Assembly (NCBI GenBank): GCA_944358675.1
Contig: CALVRN010000009.1
Coordinates: forward strand, 1 to 37,984
Direction of reading: 5' to 3'
From: an uncultured Bacilli bacterium
GTDB taxonomy: Bacteria > Bacillota_I > Bacilli_A > RF39 > UBA660
Length of the DNA: 37,984 nucleotides
The position numbers were made by a program, and so were the translations under genes. Positions 1-37,984 of the stretch are shown in pieces (position 1 is the stretch's first letter; each line of letters begins with the position of its first letter). The notes beneath the pieces are model-generated. The model searched no databases and was not told the DNA's origin. It saw nothing but the letters and a program-made list of their open reading frames with translations.

Positions 1-105
1 CCTGATATTTTAGGACCGCTTGCATTTTTAAGACAAAGGGAAATTATTCACTATCAACGTTTTAAAGAGTTACGTGACTATTATTTAAAAATGAAAAGTA
101 ATTAA
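1..105 (+). CDS. cotJC: C-terminal end of a CotJC-like spore coat / manganese-catalase family protein (partial)
   Basis: Frame 1 is open from the window edge to a TAA at 103-105 and gives 34 residues. The stretch FLRQREIIHYQRFKE closely resembles the final helix of CotJC, which reads FLRxREIVHxQRF in the Bacillus protein I recall. CotJC is a ferritin-like di-manganese catalase homologue of the inner spore coat. Only the tail is visible: the metal ligands lie upstream, apart from the conserved RExxH motif here, which fits the last ligand pair. The gene ends just before a bidirectional hairpin terminator. It agrees with the sporulation genes at 9.5-12.8 kb. A general Mn-catalase is the alternative. 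Confidence 0.7.
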   Translation, partial: PDILGPLAFLRQREIIHYQRFKELRDYYLKMKSN

Positions 106-106
106 A

Positions 107-147
107 AACACCTATAAAATAGTTTAAAACTATTTAGGTGTTTTTTT
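107..147. terminator. Bidirectional rho-independent terminator between the cotJC-like gene and trmH-like gene
   Basis: An interrupted stem pairs AACACCT with AGGTGTT and AAATAGT with ACTATTT, followed by seven Ts on plus and five Ts on minus. It lies 2 bases after the upstream stop and about 20 bases beyond the stop of the convergent methyltransferase gene, so it can serve both. Confidence 0.8.
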
Positions 148-167
148 GAATTAATATATTTTAATAA

Positions 168-749
168 TTATTTGTGCATGGCTGAATTATGATGAAAATC
201 CATCGTTTCTTTTTTTAATAATTCTAATTTAGAATAAACATCATACATAACTACACTTGCGGCTGTTGAGACATTAATGGAATTAGCCATTCCTAGAAGT
301 GGCAAATGAATAGAACAATCAGCTATATCTAAAAGTTCTTGTGATACACCGTCATATTCTCTACCAAGTATTAAACATACCGGTCCTTCCGGACTATATT
401 CACGATAATCTATGCTGTCATTAGTAACTTCGACAGCAACTATTTGAACACCACATTCTTTTAATGCTTTGGCTATATTAATAGCATTTTCATGATATTC
501 CCATGGGACCCATTTTTCTGCCCCTCTTGAACTAGATCTGATTTTTTTATTAGGTGGCACAATAGTATCACCACAGATATATACTTTTTTAATAAGTAGG
601 GAATCGGCTAATCTTAAAATTGTACCTACATTATGGGCACATTTTAGACTATCTAAAATAATATATATATCATTTCTAGGAATATCTTTAAATTGCTCTC
701 TTCTTGATTTTTGTTCTCTTAATTCTTCTTTAGATAATTGGTAAGACAT
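168..749 (-). CDS. SpoU/TrmH-family RNA 2'-O-methyltransferase
   Basis: A 193-residue SPOUT methyltransferase expected to put a 2'-O-methyl group on tRNA or rRNA ribose using S-adenosylmethionine. The three SpoU motifs are present in order: HNVGTILR near residue 39 (motif 1, catalytic Arg), LILGREYDGVS near 126 (motif 2), and LPLLGMANSINVSTAASV near 149 (motif 3, knot and cofactor loop). The length suits short TrmH or TrmL-type enzymes without a substrate-binding extension. An AAAGGAGAT box precedes the ATG. It is transcribed alone from a strong promoter at 780-808 and faces the cotJC-like gene. The exact target nucleotide cannot be read from sequence. Confidence 0.9.
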   Translation of the reverse strand: MSYQLSKEELREQKSRREQFKDIPRNDIYIILDSLKCAHNVGTILRLADSLLIKKVYICGDTIVPPNKKIRSSSRGAEKWVPWEYHENAINIAKALKECGVQIVAVEVTNDSIDYREYSPEGPVCLILGREYDGVSQELLDIADCSIHLPLLGMANSINVSTAASVVMYDVYSKLELLKKETMDFHHNSAMHK

Positions 750-779
750 ATTTGTATCTCCTTTTATAACTCCACAGAA

Positions 780-808
780 ATTGTATTATTTATTAATTTT
801 TTTGTCAA
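780..808 (-). promoter_or_regulatory. Sigma-A promoter of the trmH-like gene
   Basis: On the minus strand TTGACA (803-808) is separated by 17 bases from TACAAT (780-785), about 30 bases upstream of the ATG at 749. Confidence 0.85.
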
Positions 809-895
809 ATATTAGATATTGTATATATAGTAAAGTAATGTTTTTTTACAAGTATTTTTTTTATAAAAATATACATAATAAAAATAGGTGATAGT

Positions 896-1570
896 ATGCG
901 AAAGGTTATTTGTTTATTATGTGTTTTTTTATTATGTGGATGTTCTAAAACATTAGAAATACAAGGTAAAATTACGGAGATAAAGTATAATGATGTTTTA
1001 ATTAATGAAGACGATTATGATGAGGTTAAAAAATTAATTAATACTACTTATAATAAGAATGAGGATAAGGATTTTTCTAACAAGCTTACAATTAAGACAA
1101 CTGATGATATTTATTACTTTTCTTTAAGTGATGATGAGTTAAAGTATGATGGGAAAGTAGGGGAGAATACAAAACTAAACACTTTTTTACAGAAGTTAAC
1201 AGCAAAATATACAGATAAGAACTTTTATACAATAGATTACATGAAAAACTATGAAGCAAATAGTGATGAACATACTATTTTATTAGATAAGACATCTAAT
1301 TATATTGTTATAAATTTTGGTGAAAAGGTAAGCAATTTGAAAATTAATGAAATAGAGGTAGAAAATGACAAGTTTACTGATGTTGATTTACTTTATAGTG
1401 AAGATAATGTAAATGAAAGTAAGGTTATTATAAGAAAAAGTATTAATTACGAAAATCCTGACATTAGAATTTCTTTTGAAAACAAGTATAATTATGTTGT
1501 TTCAATTATTCCAACTTATAATAGTGATAAAGATATAATTGAATTTAAAACTACTTTTGAGGCAACATAA
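896..1570 (+). CDS. Putative lipoprotein of unknown function
   Basis: A 224-residue protein with a type II signal peptide: MRK, a hydrophobic run, then the lipobox LCGC with Cys16 as the lipidated residue. The mature part is rich in Asp, Glu, Lys and Asn and looks like a secreted beta-rich domain. I recognise no family. The start is supported by AGGTGAT seven bases upstream. The gene is divergent from the methyltransferase and convergent with typA, and it ends in a hairpin shared with typA. It is monocistronic. A cell-surface role follows from the lipobox only; no function is proposed. Confidence 0.8.
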   Translation: MRKVICLLCVFLLCGCSKTLEIQGKITEIKYNDVLINEDDYDEVKKLINTTYNKNEDKDFSNKLTIKTTDDIYYFSLSDDELKYDGKVGENTKLNTFLQKLTAKYTDKNFYTIDYMKNYEANSDEHTILLDKTSNYIVINFGEKVSNLKINEIEVENDKFTDVDLLYSEDNVNESKVIIRKSINYENPDIRISFENKYNYVVSIIPTYNSDKDIIEFKTTFEAT

Positions 1571-1571
1571 A

Positions 1572-1593
1572 AACTCCTTTTTGGAGCTTTTAT
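1572..1593. terminator. Bidirectional terminator between the lipoprotein gene and typA
   Basis: AACTCC pairs with GGAGCTT around a T-rich loop; on minus GGAG is followed by TTTTT. The two genes stop only 20 bases apart, on either side of this hairpin. Confidence 0.7.
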
Positions 1594-3407
1594 TTTGGAT
1601 TTTTCTTATTTTCGTATTTTTTTCTTTCATTTGTGTTTAGTATTTTCTTTCTTAATCTATATGTTAGTGGGGTTACTTCGACTAGTTCATCTTCATTAAT
1701 ATAATCTAGGCAAACTTCTAGGCTCATTTCTCTTGGCCTTTTTAAGACAACGGTATGGTCTTTATTCGCACTTCTTGTGTTTGTTAATTGTTTACCTTTA
1801 GTAACATTAACAGCTAAATCATTTTCGTGGTTGTTTTCACCAACAATCATACCTTCGTAGACATCTGTACCAGGTGCTATAAACATAACTCCACGATCCT
1901 CTAATGAACCTAATGCATAAGCAGTAGATTTCCCATTATCAATAGAAACTAATACACCGGCTTTTCTTTCACCAATGTTACCAGTAGATAATGGTTCATA
2001 TGATTTGAAAGCATGAGATAATATTCCATATCCTTTTGTTAAAGTCATAAATTCAGTAGTAAAACCTATTAATCCTCTTGATGGAACGGTATATAATAAT
2101 TTAGTTTGGTTATCAAAAGGCTGCATATTTTCCATGGTTCCACCGCGATTACCTAATGCTTCAATAACTGGTCCGACATATTCTTCTGGAACTTCTATTT
2201 CAACATCTTCATAAGGTTCACATTTAACACCATCTATTTCTTTAATGATAATTTGTGGTTTTGAAACTTCTATTTCATAACCTTCTCTTCGCATGGTTTC
2301 AATTAAAATTGATAGGTGTAATTCACCTCTACCAGATACCATCCAAGATTCTGAATCGATTTGTTTTACTTTTAAAGAAACATCTTTTTCAGTTTCTTTC
2401 ATTAATCTATCTTCTATTTGTCTTGCGGTTAAGAATTTACCATCTCTTCCATTAAACGGGCTTGTATTTACTCCAAATGTCATTTGTAAGGTTGGCTCAT
2501 CAATTCTTAGTGGAGGTAATGCTTCTTCATGTCCTACTTCACATACTGTTTCACCAACTGAGATATCTGGAAGTCCCGCAATAGCTACAATATCTCCAGC
2601 ATGAGCTTCTTCTATTTCAATTTTATTTAATCCTAAAAAACCAAAAATCTTTTGAATTCTAAATTGTTTTTTAGTTCCATCTAAACGCATACAAGTTACT
2701 GTAGAGTTTACTTTTATGTGACCTCTTTTAACTAGGCCAATACCTATTCTTCCGACAAAATCATTATAGTCAAGTAGTGCGGGTTGAAATTGGAATGGAC
2801 CATTTTCATCTACTTTAGGAGCAGGAATGTTTTCAATTACGGCATCTAATATTGGATCCATGGTTTCTTTTTGGGTATTTAAATCTGGTGATGTACTTGA
2901 GGTTCCATTTAAAGCTGATGCATATAAAACTGGAAATTCTAGTTGTTCTAAAGATGCGCCTAATTCAATAAATAAATCCATAACTTCATCAACTACTTGT
3001 GCAGGTCTAGCAGATGGTTTATCTATTTTATTTACTACAACTATCGGAGTTACACCAGCGGCTAGGGCTTTTTTTAATACAAATCTTGTTTGTGGCATTG
3101 TTCCTTCATAGGCATCAACTACTAATAGTACACCATCTACCATGTTCATGATACGTTCTACTTCACCACCAAAGTCAGCATGACCTGGGGTATCTAATAT
3201 ATTAATCCTATAGTCTTTATAATGAATAGCTGTTGTTTTAGCTAAAATAGTGATTCCTCTTTCTCTTTCTAGGTCATTGGAATCCATAACTCTTTTTTGT
3301 ACTTCTTCGTTTTCTCTAAATGTTCCCGACTGTTTTAATAACTGGTCTACTAATGTAGTTTTACCATGGTCGACATGGGCAATTATCGCAATATTTCTCT
3401 CTTTCAT
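1590..3407 (-). CDS. typA: Ribosome-binding GTPase TypA/BipA
   Basis: A 605-residue translational GTPase of the BipA/TypA family, which binds the ribosome near the EF-G site and supports 50S assembly and growth under stress. The G1 motif AHVDHGKT is at residues 10-17, followed by DTPGH, NKID, domain II, and the EF-G-like domains III/V with GRGELHLSIL and PSRGLIGF. The family-specific C-terminal domain ends in RLRKKIL plus a Lys/Asn-rich tail. The open frame extends 10 codons upstream, but the ATG at 3407 is preferred because AGAGGT lies just before it and family members start with a short lead into RNIAIIAHVDHGKT. It has its own promoter at 3437-3465. Confidence 0.97.
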   Translation of the reverse strand: MKERNIAIIAHVDHGKTTLVDQLLKQSGTFRENEEVQKRVMDSNDLERERGITILAKTTAIHYKDYRINILDTPGHADFGGEVERIMNMVDGVLLVVDAYEGTMPQTRFVLKKALAAGVTPIVVVNKIDKPSARPAQVVDEVMDLFIELGASLEQLEFPVLYASALNGTSSTSPDLNTQKETMDPILDAVIENIPAPKVDENGPFQFQPALLDYNDFVGRIGIGLVKRGHIKVNSTVTCMRLDGTKKQFRIQKIFGFLGLNKIEIEEAHAGDIVAIAGLPDISVGETVCEVGHEEALPPLRIDEPTLQMTFGVNTSPFNGRDGKFLTARQIEDRLMKETEKDVSLKVKQIDSESWMVSGRGELHLSILIETMRREGYEIEVSKPQIIIKEIDGVKCEPYEDVEIEVPEEYVGPVIEALGNRGGTMENMQPFDNQTKLLYTVPSRGLIGFTTEFMTLTKGYGILSHAFKSYEPLSTGNIGERKAGVLVSIDNGKSTAYALGSLEDRGVMFIAPGTDVYEGMIVGENNHENDLAVNVTKGKQLTNTRSANKDHTVVLKRPREMSLEVCLDYINEDELVEVTPLTYRLRKKILNTNERKKYENKKNPK

Positions 3408-3436
3408 ATTTACTACCTCTCTTTGCACTAGGAACA

Positions 3437-3465
3437 ATTATAACACTAATGAAAATAATTGTAAA
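3437..3465 (-). promoter_or_regulatory. typA promoter with extended -10
   Basis: TTTACA (3460-3465), a 17-base spacer, then TATAAT (3437-3442) preceded by TGT, giving TGTTATAAT. It lies about 30 bases upstream of the chosen typA start. Confidence 0.85.
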
Positions 3466-3482
3466 TATTTAATTTTAAAGCG

Positions 3483-3506
3483 AAAAAAGTGCTAGAACTT
3501 TTTGCG
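3483..3506 (-). terminator. Terminator of the nudix / Cys-rich gene pair
   Basis: On minus, AAAAAGT pairs with ACTTTTTT around TCTAGC. The TAG stop of the Cys-rich gene (3492-3494) lies in the loop. Confidence 0.65.
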
Positions 3507-4082
3507 TTTTAATGTATAAAAATTAATGATCATTCTTATTACTATTCTGATGGTCCATAAAAAGAAACTACCATAATATAAATCCTTAATGACATCTTCT
3601 CTTTTAGAAAAGTAATCAGATTTTAAAATCATTCTGTTTCTAAATGATAATAGATTGAGTATTTTTAAATCATCAAATTTAATAACCTTACATCTTTTTT
3701 CTACTTCGGAACAAGTGAATAATTTACAAGTTAAGTTTTTAGTTGTACAGCCTTTAGTACTTTGATACAGGCACATTCTACAGCAGCCATTAATTGTTCC
3801 GTTTTGGAGTTTTTGCTGGACATAACACTTATTATCTTTAAATCCGCAAATGTTTTTATTTTTATAATGATTATCTATTTGCTTGCAGGCTTCATCATAA
3901 ATATAAGTTATTCTTGGCTTTCTTTTTTTAATATTTAAAGCTTTAATTATAGGTTTTACTTCTTCATAGTTTGTTTCCACAGTAAATTTTGTTTTTTTAA
4001 AAATAAATGATTTATAAAAAAAGAGCTTTCGATAAAATTTATCTAAAGCTGTTTGATTATTAATTTTAATTAATTTATTCAT
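3492..4082 (-). CDS. Cysteine-rich protein of unknown function, translationally coupled to a Nudix hydrolase
   Basis: A 196-residue protein whose middle (about residues 65-132) carries some ten cysteines, including CGFxxxxC, CCRMC, GCxxxxLxC and CxxxxxxC-type spacing, which suggests zinc or Fe-S binding. The flanks are basic, and the C-terminus has a hydrophobic stretch (FFLWTIRIVIRMIINFY) that could sit on or in the membrane. I do not recognise the family. Its ATG overlaps the 3' end of the Nudix gene by 8 bases, so the two are probably translated together. A role in metal binding or redox sensing is an inference from the cysteines only. Confidence 0.75.
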   Translation of the reverse strand: MNKLIKINNQTALDKFYRKLFFYKSFIFKKTKFTVETNYEEVKPIIKALNIKKRKPRITYIYDEACKQIDNHYKNKNICGFKDNKCYVQQKLQNGTINGCCRMCLYQSTKGCTTKNLTCKLFTCSEVEKRCKVIKFDDLKILNLLSFRNRMILKSDYFSKREDVIKDLYYGSFFLWTIRIVIRMIINFYTLKRKKF

Positions 4083-4518
4083 CTATTCCACCAAAGTAAT
4101 TTCTTAAAATATAATCAAAAGATATTTTTACATCTGGAAAAACTGGCATCTCTTCTAAATCATGTCTTGAGAACCAACCTATGTCATTACTTTCATCACT
4201 AACTTTTAATGGCTCTTCTGGGTTATTAGGTTTTCCAACATAAACCATATCGATCATTCTATCACCGTTTTCTTTACGGTTATATTGAACTCCTAACGGC
4301 CTTATTAGGTCATCTTCTCTTGGAAAGTGTTCTCCTATTAAAGTAGATTTGATACCTGTTTCTTCATAAACTTCTCTAACTGCAGCTTCTTCTGGAGTTT
4401 CATTTTCTTCTATATGACCGCCTGGTTGAAGCCATTTATTATATTTTTTATGTCTTACTAATAATACTTTTTTATTTTCTGGATTTATTATATATGCGGA
4501 TGCACAAAAATGTCTCAT
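4075..4518 (-). CDS. Nudix hydrolase
   Basis: A 147-residue Nudix-fold pyrophosphatase. The Nudix box is complete: G, five residues, E, seven residues, REVYEETGI (about residues 35-57), giving the Mg2+-binding glutamates. The substrate cannot be assigned; small single-domain members cleave oxidised nucleotides, NDP-sugars or dinucleotide polyphosphates. The frame could begin at a GTG at 4527, but that GTG is part of the TTAGGTGAT ribosome binding site, so the ATG at 4518 is the likely start. A TGTTATAAT box at 4535-4543 on minus is its probable promoter. The Cys-rich gene follows with an 8-base overlap. Confidence 0.92.
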   Translation of the reverse strand: MRHFCASAYIINPENKKVLLVRHKKYNKWLQPGGHIEENETPEEAAVREVYEETGIKSTLIGEHFPREDDLIRPLGVQYNRKENGDRMIDMVYVGKPNNPEEPLKVSDESNDIGWFSRHDLEEMPVFPDVKISFDYILRNYFGGIDE

Positions 4519-4534
4519 GTTTATCACCTAAATA

Positions 4535-4543
4535 ATTATAACA
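4535..4543 (-). promoter_or_regulatory. Extended -10 box upstream of the nudix gene
   Basis: TGTTATAAT on minus, 17 bases from the start codon. I see no good -35 box at 17 bases, so recognition would depend on the TGn extension. Confidence 0.55.
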
Positions 4544-4560
4544 GACAATTTGTTTGATTA

Positions 4561-5280
4561 CTAGTTTAAAATGTCATAGCTTTTAGAATTGACGTTTTTT
4601 CCGTAAACTTTGAAGTTTTCAGATAAATCTAAAGTTGCTAAAATAACATCTTCTATCTGATATCCTTTGACTTTTAGTTCATGCATCAACCATAGTTCAT
4701 CTTTATGCATAATTCTTAATGATTCGTGAATTATTTGTCCATCAATAATTAAATTAGCACATAAGCCGTTTTTTTCTTTTTTTATATTTAAATCTTTATT
4801 AATAGGCTGTTGATAATCGGTTTTAGGTAAAAAACTTATTTTACCATTTGCTTCCATTAAGGCATAATCAATTTCTGATATATCAAAGTAACCATTAATT
4901 CGGCATTCTTCTAATAAATCATTGATATCAAATTTTGTTTTTTTTAAATTTTTATATAATATTTTACCATCTTCTATAATAACCGTTGGATCTCCTATAA
5001 AGAATTTCCTTGCTTTTAGACTTTTTAAGGTGATTATTGAAACTAAATAGGCTACTACTCCAAATATTATTACAGCAACAGTTCCGTGCAGATACCCGGA
5101 GTCTAAATTTAAAGCCATTTCAGCGGCAAAATTTCCAATAGAAATACCAATAACGTAATCGAATAAACTAAATTGGGAGACTTGTTTTTTACCAATCATT
5201 TTAGTAACGAAGAATAAAGTAATGAGAGAAACTAAACAGCGTAATATAACATCTAATATTTCTATTATTTCCTTTGCCAT
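4561..5280 (-). CDS. YetF-like membrane protein (DUF421)
   Basis: A 239-residue member of the DUF421/YetF family. Three N-terminal membrane segments (about residues 8-30, 37-55 and 63-85, the last ones around GNFAAEMALN and AVIIFGVVAYLVSIIT) are followed by the cytosolic YetF domain with GDPTVIIEDGK, DLLEECRINGYFDIS and YALMEANGKISFLPK. The family has been linked to spore or envelope functions in Bacillus, but the molecular activity is unclear. The frame is open 33 codons further upstream; the ATG at 5280 is chosen because GGTGAT precedes it and family members start close to the first membrane helix. It follows tagO and a terminator. Confidence 0.9.
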   Translation of the reverse strand: MAKEIIEILDVILRCLVSLITLFFVTKMIGKKQVSQFSLFDYVIGISIGNFAAEMALNLDSGYLHGTVAVIIFGVVAYLVSIITLKSLKARKFFIGDPTVIIEDGKILYKNLKKTKFDINDLLEECRINGYFDISEIDYALMEANGKISFLPKTDYQQPINKDLNIKKEKNGLCANLIIDGQIIHESLRIMHKDELWLMHELKVKGYQIEDVILATLDLSENFKVYGKNVNSKSYDILN

Positions 5281-5306
5281 AAAATCACCATTTATATTAT
5301 GGGCGT

Positions 5307-5340
5307 AAAAAAAATAATTATACAAACGATAATTATTTTT
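5307..5340 (-). terminator. tagO terminator
   Basis: AAAAAATAATTAT pairs with ATAATTATTTTT around CAAACG. The tagO TAA (5333-5335) lies within the stem. The stem is almost all AT, so strength is uncertain. Confidence 0.6.
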
Positions 5341-6391
5341 CTTTATGATGTTTTTTATGAAAGGCTGCTTGGTCAACAATGATATCTGTTTTTAATACAA
5401 ATATTACAACAATTACTGTTAATATAGCATATATTATATATCCTAATTTTTGATCGTGAAGGGCATAGATAATTGAAGCTGCAGCAAACAAAATATCAAT
5501 ACCATAGATGATTAATACGGTTGTTCTATGTGAGAAATTTTTATTTAATAATTGATGATGTAAATGAGATTTATCTGGTTTTGAGATTTTTTCACCTTTT
5601 AATAATCTTCTAATAATAGCAAATACTGTGTCTAAAATTGGAATAGCTAAAATAAGAAGTGGAATAATTAAAGAGGTTAAAGTAACACTCTTAAATCCTA
5701 ATAGAGCAATTACAGCTATCATAAATCCCATAAATAGAGAACCAGAGTCTCCAGCAAATATACTAGCTGGATGAAAGTTATGAACTAAGAAGCCTAGAAC
5801 TGAACCTAGCATAATAAATGTTAAAACGAAGTCTAGTCCTGTTTTTCCCATAATAATTGCAATTATACCAATTGTTGCGAAATAAATTGAACTGATTCCA
5901 GCGGCTAAACCATCTAAACCATCAATTAAATTAATACAATTTAAGCATCCTAAAATAAAGAATATAGTAATAGGATATGCGAATACACCTAAGTCTAAAT
6001 AAAAACCAAATGCCGTTATATCTTGAATTAATAATTTTCCATAACATGTTACAACTATTGCGGCCATTAATTGGGCTACAAATTTAACTGATGCTTTTAA
6101 TGGTTTAATATCATCAATAGCACCTGTTAAAACAATAATAAAACTACCTATTAAAATAGAATTCATTGTACTACTAGGTTCACCAAATAACATATAGCCA
6201 AATAAGAAACCTAAGAAAATAGCTAGGCCCCCTAATCTTGGCATTGGCTTACTATGAACTTTTCTTTTGTTTGGAATATCCAAAGCTCCAACATGAATAG
6301 CAATTTTTTTTATAAATGGAATTAAGATTGCGACAAATAAGAATGTTGTAATAATCATAAGTAATATTTTTGTTATTTCTGTTTGTCCCAT
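5333..6391 (-). CDS. tagO: Undecaprenyl-phosphate GlcNAc-1-phosphate transferase (TagO/WecA family)
   Basis: A 352-residue polytopic membrane enzyme of the MraY/WecA superfamily that starts wall teichoic acid or polysaccharide synthesis by moving GlcNAc-1-P from UDP-GlcNAc to undecaprenyl phosphate. Visible motifs are HSKPMPRLGG near residue 45, the catalytic DDIKPL region, NLIDGLDGLAAG near 154, FAGDSGSLFMGF near 213 and the His motif KSHLHHQLL near 274. About ten membrane segments can be counted. Length matches Bacillus TagO. SD is AGAGGTGAG. No other teichoic acid genes are adjacent, so the polymer made is unknown. Confidence 0.95.
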   Translation of the reverse strand: MGQTEITKILLMIITTFLFVAILIPFIKKIAIHVGALDIPNKRKVHSKPMPRLGGLAIFLGFLFGYMLFGEPSSTMNSILIGSFIIVLTGAIDDIKPLKASVKFVAQLMAAIVVTCYGKLLIQDITAFGFYLDLGVFAYPITIFFILGCLNCINLIDGLDGLAAGISSIYFATIGIIAIIMGKTGLDFVLTFIMLGSVLGFLVHNFHPASIFAGDSGSLFMGFMIAVIALLGFKSVTLTSLIIPLLILAIPILDTVFAIIRRLLKGEKISKPDKSHLHHQLLNKNFSHRTTVLIIYGIDILFAAASIIYALHDQKLGYIIYAILTVIVVIFVLKTDIIVDQAAFHKKHHKEK

Positions 6392-6440
6392 TGAAACTCA
6401 CCTCTAATAAATATATTTTACCATATTTTATAGGATAATG

Positions 6441-6956
6441 CTAATTAATATTTGGCTGTTTAAATTGATAACTCATACCTAATACTGCTATTATTATGAG
6501 TACAATAATAGATAAAATATTATTTTGAAAATTGAATAAATTAAAGGCATTTTCGGTTATTAAACTAGCCCCTCCTAGACTAGTTGATATAATCATGAGT
6601 GGTCTTGTGAATTTAACACCTAAAATACCAGCAATTATTCCTGAAATTACACTAATAATTGTTTGAATATTACTTTCTAAACCCAGGTTATTACATAAAG
6701 AATAAACAGTGATTGCACAAAGTAAAAAAATACCGACCAAATATAAGTTATAAGAAATAAAGCCAAATAATAATGCAATGATAGCTGATACAATATATAT
6801 TATTGTTTGATCTGTAATAAAATTTGGTAATACCACAATCCCTAGATTAAATCCAATGATTAGTCCCATTATAGCTATTAAGGTTTTATTTAATTTATAA
6901 CCGAAAAAACAACTCATCAATCCAATTAATACTGCTACAATATTAACAATATTCAT
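6441..6956 (-). CDS. TMEM198/DUF4203-like membrane protein
   Basis: A 171-residue protein made of about seven short hydrophobic helices with repeated small-residue motifs (FFGYKL, GLIIGFNLG, GIIAGILGVKF, GGASLI). This resembles the TMEM198/DUF4203 family, whose function in bacteria is unknown. It has an AAAGGAAG ribosome binding site and a TATAAT at 6977-6982 just after the terminator of the M18 peptidase gene, so it starts its own transcript, perhaps continuing into tagO 49 bases later. No catalytic residues are evident. Confidence 0.75.
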   Translation of the reverse strand: MNIVNIVAVLIGLMSCFFGYKLNKTLIAIMGLIIGFNLGIVVLPNFITDQTIIYIVSAIIALLFGFISYNLYLVGIFLLCAITVYSLCNNLGLESNIQTIISVISGIIAGILGVKFTRPLMIISTSLGGASLITENAFNLFNFQNNILSIIVLIIIAVLGMSYQFKQPNIN

Positions 6957-6976
6957 TTTTACACTTCCTTTTTTAT

Positions 6977-6985
6977 ATTATACCA
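6977..6985 (-). promoter_or_regulatory. Probable promoter (-10) of the TMEM198-like gene
   Basis: TATAAT at 6977-6982 on minus preceded by TGG, giving TGGTATAAT, immediately downstream of a terminator and about 20 bases from the ATG at 6956. No clear -35. Confidence 0.55.
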
Positions 6986-6986
6986 T

Positions 6987-7011
6987 AGAAAAAGACGAAT
7001 TACTCGTCTTT
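6987..7011 (-). terminator. Terminator of the M18 aminopeptidase gene
   Basis: On minus AAAGACGA pairs with TTCGTCTTTTT around GTAA. The peptidase TAA (7000-7002) lies inside the hairpin. Confidence 0.8.
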
Positions 7012-8412
7012 ATAGAAAACCTCATATGCTTTATAAGCATTATAAATATCAAATTTACTAGTTATTTCATAAGGTGAGTGCATAGATAATACTGGAACTC
7101 CACAATCAATTACATCGGAACCTCTATCGGCTAAAATGTAAGCTATTGTTCCACCAGCTCCAACCCCTATTTTACCCATTTCACTATTTTGATAGGTTAT
7201 ATTATTTTTTTCAAATAAGTTTCTAATATATCCAACAAATTCAGCATTAGCATCTGAGGCTCCTCCTTTAGAAGCACTTCCTGTATATTTAATTACAGAA
7301 ATTCCATGTCCAATATATGATTCGTTGTTTTTTTCATATATGCTTTGAAAATTTGGGTTATATCCAGCAGTAACGTCAGCAGATAATACTCTTGATGATT
7401 TTAGACAAGTATCTAATAATCCTGGTTTGTTACCAATAGTTTTATTTAATATTTGATTTAAGAAATATTCAAATACTCTTGATGACATACCGGTGTTTCC
7501 CATACTACCAATTTCTTCTTTATCGGCTAATAAGCATATTGCTGTTCTTTTTGGATTTTCAATGTTTAATAATGCTTTTAGGCTTGTGTAAGCACATACT
7601 CTATCATCTTGACCATATCCAGCAACTAAACTTTCATCAAAGCCTAAGTTTCTAGCCTTCATAGCAGGAACAAATTCTATTTCGCTACTTACAAAATCTC
7701 TTTCAACAATACCATACTTTTTATTTAGAATATTTAGAATATTTAATTTTACTTTTTCAGATATTTCTTCTTCAGTTTCATATGGAATACTACCAACTAA
7801 GATATTTAAATCTTCACCCGAAATAGCATCATTTAGTTTTTTCTTGTTTTGCTCTGACGCTAGATGAGGAAGCAAATCGGCAATGGTAAATACTGGTTCA
7901 TCATCTTTTTCACCGATGTTTATTTCTATTTTTTTATCTTTAGTCATAATGATTCCATGCATGCTTAATGGAATATTTACCCATTGATATTTTTTTATTC
8001 CACCATAATAATGTGTCTTTAATAGTGCTAACTCATTACTTTCATATAGTGGATTTGGTTTTAAGTCTAATCTTGGGCTATCAATGTGAGCTCCAATAAT
8101 ATTAAATCCTTTAACCAGATCATCTGACCCAATAACTGCAGCATAAACATTTTTATATCTATTGATATAATATACTTTGTCTCCAGCTTTTAAGGTGTTT
8201 AAATTATCAATATTTTTAAAGCCATTATTTTCTAATATTTCTGTGAATTTTTTTGTACATTCTCTTTCTGTTTTTGCCTCATTTATGAAATCAATGTATT
8301 CTTTTGAAAATTCAAATATTTTTTTCTTTTTGTTTTCTTCTATATTTTCCCAGCCGTTTTTCTTTGTTCTAAACAATTTTTCTTTTAAAATTTGTGTTTC
8401 TGATTTTTCCAT
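7000..8412 (-). CDS. M18 family aminopeptidase
   Basis: A 470-residue metallo-aminopeptidase of the M18 family (aspartyl aminopeptidase-like), a cytosolic enzyme that removes N-terminal, usually acidic, residues and forms large tetrahedral complexes. The co-catalytic zinc ligands can be seen: GAHIDSPRLDLKP near residue 106, DDRVCAYTSL near 269, DKEEIGSMGNTGMSS near 302, SADVTAGYNP near 348 and SMHSPYEI near 445. Length agrees with the family. SD is AAAGGGGAT. It follows mbl by 28 bases. The first 22 coding bases are identical to those of the unrelated gene at 30958-31302. Confidence 0.95.
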   Translation of the reverse strand: MEKSETQILKEKLFRTKKNGWENIEENKKKKIFEFSKEYIDFINEAKTERECTKKFTEILENNGFKNIDNLNTLKAGDKVYYINRYKNVYAAVIGSDDLVKGFNIIGAHIDSPRLDLKPNPLYESNELALLKTHYYGGIKKYQWVNIPLSMHGIIMTKDKKIEINIGEKDDEPVFTIADLLPHLASEQNKKKLNDAISGEDLNILVGSIPYETEEEISEKVKLNILNILNKKYGIVERDFVSSEIEFVPAMKARNLGFDESLVAGYGQDDRVCAYTSLKALLNIENPKRTAICLLADKEEIGSMGNTGMSSRVFEYFLNQILNKTIGNKPGLLDTCLKSSRVLSADVTAGYNPNFQSIYEKNNESYIGHGISVIKYTGSASKGGASDANAEFVGYIRNLFEKNNITYQNSEMGKIGVGAGGTIAYILADRGSDVIDCGVPVLSMHSPYEITSKFDIYNAYKAYEVFYKDE

Positions 8413-8440
8413 GTTATCCCCTTTCTAGTTATATTATGGA

Positions 8441-9448
8441 CTAATAATTTTTATTTAAACCACTTTCTAGCAAAGGAATATTTTCAAGTAATACTCCTGT
8501 TCCTTCAACAACACAAGTTAATGGGCTTTCAGCTACAAATACAGGGACTTTTAATTCATGACTTAAAAGTTCATCAATACCATCTAATAAAGCTCCACCA
8601 CCTGTAATAACTATGCCTTTATCAATGATATCGGCAGATAGTTCTGGTGGGGTTTGTTCTAGGACTGATTTAGCTGTATTTACTATGACATATGCACTTT
8701 CTCTTAAGGCTTCTTCAACTTCATCTGAGGTCAAAGTTATGGTGTGAGGTAATCCTGTCACTAAATCTCTACCCCTTACTTCCATTTTTTCGTTTTTTGA
8801 TCCTGGAAAAACTGTTCCAATTTGAAATTTTATTTCTTCAGCTGTACGGTCTCCAACAAGTAATTTATATTTTTCTCTAATATATTTAATAATGTCATTG
8901 TCAAAAACATTTCCAGCTATTTTAATTGATGAAGATGTAACGATACCTCCTAGTGATAATACAGCAACATCGGTTGTTCCACCACCAATATCAATAACCA
9001 TATTACCACTTGGCTTAGAAATATCCATGCCAGCTCCTACGGCTGCTACTTTAGGTTCTTCTTCTAGATATACTTTTCTGGCTCCTGTTTTTTCTGCAGC
9101 TTCTCTAATAGCATTTTTTTCAACTTGTGTAATATTTGATGGACAGCAAATTAAAATTCTTGGTCTACCAAAAAAACTTTTACCATTAACTTTTCTGATG
9201 AAGTTATTTAACATTATTTCAGTTATTTCAAAATCGGCAATTACTCCATCTTTCATTGGTCTTATAGCTTTTACTTGTCCTGGGGTTCTTCCAAGCATTT
9301 CTTTAGCAGTAGTTCCAACAGCAACTGGTCTTTTTGTCTCTTCATCGATAGCAACTACACTTGGTTCATTTAAAACTATACCTTGTCCTTTAATGTAAAT
9401 AAGAACATTAGCTGTTCCTAAATCTATTCCAATATCTTTTGAAAACAT
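8441..9448 (-). CDS. mbl: Rod-shape actin homologue Mbl (MreB family)
   Basis: A 335-residue MreB-family actin homologue that polymerises on the inner membrane and guides lateral wall synthesis. The phosphate 1 motif GIDLGTANVLIY is at the N-terminus, phosphate 2 is DIGGGTTDVAVLSLGG near residue 155, and the adenosine motif TGGGALLDGID is near 286. It is called Mbl rather than MreB because it lies directly after spoIIID, the arrangement found in Bacillus, and no mreC or mreD follows. AAGGGTGAT precedes the start. A GATATAAT box in the 35-base gap to spoIIID may provide an internal promoter. Confidence 0.93.
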   Translation of the reverse strand: MFSKDIGIDLGTANVLIYIKGQGIVLNEPSVVAIDEETKRPVAVGTTAKEMLGRTPGQVKAIRPMKDGVIADFEITEIMLNNFIRKVNGKSFFGRPRILICCPSNITQVEKNAIREAAEKTGARKVYLEEEPKVAAVGAGMDISKPSGNMVIDIGGGTTDVAVLSLGGIVTSSSIKIAGNVFDNDIIKYIREKYKLLVGDRTAEEIKFQIGTVFPGSKNEKMEVRGRDLVTGLPHTITLTSDEVEEALRESAYVIVNTAKSVLEQTPPELSADIIDKGIVITGGGALLDGIDELLSHELKVPVFVAESPLTCVVEGTGVLLENIPLLESGLNKNY

Positions 9449-9483
9449 ATTATCACCCTTTTTCTTAAAATATTATATCATAC

Positions 9484-9756
9484 CTAGCATGGTTTGGGTA
9501 TGTTTAATGAACTTTTTTGGTACTTTTTTTTAGTTGCTTCTCCGCCTTTTATATGTCTTGTTTTTATGTGGTTTTCAAAAATTGTTTGCACTTCTTTATA
9601 TAATGTTAAATCTACTATTTTTAATCTATCTTTTAAATCCTTATGAATGGTACTTTTAGAAAGGTTAAATATTTTAGCGAGCTCTCTTAGTGTTTTTTTA
9701 GTTTTGAGTATATAATAAGCTTCTTTATATACTCTTTCCTTTATATGTTCTCCCAT
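9484..9756 (-). CDS. spoIIID: Sporulation transcriptional regulator SpoIIID
   Basis: A 90-residue DNA-binding protein matching SpoIIID in length and sequence. It has the helix-turn-helix TLRELAKIFNLSKSTIHKDL (residues 23-42) and the C-terminal basic segment that also contacts DNA. SpoIIID acts in the mother cell under sigma-E control, switching many genes on or off before sigma-K takes over. SD is AAGGAGG. It sits between an AAA ATPase gene and mbl; in Bacillus the ATPase is absent. Its presence with spoIID and spoIIQ argues for a working engulfment and mother-cell programme. I could not confirm a sigma-E promoter. Confidence 0.95.
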   Translation of the reverse strand: MGEHIKERVYKEAYYILKTKKTLRELAKIFNLSKSTIHKDLKDRLKIVDLTLYKEVQTIFENHIKTRHIKGGEATKKKYQKSSLNIPKPC

Positions 9757-9804
9757 GAAACCTCCTTCAATTTAAGTATATAAATTTATATGGTGTTTCA
9801 TGTT

Positions 9805-9838
9805 GAAAAAAAGTTGTTTAATTTCTATAACAACTTTT
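9805..9838 (-). terminator. Terminator of the AAA ATPase gene
   Basis: On minus AAAAGTTGTT pairs with AACAACTTTT followed by further Ts, with a ten-base loop. It separates the ATPase gene from spoIIID. Confidence 0.85.
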
Positions 9839-9841
9839 GAT

Positions 9842-11047
9842 TTATTCTTTTTTTAGTAACCAATCTATTATGTTTATTACTTTTATACCATTAAAATCAT
9901 TATTTATTGTTTTATCCATCGTTAGTATTATTTTTTCATAATTATCACTAATGTTTTCTAAGCTTCTTATCTCTCTTTGTTTAACTTTATCATCGGAGAG
10001 AGTTTGAGTTACTTGATAATATTTTATTACATTAGGATTTTCAGCTACAAAGTCTACTTCATAGAAACCCGATTTTCCTATATTTACCCTGTACCCTCTT
10101 CTAAGTAATTCTAGATAAACAACATTTTCAAGTAAATGTCCTTCATTAATATTTCTAAAGCCTAAGATTATATTTCTTATTCCAGTATCACATATATAAT
10201 ATTTTCCTAAAGTCTTAAGTAGAGCTTTGCTTTTAATATCGGTTCTCTCAACTTTATACACTATAAAAGATTTTTCTAACATATTTAAATAATTATCAAC
10301 TGTTTGATGATTAGAATTGGTTGTTATTTTGTTACTATTTAAATAATTACTTATTTTTGTGGTTGATATTGGACTTCCTATATTATTAGATAAATATCTT
10401 ATGATATTTTCAAGGAGTGCTGTGTCTTTTATATTATTTCTATCTATAATATCCTTTTTTACAATAGTATTATAAATATCATCTAAATAAGATAAAACTA
10501 GGTCGCTATTATCTTTTATCAAAGTTATTGCGGGGAGACCTCCATATTTTAAATATTCATTAAATTTTTCTTCTAAATTGTTTTTATCATAATTATTAAA
10601 AATTAAATATTCTTTAAATGATAATGGGTATATTTTTATTTCAATATATCTTCCGGATAATAATGTTGATAGTTCTGATGATAAAAGATAAGCATTTGAG
10701 CCTGTAATATAAATATCTATATCAAAATCAACTTTAAAAGAATTAACCGCCTTTTCCCAGTCTGTTACGTTTTGAACTTCATCTAATAATAAGTACATTT
10801 TGCCTTGTTTTATTTTGCTTGCGACAAACTTATATAAATCTTTGTAGTCTTTTATATCATCGTATATTGCAGACTCAAAATTGATATATATAATATTATC
10901 TGTGCTTATGTCATTTTTAATTAAATATTCTTTAAACATTAGTAAAAGTGTTGATTTGCCACTTCTTCTAACTCCCGTTATAACCTTTATAAGTTCGGTA
11001 TCTTTAGCATCAATCATTCTTTTTAAATAAGTATCTCTTATTATCAT
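9842..11047 (-). CDS. AAA+ ATPase with DUF4143 (AAA_14 family)
   Basis: A 401-residue protein of the AAA_14-DUF4143 family. Walker A GVRRSGKST is at residues 25-33, Walker B MYLLLDEVQNV near 90, an arginine-sensor region YITGSNAYLLSSELS follows, and the C-terminal DUF4143 region holds GFYEVDFVAENP and YYQVTQ, which recall a nuclease-like fold with weakened active site. The family is common as isolated genes and its function is not established. Of three possible starts, the ATG at 11047 fits the GGTGA box best. It has its own promoter and terminator and interrupts the spoIIQ-spoIIID order, so it is a likely acquired unit. Confidence 0.9.
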   Translation of the reverse strand: MIIRDTYLKRMIDAKDTELIKVITGVRRSGKSTLLLMFKEYLIKNDISTDNIIYINFESAIYDDIKDYKDLYKFVASKIKQGKMYLLLDEVQNVTDWEKAVNSFKVDFDIDIYITGSNAYLLSSELSTLLSGRYIEIKIYPLSFKEYLIFNNYDKNNLEEKFNEYLKYGGLPAITLIKDNSDLVLSYLDDIYNTIVKKDIIDRNNIKDTALLENIIRYLSNNIGSPISTTKISNYLNSNKITTNSNHQTVDNYLNMLEKSFIVYKVERTDIKSKALLKTLGKYYICDTGIRNIILGFRNINEGHLLENVVYLELLRRGYRVNIGKSGFYEVDFVAENPNVIKYYQVTQTLSDDKVKQREIRSLENISDNYEKIILTMDKTINNDFNGIKVINIIDWLLKKE

Positions 11048-11060
11048 TTTCATCACCAAA

Positions 11061-11089
11061 TAAATTATATCACGCAAAAGATTGTTTGT
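11061..11089 (-). promoter_or_regulatory. Promoter of the AAA ATPase gene
   Basis: On minus TTTACA (11084-11089), a 17-base spacer and TGATATAAT, whose TATAAT is at 11061-11066. The -35 abuts a 12-base-arm inverted repeat. Confidence 0.8.
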
Positions 11090-11154
11090 AAAGTTTTGCA
11101 ATTGTATTTGCAAAACTTTATTTTTTTTGTTTTTTTTGCAAGTATGTTTGCAAA
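11090..11154. repeat. Twin bipartite motifs and inverted repeat upstream of the AAA ATPase promoter
   Basis: Two copies of a 21-bp motif, TTTGCAAA-N5-TTGCAAAA on minus, lie at 11094-11114 and 11134-11154, exactly 40 bp apart. The first copy is the core of a larger inverted repeat (AAAGTTTTGCAA at 11090-11101, TTGCAAAACTTT at 11108-11119) that touches the -35. The inverted repeat also looks like a terminator on plus because eight Ts follow, but no plus-strand gene is present. An operator is the better explanation. Confidence 0.65.
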
Positions 11155-11156
11155 AA

Positions 11157-11184
11157 TATAAAAAAGAGTTTTAGTTACTCTTTA
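11157..11184 (-). terminator. spoIIQ terminator
   Basis: On minus AAAGAGT pairs with ACTCTTT followed by TTTAT. The spoIIQ TAA (11171-11173) lies in the loop. Confidence 0.75.
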
Positions 11185-11818
11185 ATTGATCTACTGTTTT
11201 GTTATAACAATTATCTGGATTTACATATGTACCATCTACTGATATTTCAAACAAAACATGTTTACCCAAATCTTTTTCTAAGTTAGATTCACCAGCTTTG
11301 CCAATAACTGTACCTAGTGCAACAGTATCACCTTCTTTAACAGTTACCTCGCCTAGGCTTTGGTAAGTTGTAATGACATTGTTTTCATGTTCTATGGTTA
11401 CAATTTTACCCATTAGTTTGTCTTCTTTAACTGATGTTACTTTACCAGGTAAAACACTGACTACATCAAATGTATCATCAAGTCCACCATAAGCTATACC
11501 ATTATTTTGAATGTAAGTTGTGTCATAGTTTATGATAGCATTTTGTTGAGTTTTTTCATCACTTTTATAGTCGTAGAAACTATTTAATACTTTGACACTC
11601 TCATTTGTGTATGGTTTAGCAATGACATTTTGAGTATTTACAACAGATTGTACTCCATCATCAAATAACCTTGATACATAAGTATAATCTTCTTTTGTCT
11701 CTTTATCATTTAATGATGCTTGTGATAAATCTGCATACCAAAGTCCACCTAAAAGTAGTGCGCTGATGCCTATACAAATACCATAAATTGCAGGTTTGTT
11801 TAATTTTATCTTTTCCAT
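11171..11818 (-). CDS. spoIIQ: SpoIIQ-like forespore protein with degenerate LytM (M23) domain
   Basis: A 215-residue protein with one N-terminal membrane helix (about residues 10-27) and an extracellular LytM-type domain (about 110-205). SpoIIQ joins SpoIIIAH across the engulfing membranes to form the forespore channel. The M23 metal motifs are altered: the usual HxxxD site reads NGIAYGG, YAHL reads YQSL, and HxHFEI reads HVLFEI, so endopeptidase activity is unlikely, as in other degenerate SpoIIQ proteins. The ATG at 11818 is preferred over one 21 bases upstream because AGAGGTGA precedes it. It follows spoIID by 46 bases, the order seen in Bacillus. Confidence 0.9.
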   Translation of the reverse strand: MEKIKLNKPAIYGICIGISALLLGGLWYADLSQASLNDKETKEDYTYVSRLFDDGVQSVVNTQNVIAKPYTNESVKVLNSFYDYKSDEKTQQNAIINYDTTYIQNNGIAYGGLDDTFDVVSVLPGKVTSVKEDKLMGKIVTIEHENNVITTYQSLGEVTVKEGDTVALGTVIGKAGESNLEKDLGKHVLFEISVDGTYVNPDNCYNKTVDQLKSN

Positions 11819-11864
11819 TTTTTTCACCTCTACTATCATTTTGGATAGTTTTGGTTTTTTTATA

Positions 11865-12776
11865 CTAGTTTTTTTTAATTTCGGTGTTTTGATAGTAATG
11901 TTTTAAAATTTGGTCATATTTATATCCTTCTTTTGCCATACCATTTGCTCCATATTGACTCATACCAACTCCATGACCAAATCCTTTGGTGGTTATTGTA
12001 ACATTGTTTTCGTTTTGAACTATATCAAAATAGTTTGATCTTAAATTTAATTTGGTTGCTAAATCTCTTCCATTAATTTCTGTTCCGTTTATTTTTAAGG
12101 TTCTGGTTCTACCAGTTGATGTTTTTGATGTCACTTCTATAGTTAATGTTTGATTATATTGTAAGTTTAATTTTTTATAAAATTCTTCTAAGGTAAAAGT
12201 ATAGGTATCTGTGTAAGCAGGTGATGCTTCATCCCATTTACTATCAACACTTCTTAAGTAAGGTAAAGCTGATACAAAAACTTCTTCACTATTTTCGGTT
12301 GCACCAACACTTGTTGAAAAAAACATAGCATTTATAACTTTTCCTTCATAAGTTAGATATTCACCGCTAGTTTCGTTAATTGCTTCCTTTATTTTGTTTA
12401 TTTTTTCTGGATATTCTTCTTTCCAATTTTCTTTTAATTCTTGATCAGTGAGATATACTTGATTAGCTGTGGTATTTAAAACATCATATTCTTTGTCTTT
12501 AGTTGCAGTCATTTGATACATGGCATAACTTCTAGATGCTACTGCTTGAGCTTTTAGAGCTTCTAATTCAAAGGTTGCGGGCATTTCACCAGCAACAACA
12601 CCTTTAATATAATCTTCAAATGGTACTTCATTTATTATTCCTGTTTTTTCATCTTTAACTCTGATTATATTGTTTGTAACATATTTAAATTTTATTTCAT
12701 CTGTTTTTACAAAAATTTTGACAAACAAAAAAGGTATTATAACAACTAAAAGCGCTACTATAATAAGCTTTTTCAT
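11865..12776 (-). CDS. spoIID: Stage II sporulation protein D, lytic transglycosylase
   Basis: A 303-residue membrane-anchored enzyme (helix at about residues 4-23) of the SpoIID/LytB family. SpoIID is the lytic transglycosylase that thins septal peptidoglycan with SpoIIP and SpoIIM so engulfment can begin. The signature GEMPATFELEALKAQAVASR is at about residues 63-82 and contains the acidic residues expected for catalysis; the C-terminal GFGHGVGMSQYGANGMA is also typical. It is somewhat shorter than the Bacillus protein. The gene lies between a DUF1146 gene and spoIIQ and appears to be co-transcribed from the rpiB promoter, with possible sporulation promoters not identified. Confidence 0.96.
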   Translation of the reverse strand: MKKLIIVALLVVIIPFLFVKIFVKTDEIKFKYVTNNIIRVKDEKTGIINEVPFEDYIKGVVAGEMPATFELEALKAQAVASRSYAMYQMTATKDKEYDVLNTTANQVYLTDQELKENWKEEYPEKINKIKEAINETSGEYLTYEGKVINAMFFSTSVGATENSEEVFVSALPYLRSVDSKWDEASPAYTDTYTFTLEEFYKKLNLQYNQTLTIEVTSKTSTGRTRTLKINGTEINGRDLATKLNLRSNYFDIVQNENNVTITTKGFGHGVGMSQYGANGMAKEGYKYDQILKHYYQNTEIKKN

Positions 12777-12790
12777 ATCTTAGTTCCTTC

Positions 12791-12988
12791 CTATATGAAT
12801 CTTGTACTTTCAAAGAAATCATAGAAAAAATTTACGACTAAGTATGATAAAGCCATAGCGACTATTAGATATAATACCCTAGATGAATAATATCTATTCT
12901 TTTTAAATATGCCGGATATATTTAAACTTTCTAAAGCCCATATGGTAATAATTACCGTTACAATGTATATTAATCCTTTAAGTGACAT
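12791..12988 (-). CDS. DUF1146 family small membrane protein (YwzB-like)
   Basis: A 65-residue protein with two membrane helices (about residues 4-20 and 38-57) and the ending SYLVVNFFYDFFE, which is typical of DUF1146. In Bacillus the DUF1146 gene ywzB also lies upstream of spoIID, with murAA and ywmB between. Function is unknown. Its ATG overlaps the rpiB stop as TGATG, so translation is coupled to rpiB, and spoIID follows after 14 bases. Confidence 0.88.
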   Translation of the reverse strand: MSLKGLIYIVTVIITIWALESLNISGIFKKNRYYSSRVLYLIVAMALSYLVVNFFYDFFESTRFI

Positions 12989-13509
12989 CAGTTTTTATAA
13001 TTGTCTAACATTTCAATACGTCTTTTGTGACGTTCTTCATTACTAAAAGGAGTTTTTAAAAATACATCGGTAATGTCTTTAGCTCGATATAAAGGCATAT
13101 TTCCATTAATAGCAATTATATTAGCATCATTATCTTTTCTTGTGTATTTTACTTCTTTGATGTTATCTACTTTTGCACACCTTACTTTGTCTACTTTGTT
13201 ACAAGCGATACTAATGCCTATTCCACTACCACATATTGCTATTCCTTTTTCAACTTTGCCATCTCTAACAGCTTTTCCTAATTTAAAACCATATTCTGGA
13301 TAGTCATGACTTGCTTTATCATCACAGCCATAGTCAATGACAGTATATCCTTTTTTAGTTAAATATTTTGTAAGTTTTTGTTTTAGCTTAAAACCTCTAT
13401 GGTCACTCGCTATTCCTATCTTATTATCTGGTATATTTAAATTTAAAATTGTTTGTTCTTGATAATCATTTTTTACAATATCTTGTAAAGAAGCTTGCTT
13501 TTCTCCCAT
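12988..13509 (-). CDS. rpiB: RpiB/LacAB-family sugar-phosphate isomerase (probable ribose-5-phosphate isomerase B)
   Basis: A 173-residue RpiB/LacAB isomerase, predicted to interconvert ribose 5-phosphate and ribulose 5-phosphate. ASDHRGFKLK (about residues 34-43) binds the phosphate and sugar, CGSGIGISIACNKV (about 93-106) carries the catalytic cysteine, and RHKRRIEML is at the C-terminus. Two oddities: about 26 residues precede the usual first strand, and this start is backed by a strong AAAGGAGG; and the position that is His in the common HNDAN motif is Asp (TRKDNDAN). An alternative is a related isomerase acting on another sugar phosphate. First gene of the rpiB-DUF1146-spoIID-spoIIQ run. 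Confidence 0.85.
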   Translation of the reverse strand: MGEKQASLQDIVKNDYQEQTILNLNIPDNKIGIASDHRGFKLKQKLTKYLTKKGYTVIDYGCDDKASHDYPEYGFKLGKAVRDGKVEKGIAICGSGIGISIACNKVDKVRCAKVDNIKEVKYTRKDNDANIIAINGNMPLYRAKDITDVFLKTPFSNEERHKRRIEMLDNYKN

Positions 13510-13532
13510 AGTTATATCCTCCTTTTAAAATA

Positions 13533-13561
13533 ATTATAACATTAAAATGTGAAAAGTTTAA
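13533..13561 (-). promoter_or_regulatory. Promoter of the rpiB-spoIID-spoIIQ run
   Basis: TGTTATAAT with TATAAT at 13533-13538 on minus; the hexamer 17 bases upstream is TTAAAC (13556-13561), a weak -35. The TGn extension probably compensates. Confidence 0.65.
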
Positions 13562-13562
13562 G

Positions 13563-13591
13563 AAAAAAACATTTGCTTTAAAAACAAATGT
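13563..13591 (-). terminator. Terminator of the rpsF-ssb-rpsR operon
   Basis: On minus ACATTTG pairs with CAAATGT plus flanking A/T pairs, followed by seven Ts. It begins two bases after the rpsR stop. Confidence 0.88.
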
Positions 13592-13592
13592 C

Positions 13593-13808
13593 TTATTTTA
13601 CGAATGGTAATAAAGCCATAAATCTTGCTTTTTTAACTTCGTTTGCAATATATCTTTGGTGTTTTGCACAAGCACCTGTAATTCTTCTTGGTAAAATTTT
13701 ACCTTTATCTAAACTGACATATTTCTTTACAGTATCATCTTTATAACTTACATGCTTACCAGCACACATTTGACATACTTTTCTTTTTCTTCTACGAAAT
13801 TCTGCCAT
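13593..13808 (-). CDS. rpsR: 30S ribosomal protein S18
   Basis: A 71-residue S18, which binds S6 and the central domain of 16S rRNA on the platform of the small subunit. Recognised by [27 protein letters not shown] and [23 protein letters not shown]. Cysteines at about 12, 15 and 47 with the following His fit the zinc-binding form of S18. Last gene of the conserved rpsF-ssb-rpsR operon, 10 bases after ssb; SD is AGGAGG. Confidence 0.98.
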
Positions 13809-13818
13809 AACTATCCTC

Positions 13819-14274
13819 CTATTCTAAGAAATTATCATCAATTGAAACATTATCCCCAAAATCGGCAAAAGGATCGTCATCAACATTAACATCGTTAGTA
13901 GGTGCGGGAGCATCCTGATAATCATATGGAGTTGTGTTTGTTCTAGCTTCTGATTGTCTTCTTGAATCTAAAAATTGAACATTATCAGCAACTACATCAG
14001 TTGTATATCTTTTACTTCCATCCTGAGCAGTATAGCTTCCTGTTTGGATTCTTCCTTCAACAGAAACTCTACTACCTTTATCTAGATAATTTGCTATATT
14101 TTCAGCTTGACGACGCCAAACAACAATGTTAATAAAATCAGCTTCTCTTTCACCTTGGGCATTATTAAATGTACGGTTAACTGCTAAACTGAATCTTGTA
14201 TAAGGAACATTTCCTCCTGTATACCTTAATTCTGGTTTTGCCGTTAGTCTACCAACTAAACATACTCTGTTCAT
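13819..14274 (-). CDS. ssb: Single-stranded DNA-binding protein
   Basis: A 151-residue SSB with the OB fold in the first 105 residues ([61 protein letters not shown]). SSB coats single-stranded DNA and recruits repair and replication partners by its C-terminal tip. The tail here is acidic but ends IDDNFLE rather than the usual DDDLPF-type tip, although DDDPF occurs about 18 residues earlier. The ATG at 14274 is chosen over an in-frame upstream one because AGAGGT precedes it. It overlaps no gene: rpsF ends at 14291. Confidence 0.96.
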
Positions 14275-14290
14275 AAAACTACCTCTTTTC

Positions 14291-14581
14291 TTACTTTTCA
14301 ACTTTTGTAATTAAATGACGGACAATGTCATTATTGATAAGAGCTAAACGGTCAAATTCTTTAATTGCTTTGTCATCTTTAGCTTCAACTTCAAAAACGA
14401 AATAGTATCCACTTTTGAAATCTTTAATTTCATAAGCAAATTCTCTTTGTCCCATGTTTTCTTCTTTTGTTACTTTACCACCATTTTTCTTGATGATTTC
14501 TGAAAAGTCTTTAACAACTTTTTTTACTTCATCTTCACCTAATGTTGGTCTTATGATAAACATGATTTCATAGTTTTTCAT
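14291..14581 (-). CDS. rpsF: 30S ribosomal protein S6
   Basis: A 96-residue S6 ([62 protein letters not shown]). S6 forms a heterodimer with S18 on the 30S platform. First gene of the operon; preceded by a perfect AAGGAGGTG. A structured 5' leader and strong promoter lie immediately upstream and could provide S6:S18 feedback. Confidence 0.98.
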
Positions 14582-14583
14582 TT

Positions 14584-14645
14584 TTCCACCTCCTTATGGC
14601 CATAAGGCTTTCATTTTGAAAGCAAGGAGTAAATTAATTACTCGG
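14584..14645 (-). promoter_or_regulatory. Structured leader of rpsF, candidate S6:S18 autoregulatory element
   Basis: The transcript would begin near 14645 with AACCGAGTAA. Three hairpins can be drawn: GAGTAA with TTACTC, GCTTTC with GAAAGC, and CCTTAT with ATAAGG, the last overlapping the Shine-Dalgarno. A CCG triplet at the first stem and alternative pairing of CTCCTT with AAGGAG fit a translational switch. Known rpsF leaders respond to the S6:S18 complex through a CCG; assignment here is by position and sequence only. Confidence 0.5.
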
Positions 14646-14650
14646 TTTTG

Positions 14651-14679
14651 ATTATACCAAAATTTATGAAAAAAGTAAA
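14651..14679 (-). promoter_or_regulatory. Sigma-A promoter of rpsF-ssb-rpsR
   Basis: On minus TTTACT (14674-14679), 17 bases, TATAAT (14651-14656), with TGG before the -10. The -35 lies inside the terminator of the upstream pseudogene. Confidence 0.88.
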
Positions 14680-14692
14680 CTAGTTATGTTTA
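14668..14692 (-). terminator. Terminator at the end of the reverse transcriptase remnant
   Basis: On minus AGTAAAC pairs with GTTTACT around ATAACTA, followed by TTTTT. The remnant's final TAA is in the left arm. Confidence 0.75.
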
Positions 14693-15544
14693 CTTTCTAT
14701 ATGAATTTACTGAACAAAAATATTTTTGAAAGGTAATTATTTCTTTTGTATAAAGTTTATGTTTTGTTTTTAAATTTTTAATTTTCTTGTATCTTGTTTT
14801 ATTTGATGATTAGTTTTCCTTTTAATTTAAAATTATAACCTAGAAAAGTAAAACCGTGTTTTATGTTTGTGATTTCAGTTTTGTTATTATTTAATTTTAA
14901 GCTATATTCTTCTAATTTGTGTTTTATTTGTTTTAAGCAATATTTTAAATATTCTTTATCTTTGTGAATTAAAATAAAATCATCCATGTAATGAATTATA
15001 TATTTAACTTTTAAATCATGAATAATATAATGATCGACTTCTGATAAATAATATACCGATAGTATTTGTGATGATAACCCACCAATAGGTAATCCTTTTC
15101 CTTTTACATAATAAGGAATATGACCTAAGTTATTACCATCTTTAACTACTTTTATCTTTTCATTCACATATTTGTAATCGGTACTGTCAATTATCTTAGA
15201 AACAATATTATATTCATCATTATCCAATTTATCTTTAAGCATACTTTTTAATTTATCATGGTCAATAGTATAAAAATATTTGGAGATATCTAATTTTAAA
15301 ACGTAAAATTCACCATATTTTTTGTTTAAATTTAAATACTTTTTTAATAATTTAAGACCATAGCTAGTCCCCATATTCTTTCTAGTGCCCACATTCCTAA
15401 TATCTAGATATCTTTCTAATTTAGGTATTAATACTGTACTGTTCTAAAAATATAATGATTGATTAATTTATCAACTAAATTTAAACTCATAATAATTCGT
15501 TCTTTGGGTTCACGTATTAAAAAAATATTATACTCTTCTTTATT
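14690..15544 (-). pseudogene. Decayed DGR-like reverse transcriptase with two frameshifts and no 5' end
   Basis: The longest intact part (14799-15392) holds motif A LKLDISKYFYTID, motif B LPIGGLSSQ, motif C YIIHYMDDF, LNNNKTEI and FTFLGYNF. IGxxxSQ plus YMDD is the signature of diversity-generating retroelement RTs. Upstream, in another frame, NIFLIREPKERIIMSL and DKLINHYIFRTV supply motif 1; the frame breaks at a tandem TACTG repeat (15432-15441), and removing one copy joins RTV to LIPKLERYLDIRN. Downstream, after the TAA at 14799, a third frame gives NKTRYKKIKNL and ITFQKYFCSVNSYRK, the usual RT tail. The 5' end is lost at the stop of the neighbouring gene. No template or variable repeat was recognised. 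Confidence 0.85.
15432..15441. repeat. 5-bp tandem duplication TACTG x2 that breaks the RT frame
   Basis: TACTGTACTG on plus. Deleting one unit restores an uninterrupted reading frame across reverse transcriptase motifs 1 and 2. Confidence 0.8.
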
Positions 15545-16043
15545 TTAATTTAATAACAGTTGTAGTAATTAGGTCAACAATAAATAATATAGTGAGTATT
15601 ATAGTTATAAATTTAGGGGTTTTCTCTTCTAATTTATCTATTATTGGTTTTACAAAATAAATTATAAGAATACTAGCGATACCCCAGACTAATGACATTT
15701 CTAATGCTACATATTTTCCGATATTATATTTATAATGTTTATAATTCCAAAGTGTTTCATGAAATAGGTTTTCAATTAATATTCCACCTAACCATTCAAT
15801 TAGAGTTAAAACTATTGTTAAAATTATAAATGTAACTACCGTTTCTATTAATCTACTTTTATGCATGTTTTTAAATATTTTTCTTGATATAATTATTGTT
15901 AATATGGCTCCAAAACCATAAACTGGTGTCCAAGGTCCATATAAAATTCCACTAGAAAAATGACCTGAAACTATTAAAGTAAATATACCTTCTATAATAA
16001 AACCTAAAATGGAATAAATAAAAAAACAATTAATTAAGTACAT
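15540..16043 (-). CDS. CmpB-like membrane protein (putative ABC-transporter type IV, PF06541-like)
   Basis: A 167-residue protein with five or six membrane helices and the family marks SSGILYGPWTPVYGFGA, LIEWLGGILIE and MSLVWGIASILI. It belongs to the small integral membrane family annotated as putative ABC-transporter type IV / CmpB; transport has not been demonstrated for most members. The ATG at 16043 follows GGTGATTA, whereas the frame's first ATG four codons earlier is part of that site. Located 38 bases after ychF and next to the RT remnant, so probably in the ychF transcript. Confidence 0.85.
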   Translation of the reverse strand: MYLINCFFIYSILGFIIEGIFTLIVSGHFSSGILYGPWTPVYGFGAILTIIISRKIFKNMHKSRLIETVVTFIILTIVLTLIEWLGGILIENLFHETLWNYKHYKYNIGKYVALEMSLVWGIASILIIYFVKPIIDKLEEKTPKFITIILTILFIVDLITTTVIKLK

Positions 16044-16081
16044 ATTAATCACCATTATTAATATGTCTTTTTTAATTGTTT

Positions 16082-17179
16082 TTAAACGTTAAATCTAAAG
16101 TGACATATGTCGCCATCTTGCATAACGTAGTCTTTACCTTCTAATCTTAATCTTCCAGCTTCTTTAACTTTTAATTCTGTTCCATATTTTTTTAAATCAT
16201 CAAAGCTCATAATTTCCGCTTTAATGAATCCTTTTTGGAAGTCGGTATGAATTATACCTGCACACTGCGGAGCTTTCATTCCTTGTTTATAAGTCCAAGC
16301 TCTAACTTCATCTGGACCTGCTGTTAAGTAGGTTGATAGTCCTAATAATTTATAAGATGATTTTATTAATTTATCTAAACCACTTTCTTCGATACCTAAG
16401 TCATTTAAAAATTCCTTTTTATCTTCATCATCTAATTCAGCTAATTCTGCTTCTATTTTAGCACATATTACAACTACTTCTGCTTGTTCTTTAGATGCAT
16501 ATTCTTTTAATGTTTTTACATATTCATTTTCAGTTGTTATTTCATCTTCGTTAACATTTGCGACATAGATGATTGGTTTTAAAGTTAATAAATTAAATGG
16601 TTTTAAGATTTTTAATTCTTCTTCAGTCAAATTTAAGTTTCTTGGATTAATATTCTTTTCTAAATTTTCTTTTAGTTTTTCTAATAATTCTGCTTCTTTC
16701 ATGGCTTCTTTGTCATTGGCTAATCTGGCTTTTTTGCCCATTCTACCTAATCTATTTTCAATTACTTCTAAATCAGCTAATTCTAATTCAACGTTTATTA
16801 CTGAGGCATCTCTAATTGGATCAACGTTACCAGATACATGGGTAACATTTGGATCTTCAAAACATCTGACAACTTCACATATAGCATCTACTTCTCTTAT
16901 ATGAGATAAGAATTTATTTCCTAATCCTTCACCTTTAGAAGCACCTTCTACTAATCCTGCAATATCGGTAAATTCAAAGGTTGCGGGAATTGTTTTTTTG
17001 GGTTTATATAAGTTTTCTAAAAACGTTACTCTTTCATCTGGAACAGTAACCATTCCGACATTAGGTTCTATTGTTGCGAAAGGGTAGTTAGCCGCTAAAA
17101 TATTTTGTTTTGTTATAGCATTAAATAAAGTTGATTTTCCAACATTAGGTAGACCTACGATTCCTGCTGTTAAACTCAT
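16082..17179 (-). CDS. ychF: Ribosome-binding ATPase YchF (OLA1 subfamily)
   Basis: A 365-residue Obg-related P-loop protein. Walker A GLPNVGKST is at residues 8-16, switch regions include DIAGLVEGASKGEGLGN (about 69-85), a coiled-coil insert covers about 135-200, and the TGS/DUF933 C-terminus contains TAGPDEVRAWTYKQG, FQKGFIKAEI and DGDICHFRFNV. YchF binds ribosomes and prefers ATP to GTP. The start has GGTGAT upstream. In Bacillus ychF lies between the parAB region and rpsF, the same relative order as here. Confidence 0.97.
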   Translation of the reverse strand: MSLTAGIVGLPNVGKSTLFNAITKQNILAANYPFATIEPNVGMVTVPDERVTFLENLYKPKKTIPATFEFTDIAGLVEGASKGEGLGNKFLSHIREVDAICEVVRCFEDPNVTHVSGNVDPIRDASVINVELELADLEVIENRLGRMGKKARLANDKEAMKEAELLEKLKENLEKNINPRNLNLTEEELKILKPFNLLTLKPIIYVANVNEDEITTENEYVKTLKEYASKEQAEVVVICAKIEAELAELDDEDKKEFLNDLGIEESGLDKLIKSSYKLLGLSTYLTAGPDEVRAWTYKQGMKAPQCAGIIHTDFQKGFIKAEIMSFDDLKKYGTELKVKEAGRLRLEGKDYVMQDGDICHFRFNV

Positions 17180-17197
17180 TATTCATCACCAGTAGAT

Positions 17198-17203
17198 ATT
17201 ATA
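17198..17203 (-). promoter_or_regulatory. -10 box of ychF
   Basis: TATAAT on minus, 19 bases upstream of the ATG; the -35 region is A/T-rich without a clear hexamer. Confidence 0.5.
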
Positions 17204-17311
17204 CTATAATTTGTGTTTTTTTTAAAGAAAACATAAAAAGTTAATTTTTTTTAATTAAATAAAAAGGAAATGTGGAATAAACGTCGTATGTTATACATAG
17301 AAGGTGAATAT

Positions 17312-17503
17312 ATGACAGAAGAATTTGTAATTGATGCAATTAATTTAGTAAGAAAATATAAAAGTGAAACTAGTACAATCGAAATTAAATCTAGAGCATA
17401 CATTTCTTCCAACATCATTAAACCTTTAATTAATGATGGTAAACTTGATTATGTAAATAAAAAAAGAGCGAACGCTAAAAATCAAAAGTATATAACAAAA
17501 TAA
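17312..17503 (+). pseudogene. Small winged-helix fragment, probably an internally deleted AlbA_2/AAA_4-type protein
   Basis: A 63-residue frame with a good AAGGTGA site before its ATG. The first half (EFVIDAINLVRKYKSETSTI followed by EIKSR) resembles the start of AlbA_2 (divergent AAA_4) putative DNA-binding proteins, where ExxTIEIKxA opens the domain. The second half (IIKPLINDGKLDYVNKKRAN, then KNQKYITK) resembles the C-terminal winged helix of the same proteins. The several hundred residues that normally lie between are missing, and the join at SRAYIS is in frame. I infer an internal deletion; a genuine small regulator is possible. It is one of few plus-strand genes here and is followed by tandem repeats. 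Confidence 0.55.
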
Positions 17504-17573
17504 CGTTGGTCACAATTACTAAAATATATTTACATGTGTATCACATTTCAAATTTGGTGTATTACATTTGCGC

Positions 17574-17621
17574 AAGTTGAAGATCAAAATAGTGTGTAAG
17601 TCAAAGACCAAAATAGTGTGC
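17574..17621. repeat. Two tandem 24-bp repeats
   Basis: Copies at 17574-17597 and 17598-17621 agree at 20 of 24 positions and share CAAAATAGTGTG; a third copy starts with AAGTC and stops. They lie between the winged-helix fragment and the lysozyme gene and could be the end of a lost transposable element, since some IS families carry such internal terminal repeats. No transposase is present. Confidence 0.75.
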
Positions 17622-17642
17622 AAGTCTGTTGAGGTATAAAAG

Positions 17643-17676
17643 AAAAATAAAAGTTCTAGTTTTCGCTAGAACTTTT
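17643..17676 (-). terminator. Terminator of the GH25 lysozyme gene
   Basis: On minus a perfect 11-bp stem (AAAAGTTCTAG with CTAGAACTTTT), six-base loop, then ATTTTT. The lysozyme TAG (17656-17658) is inside the stem. Confidence 0.88.
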
Positions 17677-18900
17677 ATACAAGATATCTATATCAACATA
17701 TCCATCAATACCATCTATTTTTCCGTCATCACACATTTGCCACATGAAATATTCACCATCATAATTTGTTTGATCAGTATAATGTGCTAGCCAAACTGGG
17801 GCTGTATGATATTTCCATATTGCGTTCAAATAATTTTTACTACCATATAAGACACCTTCATATCCAGCATCATTTATGGTTTCGATAAATGAATTTGCTA
17901 CTTCATTTAAGCCAAATATACTTAATTCCATTTGATTAAATGAATCAAAGCTTTCAAAGTCAAAGACAACAGGTAATGATATTTCATAATTTTTAATTTG
18001 TTTGATTACCCAGTTAGCTTGTTTTTGAGCTTCTTTTTTACTATCGGCATATGAATAGAAATATACACCAACTTTTAAATCATTTTCTAAAGCATTTTCA
18101 ATATTTTGCTTAAATGTTGGATCTAGTACATAATCACCACCTGTACCACTTTGACTACCAACTCTTATCATAACAAATGATGCGCCAGCATTCTTAACTT
18201 TACTAAAATCAATGTCACCTTGCCATTTAGATACATCGATACCAATTTCATTATCATCATTTTTGTAGTTATTTAAAATTTCAGTAAAATCTGTATACTC
18301 TGGCTCTGATGGTTCGGTAGGGGTGGTAGTGGTATTATTTTCAGTAATAACTGGTTCATATACTGTTAAAGAAAATTCTTTTTGAAAGGTATTACCACTA
18401 TTATCTTTAGCAATATATTCTAAAGGGTAAGTACCAGGGGTGTTAATATCATATTCTCCATTTATTTCACAAGAAGGTTTGCTATCATAATTATCCACAC
18501 ACATAATTTTATTTTGTAAGTCAATGTCTGTTCCTACTTTTGTATTATAGTTATTACTTAACCAAACTAGAGGCTTTTCTGTATCTACTATTTCTATTTC
18601 AAAGGTTCCTCTTCTTTTTTTATTATCTTTATTTAAGTAGATAAATTCTAATTTTTGTTTACCTATTTTTTTATTATTTATTTTTGGCTCTTCAATTATT
18701 TTACCTTCTATGGTTTCTATATAATCTTCGATGTTGGCTTTGGTATAAACTTCAGTTTTTAAACCTCTTTTTAAGGTAAAACCACTATTATCATCAACTA
18801 TTCTATTGTTTAGATAAATGATTAAACCAATTGTAGCTATTATTATAAGTAATATAATGATAAATATTATTAATTTTTTCTTACTTATTCTTTTAGACAT
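17656..18900 (-). CDS. Membrane-anchored GH25 lysozyme with Ig-like stalk
   Basis: A 414-residue cell-surface protein: an N-terminal membrane helix (about residues 9-29), a stalk with a DUF5011/Ig-like repeat (DTEKPLVWLSN through NTPGTYPLEYIAKDNSGN), a Thr/Pro/Glu linker near 190-200, and a C-terminal GH25 catalytic domain (about 215-405). GH25 lysozymes cut the beta-1,4 bond of MurNAc-GlcNAc. The active-site motifs GIDVSKWQGDID, MIRVG, VYFYSYA, LPVVFDFESF and VWLAHYT are intact. It is bound to the cell rather than free, so wall remodelling is likelier than killing of competitors. SD is AAGGATGTGG. Confidence 0.93.
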   Translation of the reverse strand: MSKRISKKKLIIFIIILLIIIATIGLIIYLNNRIVDDNSGFTLKRGLKTEVYTKANIEDYIETIEGKIIEEPKINNKKIGKQKLEFIYLNKDNKKRRGTFEIEIVDTEKPLVWLSNNYNTKVGTDIDLQNKIMCVDNYDSKPSCEINGEYDINTPGTYPLEYIAKDNSGNTFQKEFSLTVYEPVITENNTTTTPTEPSEPEYTDFTEILNNYKNDDNEIGIDVSKWQGDIDFSKVKNAGASFVMIRVGSQSGTGGDYVLDPTFKQNIENALENDLKVGVYFYSYADSKKEAQKQANWVIKQIKNYEISLPVVFDFESFDSFNQMELSIFGLNEVANSFIETINDAGYEGVLYGSKNYLNAIWKYHTAPVWLAHYTDQTNYDGEYFMWQMCDDGKIDGIDGYVDIDILYKSSSEN

Positions 18901-18936
18901 ATAACCACATCCTTACCATTATTTTATCAAATAATA

Positions 18937-18968
18937 ATAAAAACTCCAACTATAAAGTTGGAGCTGCA
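18937..18968 (-). terminator. Terminator of the abgT-like gene
   Basis: On minus CTCCAACTT pairs with AGTTGGAG around TAT, followed by five Ts. The transporter's TAG (18950-18952) lies in the loop. Confidence 0.88.
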
Positions 18969-20467
18969 GCAGTTGGTCCTAAAGGTAAACCAATGACAAA
19001 GAAACCGATTACAATTATAAACCACACTACGGCAAATATTAAAGCTGTTGGTCTTAATAATTTTAATGTTCCAAAAACTGTAATTTTATTACTTTCTTTA
19101 TTGTTGTATTTTTCTAGGAAGGCAAGCATTACGATGAAGTATACAAAGAATGGAGTCATGCCTTTTCCAACACTATCAGCAGCTTTAAATATAAATTGAG
19201 TAAAGTCAGGGGTGATGTTGGCTTTCATGAATAGTGGAACTAAAATAGGGGAAGCTAAAGTCCATTTGGTAATGGCATCTGGTATTAAGAAAGACATTAA
19301 TATGATAGCTAAGAACATAGTTACAATTAATGGAATACCAGTAAACTCTAAATTACTCATAAATGAAATTAACCAAGAGGCAACGACTGTTCCTAAATTA
19401 GTCCAGTTTAAAATACTTACAAGTAATGATGCGAAGAACATTAAAATGAACATATATCCTAGATTATCAAATTCTTTTGATAATCCTACACTAAAGTCAT
19501 TTGTGTTTTTAATGTTTTTAGATATAAATCCATAAATTCCTGAACAAATCATCATTATTATTAAGAAAACAAAAGCAAAGGCATCAGTAAATGGGGCATC
19601 TGGTCCAAGTAACTGGGCGACATAATCTGATTGAGTTGTATCTAGTAATATTCCTGATCCAGGTAAACCTGGGATTATTGTATAAATAAATACTAACATT
19701 AAAATTACAAAAGCAATACCACTAAATAATAAACCTTTTTTAGATATTACTAATTCATCTTCTTCTTTAATTGATTCTTTAACTTTTGGTCTTAATATAT
19801 TTTCGACAATTAAGGTTCCTATTATAGATAGGATAAAGGTTGCGGCAACCATAGCATATGAATTAGACCATGCATTGAAGACATAGTTTTCATCGACATC
19901 AACTACAGCAGCTGCTCTTGTAAGTAACCCTAATTGATAATCATCATAATTAAATACTAATCCAGCTCCATATCCCATACTGACACCGATAAATGCGGTT
20001 AGAATACCAAGCATGGAGTTTCTACCTAAATATTGATAAATTACTGCCGTAAGTGGCAATACTAAAATAAATCCATATTCTCCTAAAAAAGATGATACAA
20101 TTCCAGCAAATAAAGTTAAGAAGGTAACTACTCCTGGTTTTAATTTTCTAAAAGGAGTGAATACAGCTTTGAATAATCCACTAGCTTTACCAATTGATAC
20201 AGCCATTAGAGATATAATTAATAGTACTAATGGTTCAAATGTTTTAAATGTATCAACTGGGGAAGAAAAGAAATATTTTAATCCTTCTTCTGAAAAGACA
20301 CTTCGAACGGTTACCATTGATGTTTCTAGACTTTGATTGTTTATTCTAGTGATTTCACCTTGAACTCCTAAAGCTGAACATATGGCACTTATAATCATTA
20401 TTGATATTGTTAAAATAATAATGGTTATAACCGGTCCTAATAATAGCTTTTTTTTCTTCTTTTTCAT
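18950..20467 (-). CDS. AbgT family transporter
   Basis: A 505-residue inner-membrane protein with about 11 hydrophobic segments and AbgT family motifs: LMAVSIGKASGLFKA, FAGIVSSFLGEYGFILVLPL, GRNSMLGILTAFIGVSMGYGAG, the N(S)YAMVAATF region and, in the C-terminal half, FLIPDAITKWTLASPILVPL. AbgT proteins carry p-aminobenzoyl-glutamate or export sulfonamides; the substrate here is not known. SD is AAGGAGG. It starts 11 bases after the DUF951 gene, so it is likely the last gene of the parA-parB-mscS-DUF951 transcript, an addition not seen in Bacillus. Confidence 0.92.
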   Translation of the reverse strand: MKKKKKKLLLGPVITIIILTISIMIISAICSALGVQGEITRINNQSLETSMVTVRSVFSEEGLKYFFSSPVDTFKTFEPLVLLIISLMAVSIGKASGLFKAVFTPFRKLKPGVVTFLTLFAGIVSSFLGEYGFILVLPLTAVIYQYLGRNSMLGILTAFIGVSMGYGAGLVFNYDDYQLGLLTRAAAVVDVDENYVFNAWSNSYAMVAATFILSIIGTLIVENILRPKVKESIKEEDELVISKKGLLFSGIAFVILMLVFIYTIIPGLPGSGILLDTTQSDYVAQLLGPDAPFTDAFAFVFLIIMMICSGIYGFISKNIKNTNDFSVGLSKEFDNLGYMFILMFFASLLVSILNWTNLGTVVASWLISFMSNLEFTGIPLIVTMFLAIILMSFLIPDAITKWTLASPILVPLFMKANITPDFTQFIFKAADSVGKGMTPFFVYFIVMLAFLEKYNNKESNKITVFGTLKLLRPTALIFAVVWFIIVIGFFVIGLPLGPTAAAPTL

Positions 20468-20478
20468 AGCTGTCCTCC

Positions 20479-20661
20479 TTAAATTTTTATTATTTTTTTT
20501 ATTTTTTTATTAAATTCAATTCTAGGAAGCATAATACTACGACCACATCCTAGACATTTTATTTTTATATCAGCACCTAACCTTGTTATTTCCCATTCAT
20601 TATGTCCACATGGATGGGCTTTTTTCATTACTACTATACTACCTAATTTATATTCAGACAT
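20479..20661 (-). CDS. DUF951 family small protein
   Basis: A 60-residue protein (MSEYKLGSIVVMKKAHPCGH, NEWEITRLGADIKIKCLGCG, then RSIMLPRIEF). The KKAHPCG and CLGCGR pairs make a short zinc-ribbon-like motif, the hallmark of DUF951, a conserved protein of unknown function usually found between parB and ychF in Bacillota. The frame has ATGs four and five codons upstream, but the ATG at 20661 overlaps the mscS stop by 8 bases and gives the standard family N-terminus. Confidence 0.92.
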   Translation of the reverse strand: MSEYKLGSIVVMKKAHPCGHNEWEITRLGADIKIKCLGCGRSIMLPRIEFNKKIKKIIKI

Positions 20662-21442
20662 TATGAACATCAATCTTATTATAAGATAAGGTTAGGTTGT
20701 TTTTTTCTGCTTCTTTTAATACTTCTTTTAATAAAATTCTATTAAATTCAAAGTTTTTCATGGCACTTACTTCAGCTTCAACGCGGTATACAACAGAATC
20801 ATTATTTAATTCTTCAATACCTAATATTGTTACTGGTTTTTTTAGATAAGTGACTTTTTTACTTGCATTATCAATAGCTGTTTGCAGTACATTTTCAGCT
20901 TGTTCAATGCTATTATCGTATGAAAGGCCAATATCAACTACACATATAGCGGACATTAAGCTATAGTTAATTACTTCACTTATGTTTCTATTGGCAATTA
21001 TTTTTACTTCACCAGTATAGGCTCTTATTTTGGTGATTTTCATACCCAAATAAATAACATTACCTCTAAAGCCATTTATCTCTATGTTGTCACCGACTTT
21101 AAATTGGTCTTCTGTTAAAATATCAGCTCCACCAATAAAGTCTTTTATCATATCTTGCATAGCTAAACCAGCGACAGCCCCGGCAACTCCTAATGAAGCA
21201 ACTAGGGCTTTAGTATCGACACCCCAAGTGGCTAGAATCATAAGTAATGCAATTACAAGTATGACATATTTAGCAACGTTTGTTAAAATTGTTAATAGAG
21301 TTAAAGCTTTTTTATTTGAACGACGTCTTGCTTTACTTAGAAAAACACGGCTAATAAGTTGTTTTATGGCCATGTAGAAAAGAAAAGCAAAAAATATTAT
21401 ACATATTGTTGTAACTACTTCTTTAGTTAATATTTTTTCCAT
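20654..21442 (-). CDS. MscS family mechanosensitive channel
   Basis: A 262-residue small-conductance mechanosensitive channel. Three membrane helices occupy residues 1-110: the pore-lining helix is LVASLGVAGAVAGLAMQDMI with the Ala/Gly packing pattern, and the cytosolic beta domain follows (FKVGDNIEINGFRGNVIYLG, then ITKIRAYTGEVKIIANRNIS). Such channels release solutes on osmotic downshock. It begins 4 bases after parB with AAAGGAGTAG upstream, and is followed by DUF951 with an overlap. A mscS gene next to parB is common in Bacillota. Confidence 0.95.
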   Translation of the reverse strand: MEKILTKEVVTTICIIFFAFLFYMAIKQLISRVFLSKARRRSNKKALTLLTILTNVAKYVILVIALLMILATWGVDTKALVASLGVAGAVAGLAMQDMIKDFIGGADILTEDQFKVGDNIEINGFRGNVIYLGMKITKIRAYTGEVKIIANRNISEVINYSLMSAICVVDIGLSYDNSIEQAENVLQTAIDNASKKVTYLKKPVTILGIEELNNDSVVYRVEAEVSAMKNFEFNRILLKEVLKEAEKNNLTLSYNKIDVHNV

Positions 21443-21446
21443 ACAA

Positions 21447-22322
21447 CTACTCCTTTATATTTAATATCTCTAATATTCTATTTAAATCAGCGGTATTAGT
21501 AAAGGAAATTTCTATTTTTTTCTCTTTAATTTTTACTTTTGTATCTAATTTATCTCTTAATAAATCTTGAACATATTGATATTCACTATTTTTTGGTTTT
21601 CTTAATGTTTGATGTTTTTTAGGAACATTTTCACTTTTTTCTTCAATGTCTCTTACGGTTAATCCTTTGTCTGTAATTTCTTCAGCCATTTTAACCATTT
21701 CATTTTTGTCTTCTAATTTACTTAAAGCTCTAGCATGACCCATGGTTAATTCTCCTTTGGTAATCATGTCTTGAACTTCTCCTGGAAGACGGAGCAAACC
21801 TAACATATTAGTGATATGGCTTCTACTTTTACTTACTTTTTTTGCTAACTGTTCTTGAGTAATATTCAATTTATCAATTAAACTTTTATATGCTTTGGCT
21901 TCTTCTAAAGCATTTAAGTCTTCTCTTTGCAGGTTTTCAAGTAAAGCTATTTCAGCCATTTTGTCATCACTTATTTGTCTAATGATTGCTGGAATTGTTT
22001 TTTTACCGGCTAGTTTACTTGCTCTTAATCTTCTTTCACCCGCAATTACATCATATCCTTTGATGCTCTTTTTAACGATTATTGGTTGAAAGACACCATT
22101 TTCTTTGATTGAATCAGCTAGTTCTTTTAATGCATCTTCATCAAAGATAGTTCTAGGTTGATATGGATTTGGTCTGATATCATCAACATTTAACTCAACT
22201 ATTTCTTCATGTTTTGTGTCTTCATATATGTTTTTTTCAAAATCACTAACATTGTTTACATTTAAGTTATCTAAATCAAATAATTGTTCTAGGCCTTTAC
22301 CTAGGGCTCTTCTACTTTCCAT
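21447..22322 (-). CDS. parB: Chromosome partitioning protein ParB/Spo0J
   Basis: A 291-residue ParB. RPNPYQPR (residues 50-57), GERRLRA (95-101) and ENLQRED (129-135) form the CTP-binding and clamp region; the helix-turn-helix around 155-175 (TQEQLAKKVSKSRSHITNML) reads parS; the C-terminal dimerisation region is short and basic. With ParA it organises the origin region and, in spore formers, helps control initiation. Its start overlaps parA by 11 bases and has AGAGGTGATT upstream. I found no convincing parS site in this window. Confidence 0.97.
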   Translation of the reverse strand: MESRRALGKGLEQLFDLDNLNVNNVSDFEKNIYEDTKHEEIVELNVDDIRPNPYQPRTIFDEDALKELADSIKENGVFQPIIVKKSIKGYDVIAGERRLRASKLAGKKTIPAIIRQISDDKMAEIALLENLQREDLNALEEAKAYKSLIDKLNITQEQLAKKVSKSRSHITNMLGLLRLPGEVQDMITKGELTMGHARALSKLEDKNEMVKMAEEITDKGLTVRDIEEKSENVPKKHQTLRKPKNSEYQYVQDLLRDKLDTKVKIKEKKIEISFTNTADLNRILEILNIKE

Positions 22323-23097
22323 TTCGAGAAATCACCTCTTTTGCTAAATTTATATAAGCTTCCGCACCACGGCTTTTTGGATCATAATAAATAATTGGTT
22401 TTCCATGACTTGGAGCTTCTGATAATCTAACTAATCTTGGTATTATTGTATCGTAAACTCTTTCTTTGAAGTAGCTTTTGATATCTTGAACAACTTCTAA
22501 TCCTAAATTAGTTCTATTATCTAACATTGTTAAAAGCACTCCTTCAATATCTAAAGTAGGGTTTAAGGTTTTTTGTGCAAGCATAATTGAATTTAGTAAT
22601 TGCATAATTCCTTCAAGGGCAAAAAATTCACATTGAACAGGAATAATTACTGAACTTGCGGATGTTAAAGCATTGGTTGTCAAAAGTCCAAGTGAAGGAG
22701 GGCAGTCAATGATTATATAATCAAAGATTTCTTTAGCTTCTTCTAATTTGTTTTTTAATTGTCTATTTTTAGAAAATTCAGGATCTAAACGACTTTTTTC
22801 AGCCAATTCTAAATCAGCACCTGCTAAACTAATTGTTGCAGGAATAATATAAAGATTTTTAAATTTTGTTTTCTTTATTACTTCTTTTAGTTCAGCTTCA
22901 TCAATTAATAAATCATATATACTTTTTTTTATATCACCTTTGTCAATTCCTAAACCTGTTGTACTATTTCCTTGTGGGTCTAAATCTATAAGTAGCGACC
23001 TTTTACCTAAATAGCCTAAAGATGCGGCTAAATTAATACTAGAAGTTGTTTTACCAACTCCACCTTTTTGATTGACAAGTGCAATTATTTTTCCCAT
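22312..23097 (-). CDS. parA: Chromosome partitioning ATPase ParA/Soj
   Basis: A 261-residue ParA/MinD-family ATPase. The deviant Walker A KGGVGKTTSS is at residues 10-19, Walker A' follows at LLIDLDPQGNSTTGLG, and Walker B is IIIDCPPSLG. It cooperates with ParB in origin segregation; in Bacillus, Soj also acts on DnaA. SD-like GGTGGT precedes the ATG. It is the first gene of the parA-parB-mscS-DUF951-abgT run; the nearest promoter is an extended -10 TGTTAAAAT at 23133-23141. Confidence 0.97.
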   Translation of the reverse strand: MGKIIALVNQKGGVGKTTSSINLAASLGYLGKRSLLIDLDPQGNSTTGLGIDKGDIKKSIYDLLIDEAELKEVIKKTKFKNLYIIPATISLAGADLELAEKSRLDPEFSKNRQLKNKLEEAKEIFDYIIIDCPPSLGLLTTNALTSASSVIIPVQCEFFALEGIMQLLNSIMLAQKTLNPTLDIEGVLLTMLDNRTNLGLEVVQDIKSYFKERVYDTIIPRLVRLSEAPSHGKPIIYYDPKSRGAEAYINLAKEVISRNGK

Positions 23098-23132
23098 TTA
23101 TACCACCAGTTTCTACATTTATAGCTATATAC

Positions 23133-23141
23133 ATTTTAACA
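23133..23141 (-). promoter_or_regulatory. Candidate extended -10 promoter of parA
   Basis: TGTTAAAAT on minus, 35 bases upstream of the ATG, with no strong -35. It follows the terminator of the upstream gene, so a promoter is needed in this 99-base gap. Confidence 0.5.
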
Positions 23142-23180
23142 CAACATGTAAAATAAATCTATGGTAAAAAGCTAGATATT

Positions 23181-23210
23181 AAAAAAATGCCTTATTTTAT
23201 TTAGCATTTT
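23181..23210 (-). terminator. Terminator of the two-TM protein gene
   Basis: On minus AAAATGC pairs with GCATTTT followed by TTT. The gene's TAA (23197-23199) is in the loop. Confidence 0.65.
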
Positions 23211-23532
23211 CTTTAATAATATTTTTCATTTTATCATACTGCTTGTATAAATATTGAACATTGTTTTCTAAGAAAAAGTAATGTCTTACATAGAAAAGTA
23301 AGAAAATTAAGGCAATATAAATTACAATAACAAATATCCATATTTGAGTAAATATCAATACTGATAGAAATAGAAATATTCCATAAGCTAAAGTTACTAA
23401 TAGATGGATAAGTCGTTCGTGCTGAAAAAATTCTATTTTTATTAAATGATTTTCAATATCTTTTTCAGTTATGTTTTTTTCTTCGATTTTTTTATCAATT
23501 TCTTTGACATATTCACTTAAGTATTCTCTCAT
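23197..23532 (-). CDS. Small membrane protein with two TM helices, unknown function
   Basis: A 111-residue protein: a charged N-terminal helix that may form a coiled coil (KEIDKKIEEKNITEKDIENH), two adjacent membrane helices (about residues 42-60 and 63-82), and a charged C-terminal helix (NNVQYLYKQYDKMKNIIKEN). No family is recognised and no catalytic motif is seen. SD is GAAGGTTGAT. It is divergent from the nitroreductase gene and monocistronic, ending in its own terminator before parA. A TATAAT in the 94-base divergent gap (on minus, GATATAATAAA) is the likely -10. Confidence 0.75.
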   Translation of the reverse strand: MREYLSEYVKEIDKKIEEKNITEKDIENHLIKIEFFQHERLIHLLVTLAYGIFLFLSVLIFTQIWIFVIVIYIALIFLLFYVRHYFFLENNVQYLYKQYDKMKNIIKENAK

Positions 23533-23626
23533 TTTATCAACCTTCTTTACTATTTATTTTTATTATATCATAAAAACTGGTTTTTATTTTAATTTGGTTA
23601 TATAATTAAAGTAGGAGAGTGATGAT

Positions 23627-24115
23627 ATGGATTTATTTGAAGCAATTGAAAAACGTTTTTCTAATAGAAAATATTTAGATAAACAGATAAGTGATGAAGA
23701 TTTAAATAAGATTTTGAAAGCGGGAATGCAGGCTCCAGTTGGTAGAGGAAAATATGAAGATATGCATATTACAGTTATTCAAAACAAAGATTTATTAGAT
23801 GAAATTAGTGGTTTAGCTGATAGAAGTGTATTTTATAATGCACCTACTTTGGTGATTATTTCAGCTCGTGATGATGGTCATGGTTTAGATAAAGAAAATA
23901 GTGCTTGTGTGGCTATGAACATGCTGCTTGCTGCGACTGCTTTAGGGCTAGGTTCTATTTATTTAAATTTGGTAATTGGTTTAATTAAGGAACATAAAGA
24001 AGTTTTAAATAAATTAAATTTACCAAAAGGATTTATTCCAATCGTTGGAGTTGGTCTTGGATATGCGGATGGAAGTCATTTTAAAGAACATTCTATTGAA
24101 ATAGATTATATGTAA
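23627..24115 (+). CDS. Nitroreductase family protein
   Basis: A 162-residue FMN-dependent oxidoreductase of the nitroreductase family. MDLFEAIEKRFSNRKY at the N-terminus gives the FMN phosphate-binding RxSxR-type motif, AGMQAPVGRG the second FMN contact, NMLLAATALGLGSIYL the central helix, and PIVGVGLGYADG the C-terminal strand. Members reduce nitro compounds, quinones or flavins with NAD(P)H; the true substrate is unknown. It is short for the family but complete. AGGAG precedes the ATG and TATAAT lies at 23601-23606. One of few plus-strand genes. Confidence 0.92.
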   Translation: MDLFEAIEKRFSNRKYLDKQISDEDLNKILKAGMQAPVGRGKYEDMHITVIQNKDLLDEISGLADRSVFYNAPTLVIISARDDGHGLDKENSACVAMNMLLAATALGLGSIYLNLVIGLIKEHKEVLNKLNLPKGFIPIVGVGLGYADGSHFKEHSIEIDYM

Positions 24116-24117
24116 AA

Positions 24118-24143
24118 ACAAGGATTTATTCCTTGCTTTTTTT
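24118..24143. terminator. Bidirectional terminator between nitroreductase and Rpn-like genes
   Basis: CAAGGA pairs with TCCTTG around TTTAT, with seven Ts after it on plus and a T-rich stretch on minus. The minus-strand gene's TAA (24126-24128) is in the loop. Confidence 0.82.
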
Positions 24144-25094
24144 AAACTTTAAATTATTAATTTCACTTTCTGATAAACCGGTTGCTTTAGATATAATTTC
24201 TATGTCCATATTCATATTTAACATATTTTGAGCGATTTCTAATTTGCCTTCAGCTTTTCCTTTGTTTTTACCTTCTTTTATACCTTCTTTTATGCCTTCT
24301 TTTATGCCTTCTTTTATGCCTTTTTCTCTTCCTTCTTTTATTGCTTGATTTCTATCCACTCTTTTTTGCCACTCATTTATTTCTTCTTTACTATACAAAT
24401 CAATTAGTGTGACATTTTTATTTAAGTCATCAATTATTTTTGCCATGGCCATTAAATCCTCATCTCCTTTAGCTAGCTCTTTGAGCTCTTTTTTATTAGT
24501 AATCTGAAACATTACTATTGATTTTTCTATTTTTGAAAGTTGCTCTTTACCATAATTATAATACTTTTCTAAAGGATTTGCCATATTTATGTGTATTCTT
24601 TTGAAATTTTCTTCATCGGTATATTTTCCATCATCACTTTTTAAGGTAAACGAAGTAAATAAATTATTACCATATTTTTTTACCATATTAAAATTTATTT
24701 GAATAACTTCTGAATTATCTATATTTTCACCGGAGAAATAATGTGAATAGGCTAGTTTGTGGTGATATATATTATTTTTAGCGGATGTGCTGGATTTTAA
24801 AAATCTATTTGCTTCAATATTAATTGTTGAACCATCAACTTTAGCTAAGATGTCAGTTATTTTTTTCTTTTCTTTTTTATTTTCTATTGGCAATTCGGTA
24901 TTGATAAATATTAAGTTCTTTGCAATAAAACTTGGAGATAAATTAATCATATCGCTCATAATTAAAGATAATAATCTTCTAAATTTTGGATGTTGAATAA
25001 TAGCTTTAAATATTGTATCGGACATTGAAATCATATATTCACTTTCGTTTGGCCTTTTAACTGGCTTATCAATTTTTTCTTTGACTTTTATCAT
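24126..25094 (-). CDS. Rpn-like PD-(D/E)XK nuclease family protein with Lys-Glu-Gly repeats
   Basis: A 322-residue protein of the PDDEXK_2/Rpn family (often labelled nuclease-family transposase). The nuclease core is near residues 75-100: ITDILAKVDGSTINIEANRF gives the Asp and Glu-x-Asn that match the usual D...ExQ. The C-terminal third contains four IKEG units in a row, then a charged helix and the final motif IISKATGLSESEINNLK typical of the family. Escherichia coli Rpn proteins promote RecA-independent recombination. SD is AAAGGATG. The unit is flanked by its own terminator and a small palindrome, and may be a mobile accessory gene. Confidence 0.88.
   Translation of the reverse strand: MIKVKEKIDKPVKRPNESEYMISMSDTIFKAIIQHPKFRRLLSLIMSDMINLSPSFIAKNLIFINTELPIENKKEKKKITDILAKVDGSTINIEANRFLKSSTSAKNNIYHHKLAYSHYFSGENIDNSEVIQINFNMVKKYGNNLFTSFTLKSDDGKYTDEENFKRIHINMANPLEKYYNYGKEQLSKIEKSIVMFQITNKKELKELAKGDEDLMAMAKIIDDLNKNVTLIDLYSKEEINEWQKRVDRNQAIKEGREKGIKEGIKEGIKEGIKEGKNKGKAEGKLEIAQNMLNMNMDIEIISKATGLSESEINNLKFKKSKE
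24271..24324. repeat. 12-bp coding tandem repeat in the Rpn-like gene
   Basis: About four copies of CCTTCTTTTATR on plus, encoding repeated Ile-Lys-Glu-Gly. As the unit is a multiple of three, changes in copy number would alter length but keep the frame. Confidence 0.8.
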
Positions 25095-25169
25095 ATAACA
25101 TCCTTTCTAAAAGGTAAAATACCTTCTATAAGATATATACGACATTTATTATGATTTTCCTTTTTTAAT

Positions 25170-25201
25170 TTAAAAAATACCAATTTATTTATTGGTATTT
25201 A
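25170..25201 (-). terminator. Terminator of the FAD dehydrogenase gene
   Basis: On minus AAATACCAAT pairs with ATTGGTATTT followed by TTT. The gene's TAA (25185-25187) is in the loop. Confidence 0.8.
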
Positions 25202-26576
25202 ATATATCTCTAGCCGCAACTAATCCAGTGGCAGCTGCGGTTACAATGTTTCCAGCCTTACCAGCTCCATCGCCAATAAAGTAGACATCATAATCTTTTA
25301 ATTTAAAATGATTATCTGTTTCTATTTCATTACTAAAAAATTTTATTTCTGGTCCATATAATAATGTTTCGCCATTGTTTACTCCTGGAATTATTTCATT
25401 TAATTTATCTAGTCCTTCGATGATGTTGGTTACTATTCTGTATGGTAGAACTAGTGCGAGATCACCCGCTACACAATCTTTTAGGGTAGGGGTAATAAAA
25501 CCTTTGTTTATTCTATGCCAAGTACTTCTTCTTCCTTGTTTTAAGTCTTTTAATGTTTGAATAATAGGTTTGCCATCTCCTAAAACATTAGCGATGTGAG
25601 CGATACTTTCTCCATATTCTCTAGTGTTTGTTACTGGCTCAGTTAAATTTACTTTAGAAATAAAGGCAAAATTACTGTTATTTGATTTAACATCTTTTAA
25701 GGCATGACCGTTTACACAAATATATCCATAATAATTTTCTTTAGCTACAAAACCTCCTGGATTTGTACAAAAGGTTCTTATTTCATCATTATAAGTATTT
25801 GTTTTAATGAAAATAGTTGGGTCATATATTACACTACATAGTTTTTCTAATATTTCTTTTCTAACTTCAACTCTTACACCTATTTCAATGCTTTGTGATA
25901 GATAGGAAATATTATATTTATCAGCTAGTTCTTGGACCCATTTGGCACCTGTTCTCCCAGGGGCTACAACTACTTTTTTTGCTTTATAAGTTGTTTGTTT
26001 ATTTTTTGTTTTGCAGGTTACTTCATGATTATCTTTAGAAATACTTTTTATATCTAATACTTTAGCTTGTTCTATAAGTTGAACTCCATTCTTTTTTAGA
26101 TAATTTGTGAAATCTTTAATATACCCTGGAAGTTTATCACTACCTAAGTGTTTTTGTTTTATTAGAAGTAATCTAGCTCCTGTTAGAGCAACTTTACTTT
26201 TTATTTTGTTTGCTTCTTCTGTGTTGGAAGGGTATATCTTACTATCCATACCAAATTCATTGAATATTTTTTCACAGTCATCAATTAATTTATTAGCAGT
26301 TTCTTCATCCATGTATTTGAATAAATCACTTTTTCCTAATTTTGGAATAAAGTTTAATTTTCCATCTGAAAAAGTTCCAGCTCCTCCATAACCTGATAGG
26401 ATATTGCAGGGCTTACAGTTAACACATTTACCAGTTTTTTTCATTGGGCAAGTTCTTTTGTCTGCAAATTTTCCTTCATCCACTAATAGAATATTTAATT
26501 TTTTATTATTTTTTATTAATTCATAAGCTGTAAAAAGTCCGGCAGGCCCGGCACCTACTATAATAACATCATACAT
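25185..26576 (-). CDS. FAD-dependent dehydrogenase (COG2509-like)
   Basis: A 463-residue flavoprotein. The N-terminal Rossmann motif is VIIVGAGPAGLFTAYEL (residues 4-20), then a cysteine-rich insert CPMKKTGKCVNCKPC (about 43-57) that may bind a metal or cluster, and the family mark GYGGAGTFSDGKLN. VVAPGRTG and a final YFIGDGAGKAGNIVTAAATG complete the FAD site. The family is widespread in anaerobes and Bacillota, without a proven substrate; it is distantly like geranylgeranyl reductases and HI0933 proteins. SD is TTGGTGAT. It is separate from ftsH, which terminates just upstream. Confidence 0.9.
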   Translation of the reverse strand: MYDVIIVGAGPAGLFTAYELIKNNKKLNILLVDEGKFADKRTCPMKKTGKCVNCKPCNILSGYGGAGTFSDGKLNFIPKLGKSDLFKYMDEETANKLIDDCEKIFNEFGMDSKIYPSNTEEANKIKSKVALTGARLLLIKQKHLGSDKLPGYIKDFTNYLKKNGVQLIEQAKVLDIKSISKDNHEVTCKTKNKQTTYKAKKVVVAPGRTGAKWVQELADKYNISYLSQSIEIGVRVEVRKEILEKLCSVIYDPTIFIKTNTYNDEIRTFCTNPGGFVAKENYYGYICVNGHALKDVKSNNSNFAFISKVNLTEPVTNTREYGESIAHIANVLGDGKPIIQTLKDLKQGRRSTWHRINKGFITPTLKDCVAGDLALVLPYRIVTNIIEGLDKLNEIIPGVNNGETLLYGPEIKFFSNEIETDNHFKLKDYDVYFIGDGAGKAGNIVTAAATGLVAARDILNTNK

Positions 26577-26600
26577 TTATATCACCAATATAATTATATC

Positions 26601-26631
26601 AAAAAACAAGACTTATTTGTCTTGTTTTTCC
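26601..26631 (-). terminator. ftsH terminator
   Basis: On minus AAAAACAAGAC pairs with GTCTTGTTTTTT around AAATAA. The ftsH TAA (26613-26615) is in the hairpin. Confidence 0.88.
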
Positions 26632-28658
26632 TTTAATTTTTCAATTATTTCTTTTTTAGTCATATTACTATAACCTTTTATTTTTTCTTCTCTAGCAATG
26701 TCTTTTAAATCTTCTAAAGATAAATCTTCTAATTTAGCTACTTGGATGTTTTCTTCTTGAATTTGTTCAGTTTGATCAGCTTTTGCGGCTTTTTCAAATT
26801 CTTCATGAGCTTTTATATCTTCCTCTGGCATTTTACCATTTTTAACTAAGTAGTCAATTTGTTCTTTAGTGATTGTTTCATATTCAAGTAATGTTTCAGC
26901 AATTAGTTTTAATAAATCCATATTTTCTTTAACTATTTTCTTAGTTACTTCGTACTGAGTAGTAATAATTTTTCTAACTTCTTCATCAATTTGTTTTGCT
27001 ACTTCATGTGAGAAGTTTTGAGCTTTATTATAATCTCTACCTAAGAAAACACTTGATTGTTGTTCTTCGAATTGGATAGGTCCTAAATCACTCATACCAT
27101 ATTCTGTTACCATTGCTCTAGCTATTTTAGTGGCTTGTTCAAAGTCATTTTGAGCTCCTGTTGTTACTTCTTTAAACATTATTTCTTCGGCTACACGGCC
27201 AGCTAAGAAACCACTAATTGAATCTAATAATTCTTTTTTAGTTCTCAAATAAGTTTCTTCTTTTGGAAGCATTAGGTTGTAACCACCAGCACGGCCTCTT
27301 GGAATAATGGTGATTTTTTGAACATCATTAGCACCATCTAATTTGATACCAACAACGGCATGGCCTGCCTCGTGGTAAGCAACTGTACGTTTTTCTTTAT
27401 CAGTATATTTATGGCTCTTTTTAGCTGGACCCATCAATACTCTATCATGAGCTTCATCTATTTCAGCCATTGTAATTGCATTTTTATTTCTTCTAACAGC
27501 AAGTAGGGCTGCTTCATTAAGTAAGTTTTCTAGATCAGCACCACTAAATCCAACTGTTCTTTTAGCTATGTTTGTTAAAGTTACATTAGGTGCGAATGTT
27601 TTACCTTTAGCATGGACTGCTAATATTTCTTCACGACCTTTTGCATCTGGATAGTTAACTGTTACTTGTCTATCAAATCTTCCTGGTCTTAAAAGGGCAG
27701 GGTCTAAAACATCTGGTCGGTTGGTTGCAGCAATTATTATTATTCCTTCATTGGCACCGAATCCATCCATTTCAGTTAATAATTGGTTTAATGTTTGTTC
27801 TCTTTCATCGTGTCCACCGCCTAAACCAGCACCTCTTTGGCGACCTACGGCATCAATTTCATCGATAAATACTAGACATGGAGCACTTTGTTTTGCTTGT
27901 TTAAACATATCTCTGACACGAGATGCTCCTACACCGACAAATAGTTCAACAAATTCTGAACCGCTTATGAAATAAAATGGTACATTTGCTTCACCAGCTA
28001 CGGCTTTTGCTAATAAAGTTTTACCAGTTCCTGGAGGACCTACTAATAGGACACCTTTTGGAATTCTAGCTCCCATTTTTTGGAATTTTTTAGGGTTCTT
28101 TAAGAAATCAATTAATTCAGACATTTCTTCTTTTTCTTCATCTAGTCCAGCAACATCTTTAAATGTTATTTTGGTTTCTCCTCCACTTAATCTTGCTTTT
28201 GAACGACCAAAGTCCATCGATTTGTTACTGCCACCCATTTGTTTTGTGATGAAATAGAATGCAGCTCCAACAATAATTAACATTGGTAATATGTTTATTA
28301 AAAAGATTAAGAACGGACTTGAACTTGGATCAGTTGAAGTAGTTAATTTGAAACCTGCTGTTTCTTCTGCATCTAATAGTTTTACCATTGTTTCATTGGT
28401 AAGAGGCATATTAAAGGCAAATGTTTCATTATCTGCATATTCTTTTAATTTACCTCTGATAGTATAAACACTACTTTGACTATTAGGTACAACATTTATT
28501 TCTTTGACTTCCTTGTTTTCTACAGCTTCCATGAATTCACCATAAGTGAGTTCATTTACTTTTGTATTCATTGTACCAACTAGCACATACATACAAAGTA
28601 AAAATACTATAAGAAAGACATAAGGAAAAAGTCCTCTTTTAACAACTTTTTTATTCAT
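26613..28658 (-). CDS. ftsH: ATP-dependent zinc metalloprotease FtsH
   Basis: A 681-residue membrane-bound AAA+ protease that degrades misfolded membrane proteins and short-lived regulators. Two membrane helices flank the external domain (about residues 9-27 and 114-136). Walker A GPPGTGKT is at 207-214, Walker B VFIDEID at 263-269, the arginine-finger region RPGRFDRQ near 324, and the zinc site HEAGH at 429-433. The C-terminal extension contains a SAP-like segment ([20 protein letters not shown]) before the end, which is unusual in position. The ATG overlaps the tilS stop as TAATG. In Bacillus hprT lies between tilS and ftsH; here it is absent. Confidence 0.98.
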
Positions 28659-29986
28659 TACAAACTTCCTTTCTTTTGGTACCTAACTATTATATCATAG
28701 TTTTGGTCTTTTTCTCTATCAAATTTAGTTTTTTTTAAGCCTGGAAGCCAAATAATTTCACCATTACTATCAGTTACTACTGGCCACAGATTCCTTTGGT
28801 CTAAAGAAATTTTTTCATCAATAAAAATATCTTTTATTTTTTTTGTTTTATTTAGACCTTTTAATATTAATTTATCACCATCTTTTTTTGTTCTTACATG
28901 AAGAGGTAATTTAATATCTTTTGAGTTTATTTTAGTTACGTAATTTGAATGGTCGTTAGTGTCATTTATGATTTCAATTACATGATGGTTTGGCAGCTTT
29001 ATTTTATCATTTAAAATATAATCGTATTCTTTATGGGTTTTATTTTCTTCTATCCAAGCATTATTATATGATTTTATGAAAATTTTATTATATGGAAGAT
29101 TTATTTTTTTATTTGGTTTTTGATTTTTTATGGTGGATAAAATGTTATTAACATGGCTGTCATTTATTAAATTAATGTTATTTTTATAGGAAATTTCTAA
29201 AATATAATTAATTATCTTTTTTTGAATTAAAGGTTCTTCTTTTAAGAAGAATTCAATATTTAATTTGTTTTCTTTATAAATATTTGGGATAATTTTTTCT
29301 AGTAAGTTTTTGAAATATGCATCTGTTTCTGAAAGTGTTTTACTATATTCTAAAAATTTTAAATGGACATTTTTATTTTCTTCTTTTAGTTTTGGAAGAA
29401 TGTATTTTCTTATGCGATTTCTTGTGAAAACATCACTATCATTTGTTTTGTCTAAAGCATAAGGAATGTGATTAACAGTTGCATACTTTAGTAATTCTTC
29501 TTTTGTTTTAGTAATTAGTGGTCTTATAATTTTATAACCATTCTTTTCAGTTATTTCACTAAATCCAGCATAGCCTTTTAAAGATGAACCTCTAATTAAA
29601 CGCATCATAATGGTTTCAGTTAAATCATCGCCATGATGGGCAGTTAATAGGTAAGGGGATGAGTATTTTTTTATTAGTTTTTCAAAGAATTCATAACGTT
29701 TTTCTCTAGCATAATTTTCTGTGTTTCCTTTGTATTCATCAATAGTCATATATTCAAAGATAATATCATTTTGTTCACAGTATTTTTTTACCATTTTAGC
29801 TTCATCATCACTTTCTTTTCGAAGTTTATGATTAACGTGAGCACATATTAGTTTTAAATTTTTTTCTTTTTTTACTGTGGATAACAAATTTAATAACACC
29901 ATGGAATCTGGACCACCTGATGTTGCTACAACAACACTAGAATTATTTGGAATTTCTTTTTTTAATTTTTCTAAAATATCATTCAT
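28658..29986 (-). CDS. tilS: tRNA(Ile)-lysidine synthase TilS
   Basis: A 442-residue N-type ATP pyrophosphatase. The PP-loop SGGPDS is at residues 23-28, and [34 protein letters not shown]-like [12 protein letters not shown] and the C-terminal domain ([20 protein letters not shown]) agree with TilS. It turns cytidine 34 of the AUA-reading tRNA(Ile) into lysidine, which is essential. The frame begins 11 codons earlier, but GGGGTGAT places the start at the ATG at 29986. It overlaps ung by 8 bases and ftsH by one, so ung-tilS-ftsH form a compact operon. Confidence 0.97.
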
Positions 29987-30644
29987 TTTCATCACCCCAT
30001 TTAATTGGAGTAATACCATGACTAACTAGAAAATTATTAGTTTTTGAAAAAGGTTTACTGCCAAAAAAACCGCGATGAGCAGATAATGGTGATGGGTGAG
30101 GACTTTCCACAATATAATGATTAGGGTTAGTGATTAAAGTTTTTTTACTTCTAGCATAACTACCCCAAAGAATAAATACAATCGGTTTTTCTCTTTTATT
30201 TAATAGTTTAATTAAATTATCAGTAAATGTTTCCCATCCTTTATCTTTATGAGATAGGGGAGTATCTTTAACAACAGTCATAATAGAGTTAAGCAAGAAA
30301 ACACCTTGTTTAGCCCAGTCTGTCAGATTGTTATTTGTCCTAGTGACACCTAAGTCGTTTTTTAATTCTTTAAAGATATTATCAAGTGAAGGAGGTCTTT
30401 TAACTCCCTCTTCAACTGAGAAAGAAAGACCGTGAGCTTCTTTAGGACCATGATATGGATCTTGACCTAAAATAACTACTTTAACTTCATCATAGTCTGT
30501 ATATCTTAATGCATTAAAAATGTTTTTATATTCTGGATAGACTATTTTTTTTCCATATTCATTTTTAACAAAGACACCTAACTGTTTGAAGTATGGTTTT
30601 TTAAATTCTTCTTTTAAAAGTTCATCCCATTTTTTATTAATCAT
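29979..30644 (-). CDS. ung: Uracil-DNA glycosylase (family 1)
   Basis: A 221-residue UDG that removes uracil from DNA and begins base excision repair. The water-activating loop GQDPYHG is at residues 60-66 with Asp62 catalytic, [14 protein letters not shown] follows, LNSIMTV holds the uracil-specific Asn, and the leucine-intercalation loop [16 protein letters not shown] contains the catalytic His. Length is normal. The frame continues 22 codons upstream; the ATG at 30644 is chosen for its AGAGGTG and match to the family's N-terminus. A TGTTACAAT sequence about 25 bases upstream is a possible -10. Stop is TGA. Confidence 0.97.
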
Positions 30645-30696
30645 TATACTGCACCTCTTCGAGGTATATTGTAACATTTTTCTTTGTAAATTAAAA

Positions 30697-30723
30697 GAAA
30701 AACCTACCAATAATTGGTAGGTA
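30697..30723 (-). terminator. Terminator upstream of ung
   Basis: On minus ACCTACCAAT pairs with ATTGGTAGGT, followed by TTTTCTTTT. It ends the transcript of the two-part gene at 30776-31302. Confidence 0.88.
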
Positions 30724-30775
30724 ATTGATTATCTAGTTTTGTGATGTCCTTCAGATGTTAATTTTATTTTAGCCT

Positions 30776-30960
30776 TTAACTTTTTCGAAGTGCTTTAATA
30801 ATTTTACTAAATGCGAATAACTCTATGAGGGCTGCTAGTAAAAGCATTAATATAACATAAGTTAATGAATGATAAATTAAGATAATAGATGCGATAGCAC
30901 TTATAATGGCACCACCAGTATTTCTAGCCAAATTAATATATGCACTTAATTCTTGTTCTA
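30776..30960 (-). pseudogene. Open frame for a two-helix membrane segment, probably the frameshifted C-terminus of the upstream gene
   Basis: In the frame one base away from the upstream gene, 60 or so sense codons run to a TAA at 30776-30778 and encode LEQELSAYINLARNTGG followed by two hydrophobic helices (IISAIASIILIYHSL and VILMLLLAALIELFAF) and a basic tail. No ATG or ribosome binding site opens it. The frame overlaps the upstream gene's last codons and passes through a run of six A residues (minus strand, 30975-30980); one more A there would give a single protein of about 175 residues. Followed by a terminator. Confidence 0.6.
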
Positions 30961-31302
30961 GGCCTGGCTTTCCATTTTTTCAATTATTTTGTTAAACTTT
31001 TGAGTTTGCTTTTCATCTAATACAAAAGGAACTTTTGCGCTAAATCCAGCAAGTAAATTTTGAATGGTTAAATCTGTATCATTACAATATTCAATTGTTA
31101 TATTTAAAATAGCTATGGCATATCCTTTTTTATCCGATGCCTGTTTTACTGAAAAACTATAATCTGATGTAAATACACTTCCTTTAGCAAAATGTCCATT
31201 ATAAAATTGATTTTTTATGACAACATTTGTTTCGATGGTGGTTACTTGATTTTCAATAATTTTTCTTATCTCTTCAAGATTTTGTGTTTCTGATTTTTCC
31301 AT
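30958..31302 (-). CDS. Unknown soluble protein, possibly truncated by a frameshift
   Basis: A 114-residue protein (MEKSETQNLEEIRKIIE, then GSVFTSDYSFSV, ILNITIEYCND, FSAKVPFVLDEKQTQKF). A beta-rich domain with a final helix, faintly like SecB-type folds, but I cannot assign it. The TAG stop lies just before a second frame that encodes two membrane helices, so the annotated protein may be the first two-thirds of a membrane-tethered one. AGAGAGGT precedes the ATG. A leader hairpin and a TACAAT at 31387-31392 lie upstream. Its first 22 coding bases equal those of the M18 peptidase gene. Confidence 0.65.
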   Translation of the reverse strand: MEKSETQNLEEIRKIIENQVTTIETNVVIKNQFYNGHFAKGSVFTSDYSFSVKQASDKKGYAIAILNITIEYCNDTDLTIQNLLAGFSAKVPFVLDEKQTQKFNKIIEKMESQA

Positions 31303-31331
31303 AAATTACCTCTCTTTATAAATTATTTTTT

Positions 31332-31369
31332 TTTGAAAATAGATTATATATCATATCCTATTTTTCAAA
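31332..31369 (-). promoter_or_regulatory. Leader hairpin of the two-part gene
   Basis: TTTGAAAATAG pairs with CTATTTTTCAAA (one bulge) around a 15-base loop. It lies between a TACAAT (31387-31392) and the ribosome binding site. No T-run follows on minus, so it is not a terminator. Confidence 0.4.
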
Positions 31370-31417
31370 CTAATTATTTCTAATTTATTGTATCAAATAT
31401 TTTTTGAATTTAAACAT

Positions 31418-31759
31418 TTAACTAAAATTTTTTTCATCTAATAGTGGAATAATGTCAATAGCTGGTTCTTCATATGGATGTGCTTGTCTTAACTTTGTTA
31501 TAACATTTTTAACATTATCTATATTACATACAGCTTCTAATTTTTCTTCTTCAACATATTTTAATTTATTAGTATTTCCAATATATGGATTTGCTTGATC
31601 ATTTGGTATGAATGTACCTATCGATTTTGTGGTGGTGGTGCAGTGGGAATAATTTCCTATTATGCCTGCTCCAGCTTCACAAATTACATTTCTAACATCA
31701 TTAAGATTTTCAGTAGGTACGGTTACAATTATTTTTACTTTATTAATGTTTATATTCAT
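31418..31759 (-). CDS. YqfO/NIF3-associated, CutA-like domain protein
   Basis: A 113-residue protein of the small PII/CutA-like fold found alone or inserted in YqfO/NIF3 proteins. KIIVTVPTENLNDVRNVICE, GAGIIGNYSHCTTTTKSIGTF and AHPYEEPAIDIIPLL are typical; the HPYEEP stretch is a family mark. It probably forms trimers and may bind a metal or small ligand; function is unproven. GGAGTGAT places the start at the ATG at 31759, three codons after the first ATG-type codon in frame. It follows rsmA by 17 bases and is likely co-transcribed. Confidence 0.88.
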   Translation of the reverse strand: MNININKVKIIVTVPTENLNDVRNVICEAGAGIIGNYSHCTTTTKSIGTFIPNDQANPYIGNTNKLKYVEEEKLEAVCNIDNVKNVITKLRQAHPYEEPAIDIIPLLDEKNFS

Positions 31760-31776
31760 AATTATCACTCCTTTTT

Positions 31777-32601
31777 TTAGTTTAAATTATTAGCTATTTC
31801 AGCAAATATTTCAATAGGTAAGGCTTCAGCTCTTACTGTTAAATCTAAATTATGTCTTTTTAAAACTTCTTCAATTTTTTTTAGATTATATCCTTTTAAG
31901 TTGTTTTTTAGTGTTTTTCTTTTTTGTTTAAAAGAATCTCTAACTAATTTGAAAAAAATTTCTTCATTATCAACTTTTACTTGATTTTCTTTTTTGGTGA
32001 AAGATACAACTATGCTGTCGACATTAGGTTTTGGAATGAAAACATTTTTACTAACATCTAAAAGTTTTTCCACAGTATAGTAATAGTTTAAAAAGATTGA
32101 AAGTGAATTATATTCTTTAGTGTTTGGTCCCGCTTTAAACCTATCACCAACTTCTTTTTGAACCATAACAACTATTTTATCAATATTTAATTTATCTTCG
32201 ATTAGCTTAATTATTATTGGGGTTGTAATATAGTAGGGAAGATTAGCCACAACATATGTTTTTTTATAACTAAAATTTTTTAAATCTTCTTTAACATTTC
32301 TTTTTAAAAAGTCTTCATAAATTATAGTTGTATTATTTAAGTTATGTTTTTCAAGTATTGGTTTTAAAGTTTTATCTATTTCATAGGCAATAACGTGACC
32401 TGATAATTTATCTAATTCGGTTGTAAGTGATCCACCACCAGGACCTATTTCAATTACTAAAGTATCTTTATCAATTTTTGATTTAGAAATTATACTGTGG
32501 ATAATGTTTTTGTCCACAATAAAGTTCTGACCAAATTTCTTTTTAAAGTTAAAATTTTCTTTATTTAGTTCTTCTGTCATTTTTTTAGGAGAATATTCCA
32601 T
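31777..32601 (-). CDS. rsmA: 16S rRNA dimethyladenosine transferase RsmA/KsgA
   Basis: A 274-residue Rossmann methyltransferase that dimethylates two adjacent adenosines in helix 45 of 16S rRNA late in 30S assembly. FGQNFIVDKNII, EIGPGGGSLT (SAM-binding), ANLPYYITTP (the NLPY catalytic motif) and VPKP-like FIPKPNVDSIVV are all seen. The ATG at 32601 follows TTTGGAGG; a frame start 7 codons earlier lacks a site. TACAAT at 32621-32626 preceded by TGG is a likely extended -10. In Bacillus ksgA lies downstream of tatD, yabE and rnmV; here the vanYRS-like cassette fills rnmV's place. Confidence 0.97.
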   Translation of the reverse strand: MEYSPKKMTEELNKENFNFKKKFGQNFIVDKNIIHSIISKSKIDKDTLVIEIGPGGGSLTTELDKLSGHVIAYEIDKTLKPILEKHNLNNTTIIYEDFLKRNVKEDLKNFSYKKTYVVANLPYYITTPIIIKLIEDKLNIDKIVVMVQKEVGDRFKAGPNTKEYNSLSIFLNYYYTVEKLLDVSKNVFIPKPNVDSIVVSFTKKENQVKVDNEEIFFKLVRDSFKQKRKTLKNNLKGYNLKKIEEVLKRHNLDLTVRAEALPIEIFAEIANNLN

Positions 32602-32620
32602 ATACAAAACCTCCAAATTC

Positions 32621-32629
32621 ATTGTACCA
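32621..32629 (-). promoter_or_regulatory. Extended -10 promoter of rsmA
   Basis: TGGTACAAT on minus, just after the terminator of the histidine kinase gene and 20 bases before the rsmA start. -35 unclear. Confidence 0.55.
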
Positions 32630-32630
32630 A

Positions 32631-32657
32631 AAAAAACTAGGGTTAGCTAGTTTTTAG
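32631..32657 (-). terminator. Terminator of the vanYRS-like operon
   Basis: On minus AAAAACTAG pairs with CTAGTTTTT around CTAACC, then TTT. The kinase TAG (32647-32649) lies in the stem. Confidence 0.88.
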
Positions 32658-33726
32658 GTAAGATTATAGTGAAAGTTGTTTCTTCATTTTCACTTTTAAC
32701 GGTTATATTACCACTGTGTAATTTGATTATTTCCTGGGCAATGGCTAGACCTAGTCCAGAACCACCTAATTTGGTATTTCTAGAGTAATCTACTCTATAG
32801 AATTTATCAAATAGTTTATCTATTTGTTCTTTGGTTAAAGTTTTGCTTTTATTAGATATGGTTATGATTAAGTCTTTATCTTCTTTGATATCGATATTAA
32901 TTGGACTATTTTCATAGCTATAGTTTATGGCATTTTTAATTAGATTATTAAAAACTCTAGCCATTTTAATGGAATCTGCTTCTATAAAAATATCTTTTTG
33001 GGTAGAAAAGTTAATTTCTTTATTTTGTTCTTTTAAAATAGGGTAAAATTCATCAATTACTTGATTTATTAATAATGTTAAATTTAGTTTTTCTTTTTTT
33101 ATAGTTAAAGTTTCAGAATTATATTTAGTTATTTCAAATAATTCGTTAATAAGTTCTTCTAATTTATTTGATTTTTCTAAAGCTATTTTGATGAATTTGT
33201 TTTTTTGTTTAGTACTTAAGTTTTTTTCTTCATCTAAAAGAGATAGGTATCCGATGATAGAGGTTAGGGGAGTTTTAAGATCATGAGCGAGATAAACAAT
33301 TAAATCATTTTTCTTTTGTTCATTTTCTTTAGCTAAACGTTCATTAAATAAAGCTTCTTTTTTTATTTGATTCATGGTTTCTTCAGCTTCTTTTAATTCA
33401 TCTGGAAGTTTTATTTTTTCATCGGTTTTGGTAATTAGCTTTCTACTTTCAGATACTAAAGCATCAATATAAGATAATGATTTCATTAATGTTATTGTGA
33501 AAATTATAATAAACCCTATAAACCATATAATTAGTAAGAAAAATCCTTGATAAAATATTCCAGTTAATAAAACATATAATGGATCATCGGGATACCATGT
33601 TATATTAGAACATAACCAGTAGCCAACCATATAAAAAATGATAAAACAAATTGTATATAAAACGGTTACTTTGAATAGCCTTTTTAAAAATTTAAAAGTT
33701 AATTCTTTACCATATTTATTTTTCAA
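32647..33726 (-). CDS. VanS-like sensor histidine kinase
   Basis: A 359-residue kinase with two membrane helices (about residues 19-38 and 60-80) and only a 21-residue external loop, a coiled-coil link, HisKA with YLAHDLKTPLTSIIGYL (phospho-accepting His148), and the HATPase domain with NNLIKNAINYS, FYRVD and LGGSGLGLAIA. The short sensor loop suggests the stimulus is read in or at the membrane, as in VanS and related kinases. Its start overlaps the response-regulator gene by 11 bases. Together with vanR- and vanY-like genes it forms a VanRSY-type module; no van ligase genes are present, so glycopeptide resistance cannot be assumed. Confidence 0.93.
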   Translation of the reverse strand: MKNKYGKELTFKFLKRLFKVTVLYTICFIIFYMVGYWLCSNITWYPDDPLYVLLTGIFYQGFFLLIIWFIGFIIIFTITLMKSLSYIDALVSESRKLITKTDEKIKLPDELKEAEETMNQIKKEALFNERLAKENEQKKNDLIVYLAHDLKTPLTSIIGYLSLLDEEKNLSTKQKNKFIKIALEKSNKLEELINELFEITKYNSETLTIKKEKLNLTLLINQVIDEFYPILKEQNKEINFSTQKDIFIEADSIKMARVFNNLIKNAINYSYENSPINIDIKEDKDLIITISNKSKTLTKEQIDKLFDKFYRVDYSRNTKLGGSGLGLAIAQEIIKLHSGNITVKSENEETTFTIILPKN

Positions 33727-34393
33727 TTTGATAACCTACTCCCCATATTGTATTTATATATTTTATTTTATCATTTTCTCCTAATTTTTCTCTTAAGTGG
33801 CGGATGTGGACCATGATGGTGGCACTTGAAGATGGATAGTAAGGTTCTTTCCACACTTCTTCAAAAAGTTTTTCAGTGGTTATTACTTTATTTTCGTTTT
33901 CAGCCAAAAGATAAAGGATTGCGAATTCGGTTGGTGTTAGTGGTATTTTTTGACCATTTTTTAAACATTCATGTTTATCTTTATCTAAAGTTAAATCTTT
34001 GATAGCAATTATTTTATTTTGATTTTGATTGTAACTAGTATATCTTCTTAATTGGGCTTTTACTCTTGCGAGAAGTTCTAAAGGCATAAATGGTTTGGTT
34101 ATATAATCATCGGCACCAATATTTAAACCTTTTATTTTATCGGCATCAGTTATTTTAGCAGTTACCATTATTATTGGAAAGTTATATTCTTTTCTAATTT
34201 TTTCACATAAGTTAAAACCATCAATCCCTGGCATCATGATATCTAATATAGCTAAATCTATATTTCTTTGTTTAATTATTTTTAAAGCTTTTTCACTACT
34301 ATATGTTTTATATACATTGTAGCCTTCATTTTTTAAATATAGTTCAATTAAATCAGCAATTTCTATTTCATCATCAACAACTAGTACATTCAT
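33716..34393 (-). CDS. VanR-like OmpR-family response regulator
   Basis: A 225-residue regulator. The receiver domain has DDE at residues 7-9, phospho-accepting Asp51 in LAILDIMMPGIDGF, Thr in MVTAK and Lys in ITKPF; the C-terminal winged helix contains LTPTEFAILYLLAENENKVI and SSSATIMVHIRHLREKLG. Sequence and gene context resemble VanR. It overlaps the vanY-like gene by 4 bases and the kinase gene by 11. Four TTCTTAA-type boxes upstream of the operon promoter are the probable binding sites, which would make the operon autoregulated. Confidence 0.94.
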   Translation of the reverse strand: MNVLVVDDEIEIADLIELYLKNEGYNVYKTYSSEKALKIIKQRNIDLAILDIMMPGIDGFNLCEKIRKEYNFPIIMVTAKITDADKIKGLNIGADDYITKPFMPLELLARVKAQLRRYTSYNQNQNKIIAIKDLTLDKDKHECLKNGQKIPLTPTEFAILYLLAENENKVITTEKLFEEVWKEPYYPSSSATIMVHIRHLREKLGENDKIKYINTIWGVGYQIEK

Positions 34394-35034
34394 ACATTTC
34401 CTCCTAAATATTCTTCTAAGGTTAGGTTTTTATTAGTTATTTCTTTGGCGGCTTTTTTTCCGACATAGCGGTAGTGCCAAGGCTCATAATCTATTTTGGT
34501 TATTTCATATTTATCTTCTGGGTATCTTAATATAAATCCATATTTATAGGCATTATTTTTTAGCCACTCCCACATCTTTTCATTTTCATCATAATGACCT
34601 TCATCACTAAAGTCAATAGCTAATCCGGTTTCATGTTCAGAGTAGCCTGGAACTTGTACAGTTAATTTTGTTTGTTCATAAGCTTTTTCTTTAGTGTATC
34701 CCTCATTTTCGTAGTCATTCATTTTATTTTCAAATATTTGAGTTTGTTCATCCTTAGAGCGATATGCATTATTTATTTTTAAAGTTATGTTATCATTTAA
34801 GGCATTATTATACATATTTACTAAATCATTGTATATTATATCAGCTACCTTTTTATTTTGAAAGGTTACAAGATTTAGATTTATATTATCTGGAAAAGCA
34901 TTTTCACTATTAACTAAAATTAAAGTATTGATTTCGCTAATTGGATCTACTTTTGAATTAATATATGGTTTTTGTAAGTAATATACCCAGACTATTAGTA
35001 AAATTCCAATTATGAGTGTTAGTAATTTTTTCAT
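34390..35034 (-). CDS. VanY-like D-alanyl-D-alanine carboxypeptidase (M15B)
   Basis: A 214-residue membrane-anchored D,D-carboxypeptidase (N-terminal helix about residues 4-20). Active-site residues are intact: NNAYRSKDEQ near 88, SEHETGLAID with zinc ligands His134 and Asp141, and EPWHYRYVG with catalytic Glu184 and zinc ligand His187. Such enzymes remove the terminal D-Ala from wall precursors, trimming cross-link donors and, in van clusters, lowering vancomycin binding. Start at 35034 follows AGAGGTGAT. It is the first gene of the operon, with vanR- and vanS-like genes behind it. Confidence 0.94.
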   Translation of the reverse strand: MKKLLTLIIGILLIVWVYYLQKPYINSKVDPISEINTLILVNSENAFPDNINLNLVTFQNKKVADIIYNDLVNMYNNALNDNITLKINNAYRSKDEQTQIFENKMNDYENEGYTKEKAYEQTKLTVQVPGYSEHETGLAIDFSDEGHYDENEKMWEWLKNNAYKYGFILRYPEDKYEITKIDYEPWHYRYVGKKAAKEITNKNLTLEEYLGGNV

Positions 35035-35074
35035 AAATATCACCTCTAAGGCAATATTAATATGGAATAGTTAA

Positions 35075-35126
35075 ATTATAAACTCTTTTAAAGATTTTTT
35101 AAGAATGCTTAAGAAAATATTAAGAA
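35075..35126 (-). promoter_or_regulatory. vanYRS-like promoter with four phased TTCTTAA boxes
   Basis: TATAAT at 35075-35080 on minus. Upstream are TTCTTAA at 35120-35126, 35109-35115 and 35099-35105 and the variant TCTTTAA at 35088-35094, starting 11, 10 and 11 bases apart. OmpR/PhoB regulators bind such helically phased direct repeats as tandem dimers. The last box covers the -35 position, typical of class II activation. No consensus -35 is present, as expected for an activated promoter. Confidence 0.7.
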
Positions 35127-35152
35127 AAAAATGAGGATTAGAATCCCCATCT
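35127..35152 (-). terminator. Terminator of the 3D-domain protein gene
   Basis: On minus GGGGATT pairs with AATCCTC (one G-U pair), then ATTTTTTT. The gene's TAA (35138-35140) lies near the loop. Confidence 0.75.
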
Positions 35153-35842
35153 TTGAACGCTATATTTTACGTTAGAACTTGTAGATAAATGAATTGCTGG
35201 ATCTGATTCAGTTACATAAGCTAAATCCATATGAACTATACCATTTTCCCAGGCAGTTTTCATCGCTCCACCAGTATCTAATACAATAGCATTAAAGGTG
35301 CCTAAATTTGGATTTTCTACTTTAATAATTGTTCCACAAGGAAATTTATCTAAAGCAGCTGCTATGATTCTAACTTCACCATATTCATCATCATTATAAG
35401 TCATACCATTTCTAGTTAAACTATAATAACTTCCATCTTTGGTTTTACAAGCTAAAGTTCCAGCTCCAGAACACCCTTTGCAGTCGGCACCATAACCTGT
35501 CATTTTCCCTACATAATTGGCTTCGTCTCCAGTTCCAATTTCGATTTTTGCATTTTTTGGACTTTCGATGATTATTTCATTGTTATTTTCATCGATGTAT
35601 GCTAGTCCATTATGCCCCTTCTCTTTTGTAATAGTGACGCCAGTAGGAATTTTACTGTTATAAGTTTCGACTGTATCATATTCTAGGACTTTTGTTAAAG
35701 CCACAGAATTTTTAGTCTGGTTTAAATTTTTTACTTCAAATTTCGTTTCTGAAATTAGGTTACCAGATGTCATTAACCCTGTAATAGTTAGGATACTTAT
35801 TAGTAAAGGTATTCCTAAATATCGCAGGTGATATTTTTTCAT
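35138..35842 (-). CDS. 3D-domain (MltA/RpfB-like) cell-wall protein, YabE-related
   Basis: A 234-residue exported protein: N-terminal membrane segment (about residues 9-27), a linker, and a C-terminal 3D domain (about 110-230) of double-psi barrel type. MTGYGADCKGCSG, VRIIAAALDKFPCGTIIKV, AIVLDTGGAM and VHMDLAYV carry the conserved aspartates. Such domains cleave peptidoglycan glycan strands in RpfB/YabE-like proteins; the G5 and DUF348 repeats of YabE are absent. Four cysteines (in CKGCSG, LACK and FPCG) could form disulfides. It lies 47 bases after tatD, the position of yabE in Bacillus. SD is GAGGTGA; TGGTATACT is a possible -10. Confidence 0.88.
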   Translation of the reverse strand: MKKYHLRYLGIPLLISILTITGLMTSGNLISETKFEVKNLNQTKNSVALTKVLEYDTVETYNSKIPTGVTITKEKGHNGLAYIDENNNEIIIESPKNAKIEIGTGDEANYVGKMTGYGADCKGCSGAGTLACKTKDGSYYSLTRNGMTYNDDEYGEVRIIAAALDKFPCGTIIKVENPNLGTFNAIVLDTGGAMKTAWENGIVHMDLAYVTESDPAIHLSTSSNVKYSVQRWGF

Positions 35843-35855
35843 ATTTCACCTCATA

Positions 35856-35869
35856 TTTCAAAATTGAAA
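35856..35869. repeat. Inverted repeat in the leader of the 3D-domain gene
   Basis: TTTCAA-AA-TTGAAA, 14 bases upstream of the start codon side and between the likely -10 and the ribosome binding site. It could be an operator or chance in A/T-rich DNA. Confidence 0.35.
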
Positions 35870-35889
35870 CCATTTAAAGTATACCATAT

Positions 35890-36648
35890 TTATATCTTTA
35901 AGTCAAATTGGTAACAAGCCGTTTGCGTTGTAATTTCAAGGGTTTTTGCGTATTCTATACCCGTTAATTGGGATATTTTGGCAGCGACATATTTAACGTT
36001 TACTGGTTCGTTTTTATGACCTCTAAAAGGTTCAGGTGTTAGATATGGACTATCGGTTTCTAAGACAAAATTATGAATGTCTAAGGTGCGAACAATTTCT
36101 TTTAACTTCTTTTCGTTTTTAAAAGTTAAAACACCTCCTATGCCAAGAGTTACACCTAACTTAACAAATCTTTCGGCCATTTCTAGACTACCACTAAAGC
36201 AGTGCATGTTGCATTTTGTATCTTTATGTTTGTACTGCTTTACTATATTATATGTATCTTCTATTGCATCTCTACTGTGTATGACTATAGTTTTATGATA
36301 TTTGTTTGCGAGATTAATTTGTTTTATGAATAGTTCTTTTTGTTTTTCTTTATTTTCTTTAGTATAGTGATAGTCTAATCCTATTTCTCCAACACCAACT
36401 ATTTTAGAATGAGTTAAGTATTTTTCAACATTTTTTAAATCTTCATCAGTATAGGTGTCGGCAAATTCTGGATGAATACCGATAGTACCATAGATATTAT
36501 TATGAGTTTCACAGAGATTAATTACTTCTTCAATATCTTGTGGACTAGCAGTACTTACTATCATTATATTATTTTCCATGTGTTTTATGATTTCTTCTTT
36601 ATTTTCATAATCTTCTTTACTTATATGACAGTGTGTATCAATCATCAT
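35890..36648 (-). CDS. tatD: TatD family metal-dependent hydrolase (deoxyribonuclease)
   Basis: A 252-residue TIM-barrel hydrolase. Metal ligands are visible in order: MIDTHCHIS (residues 2-10), GEIGLDYHY near 92, VIHSRDA near 128, NMHCFSG near 152 and LETDSPYL near 200. TatD enzymes are 3'-5' DNases used in repair and DNA turnover. In Bacillus tatD (yabD) lies upstream of yabE, rnmV and ksgA; the same order is kept here with a replaced middle. AAGGTGAT precedes the first ATG, and TGTTATAAT about 20 bases before it is a good extended -10. Confidence 0.96.
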   Translation of the reverse strand: MMIDTHCHISKEDYENKEEIIKHMENNIMIVSTASPQDIEEVINLCETHNNIYGTIGIHPEFADTYTDEDLKNVEKYLTHSKIVGVGEIGLDYHYTKENKEKQKELFIKQINLANKYHKTIVIHSRDAIEDTYNIVKQYKHKDTKCNMHCFSGSLEMAERFVKLGVTLGIGGVLTFKNEKKLKEIVRTLDIHNFVLETDSPYLTPEPFRGHKNEPVNVKYVAAKISQLTGIEYAKTLEITTQTACYQFDLKI

Positions 36649-36683
36649 ATTTTATCACCTTTTTCATTATAACATTTTTAATA

Positions 36684-36711
36684 AAAAAAGGCTTATTAAA
36701 AACCTTTTTTA
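36684..36711 (-). terminator. Terminator of the J-domain protein gene
   Basis: On minus AAAAAAGG pairs with CCTTTTTTT around TTTTTAATAAG. It starts two bases after the gene's TAA. Confidence 0.78.
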
Positions 36712-36713
36712 GT

Positions 36714-37823
36714 TTATTTTATCCGATTATGATATGCATCAATAAATCCATCTAATTTTTTTATTTTTATTTTATTTTCTTTCACTTCTTTATGATATTT
36801 TATTTTATTAAATAATACTTCTATAACATCTTTATAACCAAACCAATGCATTAGTCCCATAATTAATAAATATATTGGAAGAAACTCTTTTTGATTTTTT
36901 GAATAATGATAATATGCACCAAATGTCGCAACAAATATAGAAAGAGTTATACAAGTAATTTCAGTAATTGGATTTATTAATTCGGTGTTATATTGTTTTT
37001 GAAGTCCTTCTTTTTTATCTAAAATATTTAAATAATCGGTTAAAATTAAATTTGAACATTCTAATTTAATAAGTTCCATTTCAAGTTTGCTGTGAAATAC
37101 AAAAGATAGCTGATTATAGTCAAAATCGGACTGGGAGGCAAAATCAACTTCATTAATATAATTATCGACTAACTCCTTAAGGTGTTCACAAAGCATTATT
37201 ATTTTTTTATTTTGAGGATATTTAATAATTATGCCTTTTATCCTGTTTATTCTATTTAAAACATATTTACCTGTTGTGACAATACCATTTAAAACGTGAA
37301 AATCTATTTTTTGATATTGTTTGGCTTTTTTGTTCATATAATTTAATAAATCGTCTATAAAGGTTGATTTTATGTTACTTTTTAAATATTTATCGGAAAA
37401 TTGATTTACTTTTTCTTGCCACGTATCTAATAAAGATGGGGCGCTAATATTTCCATCATCAATACTATCAATAATTTTATTAAGTTCGTTATATAAGTCA
37501 TGTGCTTCGCTTTCTAATTCAAACTTTTCAAAAAATACATTATAATAATCATCATTGTAAAAATCAAAACCATCATTTTCACTATTTGTGGATTTATTTT
37601 GAGTTACGTTATTCACTTTATCATACATGCTTCGTTTTTTTGAATCAAAAAGTGTATCATAGGCTATATTAATGGCTTTTATTTTTTCTTCAGCATCTTC
37701 ACCTTTATAAACATCTGGGTGATATCTTCTTACTAATTCTAAATATGCCTTTCTTATTTCTTCTACGGTTGCATCTACAGAAATACCTAATATTTCATAA
37801 TAATTAATATTTTGCAAATCCAT
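36714..37823 (-). CDS. J-domain protein with C-terminal membrane helices
   Basis: A 369-residue protein. The J-domain is residues 6-70 (NYYEILGISVDATVEEIRKA, HPD at 35-37, AINIAYDTLFDSKKRSMYD), so it should stimulate DnaK ATPase. No Gly/Phe region or zinc fingers follow, so it is not DnaJ. The middle is helical and charged, and two hydrophobic segments lie near 285-303 and 308-327, followed by a basic tail. It may direct DnaK to the membrane; the client is unknown. SD is AAAAAGGAG and the promoter is close to consensus. It is monocistronic. Confidence 0.88.
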   Translation of the reverse strand: MDLQNINYYEILGISVDATVEEIRKAYLELVRRYHPDVYKGEDAEEKIKAINIAYDTLFDSKKRSMYDKVNNVTQNKSTNSENDGFDFYNDDYYNVFFEKFELESEAHDLYNELNKIIDSIDDGNISAPSLLDTWQEKVNQFSDKYLKSNIKSTFIDDLLNYMNKKAKQYQKIDFHVLNGIVTTGKYVLNRINRIKGIIIKYPQNKKIIMLCEHLKELVDNYINEVDFASQSDFDYNQLSFVFHSKLEMELIKLECSNLILTDYLNILDKKEGLQKQYNTELINPITEITCITLSIFVATFGAYYHYSKNQKEFLPIYLLIMGLMHWFGYKDVIEVLFNKIKYHKEVKENKIKIKKLDGFIDAYHNRIK

Positions 37824-37852
37824 AAATTTTTCTCCTTTTTAAAGTGGAATTT

Positions 37853-37880
37853 ATTATAACATTAAATTTAAAATTGTCAA
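37853..37880 (-). promoter_or_regulatory. Near-consensus promoter of the J-domain gene
   Basis: TTGACA (37875-37880), 16 bases, TATAAT (37853-37858) preceded by TGT. About 30 bases upstream of the ATG. Confidence 0.88.
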
Positions 37881-37886
37881 ACAAAA

Positions 37887-37912
37887 AGAAGAACTTAATT
37901 AGTTCTCTGTGA
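37887..37912 (-). terminator. Terminator of a gene lying beyond the right edge
   Basis: On minus AGAACTAATTAAGTTCT is followed by TCTTTTT. It implies a minus-strand transcript entering from the right. Confidence 0.65.
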
Positions 37913-37917
37913 ATAAT

Positions 37918-37969
37918 GAGTAAAAATGTTACATAATTTTAGAAACAATAATTAGTAAAAATGTTACAT
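37918..37969. repeat. Direct repeat pair AGTAAAAATGTTACAT at the right edge
   Basis: Two copies of AGTAAAAATGTTACAT begin 34 bases apart (about 37920 and 37954). Each contains the inverted arms GTAA and TTAC. Such multiple end repeats occur in IS21-type elements and in operators; the window ends too soon to tell. Confidence 0.6.
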
Positions 37970-37984
37970 TATAAATTAAGTGTG

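Follow-up and report, generated by a model that had tools for sequence, protein, structure and literature searches.

The minus-strand feature at 15543-14690 of the window, the whole 37,984-nucleotide stretch of DNA analysed here, is a disrupted reverse transcriptase (RT) of the type carried by diversity-generating retroelements (DGRs), a known kind of element of which this copy is a pseudogene. The feature is almost certainly the 3' end left from a DGR that had once been acquired between a CmpB-like gene and rpsF and was then broken by a deletion and two frameshifts.

The RT relic and its family

The RT coding remains (15543-14690, minus strand) agree nearly to the base with the position of the fossil RT in the original prediction (14690-15544), and its setting in a housekeeping block holds as well. 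The insertion site is flanked on the left by an intact CmpB-like gene (15540-16055, minus strand; PF06541, E=1.3e-37) and on the right by an intact rpsF (14291-14581, minus strand; Ribosomal_S6 profile match), with SSB, S18 and YchF also found. Translation and DNA alignment to the RTs of relatives (loci L034-L038) place an N-terminal remnant covering the motif 0/1 region, with the sequence ...KEEYNIFLIREPKERIIMSLNLVDKLINHYIFRT, at about 15440-15543 (minus strand). It does not share the frame of the main piece and lacks the first ~53 RT codons, which are deleted. The main remnant is an open frame at 14799-15440 (minus strand) with the motifs DISKYFY, GLPIGGLSSQ and YMDD, so that the predicted IGGLSSQ and YMDD are both present in the open part. 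The C-terminal remnant (NKTRYKKIKNLKTKHKLYTKEIITFQKYFCSVNSYRK to the stop; 14690-14808, minus strand), likewise placed by translation and DNA alignment, reads NKTRYKKIKNLK...CSVNSYRK and stops at 14692-14690. The pieces had been assigned to three frames and occupy only two: the N- and C-terminal pieces share one because the +5 and -8 changes sum to -3, and the middle piece uses the other.

The open part matches Pfam RVT_1 (E=6.3e-22) and PHROG 1423 (E=1.4e-52), the family into which Brt, the RT of the DGR of Bordetella phage BPP-1, also falls (E=1.9e-125); BPP-1 Brt is also the best solved-structure match of the relic (8ub7). The relic is far beyond chance because the sister genome G028 (locus L033) has the same one at 98% identity. 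An Rfam scan of the window gave no match above the gathering score.

A maximum-likelihood RT tree was built from the relic, DGR-locus RTs, BPP-1 Brt, and 11 group II and 5 retron-type RTs of the same class. The relic, all DGR-locus RTs and BPP-1 Brt form one clade (UFBoot 99), while the group II and retron RTs form their own (100 each), and within the tree the relic groups with L034, a syntenic copy. In DGR RTs, [ILV]GxxxSQ stands in place of QGxxxSP. The relic (IGGLSSQ) and all DGR-locus RTs compared have IGxxxSQ; the group II and retron RTs in the comparison all have QG, with an SP ending apart from one SV and two SA. Profile search and phylogeny, through the PHROG 1423 match and the DGR clade, therefore bear out a DGR-type RT. 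Phylogenetic placement among group II or retron RTs, named beforehand as counting against it, was not found because the tree puts the relic inside the DGR clade.

Complete elements at the same site

Two related gut Bacilli MAGs (loci L035 and L036) carry a DGR in exactly this spot. The gene order is ychF-CmpB, then target, template repeat (TR), MutS_I, Avd and RT, then rpsF-ssb-rpsR, and the flanks mostly share 81-83% identity with the window, the RTs 78-79% with the relic. Window positions 15541-17230 (CmpB, ychF) and 11147-15569 (RT to rpsF and beyond) align on either side of the L035 cassette. There, CmpB ends at 1952 and is followed by a small gene on the opposite strand, a target gene (2351-3274; DUF6273, 5.9e-6) ending in the variable repeat (VR), the TR (about 3697-3806), a MutS-I-like gene (4039-4398), a frameshifted Avd (4391-4729), the RT (4695-5750) and rpsF from 5822. 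In L036, the target gene ending in the VR lies at 853-1779, and Avd is intact and matches bAvd (PF22296, 1.4e-10). MutS_I (PF01624) stays below cut-off in L036 itself (E=0.098) and is matched by the positionally equivalent genes of L064 (7.8e-6) and L124 (4.3e-9). In a third locus, L034, the RT extends beyond the window's breakpoint up to the contig edge.

Mismatches between TR and VR fall mainly or entirely at template adenines in this element family. In L036, 13 of 15 mismatches are at template A (p about 1e-6) and in L071 17 of 18, with many other loci likewise adenine-directed; the scan recovered the annotated TR/VR of BPP-1 as a positive control (17/17 at A). Weighing somewhat against this picture, the L035 copy may be partly aged, since just 17 of its 25 mismatches are at template A, and its Avd is frameshifted. 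The syntenic relatives thus show what defines the ancestral element as a DGR: adenine differences between TR and VR, Avd and accessory genes, and a target with a C-terminal variable domain. Together with the relic RT inside the DGR clade, the syntenic DGRs of L035 and L036 support the view of a DGR that occupied this site and then decayed. The intact orthologous loci have both TR and VR, which for them excludes the alternative in the original prediction, a relative lacking variable repeats.

Two side observations concern these loci. A likely IS transposase gene, recognized by eye and without a Pfam match, lies between target and TR in L036 (1944-3125), which also weighs somewhat against the picture, although the TR/VR relation there is still adenine-directed. 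A small conserved gene of ~60 aa adjoins CmpB on the opposite strand in L035 (1963-2151, minus strand) and in L036, L123, L124, L128, L129 and L133; it has no Pfam match, is present with and without a DGR, and is lost in the window.

The prediction also held that a cryptic TR or target might survive elsewhere in the genome. Neither was found by a repeat scan of the window and a TR search of the window's own genome (1.21 Mb, 45 contigs, 85% complete). The whole window contains no A-biased repeat pair, and hence no TR/VR as in a functional DGR, and its matches to the TRs of relatives do not exceed those of shuffled controls. The L035 TR region had no convincing match in the genome (best 30 bp, E=0.0027, treated as noise). 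A separate complete DGR (L064) does lie on contig C14 at 5913-9733. It comprises a DUF6273-like target (5913-7367; VR 7174-7302), a TR (7517-7645), a MutS_I gene (7898-8302), Avd (8299-8661) and an RT (8627-9733) that is 56% identical to the relic. Its TR and VR differ at 21 positions, all at template A (p about 8e-15), and a search of the genome for remote VRs of this TR returned only its own VR. At least ten genes similar to the DUF6273-type target occur in the genome, on contigs C2, C3, C7, C13, C14, C15, C16, C26 and C27. Near those examined, no A-biased TR/VR pair was found except on C14.

Lesions, order of decay and competing histories

The CmpB stop codon is fused to RT codon ~54 in the window lineage. 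The junction is a 10-bp sequence, ATAAAGAAGA (15534-15543, minus strand; sequence comparison), that overlaps this stop codon. G014, whose CmpB gene is the closest that is not identical, has the same 10-mer at the 3' end of CmpB, and L035 has it inside the RT gene, so that both parental breakpoints are represented. On the simplest reading, one deletion of ~2.9 kb (L035 about 1950 to 4855) would have occurred at a 10-bp direct repeat. The first frameshift is a 5-bp insertion near 15438 (15428-15445, minus strand), common to G028 and absent from L034-L038. The second is an 8-bp deletion near 14803 (14796-14819, minus strand), which is private to the window genome. G028 has the large deletion and the 5-bp insertion and lacks the 8-bp deletion, which gives the order of events: large deletion and 5-bp insertion, later the 8-bp deletion. 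In addition, at two positions where 20 DGR-locus RTs are otherwise invariant the window has a different residue (A to G and, before YMDD, R to H), and the G028 relic reads DISKCFY in place of DISKYFY, with C at the second Y-type position. Pairwise dN/dS of the relic against its relatives is 0.11-0.15; most of the divergence therefore accrued under purifying selection, and the loss is recent. The RT frame is no longer intact (N-terminus deleted, two frameshifts), and to judge from its sequence the window copy is now without DGR function because the deletion, the 5-bp insertion and the 8-bp deletion broke the element.

The history that best accommodates these observations begins in a clade of gut Bacilli with small genomes, which would have gained a DGR in the gap separating the CmpB-like gene from rpsF. 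In the intact element, an error-prone RT with Avd, and probably with the MutS-I-like protein, would copy the non-coding TR while mutating it at template adenines, and the cDNA would overwrite the VR at the end of a DUF6273-type gene for a putative surface protein. In the window lineage, recombination or slippage via the 10-bp direct repeat may then have produced the ~2.9 kb deletion, presumably removing target, VR, TR, MutS-I-like gene, Avd and the RT N-terminus (~53 codons). The 5-bp insertion and later the 8-bp deletion broke what remained of the RT.

Three other accounts were weighed against this one. A 5'-truncated RT fragment might have been inserted, by partial retro- or recombinational insertion, in a lineage where a complete DGR never occupied the site. 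The relic does hold only the 3' part of the RT, and cassettes of its family sit at other sites too (for example L038, L040 and L071). However, whole cassettes occupy the identical site in L035 and L036, the L034 RT crosses the breakpoint up to the contig edge, the relic groups with this syntenic copy, and the junction bears 10 bp of homology from both parental breakpoints, all of which makes such an insertion very improbable. Still less credit goes to the idea that the RT gene is intact and that mistakes in sequencing or assembly created its frameshifts. The 8-bp deletion occurs in a single MAG and could indeed be an assembly error, but the presence of the large deletion and the 5-bp insertion in a second MAG, G028, argues against this for those two. 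Even if the frameshifts are ignored, the N-terminus, Avd and TR are absent, and the altered invariant residues, like the C in the DISKYFY motif of G028, also speak against an intact gene.

The remaining account, that the RT belongs to a group II intron, a retron or a defence (DRT) system, has next to no probability. TIGR04416 (group II; E=7.8e-23) and PADLOC RT models do match the relic, but no DGR-named model appeared in PADLOC, which is an anti-phage defence library, and the NCBIfam hits fall far under their curated cut-offs (81 bits against 300 for TIGR04416; 37 bits against 235 for the retron model NF038233). The relic has neither the QGxxxSP motif nor a place in the group II clade, and it lies outside the retron clade. 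Such an identity is contradicted by the tree, the motif, PHROG 1423 and the TR/VR at orthologous loci; membership in all three groups was rejected on tree and motif.

Gain and loss across the genus, and known systems

In nine genomes of the same genus (G032, G021, G011, G006, G013, G007, G019, G022 and G026) the site is empty, with a gap of about 150-230 bp between rpsF and CmpB, and in G012 and G020 the cassette is present. G018 and G004 each have the RT close to the end of a contig, and in G004 a different contig carries the target next to CmpB. At the site itself, G014 contains a transposase along with other genes, and G028 has, on another contig, a related element with TR and RT (L038). 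At the same CmpB-rpsF site, G002 (L124; G002:C1:51500-56500, 1135-2873) has kept the target, TR, VR and MutS-I-like gene but neither Avd nor RT; part of the cassette was lost there independently. In L124, 20 of 21 TR/VR mismatches are at A. G002 has other RTs, which may act on this RT-less cassette in trans. The modules left at the site are an RT remnant in the window and G028, and target, TR and MutS-I-like gene without RT or Avd in G002. A broader proposal, in which DGR cassettes repeatedly dock in the CmpB-rpsF gap and are then dismantled module by module, with orphan TR/VR possibly diversified in trans by DGRs of the same genome, is speculative and rather unlikely.

The relic reveals no new mechanism; its value is a clear decay sequence. 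Close genomes supply a stepwise case of DGR loss at one site, from empty site and complete element to shared deletion and private frameshift. Gut Bacilli with small genomes both acquire and lose DGRs, a point that aids in judging 'RT-only' DGR hits in surveys. A degraded DGR with the RT alone left has already been reported in Anabaena sp. 90 (PMC7517822), and in the window, too, the RT is the sole cassette sequence left. The Anabaena remnant is flanked by transposases (PMC7517822), whereas the window has a microhomology deletion and known intact syntenic orthologues.

The BPP-1 DGR (brt, avd, TR, VR, mtd) resembles this family in its RT clade (UFBoot 99) and in the Avd-like accessory and adenine-directed TR/VR of the intact orthologues. 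In contrast to BPP-1, the relatives lie in bacterial chromosomes amid housekeeping genes, with the TR between target and accessories and an added MutS-I-like gene, and the window copy is dead. DGRs with a MutS-like (MSL, PF01624) accessory are already on record (Wu et al., NAR; cited in PMC10053308). As in those MSL DGRs, intact relatives have a MutS_I protein, which is either encoded beside Avd or, in L049, joined to the C-terminal end of the RT. Unlike in the MSL DGRs, the relatives' cassette has the MutS-I-like protein and Avd together, both of which are deleted in the window. Literature searches on Tenericutes DGRs and on MSL by name yielded nothing useful.

The L049 gene (1865-3346) encodes a 494-aa DGR RT with a MutS_I domain at its C-terminus (2.1e-5), and the RTs of L050, L054 and L056, of similar length (501-514 aa), appear by eye to have a comparable C-terminal extension. 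DGR RTs from three records titled Candidatus Saccharibacteria (L048, L055 and L058) group with those of the Bacilli loci L049, L054 and L056, reflecting either horizontal transfer or mislabelled bins.
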